A DNA stretch of 64,000 bases from Microbacteriaceae bacterium VKM Ac-2855 (lineage in GTDB: Bacteria > Actinomycetota > Actinomycetes > Actinomycetales > Microbacteriaceae): contig JABMLG010000004.1 of NCBI GenBank assembly GCA_013204985.1, positions 310,001 to 374,000 of the forward strand. Direction: 5' to 3'. The translations under genes were made by a program, and so were the position numbers. Within the stretch, counting starts at the first letter, position 1. Each line of letters starts with the position of its first letter. Below the pieces are notes generated by a model that had not been told where the DNA came from, ran no database searches, and saw only the letters and a program-made list of their open reading frames with translations. Shown piece by piece: positions 1-64,000 of the stretch.

Positions 1-177
1 CGTCGGGGACGCGTCGTCGCTGAACTCGTGCAGGTGCCGGTCCTCCCAGCCGAAGGCGACCTGGAGCACCTGGTGCAGTTCGGCGAGCGTCATCGCCCCG
101 TCGAGTTGCAGGAGCCGACGGATGCCGGTCTCCATAAGGGTGGCCTCGATCCTCAGCGTGTCCGTCACGCCATCCAT
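1..177 (-). CDS. Plasmid pRiA4b ORF-3-like protein, 5' part only
   Basis: Read on the minus strand from an ATG at 177, this gives 59 residues and runs off the left edge of the window. The residues VLQVAFGWEDRHLHEF are the hallmark of the plasmid pRiA4b ORF-3/IS1096 passenger family, in which an N-terminal segment of the form 'RRLLQLDGAMTLAELHQ' precedes that motif. The family's biochemical role is unknown; members are common as single chromosomal genes in actinobacteria. Only the N-terminus can be seen, so completeness cannot be judged. A hairpin repeat begins 13 bp upstream of the start. Confidence 0.75.
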   Translation of the reverse strand, partial: MDGVTDTLRIEATLMETGIRRLLQLDGAMTLAELHQVLQVAFGWEDRHLHEFSDDASPT

Positions 178-189
178 CGTCGCAGGCGC

Positions 190-267
190 TGTACGGAAAT
201 GAAGTCGGATGCGCTTCGAGCGGGTCGAAACGGCGGGCCGAAGGCGATCCGACTGCATTGCCGTACA
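190..267. repeat. Hairpin repeat A, left copy flanking the AbiEi/DUF559 gene
   Basis: The arms 190-210 and 247-267 are 21 nt each and pair at 19 of 21 positions. A similar 80-nt structure (1289-1368) lies at the other end of the following gene in the same orientation; both share AATGAAGTC near the left end and GGCGATCC near the right arm. Confidence 0.75.
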
Positions 268-411
268 GGTGGCCCTCCCTGTGCGGCGCCCGGGCAGCGG
301 TCGACACGCCGGCTCGGGGCTACTCTCCTCCTCCACAGACCCGGAATCACCGCGGGCTTTCCCGATCCGGGCATTCTCGCGCCGGCGGCGGTCGGCGGAT
401 CGGCACCGTGG

Positions 412-1302
412 ATGACCATGGAACTCCTCGTGAACACCCTCACCGAAAACCACGGTGTCGCCTCCGCCGCCCAACTGCACACCGCCGGGGTCACCGCCCG
501 CGACCTTCGAAAGGCCGTTGCCGACGGCGACGTCCTCCGCGTCAGGAAGGGCTGGTTCGCCCTCCCAGGAACGAGCGAAGCCGAACGGCTCGCCGTCGCG
601 AACGGTGGTGTGCTCAGCTGCGTCTCGGCACTCGCGGCGGCGGGACTGTGGGTGATCCGACCGGATGGCGTGCACATCGCCGTCCGTCGGCACACCGGAT
701 CCGTGCGATCGCGGGGAAGCGTGACGCTGCACTGGCGCCGCTGGGCCGGCTGCGGCACGACCTCTGCCTCGGTCGACGGGATTGCGGCCTCGCTCCTGCA
801 CCTGATCATGTGCGTCCCCGCGGACGACGCGATCGTCACGCTGGATTCGGCCGTGAACTCGGAGAAGATCACGCTGGACGATCTGCTCGCCCTCGGTTCG
901 CTGCTGCCGCTCGGCAAGCGCGGCATCCTCGATCGCGTCGACCCGGGCTGTCAGTCCGGCCTCGAGACCCGGGTTCGAATCGCCTTCACACGCCGCGGCC
1001 TGCAGGTGCGCACGCAGGTGCACATCGACGGTGTCGGACGCGTCGACGTGCTGATCGGTGACCGGCTCGTCGTGGAGACCGATGGTCGGCGCTACCACTC
1101 GACGTCGGACCAGATCGACGACGACTACCGTCGCGACCTCGCGCTGTTCGATCTCGGTTACGCGCGGGTGCGAGCGAATTACGGGCAGATCATGAACGAC
1201 TGGCCGCACACCCGCGGGGTCATCGAACGCGCGATCGAGCGCGGCGTGCACCTGTGGACCCCCGCGCAGCGCCGGAGCAGAGAGCGCCGTGTCAGCGAAT
1301 GA
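412..1302 (+). CDS. AbiEi-like antitoxin N-terminal domain with DUF559 (Vsr-like) C-terminal domain
   Basis: 296 residues from ATG 412 (a second in-frame ATG lies at 418). Residues about 1-60 form a winged-helix of the AbiEi antitoxin type: an N-terminal 'NHGVASAAQLHTAGVTARDL' segment followed by 'VLRVRKGWFAL'. The C-terminal part carries the DUF559 endonuclease-like signature: VDVLIGDRLVVETDGRRYH, then a basic/acidic helix (DYRRDLAL) and GYARVR. Family members are usually annotated as type IV toxin-antitoxin AbiEi-domain proteins, but no AbiEii toxin gene is adjacent. The catalytic nature of the DUF559 domain is inferred from its restriction-endonuclease-like fold. The reading frame stays open far upstream (to 28), but that part runs through the hairpin repeat and overlaps the minus-strand gene, so the internal start is preferred. 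The stop codon lies inside the right-hand hairpin repeat. Confidence 0.75.
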   Translation: MTMELLVNTLTENHGVASAAQLHTAGVTARDLRKAVADGDVLRVRKGWFALPGTSEAERLAVANGGVLSCVSALAAAGLWVIRPDGVHIAVRRHTGSVRSRGSVTLHWRRWAGCGTTSASVDGIAASLLHLIMCVPADDAIVTLDSAVNSEKITLDDLLALGSLLPLGKRGILDRVDPGCQSGLETRVRIAFTRRGLQVRTQVHIDGVGRVDVLIGDRLVVETDGRRYHSTSDQIDDDYRRDLALFDLGYARVRANYGQIMNDWPHTRGVIERAIERGVHLWTPAQRRSRERRVSE

Positions 1303-1368
1303 AGTCCGATCGGCTCCAACCGCGCCGGATCCACGGATCGGAGGCGATCCAGCTGCACTTCCTGACAC
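1289..1368. repeat. Hairpin repeat A, right copy
   Basis: Imperfect inverted repeat starting GTGTCAG and ending CTGACAC, similar in size and internal words to 190-267. It overlaps the last four codons and stop of the preceding gene. Confidence 0.65.
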
Positions 1369-1467
1369 GCCGCCAACCCCGACGCGGGCCATAGAGCCCT
1401 CATAGCCGCTGCATAGCGCGATGTCGTCTGATGGACACCGTTACATCACCAACCGTTCGGAGTTCCC

Positions 1468-2238
1468 ATGAGCCGTCTCGACACCTTCGCCCCCATCTCG
1501 TTGCCCGAGCTGATCGAGAAGGCGGCGCTGCAAACGCGCGTCGACCGCAAATACATCGTGCCGGCGTGCGACCTCGAGAGCGTGCTCGCCGATCTCGATC
1601 CCGGCACGCGCATCCTCGAAATCGACGGCAAGCGGCACTCCGACTACGAGTCCATCTACTTCGACACCCCCGAATTGACCAGTTACGTACTAGCCGCGCG
1701 CGGCCGGCGACGGCGGTTCAAGATCCGCACGCGCAGCTACCTCGACTCGGGCGAGGCCTACCTCGAGGTGAAGACCCGGGGCGCCCGCAGCGCCACCGTG
1801 AAGGAGCGTCTCGAGTACGACATCCGCCGGCGCGACGTGCTGACACCGGAGGGTCTCGCGTATGTAGCCGAGACGCTCGAGGGAGTCTCGGACATCGACC
1901 CGACCACCCTCACGCCGACCGTGATCACCCGGTACGCCCGCACCACCCTCTACATCCCCACCTCCGAGAGTCGCGCCACGATCGACACCGGGCTGAGCTG
2001 GCATCTCGGCACGCTGACGCTCGACCGTCCCGAGATCGTGATCGTCGAGACGAAGTCCGGATCCCGAGCCTCCGAGGTCGATAAGGCCCTGTGGGCGCAC
2101 GGGCACCGCCCCGCCACGCTGTCGAAGTACGGCACCGGTCTCGCCGCCTTCCGCGACGACCTCCCCTCCAACAAGTGGGCGCGCACCCTGCGCCAGTCCT
2201 TCACCCCGTCGGCCCACGAAGCCGCACTCGTCGACTAA
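1468..2238 (+). CDS. VTC-domain (polyphosphate polymerase-like) protein
   Basis: 256 residues. The sequence fits the VTC/TTM fold: RVDRKYIVP near residues 24-32, a 'SIYFDTPELTSY' strand-turn around 63-74, basic FKIRTRSY followed by acidic YLEVKTR around 90-111, and ETKSG near 198. These alternating basic and acidic residues line the triphosphate tunnel in the family. Yeast VTC makes polyphosphate from ATP; in bacteria the domain commonly sits beside a DUF4956 membrane protein and a Cthe_2159-type lipoprotein or CotH-like protein. Here the lipoprotein follows after 10 bp, so the two are co-transcribed, but no DUF4956 gene is present. ATG 1468 is preceded by a CGGAG ribosome site. Polyphosphate synthesis is inferred from the family. 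Confidence 0.85.
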   Translation: MSRLDTFAPISLPELIEKAALQTRVDRKYIVPACDLESVLADLDPGTRILEIDGKRHSDYESIYFDTPELTSYVLAARGRRRRFKIRTRSYLDSGEAYLEVKTRGARSATVKERLEYDIRRRDVLTPEGLAYVAETLEGVSDIDPTTLTPTVITRYARTTLYIPTSESRATIDTGLSWHLGTLTLDRPEIVIVETKSGSRASEVDKALWAHGHRPATLSKYGTGLAAFRDDLPSNKWARTLRQSFTPSAHEAALVD

Positions 2239-2248
2239 GGAACGCATC

Positions 2249-4024
2249 ATGAAACCCCGCACCCTCGCCCTGTTCGCGGGCTTCACCCTCACAGGGGTGC
2301 TGCTGGCCGGCTGCGCGACCACCGTCGCCGCCGGTACCGACTCCTCCGCATCCTCGAGCAGCGGCTCGACCGAGACCGCCGTCGAAGCGGTCGACACCAC
2401 GCTCGACTCCACCGCGCAGCAGATCATCGCCGCGAACGCGACCCTGGTCGACACCACGGATGCGGACGCGTACGACACCACGGATGCGACCACGATCACG
2501 CTCGACGGCGACACAGCCACGGCGGAGGGCGACGGCGTCACCGTCGACGGCAGCACTGTGACGATCACCGCGGGCGGCACGTACGTGCTCAACGGCAGCC
2601 TCAGCGACGGCCAGGTCGTCGTCGATTCGGGCGACACCGGCACCGTCTACCTCGTGCTCGACGGCGTCAGCATCGCCAGCTCCACCACCTCCGCGATCAG
2701 TGTCACCGCCGCCGAGAAGGCGGTCGTCGTGCTCGCCGACGGCTCGACCAACACCCTCAGCGACACCGCGAGCTACGCCACCGACGCGGAGTCGAACGCT
2801 GCCCTGTACAGTGCCGCCGACCTGGTGATCACCGGTGACGGCGCGCTGGACGTGACGGGCAACGGCAACGACGGCATCGCCGGCAAGGACGATCTCGTCA
2901 TCCTCTCGGGCGCGATCACCGTGAACGCGGTCGACGACGGCATCCGCGGCAAGGATGCGCTGGTCATCTCGGGCGGCGACATCAGCGTGACCAGCGGCGG
3001 CGACGGCTTGAAGGCCGACAACGACGAGGATGCGACGAAGGGCTGGATCGGGATCAGCGGCGGCACCGTCGCGGTCGACGCCGCCGGTGACGGCGCGCAG
3101 GCGACGAGCGACGTCGTGATCACCGGCGGCTCCATCGAGGTGACGGCGGGCGGCGGATCCGGCGGCACGGTCGCCGACGACTCGAGCGCCAAGGGTCTCA
3201 AGGCCGGCGTGATCGTCGACGTCGAGGGCGGCACCGTGACCGTCGACGCGGCGGACGACGCCGTGCACTCCGACACCTGGGTGCACGCGACCGGTGGCAC
3301 GCTCAGCCTCGCCTCCGGCGACGACGGCGTGCACGCCGACACCGCGCTGCTGCTCGACGGCGCGAGCGTCGACGTGACCGAGTCGTACGAGGCGATCGAG
3401 AGCGCTGACATCCGCATCTCGGCCGGCGACGTCGATGTGACCTCGAGCGACGACGGGCTGAACGCCTCTGCCGGCAGCACCACCGAGAGCTCCGAGAGCG
3501 CCGGCGGTATGGGCGGCGGGGGCGGCGGCTCGATGGGCGACGACGGCTCGGTGATCACGATCTCGGGCGGCACCGTGACGATCGGCGCCGAGGGCGACGG
3601 TCTGGATTCGAACGGCAGCGCGAGCATCACCGGCGGCACTGTCACCGTGAACGGGCCGACCGGCAGCGGCAACGGCGCGCTCGACGTGAACGGCACCCTC
3701 GACGTGTCGGGCGGCACCCTGGTCGCAGCCGGCAGCTCGGGCATGGTCGTCTCGCCGTCCTCGGATTCGGCGCAGGGCTGGATCTCGGCGACGCTCGATT
3801 CGTCGGTCTCCGCCGGCACGGAGGTGACGGTCACCGCCGCCGACGGCACCGTGATCACGAGCTTCACGGCCGCGAAGACGTTCCAGAACGTCGTGGTCTC
3901 AGACGCCGCGATCGCCTCCGGCTCGAGTTACACGGTCACCGCCGGCACCGCATCCGTCACCGTCACCGCGGGCGAGGCATCCGCCGGCACCGGGATGAGC
4001 GGCGGCCCCCAGGGCGGCCGCTAG
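2249..4024 (+). CDS. Secreted lipoprotein with Cthe_2159-type carbohydrate-binding beta-helix
   Basis: 591 residues. A lipoprotein signal peptide ends in LLAGC with the lipidated cysteine at residue 22, followed by a Ser/Thr-rich spacer. From about residue 75 onward the chain is built of short repeats of the type 'ISGGxVxVxxGGDGLxA', typical of the calcium-binding right-handed beta-helix seen in the Cthe_2159 pectate-binding family. A glycine-rich loop (GGMGGGGGGSMG, about 411-422) interrupts the helix. The last part (about 495-575) looks like a separate beta-sandwich. The ribosome site TAAGGA overlaps the upstream stop, indicating translational coupling with the VTC gene. Expected at the outer face of the membrane; ligand unknown. 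Confidence 0.85.
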   Translation: MKPRTLALFAGFTLTGVLLAGCATTVAAGTDSSASSSSGSTETAVEAVDTTLDSTAQQIIAANATLVDTTDADAYDTTDATTITLDGDTATAEGDGVTVDGSTVTITAGGTYVLNGSLSDGQVVVDSGDTGTVYLVLDGVSIASSTTSAISVTAAEKAVVVLADGSTNTLSDTASYATDAESNAALYSAADLVITGDGALDVTGNGNDGIAGKDDLVILSGAITVNAVDDGIRGKDALVISGGDISVTSGGDGLKADNDEDATKGWIGISGGTVAVDAAGDGAQATSDVVITGGSIEVTAGGGSGGTVADDSSAKGLKAGVIVDVEGGTVTVDAADDAVHSDTWVHATGGTLSLASGDDGVHADTALLLDGASVDVTESYEAIESADIRISAGDVDVTSSDDGLNASAGSTTESSESAGGMGGGGGGSMGDDGSVITISGGTVTIGAEGDGLDSNGSASITGGTVTVNGPTGSGNGALDVNGTLDVSGGTLVAAGSSGMVVSPSSDSAQGWISATLDSSVSAGTEVTVTAADGTVITSFTAAKTFQNVVVSDAAIASGSSYTVTAGTASVTVTAGEASAGTGMSGGPQGGR

Positions 4025-4062
4025 CCCCCACCCCGCGTTCACGTCATCCTGCCCACCCCGGG

Positions 4063-4133
4063 ATCCCCGCGAGATGCCTCTTATGCACGCGACACGCCGC
4101 AAAAAGTGTGCATAAGAGGCATCTCGCGGGGAT
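4063..4133. repeat. Palindromic repeat family P1, copy 1
   Basis: Perfect 26-bp inverted repeat (4063-4088 and 4108-4133) with a 19-nt loop. The core arm is CCCCGCGAGATGCCTCTTAT. It lies between convergent genes. Two more copies occur at 38260-38326 and 45366-45432; the copy at 38 kb is its reverse complement with almost no change even in the loop. Confidence 0.9.
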
Positions 4134-4172
4134 GGGGGCAGGGGCAGGGACGAGTGCGGCAGCGGTCGGCGC

Positions 4173-4592
4173 TCAGCCCTGCCAGCCGAGGTTGCGGGCC
4201 AGCACTTCCAGCACGCGGAGGGTCTCGTCGTACTGCTCCTGCGTCAAGCCCTGCGTCGCGGCCGTGCGGTTGGCAGCGACGACCTCGGCGAGGCGGGTGA
4301 AGGCGAGCGTGCCGCGTTCAGTGATGGCGAAGCCGGCGTCCCCCGCGGTGATCCAGCCGCTCTCGACGAGTTCGGTGAGGTGCTCGGCGGCGGATTCGCC
4401 GTCATCGTCCTGCAGGAACGGCGCGACCGCCGCATCCAGTTGCTCCGTGGTGCCCGGCCCGCGCGAGAGCACGTTGAGCAGCTGCCATTGCCGCCGAGTC
4501 ACACCGTGCTCGTCGAGCGTCTCGGCGAAGCGCTCGTCGATGAGGCGGTCCACCAGCTTGAGCCAGTATCCGATCGGTCGTTGATCAGCCAT
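4173..4592 (-). CDS. MarR-family transcriptional regulator
   Basis: 139 residues, the usual MarR length. The N-terminal dimerisation helix (IGYWLKLVDRLIDERFAETL) is followed by TRRQWQLLNVL and a winged-helix reading about residues 45-95, with 'LVESGWITAGDAGFAITERG' forming the recognition-helix/wing region. It is divergently arranged with the DoxX-like gene, with only 41 bp between the two starts, so it probably controls that gene and itself. The effector cannot be read from the sequence. Confidence 0.85.
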   Translation of the reverse strand: MADQRPIGYWLKLVDRLIDERFAETLDEHGVTRRQWQLLNVLSRGPGTTEQLDAAVAPFLQDDDGESAAEHLTELVESGWITAGDAGFAITERGTLAFTRLAEVVAANRTAATQGLTQEQYDETLRVLEVLARNLGWQG

Positions 4593-4633
4593 AACGCCAC
4601 GATACGCCCAGCACCACGCGGCAGACTGGCCCG

Positions 4634-4978
4634 ATGAGCGTGACGACGAAGCTGCTGACCGGCATCCTGGCGACCTCCGGCACCATCCACCTCGCGCGGC
4701 CCCGCGTCTTCGATCGGGTGGTGCCGCGCTGGATCCCCGGCGCGAAACGTGGCTGGGTGTACGTCTCGGGCGTGGCCGAGCTGGCCTGCGCCGTAGCGCT
4801 CGCGCATCCGCGCACCCGTGCCGTCGGCGGGCTGGCCACGGCCGCCCTGATGGTCGCGGTCTTCCCCGGCAACGTGCAGATGGCCCAGGATGCGCGCAGC
4901 CCGCGAGCGCGCGCCATCACGCTCGCCCGCCTGCCGCTGCAGATCCCGCTCATCCTCTGGGGCCTGCGCGCCCGCTGA
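4634..4978 (+). CDS. DoxX-like small membrane protein
   Basis: 114 residues with about four hydrophobic segments: LLTGILATSGTIHL, VYVSGVAELACAVALA, GGLATAALMVAVFPG and a C-terminal LPLQIPLILWG. The pattern 'GxxHxxxP..F...VP.W.PG.....V..SG..EL..A' is that of the DoxX/YkgB group of inner-membrane proteins linked to redox or thiol stress. It is divergent from a MarR gene, which is the usual context for a stress-inducible membrane protein. Function beyond the family is unknown. Confidence 0.75.
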   Translation: MSVTTKLLTGILATSGTIHLARPRVFDRVVPRWIPGAKRGWVYVSGVAELACAVALAHPRTRAVGGLATAALMVAVFPGNVQMAQDARSPRARAITLARLPLQIPLILWGLRAR

Positions 4979-4993
4979 CCCGAAGCCACCCCT

Positions 4994-5064
4994 GCGAGGG
5001 ACCCGCGCTCGGATCGAGGGCGCCTCCATCGGGGGCGCCCTCGAGCCGGGAAAGGGTCCCTCGC
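4994..5064. terminator. Bidirectional hairpin terminator candidate
   Basis: Nested perfect inverted repeats: outer arms GCGAGGGACCC (4994-5004) and GGGTCCCTCGC (5054-5064), inner arms TCGAGGGCGCC (5014-5024) and GGCGCCCTCGA (5034-5044). It sits between convergent genes, with no T-tract, as is common in GC-rich actinobacteria. Confidence 0.7.
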
Positions 5065-5076
5065 CCAGAGGGTGGG

Positions 5077-6642
5077 CTACTTGTCCTTATCGAGGGCCGG
5101 GCGTTCGGCGACCACGGGGTAGGCGCCGGTGTAGCCGTCGCGCGCGGCCGCGGCGGCCAGGATGCGCCCGCGCTGCAGGTACCACCCCAGAATCAGTAGC
5201 GGGATGAGCACGATCAGCGAGGCGAGCACCCAGCGGCCCGTATCCGAGAAGCCCATGGTGACCAGCACGAACGCGAGGAACGCGAGGGTCAGATAAGCCG
5301 TGAAGGGCGCGCCGAACAGCTTGAACGCGGGGCGCTCGAGCTTGCCCTGCTTCGCCCAGCGGTGCAGCTGGATCTGGCAGAGCACGATGGTCGCCCAGCC
5401 GCCGATGATGCCCAGCGCCGAGATCTCGAGCACGACGTTGAACGCCTCCGTCGCGCCGAGGAAGGCGCTCAGGATCACACCCAGCAGGGTGAGCGTGGCG
5501 GTGAGCAGGATGCCGCCGAAGGGCACGCCGGCGGCGTTCATCCTGCCGGTGAATTTCGGTGCGGATCCGTTGACCGACATCGAGCGCAGGATGCGGCCGG
5601 TCGAGTACAGCCCCGCGTTCAGCGACGACAGGGCCGCGGTGAGCACCACGAAGTTCATGATCGAGGCGACGATCGCGGCCGTCTGCTCGCCGCCGATGTT
5701 CGAGAAGAAGGTGACGAACGGCGACTCGCCGGCGCTGTAGGACGAGTAGGGCAGCAGCAGCGAGAGCAGCAGCACCGAACCCACGTAGAAGATCGCGATG
5801 CGGAAGATGACGGTGTTCACGGCCTTCGGCATCACCTTCGCCGGCTCGGCCGTCTCGCCCGCCGCCGTACCGACCAGCTCGATCGCCGCGTACGCGAAGA
5901 CCACGCCGCTGATCGCGAGGATCGGCGCGAACGCATCCGTCGGGAAGAAGCCGCCGTTGTCGGTGATCACCGAGAATCCGGTCACCCCCTCGTTCGTCCG
6001 GCCGACGAAGATCAGGAAGATCACGCCGACGATCAGGAACGCCACCAGCGCGGTCACCTTGATCAGCGCGAACCAGAACTCCATCTCGCCGAACACCTTC
6101 ACCGACACGAGGTTCAGCGAGAGCACCACGGCGAGCGCCACGAGCGCCGTGACCCATTCCGGGATCTCGGCGAGGAACGGGATGTACTGCCCCCAGAAGT
6201 GCACATAGATCGCTGCCGCGGTGACGTCGACGATCGAGGTCATCGCCCAGTTGAGGAAGTACATCCACCCGGCGGCGTACGCCATCTTCTCGCCGTAGAA
6301 CTCGCGGGCGTACGAGACGAACGAGCCGGAGGAGGGGCGGTGCAGCACCAGCTCGCCGAGCGCGCGCAGGATGAGGAACGCGAAGAATCCGCAGACCGCG
6401 TAGACGAAGATGAGCGACGGTCCCGACGAGGCGAGTCGCCCGCCGGCGCCGAGGAACAGGCCGGTGCCGATGGCGCCGCCGATCGCGATCATCTGGATCT
6501 GACGGGGTTTCAACGTCTTGTGGTAACCGGCGTCCTCGCTGTCGAACTCGTGCTCGGCGTTGCCGCGGTCGCCCGTGGTCTCGCGCCAGTTCTCGAGCTT
6601 GTCCGCGATGTCGTCGCGTCCGTGCGTGTCTTCGCTGCCCAT
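5077..6642 (-). CDS. Amino-acid permease (APC superfamily, AnsP/CycA-like)
   Basis: 521 residues from the ATG at 6642, chosen because GGAG lies about 10 nt upstream; the frame stays open to 6708. A charged cytoplasmic N-terminus of about 45 residues precedes [20 protein letters not shown], the canonical first transmembrane helix of the AAT branch of the APC superfamily. About 12 transmembrane segments follow, including [20 protein letters not shown], the conserved helix 6 region. It imports an amino acid by proton symport; the closest known subgroups are L-asparagine permease and the D-Ser/D-Ala/Gly transporter, which cannot be separated by eye. Transcribed alone, convergent with the DoxX-like gene. 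Confidence 0.9.
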
Positions 6643-6799
6643 GGGCCGTCTCCGTTCGCCGGGTTCGCTGAGGGAGACAAAGGCCCCTGGAACCGTTGTC
6701 CTGCTCACGCTAGACCTGCGGACGTTTCCGGTGGGTAAATCCGGCGCCAGACGGATGCACGCATGTCGCCCGCCGGGCTGCGACGGATGTCCGGTGGGG

Positions 6800-6805
6800 T
6801 ACCGT
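6800..6805 (+). promoter_or_regulatory. -10 box of a likely leaderless promoter
   Basis: TACCGT ends 7 nt before the ATG at 6813, so transcription would begin at or next to the start codon. The same spacing recurs at several other genes in the window. Confidence 0.5.
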
Positions 6806-6812
6806 CCTCTGT

Positions 6813-6986
6813 ATGACCGACGAGAGCGCCGACAAGCGCGCCGATCAACTCACTTCCGCCCCCCAGTCGACCCCGGAGGACGCGCGCGCCCGGATCGATG
6901 TGACCGAGACCGAGAACGGCACCCGCCGCATCGACATCCGCGACGACGCGAACGCGCGCCCGGGCAAGGGCGACGACGGTGCCTGA
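6813..6986 (+). CDS. Small conserved hydrophilic protein
   Basis: 57 residues, highly charged, with no hydrophobic segment: acidic/basic alternation and the phrase [20 protein letters not shown] in its centre. It overlaps the downstream kinase start by 8 nt, so the two are translated from one mRNA. The -10-like TACCGT 7 nt upstream suggests a leaderless message. I recognise a similar small reading frame ahead of diacylglycerol-kinase genes in related actinobacteria, but its function is not known. Confidence 0.65.
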
Positions 6987-7953
6987 GCGGCGGCGCGCGG
7001 CTCTCGTCTACAACCCCATCAAGGTCGACCTCGACGCGATCAAGGCCGCCATCGCCGCCGAGGAGGCGGAGGCCGGCTGGGAGGAGACCCTCTACTACGA
7101 GACGACGGTCGAGGATCCGGGCGCCGGCCAGGTGCGCGAAGCGCTGCAGAACGGCGCGGATGTGATCATCGCGGCGGGCGGCGACGGCACGGTGCGCGTG
7201 GTGGCCGAGGCGATGCGCGAATCCGATGCGGCCCTCGCCCTTCTTCCCAGCGGCACGGGCAACCTGCTCGCCCGCAACCTGAACCTCACGCTGGCCGATG
7301 TCGAGAACGCCGTGCACGTCGCGTTCACCGGCGAGGACCGGGCGATCGACATCGGTCTCATCGACATCGAGGCGAAGCCGGGCGCGACCAAGAAGCGGCA
7401 CGCCTACGTCGTGATGGCCGGTCTGGGTATCGACGCGAAGATGCTGGCCAACACCGACGACGAGCTCAAGAAGCGAGCCGGCTGGCTCGCCTACGTCGAT
7501 GCGCTGGGCAAGGCGCTGCGCGACAAGAACCAGCTGAACTTCCGCTTCAGTCTCGACGGCTCGTCGCCGCGGCACGTCCGCGCGCACACCATCATCGTGG
7601 GCAACTGCGGATCCCTGCCGGCCAACATCCTGCTGCTGCCGGATGCGGCCGTCGACGACGGCGTCTTCGACATCGTCCTGCTGCGGCCTGAGGGATTCTT
7701 CGGCTGGGCGCAGATCATCTTCAAGGTGGTGTGGGAGAACGGGATCCTGCGCCGCAGCGGCGTCGTCGGCCAGAAGCTGATGGGGCTGAGCAAAGAGGTG
7801 CAGGCGCTGCGCTACGTGAAGGGCCGCGAACTCGTCGTCCGACTCGAGAAGCCGCAGGAGATCGAACTCGACGGCGACGGCTTCGGCACCGCCGCCGCGT
7901 TCAAGACCTGGGTCGTCCCGGGTGGCCTGACCGTGCGGGTGCCCGCGAGCTGA
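6979..7953 (+). CDS. Diacylglycerol/lipid kinase family protein (DagK/YegS-like)
   Basis: 324 residues from a GTG at 6979. The N-terminus has the typical RRRAALVYNPIKVD strand; the nucleotide-binding motif AAGGDGTVRVVAEA is near residues 56-69, followed by LALLPSGTGNLLARNL, the lipid-kinase signature. The C-terminal beta-sandwich includes GNCGSLPANILLLPDA and DDGVFDIVLLRP. Enzymes of this family phosphorylate diacylglycerol or related lipids with ATP at the membrane face, recycling lipid headgroup precursors. Its start lies within the preceding 57-residue gene, which indicates coupling. Confidence 0.9.
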   Translation: MPERRRAALVYNPIKVDLDAIKAAIAAEEAEAGWEETLYYETTVEDPGAGQVREALQNGADVIIAAGGDGTVRVVAEAMRESDAALALLPSGTGNLLARNLNLTLADVENAVHVAFTGEDRAIDIGLIDIEAKPGATKKRHAYVVMAGLGIDAKMLANTDDELKKRAGWLAYVDALGKALRDKNQLNFRFSLDGSSPRHVRAHTIIVGNCGSLPANILLLPDAAVDDGVFDIVLLRPEGFFGWAQIIFKVVWENGILRRSGVVGQKLMGLSKEVQALRYVKGRELVVRLEKPQEIELDGDGFGTAAAFKTWVVPGGLTVRVPAS

Positions 7954-8039
7954 CCGAGCCCCACCCCTGATGACGGCGCAGTGTGGCGCGGTCCCGACCC
8001 CGCCACACCCCGCACCTCCGACAGAACGGAAGCCGTCTC

Positions 8040-8267
8040 ATGATGCTCGTCGAAACCGCCCCCGACCACTGGGTCGCCCGCGACACTCCCCGGGCACCGG
8101 CCCGCGGGTTCGTCACCGCGAAGGTCGTGGCGGACGCCACGGTCTACCACGCCGAGTCGTACCACATCGTCCGCGAGAAGCGCACGGACCTCGGTGCGCA
8201 CCCCACCCCCGAGGCCGCGCTCGCCGCGATCGTGGCCTTCACGGCCGACTCGTCACGCTCACGATGA
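8040..8267 (+). CDS. Small hypothetical protein
   Basis: 75 residues from ATG 8040 (or 8043), preceded by GAACGGAAG. The chain reads as a compact soluble domain with two likely strands (GFVTAKVVADATVYHAESYH) and a C-terminal helix (TPEAALAAIVAFTAD). I do not recognise the family. It stands alone between the lipid kinase and the DUF4407 gene. The good ribosome site and typical codon use make it a plausible gene. Confidence 0.5.
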   Translation: MMLVETAPDHWVARDTPRAPARGFVTAKVVADATVYHAESYHIVREKRTDLGAHPTPEAALAAIVAFTADSSRSR

Positions 8268-8493
8268 CCGCGGCGGAGCCGGGAGGCTCGGCCGGATACT
8301 GGGCCGATTCCCGGGATTCTCTCCGGTAGCGCACGAACCGACCGCCCATACTCGGACCTTCGAGTGCTCTCGGGCACCCACCTGTACCCCTTCCCACGCC
8401 GGCAGCCGAACTCGGTGTGCCACGCCCAGTTCATCCGCAGCGCCTACCCGGCACGCGGATGCGGCCGGGCCACGCCAGAGAAAGGATCCGCGC

Positions 8494-10329
8494 ATGAGCG
8501 ATTCCGTCCCACCCCGCGACCGCAACCCGCGCAGCTGGCTGCCCGCCCGCGACACCCGCCCGCACTCCGACGAGACCCGCCGCTCCGCCCCCGGCGACGG
8601 CGTCGACGAGACGCCGACCAACGTGGTCGAGACGTCACCGCAGCTCGAGCCGTGGCTGCAGCAGCCGGTGGCTCCGCCGCGGAGCCGCGCCAAGGCGCCG
8701 AAGGCCGATCCCGAGGGCGAGAACGACACCGTTCCGATCGAGTCGCTGTTCGAGACGGCCGAGACCGCTCCGGTCGATACGGCGCAGGCCGAGACGGCCC
8801 AGTCCGAGACCGCCCAGTCCGAGACCGCCCAGTCCGAGACGGCCCACGTCGAGACAGCGCAGTACAAGACTGCACAGTACGAGAACCCCGAGGCCGAGCC
8901 GGTCGCCGCCCCGCAGTCCGAGCCCGACTCCGAGACCGCGCAGACCCTCGCCTTCGAACCCGTCGTCGCCGAGGAGCCGGCACCCCGCGCATCCGGTCGC
9001 CGCCGCCGCTTCACGTTCATCCGCGACGAGAACACCCTCGCCGTGATGGGCGGCGCCCGTCGCGACGCGATCCAGAGCGCTCCCGGCGACCGCCAGACGT
9101 ACTCGGCGATGGCGCTGATCCTGATCTTCACCGCCACCGTGGCCGCGCTGTCGATGGCCTTCGCGCTCGGCATGGTCTTCCACGCGGACTGGTACTGGTT
9201 CATCCCCGTCGGCATCTTCTGGGGCGCCGGCATCTTCGCGATCGACCGCGCCCTCACCATCCAGCTGACGCACACGAAGGGCGTCTGGCGCACGCTGTTC
9301 GCGGTGATCCCACGGTTCGCGCTGGCCGCGATCCTCGGCGCCGTGATCTCGACGCCGGTGACCCTGCAGATCTTCGAGCCGGAGGTCTCCAGCGAGATCC
9401 TCGTGATGGAGGCCGAGGCCCGCACCGCGTACGCCGCCGAGATCGCGGGCGACCCCATCCTCGCCACCGAAGCCGATGTGCGCGCCACGATCACCGCGGC
9501 GCAGTCCACGCTCGACCAGAGCGATGCCGTCGACCCGGCGCAGGACCCGACGTACGCCGCCGCGAAGGCTGCAGAGGATGCGGCCCTCGCCGACTACAAC
9601 GCGAAGCAGGCCGCGTGGGTCGCCGAGTCGAACGGCACGGGCGGCACCGGCGTCGTCGGCACCGGCCCGATCACCGACATCGCCAAGGCGGCGGCGGATG
9701 CGGCCCTCGTCGTCTACCAGCAGGCCCAGGCCGCGACGGCCGCCGCTCTGACCACCGCCACGCCCGCCCTCGAGGCGCAGCTGGCGCAGGCCAAGACGCA
9801 GGCAGCAGCCGACCTCGAGACCGCGCAGGCGTCGCTCGCCACGATCGAGACGCGCAAGGCCGACTTCCAGGCGCAGAGCGACGCCGCGGTCGCCGCCTCC
9901 GATGGCATCGCCAACCGGCTGACCGCGCTCGACCGGCTCAGCCAGTCGAACGCGGCCGCGGGCCTCGCCCACGTCATGGTGTTCCTGCTGTTCTTCGCAA
10001 TCGAGCTGCTGCCCGTGATCATCAAGCTGCTGCGCAACCTCGGCGACAAGGAGTCGGTGCACGACACCACGGCGCGCGAGAAGGATGCGGCGCAGCTCGC
10101 TCGCGTGCGCCAGCGCTACGGGATCGACCGCGACGAGGTGCTGCTGGACGCTCAGATCGCCGCGGGTCGCCTGGCGACCCGTCGGGAGCTCGCGGTGCAG
10201 GAGGAGGAGCTCGCGCTCGCGACCGGCAAGCGCACCAACTTCGAACTCGATCAGCGGGCCCGCCGCAAGGCCGACGCGTTCTTCGACGAGTGGGACTACG
10301 ACGAGTCGCCGCTGCGCGGGCGCCGCTGA
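8494..10329 (+). CDS. DUF4407 membrane protein with repetitive N-terminal extension
   Basis: 611 residues from ATG 8494, preceded by GAAAGGA. The first 170 residues are cytoplasmic-looking and disordered, with a five-residue repeat (TAQSE type) at about 91-130. Then come the DUF4407 features: three hydrophobic segments (MALILIFTATVAALSMAFAL; WYWFIPVGIFWGAGIF; FALAAILGAVISTPVTLQIF) around residues 203-295, a roughly 190-residue alanine/glutamine-rich coiled-coil (about 300-480), and a final transmembrane helix (HVMVFLLFFAIELLPVIIKL). The coiled-coil would lie outside the membrane. The biochemical role of DUF4407 is unknown. The TAQxE repeat is an oddity of this copy and is encoded by near-identical 15-bp units, so it may vary in length between strains. 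Confidence 0.85.
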   Translation: MSDSVPPRDRNPRSWLPARDTRPHSDETRRSAPGDGVDETPTNVVETSPQLEPWLQQPVAPPRSRAKAPKADPEGENDTVPIESLFETAETAPVDTAQAETAQSETAQSETAQSETAHVETAQYKTAQYENPEAEPVAAPQSEPDSETAQTLAFEPVVAEEPAPRASGRRRRFTFIRDENTLAVMGGARRDAIQSAPGDRQTYSAMALILIFTATVAALSMAFALGMVFHADWYWFIPVGIFWGAGIFAIDRALTIQLTHTKGVWRTLFAVIPRFALAAILGAVISTPVTLQIFEPEVSSEILVMEAEARTAYAAEIAGDPILATEADVRATITAAQSTLDQSDAVDPAQDPTYAAAKAAEDAALADYNAKQAAWVAESNGTGGTGVVGTGPITDIAKAAADAALVVYQQAQAATAAALTTATPALEAQLAQAKTQAAADLETAQASLATIETRKADFQAQSDAAVAASDGIANRLTALDRLSQSNAAAGLAHVMVFLLFFAIELLPVIIKLLRNLGDKESVHDTTAREKDAAQLARVRQRYGIDRDEVLLDAQIAAGRLATRRELAVQEEELALATGKRTNFELDQRARRKADAFFDEWDYDESPLRGRR

Positions 10330-10360
10330 CCCAGCCTCCCTCCGAAACGCCGACCTCCTC

Positions 10361-10404
10361 CGAAAAGTTGCAGCTCTCCCCCCACCGAGAGCTGCAACTT
10401 TTCG
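10361..10404. repeat. Hairpin repeat family P2 (AAAAGTTGCAG), copy 1
   Basis: Perfect 18-bp arms, CGAAAAGTTGCAGCTCTC at 10361-10378 and its complement at 10387-10404, with an 8-nt loop. Located just after the DUF4407 gene, so it can act as a terminator. Related hairpins occur at 11632, 50343 and 58998. Confidence 0.85.
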
Positions 10405-10470
10405 CGTGAAGCGGGGCCAGCCGGGGTGTCAAGCCGCACGGCAATGGCCCGGCGGGGGGCCGTGACCCCC

Positions 10471-10476
10471 TAGCGT
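10471..10476 (+). promoter_or_regulatory. -10 box of a likely leaderless promoter
   Basis: TAGCGT ends 6 nt before ATG 10483. There is no purine-rich ribosome site, which fits a transcript starting at the initiation codon. Confidence 0.55.
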
Positions 10477-10482
10477 TGAGCC

Positions 10483-11616
10483 ATGGGCCTCTTCGATCGC
10501 ACCGACCCGTCCACGCCACCTCAGTCACCGCCCGAGAAGCGGCCCGGACTCTGGGGTGATGGAGTCGGCCGGCTCGCGACGCGCAGCCTCCAGATCCTGA
10601 TCGTCATCGCGATCGCCTCGGTGCTCGTGTTCGCGATGACGCAGCTCACCCTGGTGATCATCCCGGTGCTGATCGCGCTCATCCTCGCCTCGGCCATTTC
10701 GCCTCTGCTGCGTTGGATGCGGAGCAAGGGGATCGCCTCGATCTGGGCCACCTGGATCGCGCTCGCCGCGATCGTGGTGGTGCTCGGCGGCATCATCTGG
10801 CTGATCGTGAACGCGGTGCGCAACCAGTGGGGCGAGTTGGCCGATCAGGCGGTCGACGGGTTCAAGCAGCTGCAGGACTACGTCTCGCACCTGCCGTTCG
10901 CGCCGACGGATGAGCAGATCCAGAACGTGGTCGACACGGCGACCGATTTCGTGACCAGTGCGAGCTTCGGCTCCGGCGCTCTGGCCGGCGTCTCGGCCGC
11001 CACGAACTTCGTCACCGGCCTCGTGCTGATGATCGTGGTGTTGTTCTTCTTCATGAAGGACGGCCCGAAGATCTGGGAGTTCCTGCTGCGCCCCTTCACC
11101 GGCGGCCGCTACGACCGCGCCAAGCGCGTGGGAGCCAAGACGGTCGACGTGCTCGGCAGCTACGTGCGCGGCACGGCCACCGTCGCGGCGGTCGACGCGA
11201 TCGGCATCGGCGTCGCGCTGTGGATCATCGGGGTGCCGCTGGCGCTGCCGCTCGCGGTCGTCGTCTTCGTGACCGCGTTCATCCCTCTGGTCGGCGCGAC
11301 CGCCGCGGGCATCCTCGCGGCCCTGGTCGCACTGGTCGCGGTCGGACCGATCCAGGCCCTGATCGTCGTCGCCGTCGTGATCCTGGTGAACCAGCTGGAG
11401 GGCAACTTCCTGCAGCCGGTCGTGATGGCGCGCTCGCTGAACCTGCACGCCCTCGTCGTGCTGGTCGCGCTGACCGCCGGCACGATCCTCGCCGGCATCA
11501 TCGGAGCTGTGCTCTCGGTGCCGATCGCCGCCGTCGCCTGGGGCATCATCTCCGTCTGGAACGGCCCCGACGCCCCGGCCGAGCCCGCGCGCCAGAAACG
11601 CCCCGAGACCGTCTGA
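10483..11616 (+). CDS. AI-2E family transporter (TqsA/PerM-type membrane protein)
   Basis: 377 residues. After a short proline-rich N-terminus there are two hydrophobic segments (residues about 33-70), a third at 90-110, a polar domain of about 60 residues, then the family's C-terminal helices, including VTGLVLMIVVLFFFMKDG and PLAVVVFVTAFIPLVGATAAGILAAL. 'EGNFLQPVVMARSLNLHALVV' is the strongly conserved C-terminal signature (PF01594). Members export autoinducer-2 or other small solutes, or act as cation antiporters; the substrate here is unknown. Likely leaderless. Confidence 0.9.
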   Translation: MGLFDRTDPSTPPQSPPEKRPGLWGDGVGRLATRSLQILIVIAIASVLVFAMTQLTLVIIPVLIALILASAISPLLRWMRSKGIASIWATWIALAAIVVVLGGIIWLIVNAVRNQWGELADQAVDGFKQLQDYVSHLPFAPTDEQIQNVVDTATDFVTSASFGSGALAGVSAATNFVTGLVLMIVVLFFFMKDGPKIWEFLLRPFTGGRYDRAKRVGAKTVDVLGSYVRGTATVAAVDAIGIGVALWIIGVPLALPLAVVVFVTAFIPLVGATAAGILAALVALVAVGPIQALIVVAVVILVNQLEGNFLQPVVMARSLNLHALVVLVALTAGTILAGIIGAVLSVPIAAVAWGIISVWNGPDAPAEPARQKRPETV

Positions 11617-11631
11617 CCCACCGTCCTCTTC

Positions 11632-11674
11632 CGAGAAGTCGCCGGAGTGGAGCCCCCACTCCGGCAACTTTTCG
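11632..11674. repeat. Hairpin repeat family P2, copy 2
   Basis: 19-bp arms (11632-11650 and 11656-11674) with two mismatches and a 5-nt loop, ending CAACTTTTCG. It lies between convergent genes and probably serves as their shared terminator. Confidence 0.8.
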
Positions 11675-11686
11675 CACGGGGTCGGA

Positions 11687-12094
11687 TCAGGCGCGGCCGC
11701 CGTCGCCGATGTAGCGCGACGAGCCGTAGCCGACGATGAGGTAGCCGATCAGCGACAGCAGCCAGAGCAGGAAGAAGCTGAAGACGCCACTCCTCCCGAA
11801 CGCGCGGCCCACGCCGAGCGCGAGGAAGATGCCCCAGATCACGTTCACGATCGGGATGAACAGCAGCAGCATCGTCGCGCCGTGGTAACCGGCGATCTTG
11901 GTCAGCAGATACGTGTTGTAGATCGGGATGATCGCGCCCCAGCCCGGGCGACCGGCCTTGGTGAACACCGGCCAGAGCGCGACGACGGCGAGCACGTAAC
12001 CGACGAGGCCGCCGAACACGCCCCCGACGGAACTCGCGGCATTGAAACCCGAAGGCGAATCGTTCTGGGCGTAGGCGATGAGAGTGTCGAGCAC
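11687..12094 (-). CDS. DUF5684 membrane protein
   Basis: 135 residues from the GTG at 12094, chosen because GGAGGAG stands 6 nt upstream; the in-frame GTG at 12109 would add five residues but would place the ribosome site inside the gene. Four hydrophobic segments: VGGVFGGLVGYVLAVVALW, then the family hallmark 'FTKAGRPGWGAIIPIYNTYL', then GATMLLLFIPIVNVIWGIFL and VFSFFLLWLLSLIGYLIVGY. DUF5684 proteins are widespread small membrane proteins of unknown role, often near signal peptidase genes; no such neighbour is seen here. Confidence 0.85.
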   Translation of the reverse strand: MLDTLIAYAQNDSPSGFNAASSVGGVFGGLVGYVLAVVALWPVFTKAGRPGWGAIIPIYNTYLLTKIAGYHGATMLLLFIPIVNVIWGIFLALGVGRAFGRSGVFSFFLLWLLSLIGYLIVGYGSSRYIGDGGRA

Positions 12095-12151
12095 GGTGGT
12101 CTCCTCCACGTCGATGGTGTGCGCTCACCGTAGCGGGTCGCGACGCACCGG

Positions 12152-12157
12152 TAGCGT
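12152..12157 (+). promoter_or_regulatory. -10 box of a likely leaderless promoter
   Basis: TAGCGT ends 6 nt before the GTG start at 12164, identical in sequence and spacing to the box at 10471. Confidence 0.55.
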
Positions 12158-12163
12158 TGGATC

Positions 12164-12790
12164 GTGCGCACACTTCTTCAGCTCGATTCCTCCGCCGATC
12201 TCGTCTCCTCCCGCTCGCGGCGCATCACCGCCGCGTTCGCGGAGGCATGGCGGGATGCGGGCGGCGCCGTGGTCGTGCGCGACCTGCACGCGCATCCGCT
12301 GCCGCACCTCGCCACCCCGGCGCAGCACTGGCCCGAGCGACTGCGCTCGGAGGCCGTGCCCGCCGAGCTCGACGCCGTGCAGCAACAGGTGCTCGAGGAG
12401 CTCTTCGCCGCCGACGTCCTGCTGATCGGCGCGCCGATGTACAACTACTCGATGCCCGCGGTGCTGAAGAACTGGATCGACCTGATCCACGTCCCCGGCG
12501 TCACCGCACCCTTCGACGGCGACACCCAACCGATGAAGGGCCGCGCCGCCGTGATCGTCACCAGTCGTGGCGCCACCTACGACGCGGGCAGCCCCACCGA
12601 AGGCTGGGACCACGTCGTGCCGCCGCTGAGCCTCGTGCTCGGCAACTCGCTCGGCATGGAGGTGCGCGTGATCGCGACGAGCCGCACCCTCGCCGACACG
12701 GTTCCGGCGATGGCCGCCGAGCGCGAGCGAGCGGATGCGGAACTCGCCGCGGCCCTCACCGCCGCGCGCGAACTGGCCACGAGCCTGTAG
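12164..12790 (+). CDS. azoR: FMN-dependent NADH:azoreductase (AzoR family)
   Basis: 208 residues from GTG 12164. Flavodoxin-like fold: MRTLLQLDSSADLVSSRSRR is the first strand and FMN-phosphate loop, and 'APMYNYSMPAVLKNWIDLI' near residues 94-112 is the highly conserved AzoR flavin-binding signature. VTSRGATY near 129-136 is a second FMN contact. AzoR reduces quinones and azo compounds with NADH and protects against electrophile stress. The gene appears to be leaderless and monocistronic, divergent from the DUF5684 gene. Confidence 0.9.
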   Translation: MRTLLQLDSSADLVSSRSRRITAAFAEAWRDAGGAVVVRDLHAHPLPHLATPAQHWPERLRSEAVPAELDAVQQQVLEELFAADVLLIGAPMYNYSMPAVLKNWIDLIHVPGVTAPFDGDTQPMKGRAAVIVTSRGATYDAGSPTEGWDHVVPPLSLVLGNSLGMEVRVIATSRTLADTVPAMAAERERADAELAAALTAARELATSL

Positions 12791-12945
12791 GGCTCCCGCG
12801 TCGGTCGAGAGGGGCCCGGGGTCAAGCGGGTCCCTGGTCGAACGGCGTCCGCGGTCAGCGGCGTCCCTGGTCGAGACGGGCCCGCGGAGAGCGGCGTCCC
12901 TGGTCGAGACGGGCCCGCGGTCAGCGGCTTCGCTCGTCTGCGTGC
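12787..12945. repeat. 33-bp tandem repeat, about 4.5 units
   Basis: Starts of successive units at 12820, 12853, 12886 and 12919 are exactly 33 bp apart; the consensus contains GTCCCTGGTCGAGACGGGCC. A degenerate unit precedes them right after the azoreductase stop. No coding or hairpin function is evident. Confidence 0.85.
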
Positions 12946-13013
12946 ACAACCTCGGCTGAGAGGGCCGCTCAGCGCCGATGGACGCTGACGAACGCTCCCA
13001 ACCGAGGTTGCGT
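12945..13013. repeat. Hairpin repeat family P3 (CAACCTCGGCTGAG), copy 1
   Basis: Imperfect inverted repeat: left arm containing CAACCTCGGCTGAGAG, right arm containing CCAACCGAGGTTGCG. The same palindrome is the core of the 192-bp array at 42.6-43.4 kb and of a perfect hairpin at 50218-50291. Confidence 0.8.
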
Positions 13014-13281
13014 CGGGCGCGCGCTGTCAGCCGGGCCGTGCTGCGGCACGAAACCCGCCGGGTCGGCACGCGCAGCGCGGCCAGCCGGCCTGTCACCGCA
13101 CCGCGTGCCTCGCAACAGGGTCGGCCCGCGCGTGCGGATCACCTTCCGCGCGTGTCCGCGGTCGAGCCGGGTCCGCGGTCGCGGTCGTAGTCGCGGTCTC
13201 GGTCGTAGTCGCGGTCTCGGTCGTAGTCGCGGTCGTAGTCTCGGTCGTAGTCGTAGTCGCGGTCGTACTGACGGGCGGCTC
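13014..13281. repeat. Gene-free stretch with a hexanucleotide/12-bp array
   Basis: No gene is recognisable here. From about 13171 to 13268 the DNA consists of interspersed GGTCGT, AGTCGC and GGTCTC hexamers. It ends just beyond the stop of the TetR gene at 13282. The stretch 13014-13170 shows nothing I can identify. Confidence 0.75.
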
Positions 13282-13887
13282 TCAATCGCCGGCGGCGCAG
13301 AGGAGGCGTACGTGCGTCTCCCATCCGTCGGCGAGACGCGCCGCGTCGATGCCTCGCTGGACGACCTCGAACGCGATCAGCGTCGCGTCCAGTGCCGCGA
13401 GGAGGTGGTAGCCGAGCACCTGCACGTCGCCGGGCACGCCGGCCTGGCGCAGCAGCACGACGATGTGCAGGTGGGCGACCCCGCGCGCCGGGACGTCATA
13501 GCCCGACCACGCGTCACCCTCGGAGGCACGGATGAGCGGACCCTGCGTCTGCAGCAGCGCGATCCGCGCGCGGCCGTAGGCGACCAGCCGTTCGACAGCG
13601 GGCGCGCCGGGACCGAGCGGGGGCGGCCCGCCGAGGAAAGCCGTCTGGAAGTCGACCTCGATGTCGTCGACGAGTGTGCGCAGCAGTCCTGAGCGCGAGC
13701 CGAACCGGCGGAAGACGGTGCCCTTGCCGACACCGGCGCGACGGGCGAGCGCATCCATCGTGAGCCCCTCGACACCGTGCTCATCGAGCATCTCGCGCGC
13801 GGCGACGAGGATGCGCTCACGATTGCGGATCGCATCGGCCCTGACCGCCTCCGTGGCAGGCAGAAGCGACAGCGGCGTCCGGCTCAT
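13282..13887 (-). CDS. TetR-family transcriptional regulator
   Basis: 201 residues from the ATG at 13887. The helix-turn-helix is at about residues 20-65: RERILVAAREMLDEHGVEGL then 'MDALARRAGVGKGTVFRRFG'. The remainder is the ligand-binding helical domain, ending in a segment resembling the TetR_C domain of SbtR-type regulators. It is divergent from an NADPH-dependent FMN reductase, with a 109-bp shared intergenic region. That region contains a CCGGAC-CGCA-GTCCGG palindrome, which is the likely operator, so it probably represses the reductase. A -10-like TACTCT 7 nt before the start suggests a leaderless message. Confidence 0.9.
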   Translation of the reverse strand: MSRTPLSLLPATEAVRADAIRNRERILVAAREMLDEHGVEGLTMDALARRAGVGKGTVFRRFGSRSGLLRTLVDDIEVDFQTAFLGGPPPLGPGAPAVERLVAYGRARIALLQTQGPLIRASEGDAWSGYDVPARGVAHLHIVVLLRQAGVPGDVQVLGYHLLAALDATLIAFEVVQRGIDAARLADGWETHVRLLCAAGD

Positions 13888-13894
13888 GACTCGG

Positions 13895-13900
13895 AGAGTA
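13895..13900 (-). promoter_or_regulatory. -10 box of the TetR gene
   Basis: On the minus strand this reads TACTCT and ends 7 nt before the ATG at 13887. The palindrome at 13915-13930 covers the position of the -35 element, as expected for autorepression. Confidence 0.45.
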
Positions 13901-13914
13901 GCAGTCGGGAATAT

Positions 13915-13930
13915 CCGGACCGCAGTCCGG
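13915..13930. promoter_or_regulatory. Candidate TetR operator
   Basis: Perfect palindrome CCGGAC-CGCA-GTCCGG in the region between the divergent TetR and FMN-reductase genes. This position and symmetry are typical for a TetR dimer site; assignment to this regulator is inference. Confidence 0.55.
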
Positions 13931-13996
13931 TTAGATGATTGCGGCGGTATCGCCGCCTCCCTTCTCATCCGCTCTCATCCGCTCTCAAGGAGAACC

Positions 13997-14542
13997 ATGA
14001 CCGAGATCCTCGCCCTCGTCGGCAGCCTGCGCGCCGAGTCCACCAACCGCAAGCTCGCCGAGGCCGCCGTGCACCTCGCGCCCGTGGGCGCATCCGTCGT
14101 GATCTACGAGGGCCTCTCGGAGCTGCCCTTCTACAACGAGGACATCGACGTCGAGGGCTCGCTGCCCGAGTCGGTCGTCGCGTTCCGCGCGGCCGTTGCC
14201 GCAGCGGATGCGGTTCTCGTGGCGACCCCCGAGCACAACGGCACCATTCCGGCCGTGTTGAAGAACGCGATCGACTGGGCCTCGCGCCCCTACGGCGCCA
14301 GCTCGATCACCGGCAAGCCGCTGGCCGCGATCGGTGGCGCCTTCGGCCGCTTCGGCGGCCTCTGGGCCCAGGACGAGACCCGTAAGGCCTTCGGCATCGC
14401 CGGTGCCGCGGTGCAGGGCGAGGCGATCCTCTCGATCGCCGAGGCCGGCATCCGCTTCGCCGAGCTGCACCCGAAGGACGACGCCGAGGTCGCCGCTCAG
14501 CTGAGCGCCGTCGTCTCGGGCCTGGTCTCCGCGGCCGCGTAA
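13997..14542 (+). CDS. NADPH-dependent FMN reductase
   Basis: 181 residues from ATG 13997, with AAGGAGAACC immediately upstream. Flavodoxin-like fold: LVGSLRAESTNRKLAEAA is the FMN-phosphate loop near residues 7-24, and 'TPEHNGTIPAVLKNAIDWAS' near 76-95 is the NADPH-dependent FMN reductase (PF03358) signature. Members reduce flavins, quinones or chromate. It is under probable control of the divergent TetR gene. Confidence 0.9.
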   Translation: MTEILALVGSLRAESTNRKLAEAAVHLAPVGASVVIYEGLSELPFYNEDIDVEGSLPESVVAFRAAVAAADAVLVATPEHNGTIPAVLKNAIDWASRPYGASSITGKPLAAIGGAFGRFGGLWAQDETRKAFGIAGAAVQGEAILSIAEAGIRFAELHPKDDAEVAAQLSAVVSGLVSAAA

Positions 14543-14553
14543 CCCGCATGCCC

Positions 14554-14608
14554 CGAGGGGGTCGTCACTGCATCTCGCTCTCTGCGGGAGGCAGTGACAA
14601 CCCCCTCG
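14554..14608. terminator. Hairpin repeat family P4 (GGGGTTGTCACTGC), copy 1
   Basis: 18-bp arms at 14554-14571 and 14591-14608 with one mismatch and a 19-nt loop, 11 bp after the FMN-reductase stop. Related hairpins are at 48681-48727 and, degenerate, near 53308-53342. Likely terminator. Confidence 0.75.
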
Positions 14609-14650
14609 TCGCTCGGTTCACGGCGTCGAGGAACGGCAACCGCGCTCCTT

Positions 14651-15125
14651 CGCGCGAGGCGCCGCGCGGCGAACGTGGTGTCAAAGAAACGGCAACCCGT
14701 ACCTCCCCCATGACGGAAACGCCATCCCACCGTCGCGCTGCGCGGCCTGTCGTGCTGCGCGGCCCACAGTCATGAGGGTTGCCGTTTCTTTGACGAGCGC
14801 CGCGCGGCGAACGTCGTGTCAAAGAAACGGCAACCCCTACCCCCTCCACGACGGAAACGCCATCGCACCGTCGCGCTGCGCGTCCTGTCGTGCTGCGCGG
14901 CCCACAGTCATGAGGGTTGCCGTTTCTTTGACGAGCGTCGCGCGGCGAACGTCGTGTCAAAGAAACGGCAACCCCTACCCCCTCCACGACGGAAGCGCCA
15001 TCGCACCCCGGTCGTGTCAGACCGCCCGATCGCGCCGGCACCGGCAGCCATAGGGTTGCCGTTTCTTTGACGAGCGCCGCGCGGCGAACGTGGCGTCAAA
15101 GAAACGGCAACCCGGCCGCGTCGCG
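14651..15125. repeat. 138-bp tandem array built on a 19-bp palindrome half (family P5)
   Basis: The 19-mer GTCAAAGAAACGGCAACCC occurs at 14680, 14818, 14956 and 15095, and its reverse complement at 14776, 14914 and 15053, so direct and inverted copies alternate with a 138-139 bp period. Between them lie stretches rich in GCGCGGCGAACGT and TGCGCGGCCCACAGTCATGA. A solitary half-copy is found at 48639-48657. No protein-coding sequence is credible in this stretch. Confidence 0.95.
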
Positions 15126-15148
15126 CGAAGCGCCTGCGGCAGAGCCGC

Positions 15149-15904
15149 TCAGGACGCTGCGTAGCCGCCGTCGACGAGGTGGTACGAGCCGGTGATGAAG
15201 GTCGCGGCGTCGCTCGAGAGGAACGCGACCAGAGCGGCGACCTCCTCCGGCGTACCGAGGCGACCGAGCGCGTGCTTCGCGGCGAGGGCGTCCTGCGTGG
15301 CCTGGTCGAGGTTCGCGACGAGCAGCGGCGTCGAGATGAACCCGGGGCCGACCGCCGTGACGCGCACCTTCTGCGCCCCGTACTCGAGCGCCGCGTTCTT
15401 GGTGAGGCCGAGCAGGCCGTGCTTGGCGGTGACATACGCGGAGGAGTTCTGGATGCCGACGCTGCCGAGCACGCTCGCCATGTTCACGATCGCTCCGCCG
15501 CCGTTGGCCGCGATCGCCGGCAACTGAGCGTTCAGGCCGTAGAACACCGCGTTCAGGTTGACCTCGATGACCTTGCGCCAGCTGTCGAGCGGGTACTCGC
15601 CGACGGGCGCGGATGCTCCGCCGATGCCCGCGTTGTTCACCGCGATCTTGAGCGGAGCGAGGGCGTTGGCCTTCGTGATGCTCTCGGCGATCCAGGCCGT
15701 GTCGGCCACATCTCCGACGAAGGCTGAGGCGGCGCCGCCCGCCTCGGTGATCTCGGCCGTCACGGCCGCGGCCGCATCTCCGTTGAGGTCGGTGACCAGC
15801 ACGGTGGCGCCGCTCGCGGCGAGCTCGAGGGCGATGGAGCGCCCGATTCCGGAGCCTGCTCCGGTGACGATCGCGGAACGGTTCTGAACGTCGTAGGTTG
15901 CCAT
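15149..15904 (-). CDS. Short-chain dehydrogenase/reductase (SDR)
   Basis: 251 residues from ATG 15904, with GGAGGAAGAGAAG upstream. Classical SDR: TGAGSGIG cofactor loop at residues 14-21, NNAG at 90-93, and the catalytic Ser144, Tyr157 and Lys161 (YVTAK). Asp39 after the second strand suggests NAD(H) preference. The substrate cannot be read from sequence; the closest known types are glucose/3-oxoacyl-like dehydrogenases. Divergent from the CHAT gene across 278 bp containing AT-rich promoter-like sequence around 16010-16030. Confidence 0.9.
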   Translation of the reverse strand: MATYDVQNRSAIVTGAGSGIGRSIALELAASGATVLVTDLNGDAAAAVTAEITEAGGAASAFVGDVADTAWIAESITKANALAPLKIAVNNAGIGGASAPVGEYPLDSWRKVIEVNLNAVFYGLNAQLPAIAANGGGAIVNMASVLGSVGIQNSSAYVTAKHGLLGLTKNAALEYGAQKVRVTAVGPGFISTPLLVANLDQATQDALAAKHALGRLGTPEEVAALVAFLSSDAATFITGSYHLVDGGYAAS

Positions 15905-16182
15905 GTTTCTTCTCTTCCTCCGATTGCGTGTCCGGCGGCGGGGCACGGGCAGGGGCGATCGGAAGGAGCGCAGTGCGGAGTCCAGCGCGTCGGGTTTATC
16001 CAACGTTTGTTGCTCTATACATTACTCCCTTGAGACCGCATCCTGGCAGGCCCTGAATTCCTCGTCGATTCTCTCCGATATTCGCCGTGATCGGCTCTTT
16101 TGCGCGCGGCTCCCGGATCCTAGACTTCGATCGGACCGGGACGCACCGACGCGTTCCGCCCTCTCCAGACGCGAGGTGGGTC

Positions 16183-18423
16183 ATGAGCACCCGAAGCATG
16201 TCGTGGGCGCAGTTCGCCGCGATCCGAGCGAACGCGACAACGCTGCCCTGGCTGGCGCGTCTTCGTATCGACGACGCGCATCCGCCCGTGTCGGTCATCC
16301 GGATCTCGATGGCCGAGCGGCGAGGCGAGCCGCGCACGGTTCTGCTGCGGCTCGCGGTCGACCATGAGCAGTTGCTCGTCTTCAGCCGCACCGGAGCGAT
16401 CGTCTGGCTCACCGATGCCGGTACCGGGCGGCACGAGCTCACCCTCGCCGTCGCTTCCGAACTCGATGCGCTCTACATCGCTTCGTTCCACGGGCGCCGA
16501 GGCGCGATGATTCCCGAGTCAGAAACCGCGACGGATGCCGGCGTGCTCGAACGGCACTGGTTCGACGGCCAGGAGATCGGTGGCCGGCGAGTGGGCGGCC
16601 GGCGCGTGGGCGGCCGGGGTGAACCCTCGGTCGAGGTCGAGATTCAGCGAGCGCCGACCGCGTCGATGGCACCTCCGCCCGCCGCACCACCCCCTCCCGT
16701 ACCCGACGTCGCCGACGTCGATCTCCCCCAGCTCGATCTGCCCGACGTTGATCTCCCCCAGTTCGATCTGCCCGCCGTTGACCTCCCCCAGTTCGATCTG
16801 CCCGCCGTCGACCACCCTCCGTTCGACCTGCCCGCCCTCGAGGTCGCCGAGGCCGAGGCCGCGCCCACCCCCGCACGTCGCCGACGCCGACCGGCCCGGG
16901 TGCGCGGCAGCGCGACCGGCGCGATACCGCCCGAGGTGGAGGTCGACGAACCGTTCGAGGTCGCGTTCACCCTCAGCGGGCCCGGCGTCGCTCCCGCCGC
17001 CGGCGCCGCGGTGTTCGCCGTCGCGCCCGACCACGACCTCGAGGTGCAGCTCCTTCGCCGGCGCAACGTGCTTCTCGAACCGGGCGAACCGGATCCGCTG
17101 CGCGTGCGCCTCCCGATCGGCAGCCGCAGCGAGCACTACGTCTTCCGGGCACGGGCGTCGGATGCGGGCCCGGTCGAGATCGAGCTGAGGATCACCCAGG
17201 ACGGCGAGCACCTCGGCACCATCCCGTTGCGCGGCCTCGCCACCACCACCGCATCCTCCACGGCCGGATCCCCAGTGGCCACGACCATCGACGCCAGTCG
17301 GTACCCGCAGAACTGGCTGTTCCAAATCACCGATGGCGCCGGGAATCCGCCGGCCGGCAAACGCGTGCTGCGCTACACCCTGCGCGGGAGTGACGGCACG
17401 GATGCGAGCTGGGACCAGATCCTGAACAGTGACGGCCTGCTCACCCGGCTCTACCGCGACATCGAGCAGGTGTGGCGGGCCATCGCCGAGAGCCCGGCCA
17501 CGACCGAAGAGCGCCACGCCGCTTGGACGGCGGCGCTCGCCGATCGGGGTCGGCGGATGTTCCGCGACCTGCTGCCTCTCGAGGCGCGCCGCGCGCTCTG
17601 GGCGCGGCGCCACGAACTCCGCGACATCCTGCTCTCGACGAACGAGACCGAGATCCCGTGGGAGATCGTGCTGGTGCACGATCCCGACGATCCCGACGCA
17701 CCCGACGAGCCGGAAGCGGTCGCTGCGGATGACGGTCCGTTCTTCCTCGGCGAGCGCGGCTTGTTCCGCTGGCTCACGGGCACCGTGCAGCGCGACACCG
17801 TGCGGATCGACGCCCCGCACGCCTTCGTCGTCGCTCCCGCCGGCGGCCCGGCCGCGGCGGGCGGCGAAGCCGAATTCGTCACCACATGCATCCGGGCGCA
17901 GCGGATCGACCCCGCCGACGTCGCGCGGATGACGGCCGCGCTGTCGACCGCCAAGCTCTCGCTGTTCCATTTCGCCGGGCACGCGATGGTGGACGATCAG
18001 GTGGCACCGCCCTTGCAGCAGCTGATGCTCGCGGAGGCCGGCCGATACTCGGTCGCCGATCTCGAGCGCACCCTGCCCGTCATCGGTCGCCGGCCCGGGC
18101 CGTTGACCGGGGCGACCGTGCTGTTGAACGCGTGCCGCAGCGGCGTGCTGCCGACCTCATCCGCCGGTTTCGGCACGGTGTTCCTGCGCGCAGGGGCCAG
18201 CGTGTTCATCGGCACGCTCTGGTCGATCGGCGACGATCCGGCGGCCGACTTCTCTCGCGCCTTCTACGGCGAGCTGCTCGCAGCCAAGGCGCGACGCCGC
18301 CGCGCCCGCCTCGGCGCCGCTCTCGCCGCCGGCCGCGATGCCGCGCGCGCGAGCGGCGACCCGAGCTGGCTGGCGTACGCCGTGTACGCCGACCCCGCCA
18401 CGACCGTGTCGGTCTCGGTCTGA
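16183..18423 (+). CDS. CHAT-domain (clan CD cysteine protease) protein with spacer repeat and beta-sandwich domain
   Basis: 746 residues from ATG 16183, preceded by GAGGTGGG. Residues 1-110 form a small mixed domain. Residues 165-220 are proline-rich with a repeated VDLPQFDLPA unit. Residues 247-352 look like an immunoglobulin-type beta-sandwich (EVDEPFEVAFTLSG... EIELRIT). A strand/loop around 378-401 has the form WLFQITDGAGNPPAGKRVLR. The C-terminal CHAT protease covers about 480-740, with catalytic His600 in FHFAGHA and Cys651 in LLNACRSG, followed by GTLWSIGDDPAADFSRAFY. CHAT proteins are caspase-like peptidases used in bacterial immunity and regulated cell death. The next gene, 168 bp downstream on the same strand, encodes a second His/Cys peptidase of the same clan, so the two probably act together. 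Substrate and trigger are unknown. Confidence 0.88.
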   Translation: MSTRSMSWAQFAAIRANATTLPWLARLRIDDAHPPVSVIRISMAERRGEPRTVLLRLAVDHEQLLVFSRTGAIVWLTDAGTGRHELTLAVASELDALYIASFHGRRGAMIPESETATDAGVLERHWFDGQEIGGRRVGGRRVGGRGEPSVEVEIQRAPTASMAPPPAAPPPPVPDVADVDLPQLDLPDVDLPQFDLPAVDLPQFDLPAVDHPPFDLPALEVAEAEAAPTPARRRRRPARVRGSATGAIPPEVEVDEPFEVAFTLSGPGVAPAAGAAVFAVAPDHDLEVQLLRRRNVLLEPGEPDPLRVRLPIGSRSEHYVFRARASDAGPVEIELRITQDGEHLGTIPLRGLATTTASSTAGSPVATTIDASRYPQNWLFQITDGAGNPPAGKRVLRYTLRGSDGTDASWDQILNSDGLLTRLYRDIEQVWRAIAESPATTEERHAAWTAALADRGRRMFRDLLPLEARRALWARRHELRDILLSTNETEIPWEIVLVHDPDDPDAPDEPEAVAADDGPFFLGERGLFRWLTGTVQRDTVRIDAPHAFVVAPAGGPAAAGGEAEFVTTCIRAQRIDPADVARMTAALSTAKLSLFHFAGHAMVDDQVAPPLQQLMLAEAGRYSVADLERTLPVIGRRPGPLTGATVLLNACRSGVLPTSSAGFGTVFLRAGASVFIGTLWSIGDDPAADFSRAFYGELLAAKARRRRARLGAALAAGRDAARASGDPSWLAYAVYADPATTVSVSV

Positions 18424-18476
18424 TGTCGGTCTCGCTCTGATGTCGATCTCGCCCCCATAGTCGATCCCGCTCGGAG

Positions 18477-18570
18477 CCACGCGCATCCGCACATCGAAAC
18501 CCGCACAGGGCACGCGCATCCGCACATCGAAACCCGAACAGGGCACCCGCACCCGCACACCAGCACCCCA
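18477..18570. repeat. 33-bp tandem repeat, about three units
   Basis: Units start at 18477, 18510 and 18543 and contain CATCCGCACATCGAAACCC. They fill most of the gap between the CHAT gene and the caspase-fusion gene, where a promoter or leader would be expected. The unit length equals that at 12.8 kb but the sequence differs. Confidence 0.85.
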
Positions 18571-18591
18571 CTCCTACAGGAAAGGCCCGCC

Positions 18592-20742
18592 ATGACCACC
18601 GAAGACGCACGCGGTCGCCGCTACAGCACGGAGGAGATCGCCACGCTGAAGAAGCACGTGATCGCGATGAAGAACGGGCGGCTGATCGACCCGCGCGACG
18701 GCGACGCCCTCCTCATCACGACGTCCGCCGACCTCGACGCGCTGGTGAACACGCATCTGGCGGGTTTCGTCGAGAAGCAGCGTGCCGCGAAGCCGCAGGC
18801 GGCCGTGCCGATCATGCTGCACGCGCACGGCGGCCTCGTGCCGCCCGCATCCGCCCTCGACTACGCGCTGCACACCATCGACTGGTGGCTCGGCATGGGG
18901 GTGTATCCGCTCTACTTCGTCTGGGACAGCAACATCTGGGATGCACTCGGCGACGCGATGACGGATGCGATGAAGGGGTGGTGGACGGAGGGTCGCGGCG
19001 ACTTCATCGACGGTCAGATCGAATTGCTCCTGCGCAACGTGCTCGGTCCGCGGGTGTGGGGCGCGATGAAGGACGACGCGAGAGCCTCATCGGATGCGCG
19101 GGTGGGCGGCGCGTACCGCCTCGCGACCGAACTCGGCGCCTACCTCGCCGGCCACGCGGACGAGGTCAGCGTGAACGCCGTCGGCCACAGCGCCGGCTCG
19201 ATCTTCCACGCGCACTTCCTCCCGGTACTCCTGCAGAGCGGAGCGAAAGAGATCCGGACGCTCTCGCTGCTCGCACCGGCCGTGCGCGTCGACACCTTTC
19301 AGGCACTCGTCGCTCCACTGCTGCGCAACGGCGGCCTCGGCGAGGTCGCCGTATTCACCATGGACGACGCGACCGAGCAGAACGACAACTGCTTCACGGC
19401 CTACCAGAAGTCGCTGCTCTACCTCGTGCGCGGCGCCTTCGAGGCTGAATACGAGGCTCCCCTGCTGGGCCTGCAGATCGCGATCGATGCGGACGCGGAC
19501 CTGAGGCGGCTGTTCGGCCGCGACGGCACCTCGCCGGCGCGCGCCGATCTGGTGTTCTCGCCCGGTTCGGCGGGCCCGCGCTCCGAGAGCGGCTCGACCA
19601 GCCATGGCCGCTTCGACACCGACCCCGCCACGATGCAGAGCGTGGCCCGGCGCATCGTCGGGCGCGCGAAGGTCCCCGACTTCCCGCCGACTGGCGAGAG
19701 CGGTCGAGGCGATGGCCGGGTGGACGGCTACATGCCCTACGAGGTGCCGCCGATCCGACTCGAGTCGACCGTGCAGCCGCATCGCACCCGGCGGGCGGTC
19801 TGCATCGGCATCGACCGCTACGCCGAGCGTCCGCTGCACGGCTGCGTGGCGGATGCGCTCGCGTGGCAGGCCGCGCTGGAGCAGCTCGGCTTCGACGTGC
19901 TCGCCCTGCACGATGAGGCCGCGACGAAGAGCCGGATCCTGCGCGAGATCACTCTGCTCGTCGCCAATAGCCGGCCGGGCGACAGCATCGTGGTGCAGTA
20001 CGCGGGCCATGGCACCGAGGTGCCCGACCTCGACGGCGATGAGGCTGTGCGGCGCGGACCGGACGCGAAGAAGGACCAGGCCCTGGTGCCTTACGGCTCG
20101 GGCCTCGGCACCACGAGCGGCGAGTACGTGATCGACGACGACCTCGGCCGCATCTGGGACACCGTGCCCGAGGGGGTGCACCTGACGGTGTTCTTCGACT
20201 CGTGTCGCTCGGGCGATGCCGTGCGCGGACCCGAGCTGGTCGCCAGCGGAACGGCGGAGGCGGCGATCGCGGCGGCCGCATCCGTCGACGGGCTCGAAGC
20301 GCGCGTGATGGTGCTCGACACGGTGCAGGAGGAGGCCTACCGCGCAGCGCGGGGTACGCCGACGACCGTGACGAGCGTGACGACGGATGCGGCCGTGAGC
20401 TTCAGCGCCTGCTCCCCGGTTCAAGTCGCGTACGAGAACAATCGGCGAGGCGTGTTCTCCGTCGCAGCCGTACCGCTGCTTGCGAGCAGCGTCGGCCTGC
20501 TGACGAACGCGCAGTTCATCGACAAAGTCGTTGCGGCGCTGGGCACGAATCCGCAGCAGAACCCGGGCTATTACGGTCCGGATGCGTTCCGGTCGCGACC
20601 GTTGTTGGGCGTTCCGTTCACGGATGCACCGCCTGAGAGCGAGTCGCCGCTGCCCGTGCTTCGGTCCGCCACCCGCTCCGGCGCTGACCCGGCGAAGCTC
20701 GCCGCGTTCCTCCGCGCCACCGCCGATCTGCTCGAGGGCTGA
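18592..20742 (+). CDS. Serine hydrolase (alpha/beta)-caspase fusion protein
   Basis: 716 residues from ATG 18592 with CAGGAAAGG upstream. The N-terminal half (about 70-290) is an alpha/beta-hydrolase-like domain: oxyanion-type HAHGGL at 77-82 and nucleophile elbow VGHSAGS with Ser200. The C-terminal half (about 398-690) is a caspase-like peptidase (Peptidase_C14): RRAVCIGIDRYAERPLHGC, catalytic His473 in QYAGHG, Cys538 in FFDSCRSGD. A basic/Gly/Ser linker lies between. The arrangement suggests that the caspase and hydrolase activities control one another or act as twin effectors. It follows the CHAT protease gene, and together they form a candidate conflict or cell-death module. No signal peptide or membrane segment is apparent, so it is expected in the cytosol. 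Confidence 0.88.
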   Translation: MTTEDARGRRYSTEEIATLKKHVIAMKNGRLIDPRDGDALLITTSADLDALVNTHLAGFVEKQRAAKPQAAVPIMLHAHGGLVPPASALDYALHTIDWWLGMGVYPLYFVWDSNIWDALGDAMTDAMKGWWTEGRGDFIDGQIELLLRNVLGPRVWGAMKDDARASSDARVGGAYRLATELGAYLAGHADEVSVNAVGHSAGSIFHAHFLPVLLQSGAKEIRTLSLLAPAVRVDTFQALVAPLLRNGGLGEVAVFTMDDATEQNDNCFTAYQKSLLYLVRGAFEAEYEAPLLGLQIAIDADADLRRLFGRDGTSPARADLVFSPGSAGPRSESGSTSHGRFDTDPATMQSVARRIVGRAKVPDFPPTGESGRGDGRVDGYMPYEVPPIRLESTVQPHRTRRAVCIGIDRYAERPLHGCVADALAWQAALEQLGFDVLALHDEAATKSRILREITLLVANSRPGDSIVVQYAGHGTEVPDLDGDEAVRRGPDAKKDQALVPYGSGLGTTSGEYVIDDDLGRIWDTVPEGVHLTVFFDSCRSGDAVRGPELVASGTAEAAIAAAASVDGLEARVMVLDTVQEEAYRAARGTPTTVTSVTTDAAVSFSACSPVQVAYENNRRGVFSVAAVPLLASSVGLLTNAQFIDKVVAALGTNPQQNPGYYGPDAFRSRPLLGVPFTDAPPESESPLPVLRSATRSGADPAKLAAFLRATADLLEG

Positions 20743-20765
20743 CGCGGCGCATCTGCTGCATATGA

Positions 20766-21436
20766 CCTCCGGGAAGGACGTCCCGGCCGGGTGAGGAAGA
20801 ACCGGGCCCGTTCTTCCTCACCCGGCCCGATCATCCTCCGGCGAGGACACGAGAGACGCCCTGTCTCAGCACATCGGTGCAACCCGACCCGCCACACCCC
20901 GACGCCGTCCTTCCTCCGGGAAGGACGTCCCGGCCGGATACGGAAGGACCGGGCCCGTTCTTCCTCACCCGGCCCGATCCTCCTCCGGCGAGGACACGAG
21001 AGACGCCCTGTCTCAGCACATCGGTGACCATCCAACCCGCCACACCGCGACGCCGTTCTTCCTCCGGGAAGGACGTCCCGGCCGGATCAGGAAGAACCGG
21101 GCCCGTTCCTCCTCCACCAGTGTGTTCCTCCTCCGGCGAGGACACGAGACCCCCTGTCTCAGCACATCGGTGACCATCCAACCGCCACCCGACGCCGTTC
21201 TTCCTCCGGGAAGGACGTCCCGGCCGGATCAGGAAGAACCGGGCCCGTTCTTCCTCGCCCGGCCCGATCCTCCTCCGGCGAGGACACGAGAGACCCCCTG
21301 TCTCAGCACATCGGTGACAACCCGACCCGCCACACCCCGATGCCGCTCTTCCTCCGGGAAGGACGTTCCGGCCGGATAAGGAAGAACCGGGCCCGTTCTT
21401 CCTCACCCGGCCCGATCCTCCTCCGGCGAGGAGACA
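20766..21436. repeat. 142-148-bp tandem array, five units (family P6)
   Basis: Units begin with CCTCCGGGAAGGACGT at 20766, 20913, 21061, 21203 and 21351. Each contains a near-perfect 25-bp palindrome around ACCGGGCCCG flanked by GGAAGA and TTCTTCC, and a constant CCTGTCTCAGCACATCGGTG. The array fills the 728-bp gap between two convergent genes. No coding frame is preserved from unit to unit because unit lengths are not multiples of three. Confidence 0.95.
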
Positions 21437-21470
21437 CGGCGCCGTGACAACCTCCTCCGCCCACCCCGAG

Positions 21471-22748
21471 TTACAAGCGCCCCACCGTCTCGATGTCCTC
21501 CAAGAACTCCGCGTGGGTCTCGGCCGACACCGTGGTGCGGGTGGCGGCGATCGCGGCCACGTAGTCCTCGGTGGCGGGGCCGTTCGCATCCGTCGCCCCG
21601 GCGTAGACCGCGTTCTCGAGCGCTGATTGCGAGGCCTTGCGGGCCGCGTACTCGATGTCGGCCGGCGAGAATCCTTCGGTCATCCCGACGAGCACGGCGA
21701 GGTCGATGTCGACAGCGGCGGCGGGGATGTACCGTTCCCAGATCGCGGTGCGCGCCTGCTGGTCGGGCAACCCGATCGGGATCACGTAGTCGAAGCGTCC
21801 GTGACGGAGAAACGCCGAATCGAGCGCGCGGATGAAGTTGGTCGCGCAGATCAACAGCCGATCCGACTGCTCGCGGAACGCCGGGATGATCTTCAGCAGC
21901 TCGTTCGTCACACCCTGCGTCGGCGACGGCGGCTCACCCTGGCGGTGCGAGGCGATCTCCTCCACCTCGTCGATGAACACCACCGCGTGCTCGAGATCCT
22001 TGATCTTGAGGAACGTGTCGCGCAGCGCCCCGGCGAGACCCGCCGGATCGGAGGCGAGCCGCGAGGGGAAGACCTCGACGAACGACCATTCCAGGCGCGA
22101 GGCGATGGCCTTCGCGAAGGTGGTCTTACCGGTGCCGGGAGGGCCGAAGAGCACCACCGCGCGCGGCGGCGCGACCCCGAACCGCTCGGCCAGCTGCGGC
22201 TGCGCCAACGGCATCACGAGGCGCCGCTCGAGCATCTCCTTCTCGGCGGTCATGCCACCGACGCTCTCCCAGAGGCCGCGCGGCAGCACGCGTCCGCCGA
22301 GCTCGGCGAGCAGCTTCAGCTCTTCGCGCTGCACCGGGATGTGCCGCTCGAAGTAGTGCAGGTTCTGCTTCTGCTCGAAGCCCTGGTGACGGAAGGCACC
22401 GACCCGGGTCTCCGCCGCGGGCATCAGCGCCGAGAGCTTCGACATGCCGAACGGCGCCATCCGAGCCTCGAGCGCCGCCAGCAGTGAGGATCCGATGCCC
22501 TGGCCCTGAGAGTCTGTCGCGGTGGCGAGGAAGACGACCCAGCCTTGCGCGTGCGCGGCACGACCGACGGCTGCGCCCACCACCTGATCGCCGATGACGG
22601 CGACGACCGCGTGATCCTTCGCACAGGAGGCCAGCACCTCGGCGAGGTTGTAGACGGGTTCGGAATCGGCGGCGGTGACCTGCTCCCAGAGCCGCAGGAT
22701 CCCGTCGACGTCGTCGGCGTGATAGTCGCGGATGCGCCAGCTGGTCAT
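21471..22748 (-). CDS. GNAT acetyltransferase fused to an AAA+ ATPase
   Basis: 425 residues. Residues 1-135 are a GNAT domain with the acetyl-CoA loop QGQGIGSSLL (81-90) and a C-terminal 'VGAFRHQGFEQ' strand. A linker leads to an AAA+ module: Walker A FGPPGTGKTT (201-210), Walker B VVFIDE (256-261), sensor ATNF (302-305), and arginine-containing RHGRFD (315-320), with a small helical lid ending near 390. The ATPase part is closest to FtsH/Cdc48-type classic AAA domains. The fusion suggests ATP-driven unfolding or remodelling coupled to acetylation, but no substrate is known. It is convergent with the caspase gene across the tandem array and divergent from the helicase gene. Confidence 0.88.
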   Translation of the reverse strand: MTSWRIRDYHADDVDGILRLWEQVTAADSEPVYNLAEVLASCAKDHAVVAVIGDQVVGAAVGRAAHAQGWVVFLATATDSQGQGIGSSLLAALEARMAPFGMSKLSALMPAAETRVGAFRHQGFEQKQNLHYFERHIPVQREELKLLAELGGRVLPRGLWESVGGMTAEKEMLERRLVMPLAQPQLAERFGVAPPRAVVLFGPPGTGKTTFAKAIASRLEWSFVEVFPSRLASDPAGLAGALRDTFLKIKDLEHAVVFIDEVEEIASHRQGEPPSPTQGVTNELLKIIPAFREQSDRLLICATNFIRALDSAFLRHGRFDYVIPIGLPDQQARTAIWERYIPAAAVDIDLAVLVGMTEGFSPADIEYAARKASQSALENAVYAGATDANGPATEDYVAAIAATRTTVSAETHAEFLEDIETVGRL

Positions 22749-22910
22749 GTCGTTCTCCTCGGACTTCGGTATCTGCCTGCGAGCCTAGCGCGCCATCGGC
22801 ACATTTGTTAGGACAAACTGCGCAACCTCTCCCGCCGGGCGAGGTTACGAGCAGACATGGCGGATGCGGGTGCCCCGGCGCGCGCGAGCCGCTTCGGCCC
22901 CGCCCCGGCT

Positions 22911-22916
22911 TACGGT
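22911..22916 (+). promoter_or_regulatory. -10 box candidate for the large helicase gene
   Basis: TACGGT lies 30 nt before GTG 22947, leaving room for a short leader with the GCGGAG ribosome site. Confidence 0.35.
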
Positions 22917-22946
22917 GGAACCGGCGGACGGCGAGCGGAGACACAC

Positions 22947-25900
22947 GTGACCACCAGCAACACCGAATACGTCGAGAGGGCACTCGGCCTGCTCGTCGAC
23001 GGCATCGAACCCGCGCTCGTCCGCGAGGTCGCGCCGCAGCTGCGCGAGGGGATGCCGTGGACGGCACTGCTGGGCAACAAGACCAGCAGCGACCCGCACG
23101 ATCCCGCGCTCGTGCTGCGGGCGATCACCGAATCGCTCGGCCCGCTGGGTCGGCCGTTCGAGGAGAGACTGGGCCGCGCCGGCCTCGTCGCGGCCGAGGA
23201 GCTGCTGCGCGTCCTGCCGGGTGACGGCAAGGCCGACGACAGCGATGAGCAGGTGACGCGGGTGATCAACGCCGCCACGAGCATCCTCCGCCGCTTCGAG
23301 GTCGACACCGCCCCGCTCACCACCCTCCGCGACGAGTTCGATGCGCAACACGGCCGATCGACGCAGCCGCAGCCGTCCTCCGGCACCTGGCAGGCGTACG
23401 CCCCGATCGCCGAGATCGATCTCTCGTGCGCCGACGTGCTCTCGTACGCGATGGCGCACAACCGCCTGACCGCGATCGATCAGCTCAGTATCCGCAACAC
23501 CGGCGCCGCACAGCGCGGGGTGCGCCTCAGCGTCGAGATCGCGACGGATGCGGGCCCCGTCGCGGCCACGGTCGAGCGCTTCGTCGACCTCGCCGACGGC
23601 TCGGCGGAGCCCGCGGAGACGATCGTGCCGCAGCTCGACATCGTCGCCGATCCGGCCGTGACGCTCGGCATCGAGGAGGCGCGCCCGGCGACGGTCACCG
23701 CGACGCTGACCCGGGAGGACGGCGTCGTTCTCGGGCGGGCGACCCGCGCCGTGCTCCTGCTCGCCGCGCAGCAGTGGCTCGCCCGGCCGCTGCCGATGTC
23801 GCTCGAGCTGCTCGCCGCGCACGTGCAGCCGAATCATCCGACGCTGCAGGCGCTGATCGACGAGGCGACTCTGCACCTCGAGGCCGAGACCGGATCCGCG
23901 GCTCTGGTGGGCTACCAGCAGGGGCCGGAGCGCGTCGACCAGACGGCCGCGGCGATCCTGCGCGCGATCCGCGCCCGCCGCATCCGCTACAGCGTTCCTC
24001 CAGCGAGCTGGTCGGACGACGGCCAGAAGGTGCGCACCCCCGCGGAGGTGCTCGACTACCGCCTCGGCACCTGCCTTGACACGAGTGTGGTCGTGGCCGC
24101 GGCCCTCGAGCGCGTGGGCATTCGTCCGCTGCTGTTCGTGGTCGAGGGGCACGCCTTCGCCGGCTATTGGCGCGAGGAGCAGAGCCTCGGCTCGCCGGCG
24201 CAGACCGAGGTCGCGAGCATCGTCAATTACGTCGACCTCGACCTGATCCGCGTGATCGAGACGACCATGCTCACGGAGGATCATGCGGATGTGAGCCTGG
24301 CGGAGATGCAGCGCTTGCCTCGCGAGCAGCACCTCCGGGGTGACCTCGCGAGCGTGATCGGCGTCACCGACGTGTATCAGGCCCGGCGCAGCCGGATCCT
24401 GCCGCTGCCGGCACGGACGACCGAGGCGAACGGGGCCGTGACGGTCATCGAGTACACCGCGACGCACTCGCAGCCGGCCGCCTTCGTGCCGGAGCGCCGC
24501 GAATCCACCGCCGAGCGGACGCCGGCCCCGCCGCGCGTCGCCCGCTGGAAGAACGCGCTGCTCGACCTCAGCCTGCGCAACCGGCTGATCAACTTCACCG
24601 ACCGGGCTCGCTTTCCGCTCGGTGTTCCGGAGGAGACGGTCGCCGAGTTCGAGGACCTGATCAACAGTGGCAAGCCGGTCACACTGATCCCCTCGGACGA
24701 GCTGGCAGCCGTCGACCGGCAACGCGGCATCCGCCTCGGACGAGAACTCGCTACCGAGGCCTTGACCGAGCTGCTCCGCGCCAAGCGGCAGGTTTACACC
24801 GAGGTCACCGCCGAGAGCTATGCGACGCGGATGCGCGCGCTGGCCTACAAAGCCCGCACGATCGTGGAGGAGAGCGGGGCCAACAACCTCTACCTCGCGA
24901 TCGGATCGCTGGTCTGGCAGAGCCGCGACCGGGTGCTGCGATCGCCCCTCGTGCTGGTACCGGTGACGCTCAAGCCGCTCAGCCGAGGCGGCGCCTATCA
25001 GCTCGTGCTCGACGAGGCCGGGGCCTCCACTCCGAACTACTGCCTCCTCGAGAAGCTGCGCGCCGACACAGGCGTGACGATTCCCGGCTTGGCCAACCCG
25101 GCGGGCGACGACGCCGGCATTCATGTGACCGCCGCCCTGCGAGCCGTGCGCGAGGCGATCGCCGCCGCGGGGCTCACGGCACACGTCGAACCGACCGTCG
25201 ACCTCGCGATCCTGCAGTTCGCGAAGTTCCGGCTGTGGAAGGACCTCGACGAGAACTGGGAGGCGCTCGCCGCGAATCCGTTGGTCCGTCACCTCATCGA
25301 GTCGCCGGCGGATGCGTTCACCGACCCTGCTGCGGCGCGCGCCGACCCGGCGCCCGACCTCGATCAACTGCTCACGGAGCTGCCGGTGCCGGCGGACTCG
25401 TCGCAGCTCGGTGCGGTCGCAGCGGCGAGCGCCGGCCGCACCTTCGTGCTCGAGGGCCCGCCCGGTACGGGAAAGTCGCAGACCATCACCAATCTGCTCG
25501 CCAAGGCGATCGGAGACGGCAAGCGCGTGCTCTTCGTCGCCGAGAAACGCGCCGCTCTCGATGTGGTGCAGCGTCGTCTGGCAAGTGTCGGGCTGGAGCC
25601 GTTCGCGCTCGACCTGCACGACAAGGGTTCCAAGCCCGCCGTCGTGCGGCAGAAGCTGAAGGCCTCGCTGGCCCAGCGGAGCAGCGTCGACGTCGAAGGG
25701 ATGCAGGCGGCGAGCGACACGATCGACGCTTCGCGCCGCGCGCTCGCCCGCTATACGAACCGTCTGCACGAACCGAACCCGGCCGGGCTGAGCCTGTACG
25801 CCGCTCGGGGCGCCGAACTCGCCACCGCGGACGCACCGTTCGCGCTCCCGGTACCGGTCGAGTGGGCCGGGCGGATCGCCTCCGCCGAGCTGGCACCGCT

Positions 25901-28900
25901 GCGGATGCTGCTGCGCGAGCTGCCCGACGCCGCCGACCGCGCGAGGCCGGCGCGCGAGCATCCGTGGGGCTTCGTCACGCGCAGCGAAGCGGCCGCGGAT
26001 GAACGGATCGCCGCCGCAACGCGCGCGCTCGACGCCGCGATCGATGCACTCGCGCCGAGCGAGGAGTTGAACCGGGTGCTGGTCGAGGCGAGCACCCCCG
26101 ACCAGTTCGCCGCGCTCGCGGCGATGGCCGGCGCCGTGCCCCTGCCGTTGGAGATCCTCGCTGCGACGAGATCGGCCTTCTGGAATCAATCGACCGAGCA
26201 GATCGAGCACGACCTCTCGCGGCTGCCCACCCAGTTCGGCGACGTGCTCGCGCTGGTCTCGACCGAGGTGCTCACCCTCGACGCGAAGCGCCTGCACGCC
26301 GAGGCCGTTGCCGCCCACGAGTCGGGATTCTTCGGCCGTAAGGGTCGCCGCCGCGCAGTGTCGGCCCAGTTCGCGGCGTTGCTGCGGCCGGGTCAGGTGC
26401 TGAACCTCAAACTGCTGCCGCAGATCACGCAGCGCTTCGTCGAACTGGATGACGCCGTCGCCGCGCTGCGGACCCTGATCAACACCACCGCGGGGCTGAG
26501 GGTCGCCCCCGGCTGGAATCCGTTGAACACAGCGGAGGCGGAGGCGGTCGGCCAGCAAGTGCGCTGGATGCGCTGGCTCGCGAGCGCGACCGCTCCGGTC
26601 AGCGACCCGGCCGATGCCGGCTTCCGTTCCGCGCTCTCCTCCTACGCCGTCACGGAGCGTCCGGGCGATCCGGCGGTAGCCTCCCGCGTCACCGCGGTCG
26701 GCTCCGCGCTCACCGCCCTGCTCGAGGCGGCGGGACCCACCCCGGCCCAGTGGACCGCCTGGCTCGGTGGCCGCAGACTGCTCGACGCCTGGTGGGCGAC
26801 CCGCGCCGGCCGTGACGCCGATCGTGCGGGCTCGGTGAGCGTGGCGTCGTGGACCGCGTGGCTGAGAGCGCTCGAGCCGTTGCGTGCGGTCGGGCTGACG
26901 GCCGCGGCGGATGCGCTGCTGCCGGGCGAAGTACCCGCCGACGACGCACTGCGCGCCTTCGAGCGCGGTTTCGCTGCCGCCGCCCGCACGGAACGCGCGC
27001 GCAGCACCGGCCTCGAGAGCTTCGACGCCGTCACGCACGGCCGGGCGATCGAACGCTTCACAACCGCCTCCGAGCAACTGCGCGGCGAGCTGCCGAGGGC
27101 CATCCCCCACGAGTTGCTCGGCCGGCGACGCTTCGATCCCAGCACTGACGGCGGCCAAGTCGGCCTGCTGCGCCGGCAGCTCGAGCGCCAGCGCGGTGGG
27201 ATGAGCGTCCGCGAGCTGATGAGCGAGTTCGGCGAGCTGATCACGCAGATCACGCCGTGCGTCCTGGTGAGCCCCGACTCCGTCGCACGCTTCTTCCCGG
27301 CGCAGGGCGGGCTCTTCGACGTGGTCGTTTTCGACGAGGCCTCTCAGGTGCGGGTCGCGGATGCGATCGGTGCGATGGGGCGTGCCGCCTCCGTCGTCGT
27401 CGTCGGCGATAGCAAGCAGATGCCGCCGACCGTCTTCGCCGAGCCGGGTTCGGGCGACGCCGAGGAGGACGTCTTCGACGTGAGCGAGCTGGCGACCGAG
27501 GACGAGGAATCGATCCTTTCGGAGTGCGTGCAGTCGCGGGTGGAGAGCCGCTGGCTCTCGTGGCACTACCGCAGCCAGGACGAGTCGCTGATCGCGTTCT
27601 CGAACCGCTTCTACTACGAGAACCAGTTGACATCCTTCCCCTCCCCCGCGCACGGCACGGTCGACGGTGGCGCGAACGGGCACGGTATCTCGTGGCGACG
27701 GATCAACGGTACGTTCCTCCGCTCCGGATCGGCCAAGACGCTCCGCACCAACCGTGCTGAAGCGGATGCGATCGTCGACGAGATCATCGCGCGGTTCCGC
27801 AGCTCGCCCGACACCGTCCCCTCGCTCGGCGTGGTCACGTTCAACGCGCAACAGCGCACCCTGATCGAGTCGTTGCTGCGCGATGCCGGCGACCCGCGCA
27901 TCGTCGAGGCGCTCGATGCGGTGGACGGCCTGTTCGTGAAGAATCTCGAGAACGTGCAGGGCGACGAACGCGACACGATCCTGTTCTCGACCGCGTTCAG
28001 CGCGAACGAGAAGGGTGTGCTGCCACTGAACTTCGGGCCGCTGACCCGCTTCGGCGGCGAGCGACGATTGAACGTGGCGATCACCCGCGCGCGACGTCAG
28101 GTGGTGCTCTTCTCGAGCTTCGACCCGGCAGACCTCCGTGCCGAGGAGACCTCGTCCGTCGGGATCAAGCACCTGCGTGCGTACCTCGAGGTGGCTCGCG
28201 GTGGCGCGGAGGCGACGCTGGGCTCGCTGGCGCAGACCGCCACGACCGATCGGCATCGCGAGGAGATCGCGAAGGCGCTGCGCGAGCGCGGTTTCGCCGT
28301 GCAGACCGATGTGGGCCTCTCGGACTTCCGGGTCGATCTGGCCGTGGCGTCGCCCGGCGCCGCGGAGAGCCCCGTGCTCGCCGTGCTTCTGGACGGCCCC
28401 GCCTGGGCGGCTCGCCGGACCGTCGCCGACCGCGACGGCCTGCCGCTCGAGGTGCTCTCGCGGCTGATGCACTGGCCGTCGGTGCAGCGCGTGTGGCTGC
28501 CCGAATGGCTCGCCGACCCGGAGGGGGTGGTGGCGCGTCTCGCGTCCGCGGCCGAGAATCCGGAGCCGGTGACCGATGCACCCGCTGCCGACGCGCCCGC
28601 TACCGGCGCGCCGGTCACCAGCGCACCCGTCAGCGACGCACCGGCCGACGACCGGCCTGTCTCCGACGCACCGGTCGGCGACGAGCCGCCGCACGACGAT
28701 CTCGGCGAGGCGCGGGAGGCTCGCGCCGAACGACGCACGGCTGCCGACGCTCCGGACTACGGACCGAACGCGACCGCCTATGTCTCGTGGCTGCCGCATC
28801 CGACGGGCGGAGTCGAGGTGCTCGACTCGCTCGACACGGCGCGCAGCGCGAGCGCGGTGCGTGCCGTGCTGCTCGAAGTGGTGAACGCGGAGGGCCCCGT

Positions 28901-29324
28901 CCACCTGGGGGCGCTCGCCAAGCAGGTGGGCGCTGCATTCGGTCTCGGCACGGTCAGTGCCGCCCGAGCGCAGTCGATCCTGAAACTGCTGCCGACCGAG
29001 CTGACGATCACGAACGACGTCGCGCGATTCGCGTGGCCCGAGGGCATCGATCCGGCCACGTGGCTGGGCTATCGCGTTCCCGCCGCCGGCACCGCGCGCC
29101 CGATCGATTCGATCTCGGCGCACGAGGTGGCCAATGCGATGACGGAGCTCGCTCGAGCCGCGGGCGGCATCGAGGAGGACGAGCTGCTGAAAGCCACTCA
29201 TCGGGTCTTCGGCGGCCGGCGCCGCACGCCGGCGATCGAGGCCGAGCTGCGTCGGGGTCTCGCGCACGCGCTCGAGAGCGGGCGGATCCGGGTCGAGGGC
29301 GCGCTGCTGCTGGCCGAGGAGTGA
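22947..29324 (+). CDS. Giant HEPN-like/transglutaminase/DUF4011 helicase/Vsr/DUF3320 protein
   Basis: 2125 residues from GTG 22947 (GCGGAG upstream); the frame is open from 22857. Approximate order: N-terminal Swt1-type HEPN-like helical domain (1-120); a beta-rich region; transglutaminase-like core with Cys in GTCLD (about 376) and His in EGHAFAGYW (about 401); DUF4011 with SLRNRLINF (about 538); superfamily 1 helicase with Walker A GPPGTGKSQT (about 836), VVVFDEAS (about 1459), GDSKQMPPT (about 1486) and ITRARRQVVLFS (about 1711); a Vsr/MTES-like nuclease-fold domain (about 1768-1860); a low-complexity Asp/Ala/Pro linker; and DUF3320 at the end. DUF4011-helicase-Vsr proteins of this kind have been reported as single-gene anti-phage systems (Hhe type). 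A defence role is inferred from architecture and the neighbouring protease genes. Confidence 0.87.
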   Translation: MTTSNTEYVERALGLLVDGIEPALVREVAPQLREGMPWTALLGNKTSSDPHDPALVLRAITESLGPLGRPFEERLGRAGLVAAEELLRVLPGDGKADDSDEQVTRVINAATSILRRFEVDTAPLTTLRDEFDAQHGRSTQPQPSSGTWQAYAPIAEIDLSCADVLSYAMAHNRLTAIDQLSIRNTGAAQRGVRLSVEIATDAGPVAATVERFVDLADGSAEPAETIVPQLDIVADPAVTLGIEEARPATVTATLTREDGVVLGRATRAVLLLAAQQWLARPLPMSLELLAAHVQPNHPTLQALIDEATLHLEAETGSAALVGYQQGPERVDQTAAAILRAIRARRIRYSVPPASWSDDGQKVRTPAEVLDYRLGTCLDTSVVVAAALERVGIRPLLFVVEGHAFAGYWREEQSLGSPAQTEVASIVNYVDLDLIRVIETTMLTEDHADVSLAEMQRLPREQHLRGDLASVIGVTDVYQARRSRILPLPARTTEANGAVTVIEYTATHSQPAAFVPERRESTAERTPAPPRVARWKNALLDLSLRNRLINFTDRARFPLGVPEETVAEFEDLINSGKPVTLIPSDELAAVDRQRGIRLGRELATEALTELLRAKRQVYTEVTAESYATRMRALAYKARTIVEESGANNLYLAIGSLVWQSRDRVLRSPLVLVPVTLKPLSRGGAYQLVLDEAGASTPNYCLLEKLRADTGVTIPGLANPAGDDAGIHVTAALRAVREAIAAAGLTAHVEPTVDLAILQFAKFRLWKDLDENWEALAANPLVRHLIESPADAFTDPAAARADPAPDLDQLLTELPVPADSSQLGAVAAASAGRTFVLEGPPGTGKSQTITNLLAKAIGDGKRVLFVAEKRAALDVVQRRLASVGLEPFALDLHDKGSKPAVVRQKLKASLAQRSSVDVEGMQAASDTIDASRRALARYTNRLHEPNPAGLSLYAARGAELATADAPFALPVPVEWAGRIASAELAPLRMLLRELPDAADRARPAREHPWGFVTRSEAAADERIAAATRALDAAIDALAPSEELNRVLVEASTPDQFAALAAMAGAVPLPLEILAATRSAFWNQSTEQIEHDLSRLPTQFGDVLALVSTEVLTLDAKRLHAEAVAAHESGFFGRKGRRRAVSAQFAALLRPGQVLNLKLLPQITQRFVELDDAVAALRTLINTTAGLRVAPGWNPLNTAEAEAVGQQVRWMRWLASATAPVSDPADAGFRSALSSYAVTERPGDPAVASRVTAVGSALTALLEAAGPTPAQWTAWLGGRRLLDAWWATRAGRDADRAGSVSVASWTAWLRALEPLRAVGLTAAADALLPGEVPADDALRAFERGFAAAARTERARSTGLESFDAVTHGRAIERFTTASEQLRGELPRAIPHELLGRRRFDPSTDGGQVGLLRRQLERQRGGMSVRELMSEFGELITQITPCVLVSPDSVARFFPAQGGLFDVVVFDEASQVRVADAIGAMGRAASVVVVGDSKQMPPTVFAEPGSGDAEEDVFDVSELATEDEESILSECVQSRVESRWLSWHYRSQDESLIAFSNRFYYENQLTSFPSPAHGTVDGGANGHGISWRRINGTFLRSGSAKTLRTNRAEADAIVDEIIARFRSSPDTVPSLGVVTFNAQQRTLIESLLRDAGDPRIVEALDAVDGLFVKNLENVQGDERDTILFSTAFSANEKGVLPLNFGPLTRFGGERRLNVAITRARRQVVLFSSFDPADLRAEETSSVGIKHLRAYLEVARGGAEATLGSLAQTATTDRHREEIAKALRERGFAVQTDVGLSDFRVDLAVASPGAAESPVLAVLLDGPAWAARRTVADRDGLPLEVLSRLMHWPSVQRVWLPEWLADPEGVVARLASAAENPEPVTDAPAADAPATGAPVTSAPVSDAPADDRPVSDAPVGDEPPHDDLGEAREARAERRTAADAPDYGPNATAYVSWLPHPTGGVEVLDSLDTARSASAVRAVLLEVVNAEGPVHLGALAKQVGAAFGLGTVSAARAQSILKLLPTELTITNDVARFAWPEGIDPATWLGYRVPAAGTARPIDSISAHEVANAMTELARAAGGIEEDELLKATHRVFGGRRRTPAIEAELRRGLAHALESGRIRVEGALLLAEE

Positions 29325-29331
29325 CCGCGCA

Positions 29332-29751
29332 TCAGAGGTAATCGTCCGGCGCGATCCACTGCACGCCTGTGCTGTGCGAGAGCAGTTGTGCGCGGAGGGG
29401 CACACCGCTGCGCCGGGACGCCTCGATCGCCGCCGATGCCCACATCCGCTCGGCCGGCGCCAGCGATGCGCCTCCCGTGCGTTCCCAGACGAGCATGATC
29501 GCGGCCGCGCCGGTCTGTGCCTGCAACACCTCCATCACCCCGGCGAGCCGCTCGATGGATGTGGGCGGCGGGCGGCGCGGCAGGCCGGCGATGGGGCTGA
29601 CGATCGGGATCTGACGCTCCTCGCCGTCGAGCAGCAGCCACCACAGCTGCCGCCGGACGGCCGCGCCGACGAGGTGTTCGACGCGGCGCAGGATGAGGGT
29701 GTCGGTGGTCAGGGGGTGCTTTCGCGCCTCTTCGGCGCTGATCGGCTTCAT
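29332..29751 (-). CDS. Conserved hypothetical protein
   Basis: 139 residues from ATG 29751; the frame is open further upstream but the extra segment crosses a likely promoter. The chain is a mixed alpha/beta soluble protein: a core helix (RRVEHLVGAAVRRQLWWLLL) and strand (AAIMLVWERTG) with a C-terminal helix and strand (LRAQLLSHSTGVQWI). I do not recognise the family. It is convergent with the large helicase gene, 7 bp apart, and looks intact with normal codon use. Confidence 0.7.
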   Translation of the reverse strand: MKPISAEEARKHPLTTDTLILRRVEHLVGAAVRRQLWWLLLDGEERQIPIVSPIAGLPRRPPPTSIERLAGVMEVLQAQTGAAAIMLVWERTGGASLAPAERMWASAAIEASRRSGVPLRAQLLSHSTGVQWIAPDDYL

Positions 29752-30286
29752 GCGTCGATCCTGCGTGGTTCGGAGAATCCGGCAGGGCAGGAAAGGGCTC
29801 GGACCGGAAAGCTGCCGCGTCTTTTCGCCCTGTGGAGGAGCAGACGCGAGGGCCGTCGAATCCGAGTTATCCACAAGTCCGAGAAATAGGGCGCGGAACG
29901 AGCAAGCATCGCGTAGAGTCGTTTCCATCTACATGGGCGTTCGCCCGAATTGACGGCTGAGAAGTCGAAACCGACGAAGAGACTCAGCTGTTGAGCACAC
30001 CCGTCCACACCGGTACCCCCGGCGGGAACGGAGCCGTGCTCACCCGCACTGCCGAACACAGGGCGCACCGCACTGCGTGCCGTCCCTCTAGCGCCACGCG
30101 CGCTGCCCGATCCACCTCTGCCCGAACTCACCGTTCCGACCGAGGACGATCCCCCCGACTGCCCGACCGAATCCCCGCTCTGCGTGCATCGACCGCAGAA
30201 CCGAAGGTTCGATCGGGTGCCGCACATTCGTGCGGAATCTAACGACGAAGCCCCGGCTGTCGTCACCATCAAGTAAGGAATAAGAA
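29752..30286. other. 535-bp gene-free stretch: promoter and long leader of the cold-shock gene
   Basis: No credible gene. The stretch separates divergent genes. A comparatively AT-rich segment lies at 29850-29960, where a promoter could be, and the region ends in AAGGAATAAGAA before the cold-shock ATG. A long untranslated leader is the norm for cspA-type genes, which are controlled through mRNA structure. A single TTATCCACA box is at 29867-29875. Confidence 0.5.
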
Positions 30287-30496
30287 ATGCCTACTGGCAC
30301 CGTTAAGTGGTTCAACTCCGAAAAGGGCTTCGGCTTCATCGCGCCCGACGACGGCGGCGCCGACGTCTTCGCGCACTTCTCCGCGATCGCGAAGCAGGGC
30401 TACCGCGAGCTCGTCGAGAACCAGCACGTCGAGTACGACGTCGAGCAGGGCCGCAAGGGCCCCCAGGCCGCGAACATCCGCGGCGTCGGCGAGTAA
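30287..30496 (+). CDS. cspA: Cold-shock protein (CspA family)
   Basis: 69 residues, the standard length. The OB-fold shows both RNA-binding motifs: RNP1 as KGFGFI (residues 13-18) and RNP2 as VFAHF (27-31), after the typical start GTVKWFN. The protein binds single-stranded RNA and DNA and acts as an RNA chaperone. AAGGA lies 9 nt upstream of the ATG. It stands alone, with a long upstream gap that likely holds a structured leader. Confidence 0.97.
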
Positions 30497-30763
30497 GTCG
30501 CAAGACTTCCCGTACGAGGAACGCCTCGTCGCAACGCACCCTCGGGTGCTGCGCGGCGGGGCGTTTCCGCGTCGTGACCGTCACGAGCACCGCCGGATGC
30601 AGAGCCACGTGCGCTCCGAGCACCGCTGAGTGCGGAGCGAGAGCGATCACGGAGACCGGTCGACGGCGCACACGCCAACGCCCTCGCACCGCGCGATGAT
30701 GCGCCTCCCCTACGCGATCCGCAATGTCTTTCCCTCGGCATCAGCACACGGCACCCTGAAGGG

Positions 30764-31105
30764 ATGCAGCGGATCCACTACATGGGAGGGGTAGCCGATA
30801 CCGGGGATCGCACGTGCGACGCCCTGTTCGGCTACGGCAGAGCGCTCGCCAACCGAGGCGTCGCCGACGTCGTCGAGATCCCCGTCCGCGAGCGCGACGG
30901 CTCCGTCGGTACGGCCCGTTTCCTCCTCGGGCCCGCCAGTATGCTGCTGGCCACGCAGATCGAGGGGTCGAGCACCGATCTCTCGGATGATGCCACGGCC
31001 GACGACCTCGAGCGCAAGACCGCGGAACTCGTGCCGAGCACGTCCGCGTGGAGCGGCATCGCCGACGACCAGCCGACAGGGCCGGCATTCGACGACTTCT
31101 TCTGA
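30764..31105 (+). CDS. Small hypothetical protein
   Basis: 113 residues from ATG 30764 (an internal ATG at 30782 gives 107). GAAGGG directly precedes the start. The sequence is soluble and acidic in its C-terminal half, with two strands around 35-55 (VVEIPVRERDGSVGTARFLL) and an acidic tail ending FDDFF. No family recognised. It lies upstream of the DUF7882 gene in the same direction, 94 bp apart, with its own TAGAGT box between, so they may be separate units. Confidence 0.6.
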   Translation: MQRIHYMGGVADTGDRTCDALFGYGRALANRGVADVVEIPVRERDGSVGTARFLLGPASMLLATQIEGSSTDLSDDATADDLERKTAELVPSTSAWSGIADDQPTGPAFDDFF

Positions 31106-31199
31106 CGTGCCGCTGCGCGGAGCGCGCGTGCGACTCGGTTAGAGTTCGAGAAGGTGCGCGGATCCGCCATTCGCGCTCCGGCCGACGTGCGGAGGAACA

Positions 31200-31514
31200 A
31201 TGGGCAAGCTGATCTACGGACCCCAATCGCTCGAGATCGACTTCGACGATCGACTCCTCGCGCATCTGAAGATCGCGATGTTCACGAAGATGCGTCGCAA
31301 CGAGTCGTTCAGCCTGTCGTGGACCGAGTCCGAGAGCAGCGGATACGGGCGCAGTTCCATCTGGGTGCACCCCACCACGCCCTTGCACTTCCGCTTCTTC
31401 GGAAGCAAGCGCCCGTCACTCAATCGGATCTGGGTCGAGACCCTGGTGTCTGGCGCCAACAACACCGGTGAGATGATCATCGTCCCCGAGCCGCACGACG
31501 ATCCGTCCGCCTGA
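31200..31514 (+). CDS. DUF7882-type small protein
   Basis: 104 residues from ATG 31200, with GGAGGAACA upstream. The start MGKLIYGPQSLEIDFDDRLL and the central 'KMRRNESFSLSW' are hallmarks of a small actinobacterial family (DUF7882) that databases often mislabel as ATP-dependent DNA ligase. No ligase motif is present. The function is unknown; the compact, beta-rich pattern with conserved Trp residues suggests a single globular domain. A TAGAGT -10-like box sits 55 nt upstream. Confidence 0.8.
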   Translation: MGKLIYGPQSLEIDFDDRLLAHLKIAMFTKMRRNESFSLSWTESESSGYGRSSIWVHPTTPLHFRFFGSKRPSLNRIWVETLVSGANNTGEMIIVPEPHDDPSA

Positions 31515-31620
31515 TCCTGCTCGACGCAGCCGGCACGCCCCGCCCGCCGCGGCACTCGAAGCGCCCGCTGAGCCCGGCCCGACGCCGCGCCCGGCCCGCC
31601 GCCGCGCTCGACGCCGCCGC

Positions 31621-32322
31621 TCAGGCCAGATCGGGTCGCGCGGGATGCAGTAGTTCGTCCGCCGGCAGCGCGCGCAACCGATCGGTGACCGCGTCGGCCC
31701 CGGCAAGGATGGCATCGTACTCGCGCGGCCAGAGCGGGGTCACGGTGACGAGTCGGATGGAGCCCGTCGCGATGGCCATCTCGCGCGGAAGGCCGGGGCT
31801 GGTCAAGCCGAGCGCTACTCCCACGGCACCGCGCGCGCCGATCCAGCCGGCCGGCGCGGGCACGCCCCAGACCTCCATCGGTACGACCGACTGCTCGTTC
31901 AGCCGGGCCGGCACGTCGATCGCGAAGTGCGCCACGCTCTGCGCCGTCCCGTAGAGCAATTGGAACTGCCAGTTGTTCCAGAGCTCGGTAGCCGGCACGC
32001 GGGCGAGCGCGGTGCTCTCGAGGCAGAGCTCGCAGCCCCAGCCGACGCCCGGATCCTCGACCGCGTCGAAGGGATCACTGAGACCGTCGGAGGCGACGAT
32101 CACGGATGATCCGCGCGCGATCCGTAGGAAGTACTGGTGCAGACTCGGCCAGCGCGGGGCCCCGGTATCGCTCGGATCCTGCAGAGTTGCGACCACCGTG
32201 CGGTCGAGCGACCCGACGGCACGCCATGCCTCGGCTCGATCCTCGGCGACGGCCTCGGCGAGCGCGTCGCGTTCGTCTGAAGTCCAGACGGTAGGTCTGG
32301 TGCGGTGAGCGAACAGCGACAT
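31621..32322 (-). CDS. Suppressor-of-fused-like domain protein
   Basis: 233 residues from ATG 32322. The middle of the protein reads 'VIVASDGLSDPFD', then GVGWGCELCLEST, then 'LWNNWQFQLLYGTAQSVAHF', which parallels the bacterial suppressor-of-fused (SUFU, PF05076) pattern of a GFELT-type strand followed by a helix with paired Trp/Leu. In bacteria SUFU proteins are often immunity proteins or of unknown role; no toxin gene is adjacent. The assignment is by pattern only. A GGGGAGG ribosome site lies unusually close to the ATG. Confidence 0.5.
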   Translation of the reverse strand: MSLFAHRTRPTVWTSDERDALAEAVAEDRAEAWRAVGSLDRTVVATLQDPSDTGAPRWPSLHQYFLRIARGSSVIVASDGLSDPFDAVEDPGVGWGCELCLESTALARVPATELWNNWQFQLLYGTAQSVAHFAIDVPARLNEQSVVPMEVWGVPAPAGWIGARGAVGVALGLTSPGLPREMAIATGSIRLVTVTPLWPREYDAILAGADAVTDRLRALPADELLHPARPDLA

Positions 32323-32478
32323 GACCTCCCCGATCCGCGCGGCTCGTCGCCGCGCTGCCCAGCACCGTACGCGGCCCGCCGGTGTAGGGCCTCCGAGTCT
32401 GCGGAGTGATCGCTGGACTCGGCTGGCGAAAGGGGAGGTCCGGCCCGTGCGCAGGGAGGGCAGGCCGACGGCGTGAAC

Positions 32479-32739
32479 TCAGCCGAGCGGATCGACGCCG
32501 TTCGTCCGCCAGCGCTCGTCAGCGAGTTGCTCCGACGCCGCGGTGCCGTCTCCGGTGCCGAGCGGCTCTTCCTCCTCGTCGGGTTCACCGCCGAGCGACG
32601 TGCCCGCACCGTCGGCGGTGCTGCCGGGCGGAACCAGTTCGGTGTCGGCCGGGCCCGTCTCGTGTTCGGGGGTGTTCTCGGTGCCGCTGGCCGCCGTGGG
32701 GTCGTAGTTCGAGTCGGGATCGCTCTGCTCGGATGTCAT
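32479..32739 (-). CDS. Small acidic, disordered hypothetical protein
   Basis: 86 residues from ATG 32739 (a second ATG at 32748). Rich in Asp, Glu, Thr, Gly and Pro, with no hydrophobic core, so it is predicted disordered; it includes an EEEE run at about residues 55-58. Similar short acidic proteins occur in Microbacteriaceae without known function. It is divergent from the oxidoreductase gene with 94 bp between. The evidence that it is a gene rests on the frame and codon use only. Confidence 0.5.
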   Translation of the reverse strand: MTSEQSDPDSNYDPTAASGTENTPEHETGPADTELVPPGSTADGAGTSLGGEPDEEEEPLGTGDGTAASEQLADERWRTNGVDPLG

Positions 32740-32833
32740 GTGCGGCACGCTAACACCCCGGAGCCGACGGTCACCGGGGATTGCGAAGCCGCAACACCCT
32801 AGGGTGGTGGGACGAAAGTGCTCAGGAGGCAGG

Positions 32834-33796
32834 ATGCGGCGACTCGGCTACACGGAATTCGGCGACACGAGCGTGCTGTCGTGGGCCGAGACGCCGACGC
32901 CGATGCCGAGTCACGGCGAAGTGCTGGTGCGCACTCGTGCCGCGAGCCTGAACCCGACCGACAGCAAGGTGCGCAGCGGTGAGCTGAAGGCTCTGGCTCT
33001 GTTGCGCCGCAAACCGTATGGCATGGGGATGGACATCGCGGGCGTCGTCGAGGCCATCGGCAACGGGGTGACCGCCGTGCGCATCGGGGACCGCGTCGCG
33101 GGCATGACCGCATCGGGAGACGGCTTCGCCGATGCTGCCGTCGTGAAGGCCGACCGGCTCGCGGCGATTCCGGACGGTGTCGACTTCGCGCACGCAGCCG
33201 CGATGACCATGTCCGCAGCGACCGCCGTCGGCATCGTTGAAGGGATCCATCCGGCGCGCGGCTCGCGAGTATTCGTCAGCGGCGGCTCCGGCGGAATCGG
33301 TCAGTACCTCATCCGCCTCCTCATCCTCGCCGGCAGCACTGTCGCGGCGAGCGGATCCGCCCCGTCTCTCGGCACGATCCGAGCCCTCGGCGCCGAGCCG
33401 CACGACTACCGCGCGCTCGACCCGGCGGCACTGGCCGGCCGGTTCGACGTCGTCATCGACCTCTCGGGCGCAGTGCGTCTCGCCGATGCGTCGCCGTGGC
33501 TGCGTCGTGGCGGCCGCTTCTTCCCGATCGTGCCGGATGCGCGCGACGTGCTCGACGCGGCACGCACGGTCGTGCCGGGAATCGCGCGGCACCGCTCGCG
33601 GGTACTGGCCGTCACCTCGAACGCGGAGCGGATCCGCCGCGCCTTCATCTTCGCCTCCGCCGGGTCGCTCCCGGTTCGGCTCGGCGCGGAGTACCCGTTG
33701 TCGGATGCGATCGCGGTACTCGCGCGGGTCGAGGCCGGCAACGAGGCCGCGATCGGCAAGATCGTGCTCACGACCGACGGCGACGCGGCCCTCTGA
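32834..33796 (+). CDS. NADPH:quinone reductase-like zinc-independent alcohol dehydrogenase family protein
   Basis: 320 residues from ATG 32834, with CAGGAGGCAGG upstream. N-terminal GroES-like domain (TRAASLNPTDSKVRSG, GMDIAGVVEAIG) followed by a Rossmann domain with VFVSGGSGGIGQ at about 156-167, the quinone-oxidoreductase cofactor signature. No zinc-binding cysteines are seen, so it belongs to the zinc-independent QOR group of the MDR superfamily. Likely reduces quinones or enones with NADPH. A TAGGGT box 19 nt upstream of the start could be its -10 element. Confidence 0.88.
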   Translation: MRRLGYTEFGDTSVLSWAETPTPMPSHGEVLVRTRAASLNPTDSKVRSGELKALALLRRKPYGMGMDIAGVVEAIGNGVTAVRIGDRVAGMTASGDGFADAAVVKADRLAAIPDGVDFAHAAAMTMSAATAVGIVEGIHPARGSRVFVSGGSGGIGQYLIRLLILAGSTVAASGSAPSLGTIRALGAEPHDYRALDPAALAGRFDVVIDLSGAVRLADASPWLRRGGRFFPIVPDARDVLDAARTVVPGIARHRSRVLAVTSNAERIRRAFIFASAGSLPVRLGAEYPLSDAIAVLARVEAGNEAAIGKIVLTTDGDAAL

Positions 33797-33802
33797 CTCA
33801 GA

Positions 33803-33900
33803 GCCTTGGCTCAGGGCCGTCGCGCAGGACCCTCGCGCAGGGCTCTGACCCAGGGCTCTGACCCGACGCTCTGGCCCGACGCTCTGACCCGACGCGGCCG
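33803..33900. repeat. Short tandem repeat between convergent genes
   Basis: Repeated GCTCTGACCC and GACGCTCTGGCCC words with a period of about 11-16 bp fill the gap between the oxidoreductase and TetR stops. No function assigned. Confidence 0.6.
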
Positions 33901-33905
33901 CTGGT

Positions 33906-34469
33906 TCAGGCGATCACGGCTCGAGCGGTGCGCTCGAAGGCTGCGCGGGTCTGGGCGACGCCGTCGAGGTAGCCGCCCACCAACGCGGCGTCGCGCAGCA
34001 GTACCAGGGAGTCCGCGCGGTCGGCGGGGTCGTCGATTCCGGATGCGGTCAGCACCTGCTCGAGCGTCTCGCGGAACCAGCTGCGGTGCCGGGCGACGAC
34101 CGCACGCACGGCGCTCTCCGCATCCGGGTACTCCGCCGCGGCGTTGATGAACGGGCAGCCACGGGTGTGGTGTCGCGCGATGTCGTCGGCGATGCCGTCG
34201 ATCACCGCGTCGACGAGATGTGCCGCATCCGCCTTCTCGGCGGCCTCGGCGAAGAGAGCGCGCAGCGCGGCGTCCTCGGCCTCGAGGTAGGCGACGACGA
34301 GCCCTTCTTTACCGGCGAAGTGTCGGTACATCGTCGCGCGGGTGACCTCGGCCTCGGCGAGGACGCGTTCGAGACCGACGGTGTGGATGCCTTCGCGGTA
34401 GAACAGGCCGGAGGCGATGCGGAGCAGGCGGTCGCGCGGCTTCGACGCCTTGACGGTGGTGCTGATCAT
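33906..34469 (-). CDS. TetR-family regulator of the adjacent hydrolase
   Basis: 187 residues from ATG 34469. Helix-turn-helix at about 10-56 (LLRIASGLFYREGIHTVGLE then EVTRATMYRHFAGKEGLV), then a ligand domain of the TetR_C type containing RHHTRGCPFINAAAEYPD, typical of regulators next to alpha/beta hydrolases and oxidoreductases. It is divergent from the hydrolase; the 118-bp intergenic region contains a strong promoter and two AGAACG/CGTTCT palindromes, so it most likely represses both genes. Confidence 0.92.
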   Translation of the reverse strand: MISTTVKASKPRDRLLRIASGLFYREGIHTVGLERVLAEAEVTRATMYRHFAGKEGLVVAYLEAEDAALRALFAEAAEKADAAHLVDAVIDGIADDIARHHTRGCPFINAAAEYPDAESAVRAVVARHRSWFRETLEQVLTASGIDDPADRADSLVLLRDAALVGGYLDGVAQTRAAFERTARAVIA

Positions 34470-34483
34470 GGTCTCAATGTACC

Positions 34484-34493
34484 AGAACGTTCT
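34484..34493. promoter_or_regulatory. Candidate TetR operator O1 (AGAACGTTCT)
   Basis: Perfect 10-bp palindrome 14 bp upstream of the TetR start, sharing both half-sites with O2 at 34547. It would cover the regulator's own promoter. Confidence 0.6.
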
Positions 34494-34505
34494 TTCTCTT
34501 TTTCC

Positions 34506-34534
34506 TTGACAGCGGATTCGGAGCGGGATACGTT
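34506..34534 (+). promoter_or_regulatory. Promoter of the alpha/beta-hydrolase gene
   Basis: Consensus -35 TTGACA (34506-34511), 17-nt spacer, and TACGTT as -10 (34529-34534). A CGTTCT half-site overlaps the -10, and full palindromes lie on either side. Confidence 0.65.
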
Positions 34535-34546
34535 CTGGAGCAAGAG

Positions 34547-34560
34547 AGAACGACCGTTCT
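34547..34560. promoter_or_regulatory. Candidate TetR operator O2 (AGAACG-AC-CGTTCT)
   Basis: Inverted repeat with the same half-sites as O1 but a 2-nt centre, located just downstream of the promoter's expected start point, where a bound repressor would block transcription. Confidence 0.6.
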
Positions 34561-34587
34561 TTCTTATCTAACCTCGAGGAGCACCCC

Positions 34588-35451
34588 ATGAGCACCGCAT
34601 CCGTCGCCCCGATCACCACCCGCGAACAGGCGGAGATCGATGCCGCCAACGCCTCCGGCCTGCAGCCCGTCGTCTTCGTGCACGGGCTCTGGCTGCTGCC
34701 GAACAGCTGGGCCGACTGGCAGCAGCACTTCAGCGCCGCCGGCTACACGACCCTCACCCCGGGCTGGCCCGACGACCCCAAGACCACCGCCGAGGCACTG
34801 GCGAACCCGGGAGTCTTCGCAGGCAAGTCGGTGCAGGGCATCACCGACCACATCGCCGCGATCGCGCGTCGACTCGACCGCGCGCCGATCCTTATCGGCC
34901 ACTCCTTCGGCGGGCTCATCGTGCAGAAACTGGCCGGAATGGGCCTCGCCGCCGCGACCGTCGCCATCGATCCCGGTCCCATCAAGGGCGTCCTCCCGCT
35001 GCCGTTCTCGGCGCTGAAGGTGGCCAGCAGCGTCGTGCTGAACCCGGCGAACTACCGCCGCCAGGTGCGCCTCACGAAGGAGCAGTTCCGCTACGGGTTC
35101 GGCAACCGCGTGACGCCTGCCGAATCCGACGCCCTCTACGAGCGCTACTCCGTACCGGGTTCGGGCATCCCCCTGTTCCAGGCCTCCACCGCGAACTTCC
35201 GTTTCGGCGGTGAGACCGCGGCCGACACCACGAACCCCGCGCGCGGACCGCTGCTGGTGATCTCGGGCGAGTTCGATCACACCGTGCCGCGTTCGATCGC
35301 GCACGCGGTGTACCGACTGCAGGCGAAGAACCCGGGCGAGACGGAGTTCATCGAGATCGCGGGCCGCGGTCACTCCCTCACCATCGACGCCGGCTGGCGC
35401 GACGTCGCCGACACCGCCCTGGCGTTCGTCAGCGCCCGGGTGCCCGCGTAG
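34588..35451 (+). CDS. Alpha/beta hydrolase
   Basis: 287 residues from ATG 34588, with CGAGGAGCACCCC upstream. FVHGLW at 30-35 is the oxyanion strand, and GHSFGG with nucleophile Ser106 is the elbow. The acid is probably Asp in GEFDHTVP and the base His in AGRGHS near 266-270. The sequence resembles non-heme haloperoxidase/esterase-type hydrolases. Expression appears inducible through the divergent TetR gene. The natural substrate is unknown. Confidence 0.9.
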   Translation: MSTASVAPITTREQAEIDAANASGLQPVVFVHGLWLLPNSWADWQQHFSAAGYTTLTPGWPDDPKTTAEALANPGVFAGKSVQGITDHIAAIARRLDRAPILIGHSFGGLIVQKLAGMGLAAATVAIDPGPIKGVLPLPFSALKVASSVVLNPANYRRQVRLTKEQFRYGFGNRVTPAESDALYERYSVPGSGIPLFQASTANFRFGGETAADTTNPARGPLLVISGEFDHTVPRSIAHAVYRLQAKNPGETEFIEIAGRGHSLTIDAGWRDVADTALAFVSARVPA

Positions 35452-35573
35452 TCGGCAGCGCAGAGGGCGGGAGCGCAGAGGGCGTCAACGGGCCCGGTGG
35501 CCGCGCGCATACCAAAGCCCGGCAGGCGCGGCAAGCGCCCGAGCGCGACCTCGGCGCCCGCCAGGATGGACGC

Positions 35574-37606
<2,033 letters not shown>

Positions 37607-37610
<4 letters not shown>

Positions 37611-38221
37611 AGTCCCGACGATTCAGCGGCCGGATCGCGGGCTTCGGCACCGCATCCGGTACGCGGATCGTCGTCGGGATGTGGGAGTCCGGGCCGCTCG
37701 GCCGCTTCGGCGACGTGATGCTGGAGCAGGCCGACGGCCATCGCATCCTGTTCGCGCCGAGCGACGAGGTGGCGACTTTCGTCAGCGAGACGTACACCTT
37801 CGACGAGGTGCGTCGGGTGCCGGTGACCTGGCGGCGCATCGACGGCGGGCTCGCCGTCGACGCGGGTGAGCTGCGCATCCGGATGCGCATCGGTGGCATC
37901 TCGCCACTCGGTCGGCTGCTGCGGGCGGTGCCGCGGGCGTTCGCGACGCATCCGCTCTGGCTGCGTGCGATCGACCCGCTTGCGCGGGTGCTGCAGCCCG
38001 GTGCGCGCACCGCCGGCTCGGCGGGCAACGGCCGACGCGAGTACTACGGCGTCACGGATGCGCGCCGCATCGTCGGGGTCTCCGTGCGGCGCGGTGACGA
38101 CTCGCTCGGCGGGCTCACGCGGCTGCATCCGCCGGTGCGCTTCGGCTTCGGCTCCGCGCCGGCCGCGCCGCACCTCGTGGATGTGACCACCACGATCCTG
38201 CTGCCCGCGACGCACGCCTGA
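37607..38221 (+). CDS. Conserved hypothetical protein coupled to glgX
   Basis: 204 residues from the GTG at 37607, which overlaps the glgX stop as GTGA, so translation is coupled. The protein is beta-rich with strands such as GTRIVVGMWESGPLG and DVMLEQADGHRILFAP, and a helix rich in Arg/Leu around 95-115. Similar hypothetical proteins are known in Microbacteriaceae, without a named function. Its link to glycogen metabolism is suggested only by the operon. Confidence 0.75.
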
Positions 38222-38259
38222 AGCCTCCCCCGCGCTCGCCCCGCGAGCAGCCCGTCGAG

Positions 38260-38326
38260 CCCCGCGAGATGCCTCTTATGCACACTTTTTGCGGCGTGTC
38301 GCGCGCATAAGAGGCATCTCGCGGGG
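38260..38326. repeat. Palindromic repeat family P1, copy 2 (inverted relative to copy 1)
   Basis: 22-bp perfect arms at 38260-38281 and 38305-38326. Across the whole element, including the asymmetric loop, it is the reverse complement of the copy at 4063-4133 with one base difference in the core. Between convergent genes. Confidence 0.9.
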
Positions 38327-38365
38327 AGGCGTCAGGTCGCGCCCCGCGTCAGGTCGCGCACCGCG

Positions 38366-39202
38366 TCAGCGCTCTCCGGCGAGGAACGCCGCGAGCGAGA
38401 GCGGATCGCGACCGGTCACGTCGCGAACAGCGCTCGAGACGCCGTCCATCTCGCCGGCCGCGATCGAGGTGTAGGTCGACACCCACGCGTCGTACTGCCA
38501 GTCGGGTGCATCCCACGCCCGGCGCGACTCGTACGCCTCGGGGATCGTCTCGTTGTGGAACCGGGCCTGACGGCCGGCGGCGGTGAGCACGGCCGCGACC
38601 TCGGTGAGGGTCAACGCCTCGGGCCCGGTGAGGTCGTACGTCGCCCCGATGTGCGACGAGGGATCCTGCAGCACCGTCGCCGCGACCCGCGCCACGTCGT
38701 CGCGCGCGACGAAGGCGCCGCGACCGTCGGCGGCCGGTCCGCGCAGCACGCCGTCCTCGCCCACCATCATCGGCAGGAAATCGAGGTAGAGATCGTCACG
38801 GAGGAAGGTGAAATCCATGCCCGATTCGCGGATCGCCTGCTCGGTGAACCAGTGGTCGCGGCCGAGGGTGAAGACGGCCTCGGGCGCCGCGCCGAAGAAC
38901 GAGGTGTAGACGATGTGCTGCACGCCCGCCTCCCGGGCGTGCGCCACGAAGGCGAGGTGCTGGGCGCGGCGCGTCGCCGACTCGGACGCCGACACCATGA
39001 AGAGCGTCTCGACACCGTCGAGCGCTGCCAGCGTCGCTTCCCGGTCGCCGTACGACGCCTCCGCGACCTCGCCGAGGGCGGGAGCGCGCGTCGCGTCGCG
39101 CACCAGCAGCCGCAGCGGGATGCCCTCGGCCGCCAGGATGCGCGCGACGGCACCACCCACGTAGCCCGTCGATCCGGTCACGGCCAGCGCTGCACGAGTC
39201 AT
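38366..39202 (-). CDS. NAD(P)-dependent NmrA/QOR2-like reductase
   Basis: 278 residues from ATG 39202. Atypical extended SDR: the cofactor loop is VTGSTGYVGGAVA (8-20), followed by LLVRDATRAP, where the Arg after the second strand favours NADP(H). IVYTSFFGA is the family's core strand; the usual SDR Tyr/Lys pair is absent, as in NmrA-like proteins and QorB/QOR2. Likely a quinone reductase or redox-sensing protein. It lies between hairpin P1 and a small DUF2945 gene encoded on the other strand. Confidence 0.88.
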   Translation of the reverse strand: MTRAALAVTGSTGYVGGAVARILAAEGIPLRLLVRDATRAPALGEVAEASYGDREATLAALDGVETLFMVSASESATRRAQHLAFVAHAREAGVQHIVYTSFFGAAPEAVFTLGRDHWFTEQAIRESGMDFTFLRDDLYLDFLPMMVGEDGVLRGPAADGRGAFVARDDVARVAATVLQDPSSHIGATYDLTGPEALTLTEVAAVLTAAGRQARFHNETIPEAYESRRAWDAPDWQYDAWVSTYTSIAAGEMDGVSSAVRDVTGRDPLSLAAFLAGER

Positions 39203-39298
39203 GCCAGGTGCAACCGCGGCGGCGGGCTCGCTCTTCCCGTGGATCCGGCGGATGCGCAACCCCGTGCATCCGCCGACCGGCCGACGCACCATGGAGCC

Positions 39299-39496
39299 AT
39301 GCGAAAAGGCGATGACGTGAGCTGGAAGACCTCTCAGGGCGAGACCCACGGGCACACGGTCGAGAAGAAGACGAAGCACTTCGAATTCGACGGGCAGAAC
39401 TTCAACGCCTCGACGGATGACCCCTACTGGATCGTCGAGAGCGAGAAGACCGGGGCGCGCGCCGCGCACAAGGAGTCGTCGCTCACGAAGAAGTAG
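39299..39496 (+). CDS. DUF2945 (hypervirulence-associated Tudor-domain-like) protein
   Basis: 65 residues from ATG 39299, with ATGGAGCC just upstream. 'KGDDVSWKTSQGETHGHTVE' followed by 'STDDPYWIVESEKTGARAAH' and a Lys-rich end match the small DUF2945/HVA1 family, which folds as a Tudor-like beta barrel. In bacteria it is a widespread single-domain protein with unknown role. The frame extends far upstream across the divergent reductase, so the internal ATG is preferred. Confidence 0.85.
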   Translation: MRKGDDVSWKTSQGETHGHTVEKKTKHFEFDGQNFNASTDDPYWIVESEKTGARAAHKESSLTKK

Positions 39497-39731
39497 CGGC
39501 GGATTCGCTCGATCCGCGGCGGAGAGCGCCGTCGCGCCCGCGCGGGCATCCGTCGGCCCCTGCCAGAGGTCCGCGTCATTCCGCGGATGCACCGGTCGCG
39601 CACCCGGCGTAAAGCGATTGTTACGGGACGCGACCGAATGGGGCGACCGGCGCAATCCAGATTCAACATCCGAGTGTCAGGATTCTGCACAACGGCAGGC
39701 GATCGGCCCGCCCGCAGCAGAAGGAGTCGGC

Positions 39732-40235
39732 ATGAGCACCGTGATCGTGGTCGGGAATCCGAAGCCGCAGTCGCGCACCCGTGCCGCTGCTGAGAACCTC
39801 GTCGCCAAGCTCGGCCTCGATGAGCCCGACGTGATCGAACTGTCGGACCTCGGGCCCGGCCTGCTCGGCTGGGGTGACCCGGCGGTGAAGGATGCGATCG
39901 CCCGCGTGCAGGCCGCCGACGTCGCCGTGTTCGCCACGCCGACCTACAAGGCCACCTACACGGGCCTGCTCAAGCTCTTCCTCGACCAGTTCGCGGGCGG
40001 CACCGGGCTGCAAGGTGTCGTCGCGATCCCGCTGATGCTCGGCGCAGCGCCGAACCACGCGCTCGCCTGCGACCTCACCCTGAAGCCCGTGCTCGTCGAG
40101 ATCGGCGGCATCTGCGCCACGCCGGGCCTCTATCAGCTCGACTCCACCTTCGCCGACGACCCCGCCCTCGACGCCTGGACGGCGCGGTGGAGTGTCGTCA
40201 TCAATTCGATCCTCGGAAGGACGAACCAGTCATGA
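39732..40235 (+). CDS. NADPH-dependent FMN reductase (SsuE/MsuE-like)
   Basis: 167 residues from ATG 39732 with AGAAGGAGTCGGC upstream. Flavodoxin fold: VVGNPKPQSRTRAAAENL is the FMN-phosphate loop (6-23) and 'FATPTYKATYTGLLKLFLDQ' (about 72-91) is the SsuE-type signature. SsuE-like enzymes supply reduced FMN to two-component monooxygenases. The downstream gene is a second flavin reductase family member overlapping by ATGA. No monooxygenase gene is adjacent, so the acceptor is unknown. Confidence 0.88.
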   Translation: MSTVIVVGNPKPQSRTRAAAENLVAKLGLDEPDVIELSDLGPGLLGWGDPAVKDAIARVQAADVAVFATPTYKATYTGLLKLFLDQFAGGTGLQGVVAIPLMLGAAPNHALACDLTLKPVLVEIGGICATPGLYQLDSTFADDPALDAWTARWSVVINSILGRTNQS

Positions 40236-40735
40236 CGCTCGAGACCTACTCCCCCGACCCGCAACTGCTCCGCCAGGCGTTCTCGCACTTCCCCTCCGGC
40301 GTCGCGGCCTTCGCCGCCGAGGTCAACGGCCAGCTCGAGGGCATGGTCGCGTCGTCCTTCTCGGTCGGTGTGTCGATGGACCCGCCGCTGGTGATGTTCG
40401 CGATCCAGAACTCCTCCACCACCTGGCCCGTGCTGCGCGGCGCCGAGCGCATCGGCGTCTCGGTGATGGGCGCCGACCACGAGGGGCCCGCCCGCCAGCT
40501 CGCCTCCCGCAACAAGGCCGGCCGCTTCGAGGGCCTCGACATCGAGAAGAGTGAGGCCGGCGCCGTCTTCGTGCACGGCTCGCCGCTCTGGCTCGAGTGC
40601 TCCATCTACGGCGAGATCCCCGCCGGCGACCACCACGTGGTCCTGCTGCAGGTCACCGCGCTGCACAACGACGAGACCATTGCGCCGCTGGTCTTCCACG
40701 GCTCCACCTTCAAGCAGCTGCACTCCGCGGCGTAG
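40232..40735 (+). CDS. Flavin reductase family protein
   Basis: 167 residues from ATG 40232, overlapping the previous stop by 4 nt. Flavin_Reduct domain: FSHFPSGVAAFAAEVNGQLE, then 'GMVASSFSVGVSMDPPLVMF', then GVSVMGADHEGPARQLAS. The split-barrel fold binds FMN. Members either produce reduced flavin for a monooxygenase or act on flavin directly. Being coupled with an SsuE-like gene, it probably works on the same flavin pool. Confidence 0.9.
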   Translation: MTLETYSPDPQLLRQAFSHFPSGVAAFAAEVNGQLEGMVASSFSVGVSMDPPLVMFAIQNSSTTWPVLRGAERIGVSVMGADHEGPARQLASRNKAGRFEGLDIEKSEAGAVFVHGSPLWLECSIYGEIPAGDHHVVLLQVTALHNDETIAPLVFHGSTFKQLHSAA

Positions 40736-40859
40736 CCCCCCAGCCGGTCCCGGGAGCGCGCCCTCTGCGCTCGCTCTCGGTCGACCACGTCCGCCCCACC
40801 TCGTCGGCTTCCCCCAGGCCGGGGAGGTGGGGCGTTCCTCGTGAGGTGGCGGGCGGCGC

Positions 40860-41654
40860 TCACCGGCTCCAACCGCGCACCGCGTGAATCGTCGCGGACT
40901 TCGGGTACCGGCCGCTCGGCGGCTGCGTCTCGAACAGGTCGACCATCAGCAGCAGCGGATACGTCGGCGCCTGCGGCGTGCGCATCACGACGACGCCCTG
41001 GCAGCCGATCAGCGTGCCGCCCACGCCCCACTGCACCGACCAGGTGTGCGGACGGGAGGCGTCCAGCGGCACTGACACTTCGACCATCTCGGTGACCAGC
41101 GCGTCATCGTGGTGCGCCTTGATCCCGCAGCGGGCGCGCGTGGCTCCTTCTGCGGCTCCGGCGATAGCCCCGTCGATGGCCCCGGCGTCGATCTCGAAGA
41201 CGCAGATCTCACCGCTGTGCTGCGGCGAATCGTTCTCCACACCGACCAACCAGACCGCGAGCATGCACCCCTCGTCCGTGCTCGCGCTGACCGTGACGTC
41301 GAGTCGCCCCGCGGACGGCGCCCAGAGCAGGTGCTCCGGCGTCTCGGTGCGCACCGTCAGCCCGTCGGGCCGGTGCCGGTGTGTCCCCCGCGTCGAGCCG
41401 ATCCCACCCGAGAACACGCCCGTCTGCAGGTTCGACACGCGCAGCGGAGCATCGTCCTCCCGCCAGTCGAGCTGGTCCTCCTCGATGAGCAGACGAGCAC
41501 CGGATGCGCCCAGCGCGTAACGTGCGCCCGAGCGCTCGGGCGTCGTCCAGTGCGGCAGGTAGTGCGCAACCCAGAGATCGTCGCGGAGGGCGGGGCCGGC
41601 GAAGTCGTCGGCGACGTCGGGCGCGCGATCGGGCGCCGTGGGGAACAGCTCCAT
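40860..41654 (-). CDS. GH16-like concanavalin-type protein
   Basis: 264 residues from ATG 41654. The chain has the family pattern DDFAGPALRDDLWVAHYLPH, WTTPERSGARYAL, 'VSNLQTGVFSGGIGSTRGTH', then SGEICVFEID and, late, YPLLLMVDLFE. This is a cytosolic (no signal peptide) subgroup related to glycoside hydrolase family 16. The classical catalytic ExDxxE motif is not intact: GEICVFEIDAG lacks the second glutamate at the expected spacing, so glycosidase activity is doubtful. It is divergent from the NmrA gene. Confidence 0.75.
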   Translation of the reverse strand: MELFPTAPDRAPDVADDFAGPALRDDLWVAHYLPHWTTPERSGARYALGASGARLLIEEDQLDWREDDAPLRVSNLQTGVFSGGIGSTRGTHRHRPDGLTVRTETPEHLLWAPSAGRLDVTVSASTDEGCMLAVWLVGVENDSPQHSGEICVFEIDAGAIDGAIAGAAEGATRARCGIKAHHDDALVTEMVEVSVPLDASRPHTWSVQWGVGGTLIGCQGVVVMRTPQAPTYPLLLMVDLFETQPPSGRYPKSATIHAVRGWSR

Positions 41655-41710
41655 CGCGCCAGTATGCCGCGCGATGCCAGCGGCGCAATAACGATGCAAC
41701 ACGACCCGCG

Positions 41711-41716
41711 TAGCGT
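41711..41716 (+). promoter_or_regulatory. -10 box of a likely leaderless promoter
   Basis: TAGCGT ends 7 nt before the ATG at 41724, the same hexamer as at 10471 and 12152. Confidence 0.5.
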
Positions 41717-41723
41717 CACCGCC

Positions 41724-42581
41724 ATGAGCCTTACCATCGCCGTGATCGGCGCCACCGGCCTGCAAGGTGGGGCGACCGTGCGGGCGCTGCTCGCCCGCGG
41801 CCAGAGCGTGCGCGCGCTGGTGCGGGATCCCGCATCCGCCGCCGCTCGGGCGGTCGAGAGCGTCGGCGCCGAACTCGTCGTCGGCGACCTCGACGAGCCC
41901 GATACGCTCGGCCCGCTCCTCGAGGGCGTGCGCGGCCTCTTCTCCGTGCTGCTCACGGCGCCGCCGACGGATGCGGAGCGCGAGATCCGTCAGGCGCGCG
42001 CCCTCATCGCCGCGGCCGAGGCCGCGGGGGTGACCCAGCTGGTGCATTCGTCGGTCTCGGGCTGGCTCGACGACTCCGCCCGCGCTCTGGCTCACGACGA
42101 GGTTTACTGGCGCGGCAAGGACACGGTCGACGCGCTCGTGCGGCGCAGCTCGATCGACGTGACCACGATCATCCGCCCGGCGCTCTTCATGGACAACTTC
42201 CTGCCGCCCCGACTCGACCGGATGTTCCCGGAGCATGCGGAGGGTCTGCTCGCCGCCGCGACGGGTGCGACGACCCCGCTGCCGCTCACCGCGACCGCCG
42301 ACATCGGCGACGCCGCGGCGGCCGCGTTCGCGGACCCGCGGCGTTTCGCGTGGGCGGAGATCGAGCTGGCGGGCGATGTGCTCACCTTCACCCAGGTCGC
42401 CGAGGCGATGGGCCTGCGCTACGAGCAGCGCCACCCCGAAGCGCTCGCCGACCGCGCGCCGAGCTGGCTCGGGAAGCAGCTGTGGTTCGAGGCCGTGAAC
42501 CACCGGGCGCGCCCCGAGCACTCGGCGCCGTACGGACTCCGGCCACGCAGCTTCGGCGCGTTTCTCGCCGAGCGCCGCTGA
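41724..42581 (+). CDS. NmrA-family NAD(P)-binding protein
   Basis: 285 residues from ATG 41724. Cofactor loop VIGATGLQGGATVRALLARG (residues 6-25) then RALVRDP. LVHSSVSGW replaces the catalytic serine/tyrosine segment of true SDRs, so it is an NmrA/HSCARG-like redox sensor or reductase. The end of the gene (…RPRSFGAFLAERR) is part of a repeat: degenerate copies of its last 40-45 bp recur five times downstream inside a 192-bp tandem array. The gene itself appears intact. Confidence 0.88.
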   Translation: MSLTIAVIGATGLQGGATVRALLARGQSVRALVRDPASAAARAVESVGAELVVGDLDEPDTLGPLLEGVRGLFSVLLTAPPTDAEREIRQARALIAAAEAAGVTQLVHSSVSGWLDDSARALAHDEVYWRGKDTVDALVRRSSIDVTTIIRPALFMDNFLPPRLDRMFPEHAEGLLAAATGATTPLPLTATADIGDAAAAAFADPRRFAWAEIELAGDVLTFTQVAEAMGLRYEQRHPEALADRAPSWLGKQLWFEAVNHRARPEHSAPYGLRPRSFGAFLAERR

Positions 42582-43440
42582 CAAGCCTCGGTTCGACCGA
42601 CGCAACCTCGGCTGAGAGCACCTGACAGCGCCCATCAGAGCTGACGAACACTCTCAGCCGAGGTTACGTCGCGCTCCCCTCTGCCAGCCGTCGCAATCAG
42701 CTCGGCGACCGAGTAGGCGGCGCCGGCCCTCGGCCACGCAGCTTCGGCGCGCATCTCGCCCCGCGGCGCTGAGCCCGCCCAGCGCTCGACCGACGCAACC
42801 TCGGCTGAGAGCACCTGACAGCGCCCATCAGAGCTGACGAGCTCTCTCAGCCGAGGCTGCGTCGCGCTCCCCTCAGCCAGCCGTCGCAATCAGCTCGGCG
42901 ACCGGGCAGGCAGCGCCGGCCCTCAGCCACGCACCTTCGGCGCGAATCTCGCCCAGCAGCGCTGAGCCCCCCAGCGCTCGACCGACGCAACCTCGGCTGA
43001 GAGCACCTGACAGCGCCCATCAGAGCTGACGAGCTCTCTCAGCCGAGGTTACGTCGCGCTCCCCTCAGCCAGCCGTCGCAATCAGCTCGGCGACCGGGCA
43101 GGCAGCGCCGGCCCTCAGCCACGCACCTTCGGCGCGAATCTCGCCCAGCAGCGCTGAGCCCCCCAGCGCTCGACCGACGCAACCTCGGCTGAGAGCACCT
43201 GACAGCGCCCATCAGAGCTGACGAGCTCCCTCAGCCGAGGCTGCGTCGCGCTCCCCTCAGCCAGCCGTCGCAATCAGCTCGGCGACCGGGTATGCAGCGC
43301 CGGCCCTCGGCCACGCAGCTTCGGCGCGAATCTCGCCCCGCAGCGCTGAACCCCCCAGCGCTCGACCGACGCAACCTCGGCTGAGAGCACCTGACAGCAG
43401 CCATCAGAGCTGACGAGCTCTCTCAGCCGAGGTTGCGTCA
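42537..43440. repeat. 192-bp tandem array containing hairpin P3 and copies of the upstream gene's 3' end
   Basis: The palindrome CGACGCAACCTCGGCTGAGA starts at 42598, 42791, 42983, 43175 and 43367 (spacing 193, 192, 192, 192). Each unit holds the hairpin arms CAACCTCGGCTGAGAG and CTCTCAGCCGAGG, a constant CCGTCGCAATCAGCTCGGCG, and CGGCCACGCAGCTTCGGCGC, which is the coding sequence for the last residues of the preceding gene. The last unit stops after the hairpin. No protein is encoded downstream of the NmrA stop. Confidence 0.95.
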
Positions 43441-43735
43441 CCAGATCCGGCCGACCACATTGATGCTGATCCGCTGACGACGACGCCCGTCGTTGCCGCG
43501 TTAAGGCACCGACGTCACGAGCGAGTTCTTGTCGACGACTTCGCTCCCGGCGAGGATCCCGCAGCGGATGGTGGTGCGCAGCAAGGCGTTCGCCCGGCGC
43601 AGACTGCTCCTCTTCCTCAGGAGTGTCAGAATCCCCGCCAAGCCAACATGTGTTGCCCTGATTGCGGAAGGGCACGGCGGACGTAACGGCCGCGTCACAT
43701 CCGCCGCACGGCTGCTCGACTTCGAGGGCGCGGCG
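43441..43735. other. Unassigned intergenic stretch
   Basis: 295 bp between the tandem array and the flavokinase stop. Codon use is unlike the neighbouring genes and the only reading frames are short and unrecognisable. I see no hairpin or repeat. It may be a decayed gene, but nothing identifies one. Confidence 0.4.
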
Positions 43736-44464
43736 TCAGCTGCGCGGGCCCGCCGCGTCCGCCGCCGGAGCGATGGACTCCGCGACCGCCAGCAGTTCTT
43801 CGATGCTCGGGTACGCCCAGCGCAGGTAGGCGACCGGGATGCGGCTGCGTTCTGCCACCAGTTCGTAGGTCACGACCTCGGTGCGCTCGACCGAACCGAC
43901 GGTCTGCGCGATGGCGGCGAGGCGGCGCTGCTCACGGTCGCGGCGGATGCGCTCCGGCTCGCCCGCATCCGTGCGACGCGTCTTCGCGGTCACCGGGCCC
44001 CAACGGCCGTGGTTGCGGGCCGGGTTCGCGCTCTGCTCGCGTGCCCAGGTGCGGGTCGCCTCGATGTCGCGGGCGAGCTGCTCGACGAGCGCCTCGGCGC
44101 CGCGGTACCGGCGCTGCGGGCGCAGCTTCGCGCGCAGCTCGACGACGATCGCGTGGCCGTAGAGGCTGCCGTCGAAATCGAGCAGGTGCGCCTCGAGCAG
44201 GCGCTCGCCGTCGCGGCCGTAGAAGCTCGTGCGCCGGCCGACGGAGACGGCGGCGATGCGGGTGCTGCCATCGGTCTCGTCGTAGACAGTGCCGGCGTAG
44301 ACGCCGTCGGAGAGGCTCGACTCGCCCAGCGGCAGGTTCGCGGTCGGGAAACCGAGCAGGCGACCGCGCTGGTCGCCCGGCACGACGACGCCGCTCACGA
44401 CGAAGAGGGCGTCCTCCGCTCCGGAATCGGTGACGGGGGCGGCGGGACGTTCGGCGATCGACAT
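43736..44464 (-). CDS. Stand-alone riboflavin kinase (flavokinase) with C-terminal helical extension
   Basis: 242 residues from ATG 44464, with GAGGAGCCCTCC upstream. Residues about 20-130 are the flavokinase barrel (PF01687): 'VVVPGDQRGRLLGFPTANLP' with the conserved GxxxGFPTAN, SDGVYAGTVY, and 'LEAHLLDFDGSLYGHAIVVE' containing the catalytic glutamate region. The FAD-synthetase half of RibF is absent. Residues about 150-242 form a basic then helical extension, including 'TYELVAERSRIPVAYLRWAY', which resembles a helix-turn-helix. It would convert riboflavin to FMN with ATP. The extension could give it a regulatory role; that is inference. Confidence 0.82.
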   Translation of the reverse strand: MSIAERPAAPVTDSGAEDALFVVSGVVVPGDQRGRLLGFPTANLPLGESSLSDGVYAGTVYDETDGSTRIAAVSVGRRTSFYGRDGERLLEAHLLDFDGSLYGHAIVVELRAKLRPQRRYRGAEALVEQLARDIEATRTWAREQSANPARNHGRWGPVTAKTRRTDAGEPERIRRDREQRRLAAIAQTVGSVERTEVVTYELVAERSRIPVAYLRWAYPSIEELLAVAESIAPAADAAGPRS

Positions 44465-44679
44465 GGAGGGCTCCTCTTCGGCGGACGTCTCCATTCAACG
44501 CGCCCGCCGTTACGCCGTCGAGACCGGCATCGTACGTTCGTATTGCGCCGCTGCGATCAGCGGATTCGTGCGGATCGGGTCGGGATTGCGCCGCGCATCC
44601 GCCGGGATACCGATCGAATGGGCCCGGCGCTGACGCCATTACGCCGGGCCGGGGCCCGCCGTGACGAACGTGCGCCGGG

Positions 44680-45318
44680 TCAGCTCAGCGTGCCCGGCGC
44701 GCGGTAGCGGAACTCGGCATCCTCCGGACCGATCGGCCGGATGATGCGCGCCGGCACCCCACCGACGACGACCCTCGGCGGCACGTTCTTGGTGACCACA
44801 GCGCCGGCACCGATGACGGAGCCCGCGCCGATGGTGATGCCGGGCAGGATGGTGACGTTCGAGCCGACCCAGACATCGTCCTCGATGCGCACGGGCGTCG
44901 AGAACTGCTCGCCGGCGGGCCGCAGGGCGGGATCGACCGGGTGACCGGCGGTCGAGATGGTCACGTTCGGGGCGAACATCACGCGCGCGCCGATGAAGAC
45001 GTCCGCGTCATCGACGATCGTGAGGTTGAAGTTCGCGTACACGGGGCCCGCGAGGTGGATGTGCTTGCCGTAGGACACGTGCAGCGGCGGCTCGAACCAG
45101 ACGTGTTCACCGTCGCCGCCCGAGCCGAGCAACTCGGTGAGGATGCGCGTGCGCTCGGCGGTCTCGCTCGGACGCGTGCGGTTGAAGTCGTAGACCAGCT
45201 CTTTGCCGGCCGCTCGCTCCGCCTCGAGCTCCTCGAGGCCGGGGCCCACATCGACGTACAACTCGCCGTTGTTCGCCGTGGCGCGCATCCGCACGTATTC
45301 CTCGGTGTGCTCGGTCAT
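44680..45318 (-). CDS. Sugar O-acetyltransferase (maltose/galactoside type)
   Basis: 212 residues from ATG 45318, with GCAGGAGTAGAG upstream. N-terminal Mac domain (LEAERAAGKELVYDFNRTRP) followed by a left-handed beta-helix of hexapeptide repeats: VFIGARVMFAPNVTIST, then AGHPVDP with the catalytic His, then 'VWVGSNVTILPGITIGAGSV' and GGVPARII. Transfers acetyl from acetyl-CoA to a sugar hydroxyl. Monocistronic, followed downstream by hairpin P1 copy 3 on the upstream side. Confidence 0.93.
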   Translation of the reverse strand: MTEHTEEYVRMRATANNGELYVDVGPGLEELEAERAAGKELVYDFNRTRPSETAERTRILTELLGSGGDGEHVWFEPPLHVSYGKHIHLAGPVYANFNLTIVDDADVFIGARVMFAPNVTISTAGHPVDPALRPAGEQFSTPVRIEDDVWVGSNVTILPGITIGAGSVIGAGAVVTKNVPPRVVVGGVPARIIRPIGPEDAEFRYRAPGTLS

Positions 45319-45365
45319 CTCTACTCCTGCTCGAGTCGTGGTGGTAGGTGGCCGCTCGTTCCCCT

Positions 45366-45432
45366 CCCCGCGAGATGCCTTATATGCACGCTCTCCGCGG
45401 CGCGTCGCGTGCATAAGAGGCATCTCGCGGGG
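45366..45432. repeat. Palindromic repeat family P1, copy 3
   Basis: 25-bp arms at 45366-45390 and 45408-45432 with two mismatches and a 17-nt loop. Same orientation as copy 2. Lies between the acetyltransferase start and the dehydrogenase stop, both on the minus strand. Confidence 0.9.
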
Positions 45433-45456
45433 CTCAGCGCGAGGAGAATCGCGAAA

Positions 45457-46602
45457 TCAACTCAGCGTGCGCGCCAGCGGGTCGAAGTCGAGAGGTACGG
45501 AGCCGATCGGCTCGACCGTCGACGTCACCGGGACGAAGGTACCGGATGCAGCCGACTCCTCGATCGCGACCAGTGCGTCGAGCACGTGATAGCCGAGCTC
45601 GCCGGTCGCCAGGTGCGGGCGGCCGGCACGGATCGCGCGGGCCATGTCGAGCACACCGAGGCCGCGACCCGAGACGACGCCCTCCTCCTCGATCTCGATC
45701 CATTCCTGCGTGATCGGCATCGCCAGTTCGGTCAGTGGGCGCACGATCGCGACGCGACCCGAGAAGGTGTTCGGGTCCGGCAGCACGATGGTGCCCTCGG
45801 TACCCGAGATCTCGAACACGCCGTGGCGGAACAGCGGCGAGTCGAAGCTCAGCAGGTTCTGCGCCTGGCCGCCCCGCTCGAACTGCGCGAGCACACTGAC
45901 GGTCGACGGCACCTCGACCGGGAAGGTGTCGCCGGCGTTCGGTCCGGCCTTGATCGTGCGCTGCTCGTCCGCCTTCAACCCGAGCGCCGCGACCGTGGCG
46001 ATGGGGCCGAAGATCTGCACGAGCGCGGTGAAGTAGTACGGGCCCATGTCGAACAGCGGGCCGCCACCGTTCGCGAACAGGAAGGCGGGGCTCGGGTGGA
46101 ACAGGTCGGGGCCCTGCCACTGCATCGAGGTCTGCGCGAACAGCGGACGCCCGATGGCGCCGGCCTCGATCGCCCGCTTGGCGGTCTGGATGCCGGGGCC
46201 GAGGACGGTGTCGGGCGCGATTCCCACGCGCAGACCGACCGCATCCGCCTGCTCGAGCAAGGCGAGCGCGCTCTCGCGGGTGACCGCGATGGGCTTCTCG
46301 CTCCACACGTTCTTACCGGCGGCGATGATCGCCGACGAGACCTCGGCGTGCACGGCGGGGATCGTGAGGTTGATCACGATCTCGACGCCGGGGTGCGCGA
46401 GCACGTCCTCCGTGGTGCCGAACGCGGGTACGCCGTACTTCTCGGCCTGGGCGCGAGCGCGGTCCTGATCGAGGTCGGCGACGATCAGCACCTCGACGTC
46501 GGGGAAGGTGACGAGGTTCGTCAGGTACTGGTCGGAGATGTTGCCGGCGCCGATGAAGCCGACACCGACGGTGCCCGATCCTTTCGGGGTGAACACGGCC
46601 AT
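45457..46602 (-). CDS. Gfo/Idh/MocA-family oxidoreductase
   Basis: 381 residues. N-terminal Rossmann fold VGVGFIGAGNISDQYLTNL (12-30), then the family signature SEKPIAV (101-107) with the catalytic lysine, and GPLFDMGPYYFTAL in the C-terminal substrate domain. Likely an NAD(P)-dependent sugar or inositol dehydrogenase. Its ATG shares one base with the stop of the upstream sugar isomerase/epimerase, and the pair is divergent from a TetR gene. This combination is typical of catabolic loci for rare sugars or inositol derivatives. Confidence 0.93.
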   Translation of the reverse strand: MAVFTPKGSGTVGVGFIGAGNISDQYLTNLVTFPDVEVLIVADLDQDRARAQAEKYGVPAFGTTEDVLAHPGVEIVINLTIPAVHAEVSSAIIAAGKNVWSEKPIAVTRESALALLEQADAVGLRVGIAPDTVLGPGIQTAKRAIEAGAIGRPLFAQTSMQWQGPDLFHPSPAFLFANGGGPLFDMGPYYFTALVQIFGPIATVAALGLKADEQRTIKAGPNAGDTFPVEVPSTVSVLAQFERGGQAQNLLSFDSPLFRHGVFEISGTEGTIVLPDPNTFSGRVAIVRPLTELAMPITQEWIEIEEEGVVSGRGLGVLDMARAIRAGRPHLATGELGYHVLDALVAIEESAASGTFVPVTSTVEPIGSVPLDFDPLARTLS

Positions 46603-47411
46603 CAGGACAGGCCTCGCGCGGCGAGCCAGGCGTAGCTCTCGGCGATGCCGTCGAGCAGATCGCCTCCGGGATAGGAGTCGTACTCGATCACGGCGTACTC
46701 GATCGAGCCCGCGACGTCGAGCGAGGCGGCGAGCGGTACGACACCGCGTCCGGCCGGCACCTGGTCGGAGGGCAGCGCGAAGTCCTCGGTCGGCTCGGAG
46801 TCGAGCGTTCCGTCCTTCACGTGCACGGCGATCACGCGGTCGCCGAGGCGACGCAGCAGCTCGGGAACATCGGCTGCGCCGAGAGCCGCCCAGTACAGGT
46901 CGACCTCGAGGACGACCGCCGGGTCGAGCAGCTCCGCGAAGACCTCGAGCGCGATCCGCTCGTCGATCGCGCTCTGGATCTCGTGACCGTGATTGTGGTA
47001 CCCGACGCGGAGTCCGTACGCGGCGGCGGATGCGGCGGCCTCGTTCAGCAGGCGCGCGGTCTCCTGGATGTCGGCGAGGCTGGTCCAGCGCTCGGGCGCG
47101 ACATAGGGATCGATGACGGTCGTGATGCCGAGCGTCTTCGCGGCGGTGAAGACCTCGTCGTGGGTCGGCGCGGCCATAACGGTGCCATCGGGCAGCGGGA
47201 TGGAGGTGGAGGCGATGAACGCGTGCCCGGTCTTGGCCGAGAGGCCGTGGCGCGCGAACGCTGCGGCGAGGTCATCCGCGCGGTTCACGAAGTCGAAGGC
47301 TTCGACCGTGGTGAGGCCGATCTCGGCGAGCCGCGAGAGCGTGCCGTCGATGTCCGCCGTCAGGAGGTCGTTGACCGTGTAGAGCTGGAGCGAGATGGTC
47401 GGTGCCGTCAC
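46602..47411 (-). CDS. Sugar phosphate isomerase/epimerase (xylose isomerase-like TIM barrel)
   Basis: 269 residues from the GTG at 47411, which has GAAGG about 8 nt upstream; an ATG at 47435 would add eight residues but lacks a ribosome site. AP_endonuc_2 fold: start ISLQLYTVNDLL, metal-binding YHNHGHEI (about 136-143), EVDLYWAA (about 171-178), and VHVKDGTL near 203. Probably interconverts sugars or keto-inositols, feeding or following the Gfo/Idh enzyme encoded just downstream. Confidence 0.9.
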   Translation of the reverse strand: MTAPTISLQLYTVNDLLTADIDGTLSRLAEIGLTTVEAFDFVNRADDLAAAFARHGLSAKTGHAFIASTSIPLPDGTVMAAPTHDEVFTAAKTLGITTVIDPYVAPERWTSLADIQETARLLNEAAASAAAYGLRVGYHNHGHEIQSAIDERIALEVFAELLDPAVVLEVDLYWAALGAADVPELLRRLGDRVIAVHVKDGTLDSEPTEDFALPSDQVPAGRGVVPLAASLDVAGSIEYAVIEYDSYPGGDLLDGIAESYAWLAARGLS

Positions 47412-47489
47412 CGTGAGCCTTCTTTCTAACGTCATTGTCGGGCCCCGGCGCGATGCTCCGATCCGGGTCAGAGAGAGGCTAACAGAAAT

Positions 47490-47505
47490 ACCTCCGCTTG
47501 GAGGT
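47490..47505. promoter_or_regulatory. Candidate TetR operator between the sugar operon and its regulator
   Basis: Perfect palindrome ACCTCC-GCTT-GGAGGT in the divergent region, 79 bp from the isomerase start and 41 bp from the TetR start, extended by an AAAT/TTTT flank. Confidence 0.6.
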
Positions 47506-47533
47506 TTTTCTTCGCGAGGTGCGGATGCGCACC

Positions 47534-47539
47534 TAGGAT
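47534..47539 (+). promoter_or_regulatory. -10 box of a likely leaderless promoter
   Basis: TAGGAT ends 6 nt before the TetR ATG at 47546. Confidence 0.5.
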
Positions 47540-47545
47540 GGCCGC

Positions 47546-48151
47546 ATGCCCAGCGACAGCGCAGCCCCACGGTCCGGCCGCAGCGGCACCTACGCCAAGG
47601 GTGTCGCGCGACGCCAGGAGATCCTGGACCGCGCGATCGAGGTCTTCGCCGAACGCGGCGCGAACGGCACGTCGCTGCGCGCCATCGCCGAAGCCATCGG
47701 AGTCTCGCACGCCGCACTGCTGCACTACTTCGCCTCGCGCGAGCAGCTGCTCGTCGAGGTCTTCCGCGCGGCGGAGGCGAAGCTCGGCGAAGACGACCCG
47801 AAGCAGCGGCAGGGCTCGCCCGTGGCGGGGATGACGCACGCGGCGCGACGCAACCGCGGCGTCCCCGGGCTCGTGCAGCTCTACTCGACGCTGGTCGCCA
47901 GCGCCCTGGAGGAGGGGCACGACGACGCGCAGCAGCACTTCGGTGCCCGCTTCGCGCGGCTGCGCACCGAGTTGACCGAGCAGGTCGCCGTCGAGCAGGA
48001 GGCGGGACGCATCCGCACCGACATCGAACCCGCCGCCGTCGCCGCCCTCATCATCGGCGCCTCCGACGGCCTGCAGATCCAGTGGCTGCTCGAGCCCAGC
48101 GTCAACATGGAAGCCTCGCTCGAACTCCTCGACACCCTGCTGAGTTCGTAG
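47546..48151 (+). CDS. TetR-family transcriptional regulator
   Basis: 201 residues. Helix-turn-helix at about 22-68: RRQEILDRAIEVFAERGANG, then 'LRAIAEAIGVSHAALLHYFA'. The ligand domain ends LDTLLSS. It is divergent from the isomerase/dehydrogenase operon with the ACCTCC palindrome between, so it is the probable local repressor. It may also influence the MFS transporter gene downstream, though that gene has a different palindrome. Confidence 0.93.
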   Translation: MPSDSAAPRSGRSGTYAKGVARRQEILDRAIEVFAERGANGTSLRAIAEAIGVSHAALLHYFASREQLLVEVFRAAEAKLGEDDPKQRQGSPVAGMTHAARRNRGVPGLVQLYSTLVASALEEGHDDAQQHFGARFARLRTELTEQVAVEQEAGRIRTDIEPAAVAALIIGASDGLQIQWLLEPSVNMEASLELLDTLLSS

Positions 48152-48167
48152 GCGGATCTCCTCGTTC

Positions 48168-48620
48168 CTCGTCGGTCCGCGGCGGTCGGCCCACCCAGAA
48201 GGTCGCGCCCCACAGAGCCCGTTCCGTCGCGCTGCGAGAATTCGCTGCAACGCGAATTCCCGTCGCGGCGCTCCGCGCGCAACGCGCCCACAGCACAGCC
48301 GGAAGACCAGCGACCGACCTCGTCGGTCCGCGGCGGTCGGCCCACCCAGAAGGTCGCGCCCCACAGAGCCCGTTCCGTCGCGCTGCGAGAATTCGCTGCA
48401 ACGCGAATTCCCGTCACGGCGCTCCGCGCGCAACACGCCCACAGCACAGCCGAAAGACCAGCGACCACCCTCGTCGGTCCGCGGCGGTCGGCCCGCGCAG
48501 TCCGTAGCGTTCCACAGAGCCGGTTCCGTCGCGCTGCGAGAATTCGCTGCAACGCGAATTCCCGTCGCGGCGCTCCGCGCGCAACACGCCCACAGCACAG
48601 CCGAAAGACCAGCGACTGTC
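48168..48620. repeat. 151-bp tandem repeat, three units
   Basis: Units start with CTCGTCGGTCCGCGGCGGTC at 48168, 48319 and 48470, exactly 151 bp apart, and end near 48620. Each holds a short perfect palindrome GAATTCGC-TGCAAC-GCGAATTC region, unusually AT-rich for this genome. Located downstream of the TetR gene. No gene is encoded. Confidence 0.95.
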
Positions 48621-48638
48621 CACAAGCGACGCCATTCC

Positions 48639-48657
48639 GGGTTGCCGTTTCTTTGAC
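48639..48657. repeat. Solitary copy of the P5 19-mer
   Basis: GGGTTGCCGTTTCTTTGAC, identical to the inverted half-repeat of the array at 14.7-15.1 kb. Confidence 0.85.
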
Positions 48658-48680
48658 ACGCGGAATCGCCCGATGAAGAA

Positions 48681-48727
48681 GGGGTTGTCACCGCGCCCCG
48701 CGCGGAGCGGGACGCAGTGACAACCCC
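48681..48727. terminator. Hairpin repeat family P4, copy 2
   Basis: 15-bp arms (48681-48695 and 48713-48727) with one mismatch, ending 14 bp before the MFS stop. Likely shared terminator for the convergent units. Confidence 0.75.
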
Positions 48728-48741
48728 CGTCAGAGGTGCAG

Positions 48742-50022
48742 CTAGCGGACGCGCTTGATCGGGATGATCGCGAGCGCGCCGAGGATGCCGATGATTCCGG
48801 CGCCCCAGAGCATCAGCACATAGTTGCCCGAACCGACGCCGCCGATGCTGAGCAGGAAGCCCGCGAAGGCCGGGGCCAGCGACTGCGGCAGCGCGTTGGC
48901 GATGTTCACCACGCCGAGGTCCTTGCCGGGGCGGTCGGCGTTCGGCAGCACGTCGACGATCAGCGCCGTGTCGACGGCGGCGTAGATGCCGTAGGCGAAG
49001 CCCATCACGATCTCGGCGACGTAGAACATGAACAGCGTGTCGGTGCTCACCAGCAGGATGAGGCCGACAGCGAACAGCGCCGTCGATCCGCCGACGAAGA
49101 TCTTGCGGCGGCCGAGCTTGTCGGAGAGCCAGCCGGAGAAGGAGGAGCTGATCAGCAGAGCGATCGTGTACAGCAGAACACCGAAGGCGACGGCCTGGGT
49201 GGCCTCGACCGCGCCCATGCCGATGTGGTCCTGCATGTAGAGCAGGCGGTAGGTCGTGAACATGAACGTCGCGAAGATGATCAGGAAGCGCGACCACCAG
49301 GCGAAGCCGAAGTCGGGGTTCTTGAAGGGGTTCGTCCAGAACGAGGAGATCAGGTTGAGGAAGGTGAACTTCTTCAGCTCGTAGTCGGGCAGCTCGTCCT
49401 TCGCGACGAAGGCGTAGATGAGCACGAGCACAACGGCGAAGATGCCGGGAGCGATGAACAGCATCGGCAGGTCGCCGACGAGCACCACGGCGAGGTAGGT
49501 ACCGGCGAGCACAGCTAGGTTCTGGGCGAGGGCGATCACCGAGGAGGCTGCGCCGCGCTGCACGAACGGCACGTTGTCGGCGAAGCTCGCGGTCAGGGCC
49601 GCGAACACGGAGTTCGCCGCGACCTGGCAGAGGAGCCAGCCGAGGGTCAGCATCAGCACGTCGTTCGAGAAGCCGAGCCAGACGAGCGAGCCGAGGAAGG
49701 CGAGCACCCCGCCGACGAGCCACGGGCGCCGACGGCCCCAGCGGGTACGGGTGCGGTCGCTCAGCGCGCCGGCGAGCGGGTTGGCGAACAGAGCGCCGAG
49801 GGCACCGATCGGCAGGACCGTGGCGATGACGCTCGCCGGGTCGCTCGGGTTGAGCTCCTGCGCCTTGAGCTGCATGGTGACGTAGACCGGGGCGAGCAGG
49901 GCGATGAAGAGACCGAACTGTGCGGCACCGAGCGCCCACATGTAGAACTTCGATACGCGCTCCGTGCTGACCGGAGTGGTGAATGGAGCTGGTGCTACGG
50001 GGTCGGTCATCTTCGACGACAT
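48742..50022 (-). CDS. MFS transporter, sugar/SLC45-like
   Basis: 426 residues from ATG 50022, with AAGGAGGCGTCA upstream. Twelve predicted helices; the loop after helix 2 reads 'AGALSDRTRTRWGRRRPWLV', the signature of the GPH/SLC45-type sugar transporters, and GWLSDKLGRRKIF marks the equivalent loop in the second half. Probably imports a sugar or glycoside. A CCAACCA-C-TGGTTGG palindrome 29 bp upstream of the start is a likely repressor site. The proximity of the TetR and sugar-catabolic genes suggests a joint role. Confidence 0.9.
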   Translation of the reverse strand: MSSKMTDPVAPAPFTTPVSTERVSKFYMWALGAAQFGLFIALLAPVYVTMQLKAQELNPSDPASVIATVLPIGALGALFANPLAGALSDRTRTRWGRRRPWLVGGVLAFLGSLVWLGFSNDVLMLTLGWLLCQVAANSVFAALTASFADNVPFVQRGAASSVIALAQNLAVLAGTYLAVVLVGDLPMLFIAPGIFAVVLVLIYAFVAKDELPDYELKKFTFLNLISSFWTNPFKNPDFGFAWWSRFLIIFATFMFTTYRLLYMQDHIGMGAVEATQAVAFGVLLYTIALLISSSFSGWLSDKLGRRKIFVGGSTALFAVGLILLVSTDTLFMFYVAEIVMGFAYGIYAAVDTALIVDVLPNADRPGKDLGVVNIANALPQSLAPAFAGFLLSIGGVGSGNYVLMLWGAGIIGILGALAIIPIKRVR

Positions 50023-50051
50023 TGACGCCTCCTTGAGTCAGTAAACCAATA

Positions 50052-50066
50052 CCAACCACTGGTTGG
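50052..50066. promoter_or_regulatory. Candidate repressor operator upstream of the MFS transporter
   Basis: Perfect palindrome CCAACCA-C-TGGTTGG between AT-rich flanks, 30-45 bp upstream of the ATG. Symmetry suits TetR or LacI-type dimers; the regulator is not identified. Confidence 0.55.
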
Positions 50067-50217
50067 CTTTGGTCATCGTAGGTGTCATGTCAGCACATCT
50101 GCAATACCAAACGGCCTTCGGTTTCGTAGAAACGCAACATTTGTCGTTTTGCTCGTGCCAAGCGCCGCTTCGTTGTCGCTCGACGCCCAGCGCGGGTCAG
50201 TCCGGCCCGCACCTCGA

Positions 50218-50291
50218 CGACACAACCTCGGCTGGAAGTGCGCCTCAGCCGCGATCACGCCTGAGATCGCTTCACAGCCGAGGTTGTGTCG
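50218..50291. repeat. Hairpin repeat family P3, copy at 50.2 kb
   Basis: Perfect 17-bp arms CGACACAACCTCGGCTG (50218-50234) and its complement (50275-50291) around a 40-nt loop. It sits with hairpin P2 copy 3 in the 424-bp gap between the MFS promoter and the amidohydrolase stop. Confidence 0.9.
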
Positions 50292-50342
50292 TCCTCCCCT
50301 CCGCCCCGCAACCGACGCGCACGGCCGGGCCCCCGTCAAAGA

Positions 50343-50385
50343 CGAAAAGTTGCAGGAGTCGAGCGCCGACTCCTGCAACTCTTCG
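50343..50385. repeat. Hairpin repeat family P2, copy 3
   Basis: 19-bp arms 50343-50361 and 50367-50385 with one mismatch and a 5-nt loop. Downstream of the amidohydrolase gene; likely terminator. Confidence 0.85.
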
Positions 50386-50446
50386 GATGAGGTGGGTCGC
50401 CACTCCGGCCCGCGCCCGAGATGGCGGGACGCAGTGACGACCCGGT

Positions 50447-51649
50447 CTAGAGGAGCGCGCCGGACTCGGCCACCACGCGCCCGCGGTGGATCACCGTGCG
50501 GTCGAGAGCGCGGTCCATCACCGCGGCCGTGGGGGTGTCACCGCGCAGGATGACCAGCTCGGCCGGATCCCCCACCGCGGTACCGGGCCGGTCGGTCACG
50601 GCACGAAGACGCGTCAGTCCGCCGTCGATCACGGTCGCCCCGCCCCACGTCGCCACCGCGAGGGCGTGCTCGATCAGTGCGTCGTCGGAGTAGCCCTGGC
50701 CGTGCGCGAGCAGGAAGGTGCGCTCGAGCATGTCGCCGTTGCCCCAGGGCGACCAGTAGTCGCGCTGGCCGTCCATCCCGAGCCCGACCCGGACGCCGGC
50801 ATCGAGCAGATCGAGCAGCGGCAGCTCCAGACCCTTGCCCGGCGCGATGTTCGTCAGCGCGATGTCGAGGGATGCGAGGGTGCCGATCGTCGGAGCGACG
50901 GCCGGCTCATCGGAGGCGAGCGCGAAGGCGTGCGAGATCGAGACCTTTCCGGCCATCCCCAACGCGCGGGTGCGCTCGGCGATCAGCTCCATCGAGAACA
51001 AGCCGAGCGAGCCGCCCTCGTGCAGGTGGATGTCGATGCCGACCTGGCGTTTCTCGGCCAGCGCGAAGACCGCGTCGAGGTGACGGATGGGGTCGCGGTC
51101 GATCTCGCACGGGTCGATGCCGCCGATCAGGTCGCCGCCGAGCGCCAGCGCCTCGTCGAGCAACTCGACGACTCCCGGCTCCAAGAAGATGCCGACCTGG
51201 GGGAACGCGACGATCTCCACATCCGCTTGATCCCGGTGCGCCTCGCGGGCGGCGAGCACACCCTCGAACTTCTCGAGGCCCGTGTCAGCGTCGACCTGCG
51301 CGTGACTGCGGACGCGGGTCGCGCCCTTCTCGATCATGGTGCGCAGCGTATAGGTGGCGCGGTCCGCGACGGAGGCTTCGGCGCTGCGCCAGTTCTCGCG
51401 GTCGTTCATGATGCGCCCCCAGCGTCCGCTCTCGCCGGTGCGCGGGCGGAAGGGCAGCCCCATCCGGGTCGAGTCGAGGTGCACGTGCACGTCGGAGAAG
51501 GACGGCACGAGGATTCCGCCGCGTCCCTCCACGACAAGACCATCGGATGCGGTGCCGACCGGTTCGATCGCGAGGATCCCGGTCTCGTCGACGACGACAT
51601 CGCTCGCTTCGCCGCCCCAGGGGCGGACATCGCGGAGGATCGTGGGCAT
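50447..51649 (-). CDS. Metal-dependent amidohydrolase (cytosine deaminase-like)
   Basis: 400 residues from ATG 51649, with AAAGGAACACTC upstream. Metal-binding motif VHVHLD (54-59), later IDIHLHEGG (about 206-214) and SISHAFAL (about 238-245), and an aspartate in LGMDGQRDYW (about 296-305), as in the CodA/N-isopropylammelide branch of the amidohydrolase superfamily. Removes an amino or amide group from a heterocycle or related compound. It is the last gene of an operon-like run with the oligopeptide-type ABC transporter, 94 bp from the binding-protein gene, so it probably processes the imported compound. Confidence 0.9.
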   Translation of the reverse strand: MPTILRDVRPWGGEASDVVVDETGILAIEPVGTASDGLVVEGRGGILVPSFSDVHVHLDSTRMGLPFRPRTGESGRWGRIMNDRENWRSAEASVADRATYTLRTMIEKGATRVRSHAQVDADTGLEKFEGVLAAREAHRDQADVEIVAFPQVGIFLEPGVVELLDEALALGGDLIGGIDPCEIDRDPIRHLDAVFALAEKRQVGIDIHLHEGGSLGLFSMELIAERTRALGMAGKVSISHAFALASDEPAVAPTIGTLASLDIALTNIAPGKGLELPLLDLLDAGVRVGLGMDGQRDYWSPWGNGDMLERTFLLAHGQGYSDDALIEHALAVATWGGATVIDGGLTRLRAVTDRPGTAVGDPAELVILRGDTPTAAVMDRALDRTVIHRGRVVAESGALL

Positions 51650-51743
51650 GAGTGTTCCTTTCCAGTGACGGGGTCGTCACTTCGTCGGCCCCGAGCGCGA
51701 ACCCGGCTGCGGCCGACGAAGTGACGAGCCTTCGTGCGTGGGG

Positions 51744-53261
51744 CTATTCGGTGAAGGTGATGTCGCTGAGCACGTACTCGCCGTCGGCCCGCGGAGTCCA
51801 CTCGATGCCGGAGGCGACCGCGTAGTCGGCCTCGGGCGTGAACAGCGGGTCGATGAAGGCGTTGTCGACGTTCAGTTGCGCCATCTCGGCGAAGACCGCG
51901 TCGCGGTCCGACCCGGTCACGGTGCGCTGCTGAGCGACGAGTGCGGCCATCTCGGCGGACTTCGCGTAGTCGTTCTGACCGCCGGAGAACAGGTTCGTGG
52001 CGGGCATGTCGCCGTCCATCGTCGAGGGCGCCCACGTGTTCAGGTACAGACCCTGCACCGAGACGGTGCCGTAGATGATGTTCGACAGGCTGGCCTGGTC
52101 CATGCCCTTCAGGTCGACGGCGATGCCGACGGCCTCGAGGTAGCCGCCGATCGCCTGGGCGATCTCGGCCGAGAGCGGGATGCGTCCCTCGGTCGCGTAC
52201 TCGAGCGGGATCGCGCTGCCGTCGTATCCCGCCTCTGCGAGCAGTGCCTTCGCCGCGTCGGGGTCGTACTCCGTGGCGTCGATGTCGGCGTAGCCGGCCA
52301 CATCCGGTGCGACGATCTGGTCGTTGGCGACCGCGCGTCCGCTCAGTACGCCGCTGACCAACGACTCCTTGTCGATCGCGAGCCAGATCGCCTGGCGGAT
52401 GCGCACATCAGCCAGCGGACCGGTGGTCGAGTTCATCCCGAGGAAGGTGACGCCGTTGGCCTCGCGGGAGGCGACGTTCACACCGGTACCGGTGAGCGAA
52501 TCCACCTGGTTAGGCGAAATCAACGCGATGTCGAGGCTGCCGGAGGAGACGCCGTTCAGACGCGCGTCCTCGTCTCCGACGGTCTGGAAGGTGACGGTGT
52601 CGACCTCGGGAACCGTGCCCCAGTAGTCCGCGTTCTTCTCGATCACGTAGTCGACGCCGCGGGTGTAGCTGACGAAGGTGAAGGGTCCGGAGCCGACGGG
52701 GGCGGCGGCGAAGCCCTCCGAGCCGAGCTCGGTGTAGACGTCCTCCGGAACGATCGAGATCGCGGTGGTGATCGACGGCCAGGGCGAGAACGGCGCGTTC
52801 AGCTGGAAGACGACGGTGGTGTCGTCGGGAGCGCTGACGGATTCGAGCGCACCCATGTAGCCGAGGTTGTCGGAGTCGGGGGAGGCCAAGATCGTGTTGT
52901 AGGTGAAGGCCACGTCGGAGGCCTTCAGCGTCTCGCCGTTCGAGAACTTCACATCGTCGCGGATCGTGTAGGTCCAGCTGGTGAAGTCGGCGCTCGGCGT
53001 CCATTCGATGGCGAGCGAGGGCTGGATCGCACCGTCGGCGTCGAGCTTCGTGAGCTGGTCGAAGAGGTTGTAGTAGTAGTTGTAGCCCGCGAGCGAGCCC
53101 TCCATGATCGGGTCCGGAGCCGACTCCGGCTCGGCGACCTGGCCGATGACGATGTCGCGATCGGCGGATGCGCTGGAGGTGCCGGAGCAACCGGTGAGGC
53201 CGGCGATCGCCAGAGCGATCGTCGAAAGGGCGAGGGTGGGCTTGAGCCATGTCCGGGTCAT
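51744..53261 (-). CDS. ABC transporter substrate-binding lipoprotein (family 5)
   Basis: 505 residues. Lipoprotein signal ends AGLTGC with Cys25. SBP_bac_5 features: LAIEWTPSADFTSWTYTIRD, 'VKFSNGETLKASDVAFTYNT', and 'IRQAIWLAIDKESLV'. It binds the substrate of the four-gene transporter encoded upstream, at the outer membrane face. Family members bind oligopeptides, nickel, opines and other compounds, so the ligand is not fixed by sequence. The link to an amidohydrolase suggests a modified amino acid or small amide. Confidence 0.93.
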   Translation of the reverse strand: MTRTWLKPTLALSTIALAIAGLTGCSGTSSASADRDIVIGQVAEPESAPDPIMEGSLAGYNYYYNLFDQLTKLDADGAIQPSLAIEWTPSADFTSWTYTIRDDVKFSNGETLKASDVAFTYNTILASPDSDNLGYMGALESVSAPDDTTVVFQLNAPFSPWPSITTAISIVPEDVYTELGSEGFAAAPVGSGPFTFVSYTRGVDYVIEKNADYWGTVPEVDTVTFQTVGDEDARLNGVSSGSLDIALISPNQVDSLTGTGVNVASREANGVTFLGMNSTTGPLADVRIRQAIWLAIDKESLVSGVLSGRAVANDQIVAPDVAGYADIDATEYDPDAAKALLAEAGYDGSAIPLEYATEGRIPLSAEIAQAIGGYLEAVGIAVDLKGMDQASLSNIIYGTVSVQGLYLNTWAPSTMDGDMPATNLFSGGQNDYAKSAEMAALVAQQRTVTGSDRDAVFAEMAQLNVDNAFIDPLFTPEADYAVASGIEWTPRADGEYVLSDITFTE

Positions 53262-53307
53262 CGGGGTGTGCTTTCTGTGTGAGGTCGACGGGTGCGGCGG
53301 TGCGCGG

Positions 53308-53342
53308 TGACGGCCCCCTTCGAGGAGGGGTTGTCGCCGCGT
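53308..53342. repeat. Degenerate P4-type hairpin
   Basis: GGTGACGGCCCCCTTC pairs imperfectly with GGAGGGGTTGTCGCC. It lies in the 89-bp gap between the ATPase stop (53351) and the binding-protein start (53261), both on the minus strand, so it could attenuate read-through. Confidence 0.5.
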
Positions 53343-53350
53343 CCCGTGGG

Positions 53351-54156
<806 letters not shown>

Positions 54157-54160
<4 letters not shown>

Positions 54161-55194
54161 GCCGTCACCGCCTCGGCGAAGCGCGGCGTCTGCTCCGCGA
54201 AGTGGCACGCGGCCGACTGGCTGCCGCCGACGAACTCGAGCTCGGGCTGCAGCTGCGTGCACAGCTCCGACTTGGCCGGCAGCTCGCAGCGGGGCGCGAA
54301 GGGGCACCCCGTCGGCCGGTTCAGCGGCGAGGGCGGGGCGCCGGGGATCGCGTAGATGCGGTCGCCGGTGTGCTCCGCCGAGAGCAGGCTGGCGAGCAAG
54401 CCGGCGGTGTACGGATGCGCGGGGTGCGCGAAGATGTCCCACACGTTCCCGCGCTCCACGACGCGGCCGGAGTACATGATGCAGATCTGATCGGCCACCT
54501 CGGCCACGAGGCCGAGGTCGTGCGTGATCAGCACCATCGCCGCGTCGTTCTGCTCGCGCACCGCGCCGAGCACCTTCATGATCTGGGCCTGGATGGTGAC
54601 GTCGAGCGCCGTCGTCGGCTCATCCGCGATCAGAACGGCGGGCTTGTTGGCCATCGCCATCGCGATCACCGCGCGCTGCCGCATCCCGCCCGACCACTGG
54701 TGCGGGTACGACTTCGCACGCTGCTCCGGATCAGGGACCCCTACGCTCTCGAGCAGCCCGGTGACGCGATCGCGCACCTGGGCCCGGCTGAGCGAGCGGT
54801 CGTGGACGGAGATGGCGCGACCGATCTGGCCGCCGACCCGCTTGACGGGGTTGAGCGCCGTCATCGGGTCTTGGAAGACCATCGCCAGTTCGCTGCCGCG
54901 CAGCCCGCGCAACTCGGGTTCGGGCATCGCGAGGATGTCCTGCCCGCGGTAGTGCACGGATCCTCCGAGTACCTCGAGTCCGGCGGGCAACAGCCCGAGC
55001 ACGGCGAGCATCGTGACGCTCTTGCCCGAGCCGGACTCGCCGACCAGGCAGAGCACCTCCCGCTCGTGCAGGGTGAACGACACCCGGTCGACGAGCGTGA
55101 TGGTGTCGCCGTTCTCGGCGGTGTAGCCGACGCTGAGGTCCTGCACATCGAGCAGGACGGCCGCGGTCGGAGTCGGTCGGGGCGTGGCGTTCAT
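54157..55194 (-). CDS. ABC transporter ATP-binding protein, DppD/OppD-like
   Basis: 345 residues from ATG 55194. Walker A GESGSGKSV (about 52-60), VFQDPMTALNPV, signature WSGGMRQRAVIAMAMA, Walker B VLIADEPTTALD, and HDLGLVAEVADQ. The C-terminal oligo_HPY segment NRPTGCPFAPRCELPAKSEL contains the cysteines of the family. Overlaps both neighbours by ATGA, showing tight translational coupling. Confidence 0.94.
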
Positions 55195-56126
55195 CGGAGG
55201 CTCCCCTTCTTCGTACGGACTCGAACAGCGCGCCGGGAGTTGCGGCGGATGGTGGTGGCGGAGCCTTCGGCCGTGAAGCGCTGGCTCAGCAGGTTGGTAC
55301 CGGCGACCATCAGGAAGATGGCGATGCCGGGCACGATCGCGAGGAACGGCGCCTGGCGCACGTACTTTTGCCCCTCGCTGATCATGAGACCCCAGCTCGG
55401 GGTGGGCGCCTGGACCCCGAGGCCCAGGAAGTCGAAGGAGGAGGTGAGCAGCATGATCGCGCCGATGTCGCTGGAGGCGAGGATGAGCATCTGCACCGCC
55501 ACGTTCGGCACGATGTGCCGGCGCACGGTCCACCAACCGGTTGCGCCCTGGATCCGCGGGGCGAGCACGAAGTCGCGCCCTCTGAGGGCCATCGCCGTCG
55601 ATCGGGCGACTCGGGCGTAACCCACCCAGTACGTCGCGGCGAGCACCGTGATCATCAGCCACACGCTCGGACCGAGCGAGGCGGCCAGCGCGATGAGCAC
55701 CAGCACCACCGGCATCGCGAGCTGGATGTCGGCGACTCCCATCAGCACGTTGTCGGTCTTTCCGCCGACGTAGCCCGACCAGATGCCGATCATCATCCCG
55801 ATGATCGAGTTCACGATCACGATCGCCAGCACGATGCCCAGGGTGACCCGGCCGGCCAGCGCGAGCCGACTCGCCTCGTCGCGACCCAGCGCATCCGTAC
55901 CCAGCCAGTGACCGGGAGCGGCGCCGGGTGCGGCGAGCACGGTGGACAGATCCTGGGTGAACGGGTCGTAGCTCGGCAGGAAGGGGTAGGCGATCGAGAA
56001 CAGCACGATCGAGCCGACCATCAGCCCCCCGATGACCTGCAGTGCCGGAACCCGGCGGCCGCGGGCGAAGGCGACCGTGATGCCGGCGCGCAGGCCGGCC
56101 GTGCGGATGATCTCGGTGGTGGTCAT
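55191..56126 (-). CDS. ABC transporter permease, DppC-like
   Basis: 311 residues from ATG 56126. N-terminal OppC_N helix (VIGGLMVGSIVLFSIAYPFL), LGTDALGRDEASRLA before the permease core, and the EAA-loop ARVARSTAMALRGRDFVLAP facing the ATPases. Five or six helices. The C-terminus is unusually basic (RRNSRRAVRVRTKKGSLR). Heterodimer partner of the DppB-like gene. Confidence 0.93.
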   Translation of the reverse strand: MTTTEIIRTAGLRAGITVAFARGRRVPALQVIGGLMVGSIVLFSIAYPFLPSYDPFTQDLSTVLAAPGAAPGHWLGTDALGRDEASRLALAGRVTLGIVLAIVIVNSIIGMMIGIWSGYVGGKTDNVLMGVADIQLAMPVVLVLIALAASLGPSVWLMITVLAATYWVGYARVARSTAMALRGRDFVLAPRIQGATGWWTVRRHIVPNVAVQMLILASSDIGAIMLLTSSFDFLGLGVQAPTPSWGLMISEGQKYVRQAPFLAIVPGIAIFLMVAGTNLLSQRFTAEGSATTIRRNSRRAVRVRTKKGSLR

Positions 56127-57043
56127 GCGAGCCGCACTCTCGGGTCGATGAGGCCGTAGACGATGTCCACGAAGAAGTTGGCCAGGATGAACAGCAGGGC
56201 CACCACGATCAGGCCCGACTGCACGACCGGGAAGTCGCGCGAGTAGACGGCGCTGAGCATCAGCTGCCCCATGCCGGGCCACGCGAAGACGTTCTCGACG
56301 ATCACGAGCCCGCCGAGGAACGAGCCGAGGCTGATGCCCGCCACCGTGAGAACGGGGAGGAACGCATTGGGCAGCAGCTCGCCGACCACCACGCGGAAGC
56401 GGTTCTCGCCGCGCGCGTAGGCGGTTCGGGCGTAGTCCTGGCTCGACTGCTCGCTCAGCGCGTTGTCGAGCAGCCGCGTGTAGACCACGAACTGGCCCGT
56501 CGCGATGACCACCGCGGGCATGATGATCGCCAGCGGGCTCTTGTTGCCCAGCGAAGGCAGCAGCCCGAGCCAGACGGAGAAGATCAGCACCAGGAGGAGT
56601 CCGAAGAAGAAGTCGGGGATGGCCTGGCGGGTGGAGCCGAGCCCGAGCGAGAGGGTACGCAGACCGCGGGAGCCGGTGAGCTGGATCACGAGGCCGGCGA
56701 TCATCGCGAGGGCGAGGCCCAGCACGAGGCCGACCGCTCCGAGCGAGAGCGAGGCGGGCAACCGCTCGAGGACCAGCTGCATCGACGAGATCCCCGCCTG
56801 GCGGTAGGAGTCGCCGAAGTCGCCCTGCACGAGGCCGAGCAGGTAGTTCAGGTACTGCTGCCAGAGCGGCAGGTCGAAGCCGAGACGGTGGTTGAGATCG
56901 CTGATCTGTTCCGGCGTCGCGTTCTCCGTGAGCAGCAGCGCGGCGGGGCTACCGCTGAGCCGGCCGAGCGCGAAGGCGATCGTCACCACCGCGAAGATCG
57001 TCGCCAGGCCCTGCAGCACGCGTCGGATGACGTAGCGGCCCAT
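56123..57043 (-). CDS. ABC transporter permease, DppB-like
   Basis: 306 residues from ATG 57043, with GGGAGGTGACGTC upstream. Starts MGRYVIRRVLQGLATIFAVV, standard for DppB/OppB. The EAA-loop reads DYARTAYARGENRFRVVVGE and the last helix ends in NFFVDIVYGLIDPRVRL. First gene of the transporter operon; the 281-bp region upstream is shared with the divergent ornithine-cyclodeaminase gene and has GATACA-type boxes. Confidence 0.93.
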   Translation of the reverse strand: MGRYVIRRVLQGLATIFAVVTIAFALGRLSGSPAALLLTENATPEQISDLNHRLGFDLPLWQQYLNYLLGLVQGDFGDSYRQAGISSMQLVLERLPASLSLGAVGLVLGLALAMIAGLVIQLTGSRGLRTLSLGLGSTRQAIPDFFFGLLLVLIFSVWLGLLPSLGNKSPLAIIMPAVVIATGQFVVYTRLLDNALSEQSSQDYARTAYARGENRFRVVVGELLPNAFLPVLTVAGISLGSFLGGLVIVENVFAWPGMGQLMLSAVYSRDFPVVQSGLIVVALLFILANFFVDIVYGLIDPRVRLA

Positions 57044-57100
57044 GACGTCACCTCCCAGGTCGTCTGTGGATCGTGGTGAAGCGACCGGCTGGTCGTTCCG

Positions 57101-57111
57101 TATACAGAATG
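57101..57111. promoter_or_regulatory. GATACA-type box 1 (TATACAGAATG)
   Basis: Shares ATACAGAATG with box 2 at 57297; both lie in the divergent region and each precedes one of the two operons. Candidate GntR sites. Confidence 0.45.
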
Positions 57112-57296
57112 GGCCTCTTCTGTTTCGTGCGCATCACCGGATGTTTCGGCGACGTAAACAGATTGCACGCCGATCAGGTTCGAAAACCGGCCTAATCGCT
57201 TGAAATACCGCGGATGCCTGAACTGCGAGCAATGCACCCGCTCGCCAGAACGGGGGTACCTGCTCATTGAACGGAACATGCGGATCCGCATTTCTG

Positions 57297-57307
57297 GATA
57301 CAGAATG
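57297..57307. promoter_or_regulatory. GATACA-type box 2 (GATACAGAATG)
   Basis: Part of an imperfect palindrome CATTTCTG-GATA-CAGAATG ending 18 bp before the ornithine-cyclodeaminase start. Confidence 0.5.
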
Positions 57308-57324
57308 AGATCCAGGAGGAAGAC

Positions 57325-58317
57325 ATGACGACACGCATCATCACGTCGGCGCAGACCGAGGAGCTCATCGAGTGGCCTGGCCTGGTCGACGCCTTGGCCG
57401 ACGCGCATCGGGCGCTCGCCACCGGCGGCGCCGTGCAACCCGAGCCGCAGAATCTGCGCATCCCCGGCGATCGGACTCCCGACGGCCCCGCCATCGTGCC
57501 GATGACGGCTTTCGCGCCCTACCTCGACCTCGCCGCCGTCAAACTGCTGGTGGACGCCCCGCGCAATCGCGCGATCGGCCGGCCTCCGCAGCGCTCGACC
57601 CTCGCGCTCTTCTCGGCGTCCACCGGCGAGTGCACCGCACTGATCGACGGCCGCGCGCTCACCCGACTGCGCACCGCCGCGGTCACCGCCCTCGCGACCC
57701 GCACCCTCGCTCGGCCCGAGTCGCGCATCCTCACCCTCGTGGGTGCCGGCCCGCTCGCTCGCGAGCACGCCCGCGCCATGACCGCGGTGCTCGGCATCGA
57801 CCAGGTCCGCGTCTGGTCGCCATCGGGCTCGTCGGCGCAGGTGCTGGCGGCAGAACTCCTCGCGAACGGTGTGAACGCCTCCGCCCCGTCGTCGCTGCGC
57901 GAAGCCGTGCGCGGCACGGATGTGCTGTGCACACTGACGCCCTCGGTCGAGCCGATCCTCGATGCCGCGTGGCTCGAGCCGGGTGTGCACGTCAACGCGG
58001 TCGGCTCGCCGCCGCGGCACGGCTACCGCGAGCTGACGGCGGAGTGCTTCGCCCGTGCCTCCGTCGTGGCGGTGGATGCGCGCGGCGTCGCCTTCGCCGA
58101 ATCCGACAATCTGCGGATGAGCGGACGGACCGAGGTCGTCGAGCTGGGCGAGATCCTGGCCGGGGCACCGGGCCGCGCAGAGTCCGCCGACATCACCCTG
58201 TTCAATTCTGTCGGCGTCGGCCTGCAGGATCTCGCCGCCGGCGCGTACGTGCTCGCCCGAGCCGAGGCCGAGGAGCTCGGGGTGGCCGTGCAGACCCGGG
58301 CCGAGCGTGTTGAATAG
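57325..58317 (+). CDS. Ornithine cyclodeaminase/mu-crystallin family protein, copy 1
   Basis: 330 residues from ATG 57325, with CCAGGAGGAAG upstream. Family features: AAVKLLVDAP with the conserved Lys, 'TRLRTAAVTALATRTLARP' (substrate Arg region, about 111-129), Rossmann loop VGAGPLAREHARAM (about 136-149), and HVNAVGSPP. Members deaminate and cyclise ornithine, or reduce or oxidise imino acids such as L-alanine/iminopyruvate with NAD(P)H. It is 39% or so similar by eye to the copy at 61754. It is followed by a GntR gene 25 bp on. Confidence 0.9.
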   Translation: MTTRIITSAQTEELIEWPGLVDALADAHRALATGGAVQPEPQNLRIPGDRTPDGPAIVPMTAFAPYLDLAAVKLLVDAPRNRAIGRPPQRSTLALFSASTGECTALIDGRALTRLRTAAVTALATRTLARPESRILTLVGAGPLAREHARAMTAVLGIDQVRVWSPSGSSAQVLAAELLANGVNASAPSSLREAVRGTDVLCTLTPSVEPILDAAWLEPGVHVNAVGSPPRHGYRELTAECFARASVVAVDARGVAFAESDNLRMSGRTEVVELGEILAGAPGRAESADITLFNSVGVGLQDLAAGAYVLARAEAEELGVAVQTRAERVE

Positions 58318-58342
58318 GAGCGTCGCCGAGAGAGGGAGCCGC

Positions 58343-58990
58343 ATGACCGCCGTCGTTCCCGAGGAATCGCTGACCACTCAGACCTATCGCACCCTGCGCC
58401 GCGAGATCATCCTCGGCAACTACCCGCAGGGATCGCGCCTGGTGGAATCGACGCTCGCCACCGAGCTGCACGTCTCGCGTCTGCCCATCCGCGAGGCCGT
58501 GCCGCAGCTCGAGAACGAGGGCTTCGTACGCACCCTCCCCCGCCGCTCCTCGCGCGTGTCGCAGTGGACGGCCGCGGATGTGACCGAGCTCTTCGATGTG
58601 CGCCTGAGTCTGGAGACGCTCGCCGCGCGCCTGGCCGCGCAGGCCGTGGCCGGCGGCGCGTCGCTGCAGCCGCTGCAGGATGCGATCGACGCCGAGCATC
58701 GCGCGCTCGACAGCGAGGACTGGCTCGAGGTCGCCGAGACCTCCACCGTGGTGCACGAGGCGATCGTCGATGTCGCGGGCAGCGCCCTGCTCACCTCGCT
58801 GATGCGCGCGGTCTCGGGCCGGATGACCTGGCTGTTCTACTTGACCAGCGCGCGCGACCAGCGCCAGCAGTCGGACGAGCACCACGGCCTGCTCGACGCC
58901 ATCCGCGCGGGCAATGACCGCCTGGCGGAGTCGATCGCGTTCACCCACATCGAGAAGGGCCGCGCGCCCTCGCTCGCGATGCTCGCCTAA
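58343..58990 (+). CDS. GntR-family regulator (FCD subfamily), copy 1
   Basis: 215 residues from ATG 58343, with AGAGGGAGCCGC upstream. Winged helix: 'YRTLRREIILGNYPQGSRLV', then STLATELHVSRLPIREAV (the GntR signature helix) and LENEGFVRTLPRRSSRVS. The C-terminal FCD all-helical domain has the metal/ligand pattern VVHEAIVDVAG and later DEHHGLLDAI. Probably controls the surrounding catabolic genes. A close paralogue begins at 63498. Note the proline in VSRLPIREAV where most relatives have a threonine. Confidence 0.93.
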   Translation: MTAVVPEESLTTQTYRTLRREIILGNYPQGSRLVESTLATELHVSRLPIREAVPQLENEGFVRTLPRRSSRVSQWTAADVTELFDVRLSLETLAARLAAQAVAGGASLQPLQDAIDAEHRALDSEDWLEVAETSTVVHEAIVDVAGSALLTSLMRAVSGRMTWLFYLTSARDQRQQSDEHHGLLDAIRAGNDRLAESIAFTHIEKGRAPSLAMLA

Positions 58991-58997
58991 CCTCCTT

Positions 58998-59039
58998 CGA
59001 AAAGTGCAGCTCTCGGCGGGCCGAGGCCGCAGCTTTCCG
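58998..59039. repeat. Hairpin repeat family P2, copy 4 (degenerate)
   Basis: CGAAAAGTGCAGCTCTCGG pairs imperfectly with CCGAGGCCGCAGCTTTCCG. Directly after the GntR stop; terminator position. Confidence 0.7.
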
Positions 59040-59165
59040 CACGGGGTGGGGCTGCCCGAGCGCTAGCAGAGCTGCGTCACTCCGTCGCGCCGGATGTCGG
59101 GTCTCCACCGGGAAGACGGAAACGAGACGCAGCACAGGTCACGCAGTAGCTCGCTTGAGCAGTAT

Positions 59166-59177
59166 GGGATACAAATT
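59166..59177. promoter_or_regulatory. GATACA-type box 3 (GGGATACAAATT)
   Basis: Continues into a palindrome GGATACA-AATTC-TGTGATCC, which suits a GntR dimer. Confidence 0.5.
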
Positions 59178-59274
59178 CTGTGATCCAGGTAGACGGCTTC
59201 GAGCGGCAAGACCCGTGTTTTCGCAGCTATGCTCAACTCGTAGCACGCCGGAAACCTGCCCGAAACAGTATTTG

Positions 59275-59286
59275 GGATACAAATTA
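59275..59286. promoter_or_regulatory. GATACA-type box 4 (GGGATACAAATT)
   Basis: Exact second copy of box 3, 62 bp before the MFS ATG. Confidence 0.5.
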
Positions 59287-59348
59287 CGTACCCCCGCGGA
59301 AGCCGATCTGAAGGCTCCGCCCCACACCTCACACGCTGGGAGTTACAC

Positions 59349-60791
59349 ATGACTGCTGTATCCCGCTCCACCAGCTCCACCGGCTCCACCCGCACTCTCG
59401 GCTCCGGCCGCACCGTCGCATCCGTTCTCGACTCGATCGGGTTCACCCGCGCGCAGTTCTGGATCTTCATGCTCATCCTCGCCGGCGAGTTCTTCAACAC
59501 GCTCGAGCAGAACTCGGTGGGCGCCATGGCGACCCACATCAAGGACTCGCTGCAGATCGGCGACTACCAGCTCACCGCGATCAACACCGCGACCGTCATC
59601 GGCGGACTGATCGGCCGGCTCCTCGCGGGCTTCCTGGCCGACAAGTACGGCCGCCGCTTCTCGCTCAGCTTCAACCTGCTCATCTACACGCTCGGCGGCC
59701 TGATCAGCGCCGTCTCGTGGAGCTACGAGTCGCTCCTGGTCAGCCGTCTCATCGTCGGCATCGGCATCGGCGGCGAGTTCATGATCGGCATCGTGATGCT
59801 CTCCGAGATGGTGGCCACGCGCTTCCGCGGCACCGCGATCGGCGCGATCAACGTGGGCGCCGGCGGCCTGGGCAACTTCATCTCCTACGGCCTGTTCCTG
59901 CTGCTGCTCGGCCCCTTCGAGTCCGGTCTCGGTGGACCCGACGCCGTCTGGCGCTGGTCCTTCGTGATCCTCGCGGTACCCGCCCTCTTCGTGGTCTTCT
60001 ACCGCCGCCGCCTGCCGGAGACGCCGCGCTGGCTGCTCTCCCAGGGCCGGGTCGATGAGGCGAACCGTTCGTTGGCCGTACTCGCCTCGAACAAGCTCAA
60101 ATACTCCGGCGAGCGCCCGCCCGTGGAACTCACTCCGTCGGACCTGCCGCCCGTGCAGATGTCGGCCTCCCCCGCCGCCGTCTTCAGTCGCCCGGTGATC
60201 CGCCGCACCGCCGCTCTCGGTGTCGCCTCCTGGATGGCGTTCGGCTCGCAGGTCACGCTGAACTTCCTGATGCCGACCCTGCTCGTCGAGCGCGGCTACT
60301 CGGTCTCCGAGAGCCTGCTCTACACGATGATCATGAACATCGGCTCGCTGCTCGGAGCAACGACCGCCGCGGTCATCGCCGGTCGCGTCGGCCGCAAGGT
60401 CGCCGTCGGCACCGCAGGAGTGCTCGGCTGCCTCACCGCTCTCGCCTTCGCCGGCTTCGGCAACGGTACGGTGACGATCCTGATCCTCGGCGCCCTGTTC
60501 CAGTTCTTCACGATGATCACCAACACGACCATCGCCACCTGGACAGCCGAGGTCTTCCCCACCGCGATCCGCGCCTCCGGCGCCTCGATCGTGAACGGGA
60601 TCGGCAACATCGCCGGCGCCGTGATGCCCTTCCTCGCCGTGGCGCTGTACGGATCCTTCGCCTTCGCCGGCGTCTTCGGACTCGCCGCCGTGATGTACGC
60701 GATCCTCGTCGTCGCCTCGCGCTTCGCCCCCGAGACCCGGGGCCGCTCGCTCGAGGACGTCAACGAGAACGCGATCGCCGCCGCCCACTGA
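59349..60791 (+). CDS. MFS transporter (AAHS/sugar-porter-like)
   Basis: 480 residues from ATG 59349, with TGGGAG upstream. Twelve helices; loop 2-3 reads 'GFLADKYGRRFSLSFNLLIY' and the motif 'LIVGIGIGGEFMIGIVMLSE' is that of the metabolite:H+ symporter and SV2-like families. Central loop about 215-275. 'FPTAIRASGASIVNGIGNIA' is a second-half hallmark. It heads an operon with the THI5-like gene and the second cyclodeaminase, so it likely imports the same or a related substrate. Confidence 0.92.
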   Translation: MTAVSRSTSSTGSTRTLGSGRTVASVLDSIGFTRAQFWIFMLILAGEFFNTLEQNSVGAMATHIKDSLQIGDYQLTAINTATVIGGLIGRLLAGFLADKYGRRFSLSFNLLIYTLGGLISAVSWSYESLLVSRLIVGIGIGGEFMIGIVMLSEMVATRFRGTAIGAINVGAGGLGNFISYGLFLLLLGPFESGLGGPDAVWRWSFVILAVPALFVVFYRRRLPETPRWLLSQGRVDEANRSLAVLASNKLKYSGERPPVELTPSDLPPVQMSASPAAVFSRPVIRRTAALGVASWMAFGSQVTLNFLMPTLLVERGYSVSESLLYTMIMNIGSLLGATTAAVIAGRVGRKVAVGTAGVLGCLTALAFAGFGNGTVTILILGALFQFFTMITNTTIATWTAEVFPTAIRASGASIVNGIGNIAGAVMPFLAVALYGSFAFAGVFGLAAVMYAILVVASRFAPETRGRSLEDVNENAIAAAH

Positions 60792-60854
60792 CCCATCCCA
60801 CACATCCCCGGCGCCGCACCCGCGGCGCCGGGCCCACCACAGGAGGAACACCCC

Positions 60855-61757
60855 ATGGACACCCTGAACGTCTCCGCCACCGCCAACGGTCTCAACTACC
60901 TGCCCGAGTACGTCGCGAACGTCGGCGGCCTCTTCGCCGCCAACGGCCTCACCGTCACCGCCACGGCCTGCGACCCCTGGACCGGCGTGCTCGACGATCT
61001 CGAGTCCGGCGCCGCCGATCTCGCCCTCGGCGGCCATTGGGTTCCGGCCATGTACGCCGGGATGGACCGCAAGGTCACCGTCGTCGGTCAGCTCAACCAC
61101 AAGTTCCCGATGGCGATCGTCGCTCGCGACGCCGACGGACCCATCAGCCTCGATTGGCTCGCCGGCCGGGTCGTCCTCGCGCCGGGCGCCGGCGGCAGCG
61201 CCCCGTTCGAGTTCACTGCCGGCCTGATCCGCGAGGCGGGCCTCGACGTCTCCGCCACCCGCTGGGTGCGCGACCTGTCGACCGCGATGATGATCGAGCT
61301 CTACCAGGGTGGACTCGGCGACGCCATCATCCTCGACCTGCTTTCGGCGAGCGAACTCGTGGCGGCCGGTGGCGGATCCATCGTCTTCAGCATCCTCGAG
61401 GCCGGTGGCGTGATGCCCAACAGCATCTACTACTGCCGCACCGACCGTCTCGAGGAGCTCTCGGACCGCATCGAGCGGTTCATGGATGCGATCGCGACCG
61501 CCATGCAGCAGATCAACGCCGGCACCGTCGATGCGGTCATCGAGACCGTTCTCGCCGAGCGCTGGCCCACGAAGGACAACGCTCTGCTGCGCGCGGCCAT
61601 CACGAAGATGGCCGACGGCGGGGTCTGGGACACCGCCGTGATCGACCCCGACGGCTCCGACCGCTGGATGCGCATCCTCGCCGAAGCGGGTCTCGTCGTC
61701 CGTGCCCCGTCGCTCGCCGAGCTCACCGGTGCCCGCACGGTCGGCCTCTCGGCATGA
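60855..61757 (+). CDS. THI5/NMT1-like (SBP fold) protein without signal peptide
   Basis: 300 residues from ATG 60855, with CAGGAGGAACACCCC upstream. The sequence follows the periplasmic-binding-protein type II pattern of NMT1/THI5 and NitT/TauT binding proteins: NYLPEYVANVGGLFAANGLT, DLALGGHWVPAMYAG, GRVVLAPGAGGSAPFEFTAG. Unlike transporter components it begins directly at the fold, with no signal peptide or lipobox, and no ABC permease or ATPase follows. It is therefore probably cytosolic: a ligand-binding protein, or an enzyme as in yeast THI5. It overlaps the next gene by ATGA. Confidence 0.8.
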   Translation: MDTLNVSATANGLNYLPEYVANVGGLFAANGLTVTATACDPWTGVLDDLESGAADLALGGHWVPAMYAGMDRKVTVVGQLNHKFPMAIVARDADGPISLDWLAGRVVLAPGAGGSAPFEFTAGLIREAGLDVSATRWVRDLSTAMMIELYQGGLGDAIILDLLSASELVAAGGGSIVFSILEAGGVMPNSIYYCRTDRLEELSDRIERFMDAIATAMQQINAGTVDAVIETVLAERWPTKDNALLRAAITKMADGGVWDTAVIDPDGSDRWMRILAEAGLVVRAPSLAELTGARTVGLSA

Positions 61758-62752
61758 CCCTCGTCCTCGGTGCCCAGCAGATCGCGGCTCTGCTCGGCGA
61801 CGTCGATGTGACCGCCGCCGTCGAAGCTGTCTTCGCCGATCTGGGCACCGGGGCGATGAACCAGCCCGCGCCGGGAGCGCTGTACGGCGCCGACGACGCG
61901 ATCCTGCTGCCGATGACCGCCCGCTCCGATCGTCTGGGCCTCGCGGCCGTGAAGATGCTGGCCGATATCCCCGACAACGCCTCGCGTGCGCTGCCGACGC
62001 AGCGCTCGACGATCATGGTCACCTCCACGGTCACGGGCGAGTGCGTCGCGGTGCTCGACGGAGCGCTGATCACCCGGATGCGGACGGCTGCCGCATCCGC
62101 CATCGCGACCCGCTACCTGGCACGCCCCGACAGCCACCGCCTCGGCCTGATCGGCGCCGGCAACCTCGCGATCGAACACGTGCGGGCCATTCGCGCCGTA
62201 GCCCCGATCGACGAGATCGTCGTCTGGTCGCGGTCGACGACGACCGTGGAGCGCTTCCTCGACGCGATCGAGCCCGGCCTGCGGCGTCGCACCATCGCAG
62301 CGGATCCACGCTCGGTGGTCGAGAACTGCGACGTGCTGTGCACGCTCACGCCATCGATCGATCCGATCGTCGAGGGCGCGTGGCTGCGTGCGGGGCAGCA
62401 CGTGAACGCGGTCGGGGCGCGCCCGCGTCCGACGCATCGCGAGCTGGACGGGGCCGCCATGGCGCGCGGCACACTCGTTGTGGACAGCGCCGCGACGGCG
62501 CGCTCGAAATCGGGCGACCTCCTCGTTGCGATCGCGGAGGGGGCAATGAGCGCCGACACCCCGCTGCGCGAGCTCGGCGACGTGGTGGCACGCACCGCGC
62601 CCGGCCGCATCCGCGCCGACGAGGTGACCGTCTTCGACTCCGTGGGCCTCGGCGCGCAGGACCTCGCCGTCGCCGCCGCGCTGATCGATCTGGCTCGCCT
62701 GCGCGATATCGGCTCGGATGTGCGCATCAGCGCGATCCCGGTGGCGGCATGA
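61754..62752 (+). CDS. Ornithine cyclodeaminase/mu-crystallin family protein, copy 2
   Basis: 332 residues from ATG 61754, overlapping by ATGA on both sides. LAAVKMLADIP with the conserved Lys, 'TRMRTAAASAIATRYLARP' (Arg region), Rossmann loop IGAGNLAIEHVRAI (about 132-145), NCDVLCTLTPSIDPIV and QHVNAVGARPRP. The last two segments match copy 1 nearly word for word, which marks them as paralogues. Probably an NAD(P)-dependent imino-acid reductase or deaminase in the same pathway. Confidence 0.9.
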   Translation: MTLVLGAQQIAALLGDVDVTAAVEAVFADLGTGAMNQPAPGALYGADDAILLPMTARSDRLGLAAVKMLADIPDNASRALPTQRSTIMVTSTVTGECVAVLDGALITRMRTAAASAIATRYLARPDSHRLGLIGAGNLAIEHVRAIRAVAPIDEIVVWSRSTTTVERFLDAIEPGLRRRTIAADPRSVVENCDVLCTLTPSIDPIVEGAWLRAGQHVNAVGARPRPTHRELDGAAMARGTLVVDSAATARSKSGDLLVAIAEGAMSADTPLRELGDVVARTAPGRIRADEVTVFDSVGLGAQDLAVAAALIDLARLRDIGSDVRISAIPVAA

Positions 62753-63465
62753 CCCGCATCGCCGTGGTGAATTGCAACACAACCGTCTCCATGACCGAGA
62801 CCGCCGCGGCCCGGGCTCGTCTCGCCGTTCATCCGGGCACCGAGATCGTGCCGATCACGCCGTCGTGGGGCGTCGAGTCGGCGGAGGGTTGGTTCGACAG
62901 CTTCATCAGCGCCGCCGCGGTTCTGCACACGCTGCAGCAGCTGCCCGACGACATCGACGGTGTCGTGATGGCGGGCTTCGGCGAGCACGGCCGCGAGGGC
63001 GCCCGCGAACTGCTCGACATCCCCGTCGTCGACATCACGGAGGCCTCGGCTCACTTGGCCATGACCCTCGGCCGCCGCTACGGAGTCGTCACCACCGTGC
63101 GCCGCGCGGTGGGTCAGATCGAGGACAGCCTGACGACCGCCGGGCTGATCGGGCACTGCGTCGCCATCGAGGACACCGGGCTCGGGGTACTCGAACTGGA
63201 CCAGGACCCGTTCGTCACCGCCGAGGCGTTCGTGGCCGCCGGCGAGCGTGCCATCGCGAAGGGCGCCGAAGTGATCTGCCTCGGCTGCGCCGGGATGGCG
63301 GGGTTGGAGGAGCACGTGCGCGATCGGCTGCCCGTCCCGGTGGTCGACGGTGTCGCCGCGGCCGCCGCCATGGTGGAGACACTCGTTCGGCAGGGCCTGA
63401 GCACCAGCACGATCGACAGCTATGCGAGTCCTCTCGCCAAGGAGCGCAGCTGGCCCGTTCTCTGA
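62749..63465 (+). CDS. Asp/Glu/hydantoin racemase family protein lacking the first catalytic Cys
   Basis: 238 residues from ATG 62749 (ATGA overlap). Family pattern: VVNCNTTVSM at the N-terminus, then MAGFGEHGREGARELLDIPV, LGRRYGVVTTVRRAV, and 'ICLGCAGMAGLEEHVRDRL' with VPVVDGVAAA. The second catalytic cysteine (Cys180) is present. The first position, Cys in typical racemases (ACFGDPG), is Gly76 here, so a two-base racemase mechanism is unlikely unless another residue substitutes. Related one-cysteine enzymes include arylmalonate decarboxylase and maleate isomerase-like proteins. Last gene of the operon that begins with the MFS transporter. Confidence 0.82.
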   Translation: MTRIAVVNCNTTVSMTETAAARARLAVHPGTEIVPITPSWGVESAEGWFDSFISAAAVLHTLQQLPDDIDGVVMAGFGEHGREGARELLDIPVVDITEASAHLAMTLGRRYGVVTTVRRAVGQIEDSLTTAGLIGHCVAIEDTGLGVLELDQDPFVTAEAFVAAGERAIAKGAEVICLGCAGMAGLEEHVRDRLPVPVVDGVAAAAAMVETLVRQGLSTSTIDSYASPLAKERSWPVL

Positions 63466-63497
63466 GCGTGTTGAATGGAGGCGGTTGAAGGAGGCCT

Positions 63498-64000
63498 ATG
63501 ACCGCCGTCGCTCCCGAGGAGCCGCTCGCGCTGCGCACCTATCGCACCCTGCGGCGCGGCATCATCCTCGGCCGCTACCCGCAGGGCTCGCCGATGGTGG
63601 AGGCGGCGCTCGCGAGCGAACTGAACGTGTCGCGTCTCCCCATCCGCGAAGCCGGTCCGCAGCTCGAGAACGAGGGCTTCGTGATCGCCCTGCCGCGGCG
63701 CACGTCGCGCGTGCGGCAGTGGACGGCGGCGGGGGTGATCGAGCTCTACGACGCCCGGTTGAGCCTCGAGACCCTCGCCGCGCGGCTCGCGGCCGAAGCC
63801 GTCGCGGCCGGCGCCTCGTTGCAGCCGATGCTGGATGCGCTCGATGCGGAGCAGCGTGCGCTCGACGAAGCCGATTGGCTCGCGGCCGCCGAAACCTCGA
63901 CGCTCCTGCACGAGTCGATCGTCGAGATCGGGGGCAGCGAACTCCTGGGCACGCTGATGCGGGGCATCTCCGGCCGGATGACCTGGCTCGCCTATCTCAC
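63498..64000 (+). CDS. GntR-family regulator (FCD subfamily), copy 2, 3' end outside the window
   Basis: The first 167 codons are present from ATG 63498, with GAAGGAGGCC upstream. It aligns throughout with the regulator at 58343: the same MTAV start, TYRTLRRxIILG, ELxVSRLPIREA, LENEGFV, and 'HESIVEIGGSELL' versus 'HEAIVDVAGSALL'. The upstream sequence AGCGTGTTGAAT is also shared with the region before copy 1, showing that the two arose by duplication. Probably regulates the genes just upstream. Confidence 0.92.
   Translation, partial: MTAVAPEEPLALRTYRTLRRGIILGRYPQGSPMVEAALASELNVSRLPIREAGPQLENEGFVIALPRRTSRVRQWTAAGVIELYDARLSLETLAARLAAEAVAAGASLQPMLDALDAEQRALDEADWLAAAETSTLLHESIVEIGGSELLGTLMRGISGRMTWLAYL

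Follow-up and report, generated by a model that had tools for sequence, protein, structure and literature searches.

The window analysed here, a stretch of 64,000 nucleotides from Microbacteriaceae bacterium VKM Ac-2855, carries two consecutive genes on its + strand, gene A (16183..18423) and gene B (18592..20742), which are 168 bp apart. Both are open on that strand and have a coding-type composition (GC3 0.86 for A and 0.89 for B). Gene A encodes a 746-aa protein with a variable N-terminal region (residues ~1-110), a Pro-rich repeat spacer, DUF7363 and a CHAT protease domain. Its longest open reading frame begins at a GTG at 16087, and the ATG at 16183 agrees with the homologues. Gene B encodes a 716-aa protein in which a serine-hydrolase-like domain is fused to a metacaspase-type peptidase. 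All features of the two genes described below lie on the + strand.

Gene A encodes a predicted CHAT protease

Pfam places DUF7363 (PF24063, E 2e-11) at 16924..17229 and a CHAT domain (PF12770, E 3e-13; 50.3 bits versus a cut-off of 24) at 17908..18306. An earlier reading of the same DNA, made from the sequence only, had assigned A to the clan CD peptidases with an intact dyad. The CHAT match is consistent with this, as are His600 (in HFAGH; codon 17980-17982) and Cys651 (in LNACRSG; codon 18133-18135), both placed by alignment and given in the 746-aa numbering. The two residues are near-invariant among relatives: His600 is found in 15/15 and Cys651 in 14/15 aligned A proteins, both of them together in 14/15, and the other A proteins share just 21-33% identity with that of the window. 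In a profile search against solved sequences, the CHAT profile of A aligned with PDB entries 8rot and 8tl0, the latter being a SAVED-CHAT protein according to the available text of PMC11417357. Besides DUF7363 and CHAT, Pfam returned a weak C25 match for A at E up to 1, SAVED was not matched, and PADLOC gave no match of any kind. Judged by its profile match and His/Cys dyad, A is a putative CHAT protease.

The VDLPQFDLPA-type spacer previously pointed out in the first protein was also recovered. It is encoded by a 30-nt tandem repeat of 4.3 copies at 16712..16841; judged by eye, the other 13 aligned A sequences lack it. At another site, the window's own genome encodes a further protein of the CHAT type, whose N-terminus is hydrophobic (L016 7375-9414; G000:C24:163413-164270).

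Gene B combines a hydrolase-like domain with a predicted metacaspase

The C-terminal half of B contains a Peptidase_C14 / metacaspase-like domain (19789..20574; Pfam, E 3e-20) with His473, Cys538 and Asp515-Asp516. Counting only B rows with a letter at the respective position, His473 is conserved in 68/70, Cys538 in 69/71 and Asp515-Asp516 in 70/70 rows; Asp residues of this kind bind calcium in metacaspases. A profile search for solved relatives returned 3bij (uncharacterized GSU0716) first, followed by the metacaspases 4f6o, 6w8s and 8a53, and PADLOC matches B to its 'caspase' model (E 1e-16). The Pfam match, the conserved dyad and the nearest solved relatives argue for a metacaspase or orthocaspase (C14), in agreement with the earlier claim of a clan CD peptidase with His473/Cys538.

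The hydrolase-like domain covers 18598..19704 (~370 residues) and includes an HGG motif (79-81), Ser200 within GHSAG, Glu262/Asp265 and His338. In an alignment of 77 rows, from which papain-fused relatives were excluded, Ser200 and His338 are conserved in 77/77 and Glu262, Asp265 and His79 in 76/77 rows. The nucleophile elbow GxSxG and the order Ser-acid-His are thus kept in 76-77 of the 77 rows, which by alignment supports the complete catalytic set proposed for this half of the protein. The proposed alpha/beta-hydrolase fold fared less clearly: Ser200 and the motif order speak for it, but at E 0.05 none of 51 members of the domain matched any hydrolase family in Pfam, and no solved structure (PDB sequences) matched its profile. 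Matches to DUF900/Abhydrolase_6 were weak, stayed below the cut-off and came only from papain-fused or split hydrolase relatives. When the domain was compared with two ordinary hydrolases by hhalign, the elbow region alone was aligned (E 0.0058 and 0.025; Rossmann control 0.1). Because there is no Pfam or PDB match, the label 'alpha/beta hydrolase' rests on HGG, GHSAG, the residue order and the weak matches of divergent relatives; the N-terminal half of B is probably a serine hydrolase of the alpha/beta type (esterase or lipase). No conserved cleavage motif was seen in the linker of B.

A and B form a conserved pair

B is rare. Its hydrolase profile matched 9 of 299 genomes sampled from the family, seven of them strongly (E < 1e-100), and B was found in 8 of 296 genomes sampled from the class and in 3 of 15 genomes searched within the genus, the window's own counted. 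The A profile gave seven matches in six of the 299 family genomes. Wherever A was near full length (model position <=141 to >=684, of 687), it directly adjoined B (4/4 cases), showing that the homologues do occur together; the three remaining matches span only positions ~391-685, which is the CHAT part. DUF7363 matched four times in the 296 class genomes. The three matches above the cut-off are gene A adjoining B, and the fourth (G386, E 1e-4, below the cut-off) lies in a genome without B at the threshold used. The three genomes with a strong B match and no A all fall in one genus (g96); the B locus of G111, from this genus, has a second caspase gene and an HExxH protein.

A scan with one genome per species yielded 506 relatives of the hydrolase domain confirmed by tblastn, and the best 80 were analysed. 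At 12 of these 80, an A-type CHAT gene either immediately precedes the hydrolase gene or shares its ORF. At four Hymenobacter loci a CHAT gene lies directly downstream of an amidase-hydrolase-metacaspase gene, at Azospirillum L065 CHAT is part of the same polypeptide, and at L066 and L099 CHAT is farther from the hydrolase gene. In total, 19 of the best 80 of 506 are CHAT-linked, a raw count from a best-scoring set that is not a random draw.

Ten unfused A-B pairs have gaps of -4 to 168 bp, with a 4-bp overlap in three. A single 1497-aa ORF of Agromyces sp. Soil535 (L034) comprises both A and B; a second pair in the same strain (L044) is 32% (A) and 46% (B) identical to it. In Azospirillum canadense (L065 9284-14257), amidase, hydrolase, metacaspase and CHAT form one 1657-aa ORF, in which the CHAT match in Pfam is below the cut-off and the His motif is degenerate by eye. 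The distances among A proteins correlate with those among B proteins (r = 0.93, n = 12 pairs; 0/5000 permutations as high), a value to which shared species history contributes. The claim of a conserved pair therefore holds across several actinobacterial genera, in which the genes are adjacent, overlapping or fused and diverge together, and A and B almost certainly act together.

Locus gene calls were faulty at L027, L120 and L122, and A of L027 and L122 was taken from six-frame ORFs. Clustering of conserved neighbours on raw ORFs was dominated by antisense ORFs and was abandoned in favour of gene calls. In Sinomonas cellulolyticus (L026 9609-9992), A is reduced to a 127-aa N-terminal remnant that shares a 4-bp overlap with an intact B.

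Other partners of the hydrolase core

A quick tree of 84 rows has long branches, with clustered labels and an unsure deep order. In 38 of its rows, the hydrolase domain is combined in one protein with a metacaspase and an Amidase_2 domain at the N-terminus. These come mostly from outside Actinobacteria (Pseudomonadota, Bacteroidota, Chloroflexota, Armatimonadota and others). An N-terminal papain-like domain occurs on the hydrolase in 7/84 rows (rhizobia, Eleftheria, actinobacteria, Granulosicoccus), and in 2/84 (Mesorhizobium and one actinobacterium) hydrolase and caspase are encoded by two neighbouring genes. An amidase alone accompanies it in 2/84 rows, and for 2/84 a partner domain was not found. 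These counts mean that a cysteine peptidase accompanies the hydrolase domain in 80/84 rows, which suggests that the usual companions of the domain are predicted cysteine proteases and that the core has swappable partners. The idea of a functional pair is supported in that A keeps to B, but B often occurs without A, as in Cryobacterium/Arthrobacter and most amidase-fused forms, which makes A one partner among several.

Instead of CHAT, the Cryobacterium/Arthrobacter B loci carry a divergent HExxH...HE gene and a separate caspase. HExxH-type genes near B were located at L124 10324-11994, L041 8075-9727 and L030 8052-9788; the HExxH...HE motifs were seen by eye in L124 and L041, and L124 matches Pfam M4 at E 0.045. 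In Granulosicoccus (L105 9152-14133), a papain-hydrolase gene adjoins an amidase-hydrolase-metacaspase gene.

A-B is a hypervariable cassette at a fixed locus

The window is collinear over ~40 kb with the congeneric Microbacteriaceae bacterium VKM Ac-2854 (G008). For 32 collinear proteins in the flanks, identity between the two genomes is 57-100% (median 84%); one gene with a 31% non-collinear match and five without a match are excluded from this count. The direct neighbours of the pair reach 93% (SDR) and 96% (AAA). Identity is 32% for A (68% covered) and 43% for B (91% covered). This divergence is evenly spread along both proteins and ends abruptly close to the borders of the genes.

Pairs with CHAT in other genera also differ from their flanks. 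In three collinear Agromyces pairs, the CHAT-protein and B are 52-63% and 61-73% identical versus flank medians of 82-88%; three Hymenobacter pairs show 44-69% and 52-70% versus 81-88%, and the one Sinomonas pair with an intact A shows 60% and 66% versus 84%. Two Sinomonas pairs with an A remnant have B at 67% and 70% versus flanks at 80% and 78%. Without CHAT, B tracks the flanks in 28 Cryobacterium pairs (82-93% and 80-94%) and is somewhat below them in Arthrobacter (78-85% versus 87-88%), Polaromonas (85-89% versus 93-95%) and P. fluorescens (90% versus 94%). In Granulosicoccus, B is clearly below the flanks (68-74% versus 78-86%) although CHAT is missing, which weakens a strict link of fast divergence with CHAT.

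Genomic context and a VMAP-type locus

Downstream of B (window 21471-29324) lie a GNAT domain fused to an AAA ATPase and then a 2155-aa DUF4011-helicase-REase protein, which PADLOC assigns to its IetA/TRIP13-like and PDC-S37/Hhe models, respectively. The G008 locus has both genes (96% and 79% identical). When 91 of 150 listed neighbours from 11 A-B loci (L045 not included) were scanned with PADLOC, strong defence matches were of just these two kinds and could be placed only in G008, which shares the island of the window. Further matches (mad2 in four members; RmuC-, DEDDh-, GlgB- and PDC-S48-type models) were read as generic, and at most A-B loci the neighbours look like housekeeping genes on reading, e.g., rpoB/rpoC-like (L046, L056) or ribosomal-protein-like (L034). 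Location in defence islands was consequently dropped as a general rule: it applies to the island shared by the window and G008, and VMAP-type genes occur at L045, but no such setting is apparent at the remaining loci of the scan.

No relative of B was confirmed on viral contigs. Among plasmids, one Hymenobacter record has a partial A-like CHAT match and one Kovacikia record covers at least 80% of B. The pair has no CRISPR, tRNA or Rfam link, and no CRISPR-like spaced repeat was seen on reading 8-34 kb.

The locus L045 of Agromyces cavernae encodes, in this order, an alpha/beta hydrolase, a caspase with VMAP-C (E 2e-10), a MoxR-like AAA protein (match below the family cut-off) and a SAV_2336-domain protein. 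The N-terminal domain of the latter matches SAV_2336 at E 4e-103, and its C-terminus consists of hydrolase, metacaspase and CHAT. By domain content, this single locus has the predicted layout of a VMAP ternary system with the B-CHAT module in effector position, in which the SAV_2336 protein would be the vWA component. L045 has lost the His of the HGG motif, that of the caspase and the Cys of CHAT; together with the degenerate CHAT His of L065, this indicates that non-catalytic roles exist. According to the available text of PMC7159879, every caspase of VMAP systems has a neighbouring alpha/beta-hydrolase gene and ~70% of the effector-position caspases are inactive. A role in conflict or defence, as suggested by the sequence-only reading, is thus supported in outline by the effector position at L045 and by hypervariability at a fixed locus, but not by defence islands, which are not the rule.

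Comparison with known systems

Pairs of alpha/beta-hydrolase and caspase, amidase-metacaspases and SAVED-CHAT cascades are already known. In bacterial gasdermin systems, a membrane-damaging effector is activated by a protease. The proposed role of B is similar in that a damaging effector would be protease-activated, but no gasdermin was matched in the 10 window neighbours scanned. The cascade of the type III-B CRISPR SAVED-CHAT system studied by Steens et al. in 2024 reportedly includes a caspase step. Here, too, a CHAT protease would stand upstream of a caspase-family enzyme; however, A has no SAVED match, no cas gene was matched in the same 10 neighbours, and the caspase of the window is fused to a hydrolase. 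SAVED-CHAT confers immunity via a proteolytic cascade, as stated in the available text of PMC11229360.

VMAP-MoxR-vWA systems (Kaur et al. 2020, PMC7159879) resemble the pair by domain type in bringing caspase and alpha/beta-hydrolase together, and at L045 the B-CHAT module is fused to a SAV_2336-type component. In contrast, no VMAP-C, MoxR or vWA is among the matches listed for the 10 window neighbours (for the AAA gene, 25/37 families), and hydrolase and caspase form one protein with a CHAT partner; the term 'CHAT' has 0 occurrences in the main text of that paper. Four Amidase_2-metacaspase proteins, one of them from Polaromonas (PMC3501461), may belong with the amidase-hydrolase-metacaspase relatives (Polaromonas L051, L055, L071), a grouping by description. 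They differ in that the available text reports no intervening hydrolase except one GDSL lipase case, and 'CHAT' has 0 occurrences in it. In canu, as far as the available text of PMC12799240 goes, a caspase unlocks a pro-nuclease. As proposed for B, a linked latent enzyme is activated by a caspase there, protease and partner coevolve, and Ig-like domains are present, which we count as a likeness by the earlier Ig-like label of A. The canu effector, however, is an MBL-fold nuclease, and none was matched among the 10 scanned neighbours. The titles and abstract openings searched, a coverage that lacks most subscription journals, contained no description of a hydrolase-metacaspase with a CHAT gene as its partner.

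Proposed function and alternative explanations

Considering that the relatives adjoin and change together, the pair resembles a compact switch for cell damage that is complete in itself. We propose that A and B could be a self-contained two-gene protease relay for regulated self-damage, in which B would be a latent enzyme, a serine hydrolase tethered to a metacaspase. The N-terminal region of A and DUF7363 would detect a trigger or partner, or dock to it, and the CHAT domain of A would then cleave B or switch it on, most probably in the linker between hydrolase and metacaspase or in the intersubunit loop of the metacaspase. Active B might damage or arrest its own cell by ester or membrane hydrolysis and proteolysis, against an invader or stress. 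The assignment of A as initiator, B as executioner and the hydrolase as the damaging part follows by analogy the SAVED-CHAT and canu schemes. We infer the order of action, the self-targeting, the trigger, the hydrolase substrate and the hydrolase fold. We give a two-gene CHAT-to-metacaspase relay that controls the fused hydrolase a probability of roughly 45%.

A wider proposal is more doubtful, namely a stand-alone immune or self-destruct system in which a CHAT initiator acts on a metacaspase-hydrolase executioner, with an unclassified lipase-like killer, a co-diversified cassette and a core recoupled across phyla to CHAT, papain, second caspases or amidases. If true, the relay would extend bacterial programmed cell death by a pair of initiator and executioner proteases that includes its own hydrolase in compact two-gene form, and would mark a hydrolase domain that no Pfam model covers and that has 506 relatives by tblastn. 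With a median flank identity of 84% versus 32-43% for the pair, selection and cassette exchange can be tested directly against each other.

Rather than acting against phages, the core might work with peptidoglycan enzymes as an envelope-lysis or developmental autolysis module that lyses or remodels the cell in development or competition, with CHAT only timing the event. Amidase_2 accompanies the caspase in 38/84 tree rows, mostly from outside Actinobacteria, the papain-hydrolase gene of Rhizobium is preceded by a DUF2272/SH3 gene, and the available text of Asplund-Samuelsson 2012 (PMC3501461) ties amidase-metacaspases to autolysis. A scan of A, B and 10 neighbouring genes, however, found no amidase domain. 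Hydropathy alone gives no evidence of a signal peptide or membrane helix, and conflict is a better fit for the hypervariability. We therefore consider an autolytic function rather unlikely.

Alternatively, A could control B by binding instead of cutting, as a scaffold or inhibitor whose protease is incidental or self-directed. The tight co-divergence of A and B, the loss of the CHAT Cys at L045 and the retention of only the N-terminal part of A beside an intact B at L026 would all fit such a role. That 14/15 A proteins jointly keep the CHAT His and Cys at such low identity to the window's A argues against it and makes it unlikely compared with the relay. It is similarly improbable that the difference between the window and G008 reflects a one-off replacement of the pair by an ancient allele that came from a different lineage, with no selection and with A and B as ordinary accessory enzymes. 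The even divergence along both genes and its sharp stop near their borders are as expected of such an event, but the Agromyces, Sinomonas and Hymenobacter pairs also diverge faster than their flanks, and exchange of cassettes is in any case frequent at conflict loci. Finally, B is commonly found without A, but a chance neighbourhood of functionally unrelated genes is hardly conceivable in view of the 4/4 adjacency in the family sample, the fusions at three loci in two phyla and the co-divergence.

Two repeat arrays were observed around the pair. Directly downstream of B (window 20751-21446) lie tandem copies of a ~146-nt unit, whose core (GAGACNCCCTGTCTCAGCACATCGG, <=2 mismatches) has four matches in the genome, all at 20751-21446, and none in G008 or in G014, a further genome of the genus. 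At window 14637-15113, 138-nt tandem units contain a 20-nt inverted repeat (GGGTTGCCGTTTCTTTGACG) that represents a dispersed REP-like family: at <=2 mismatches it has 170 matches in the window's own genome, 9 in G008 and 0 in G014.
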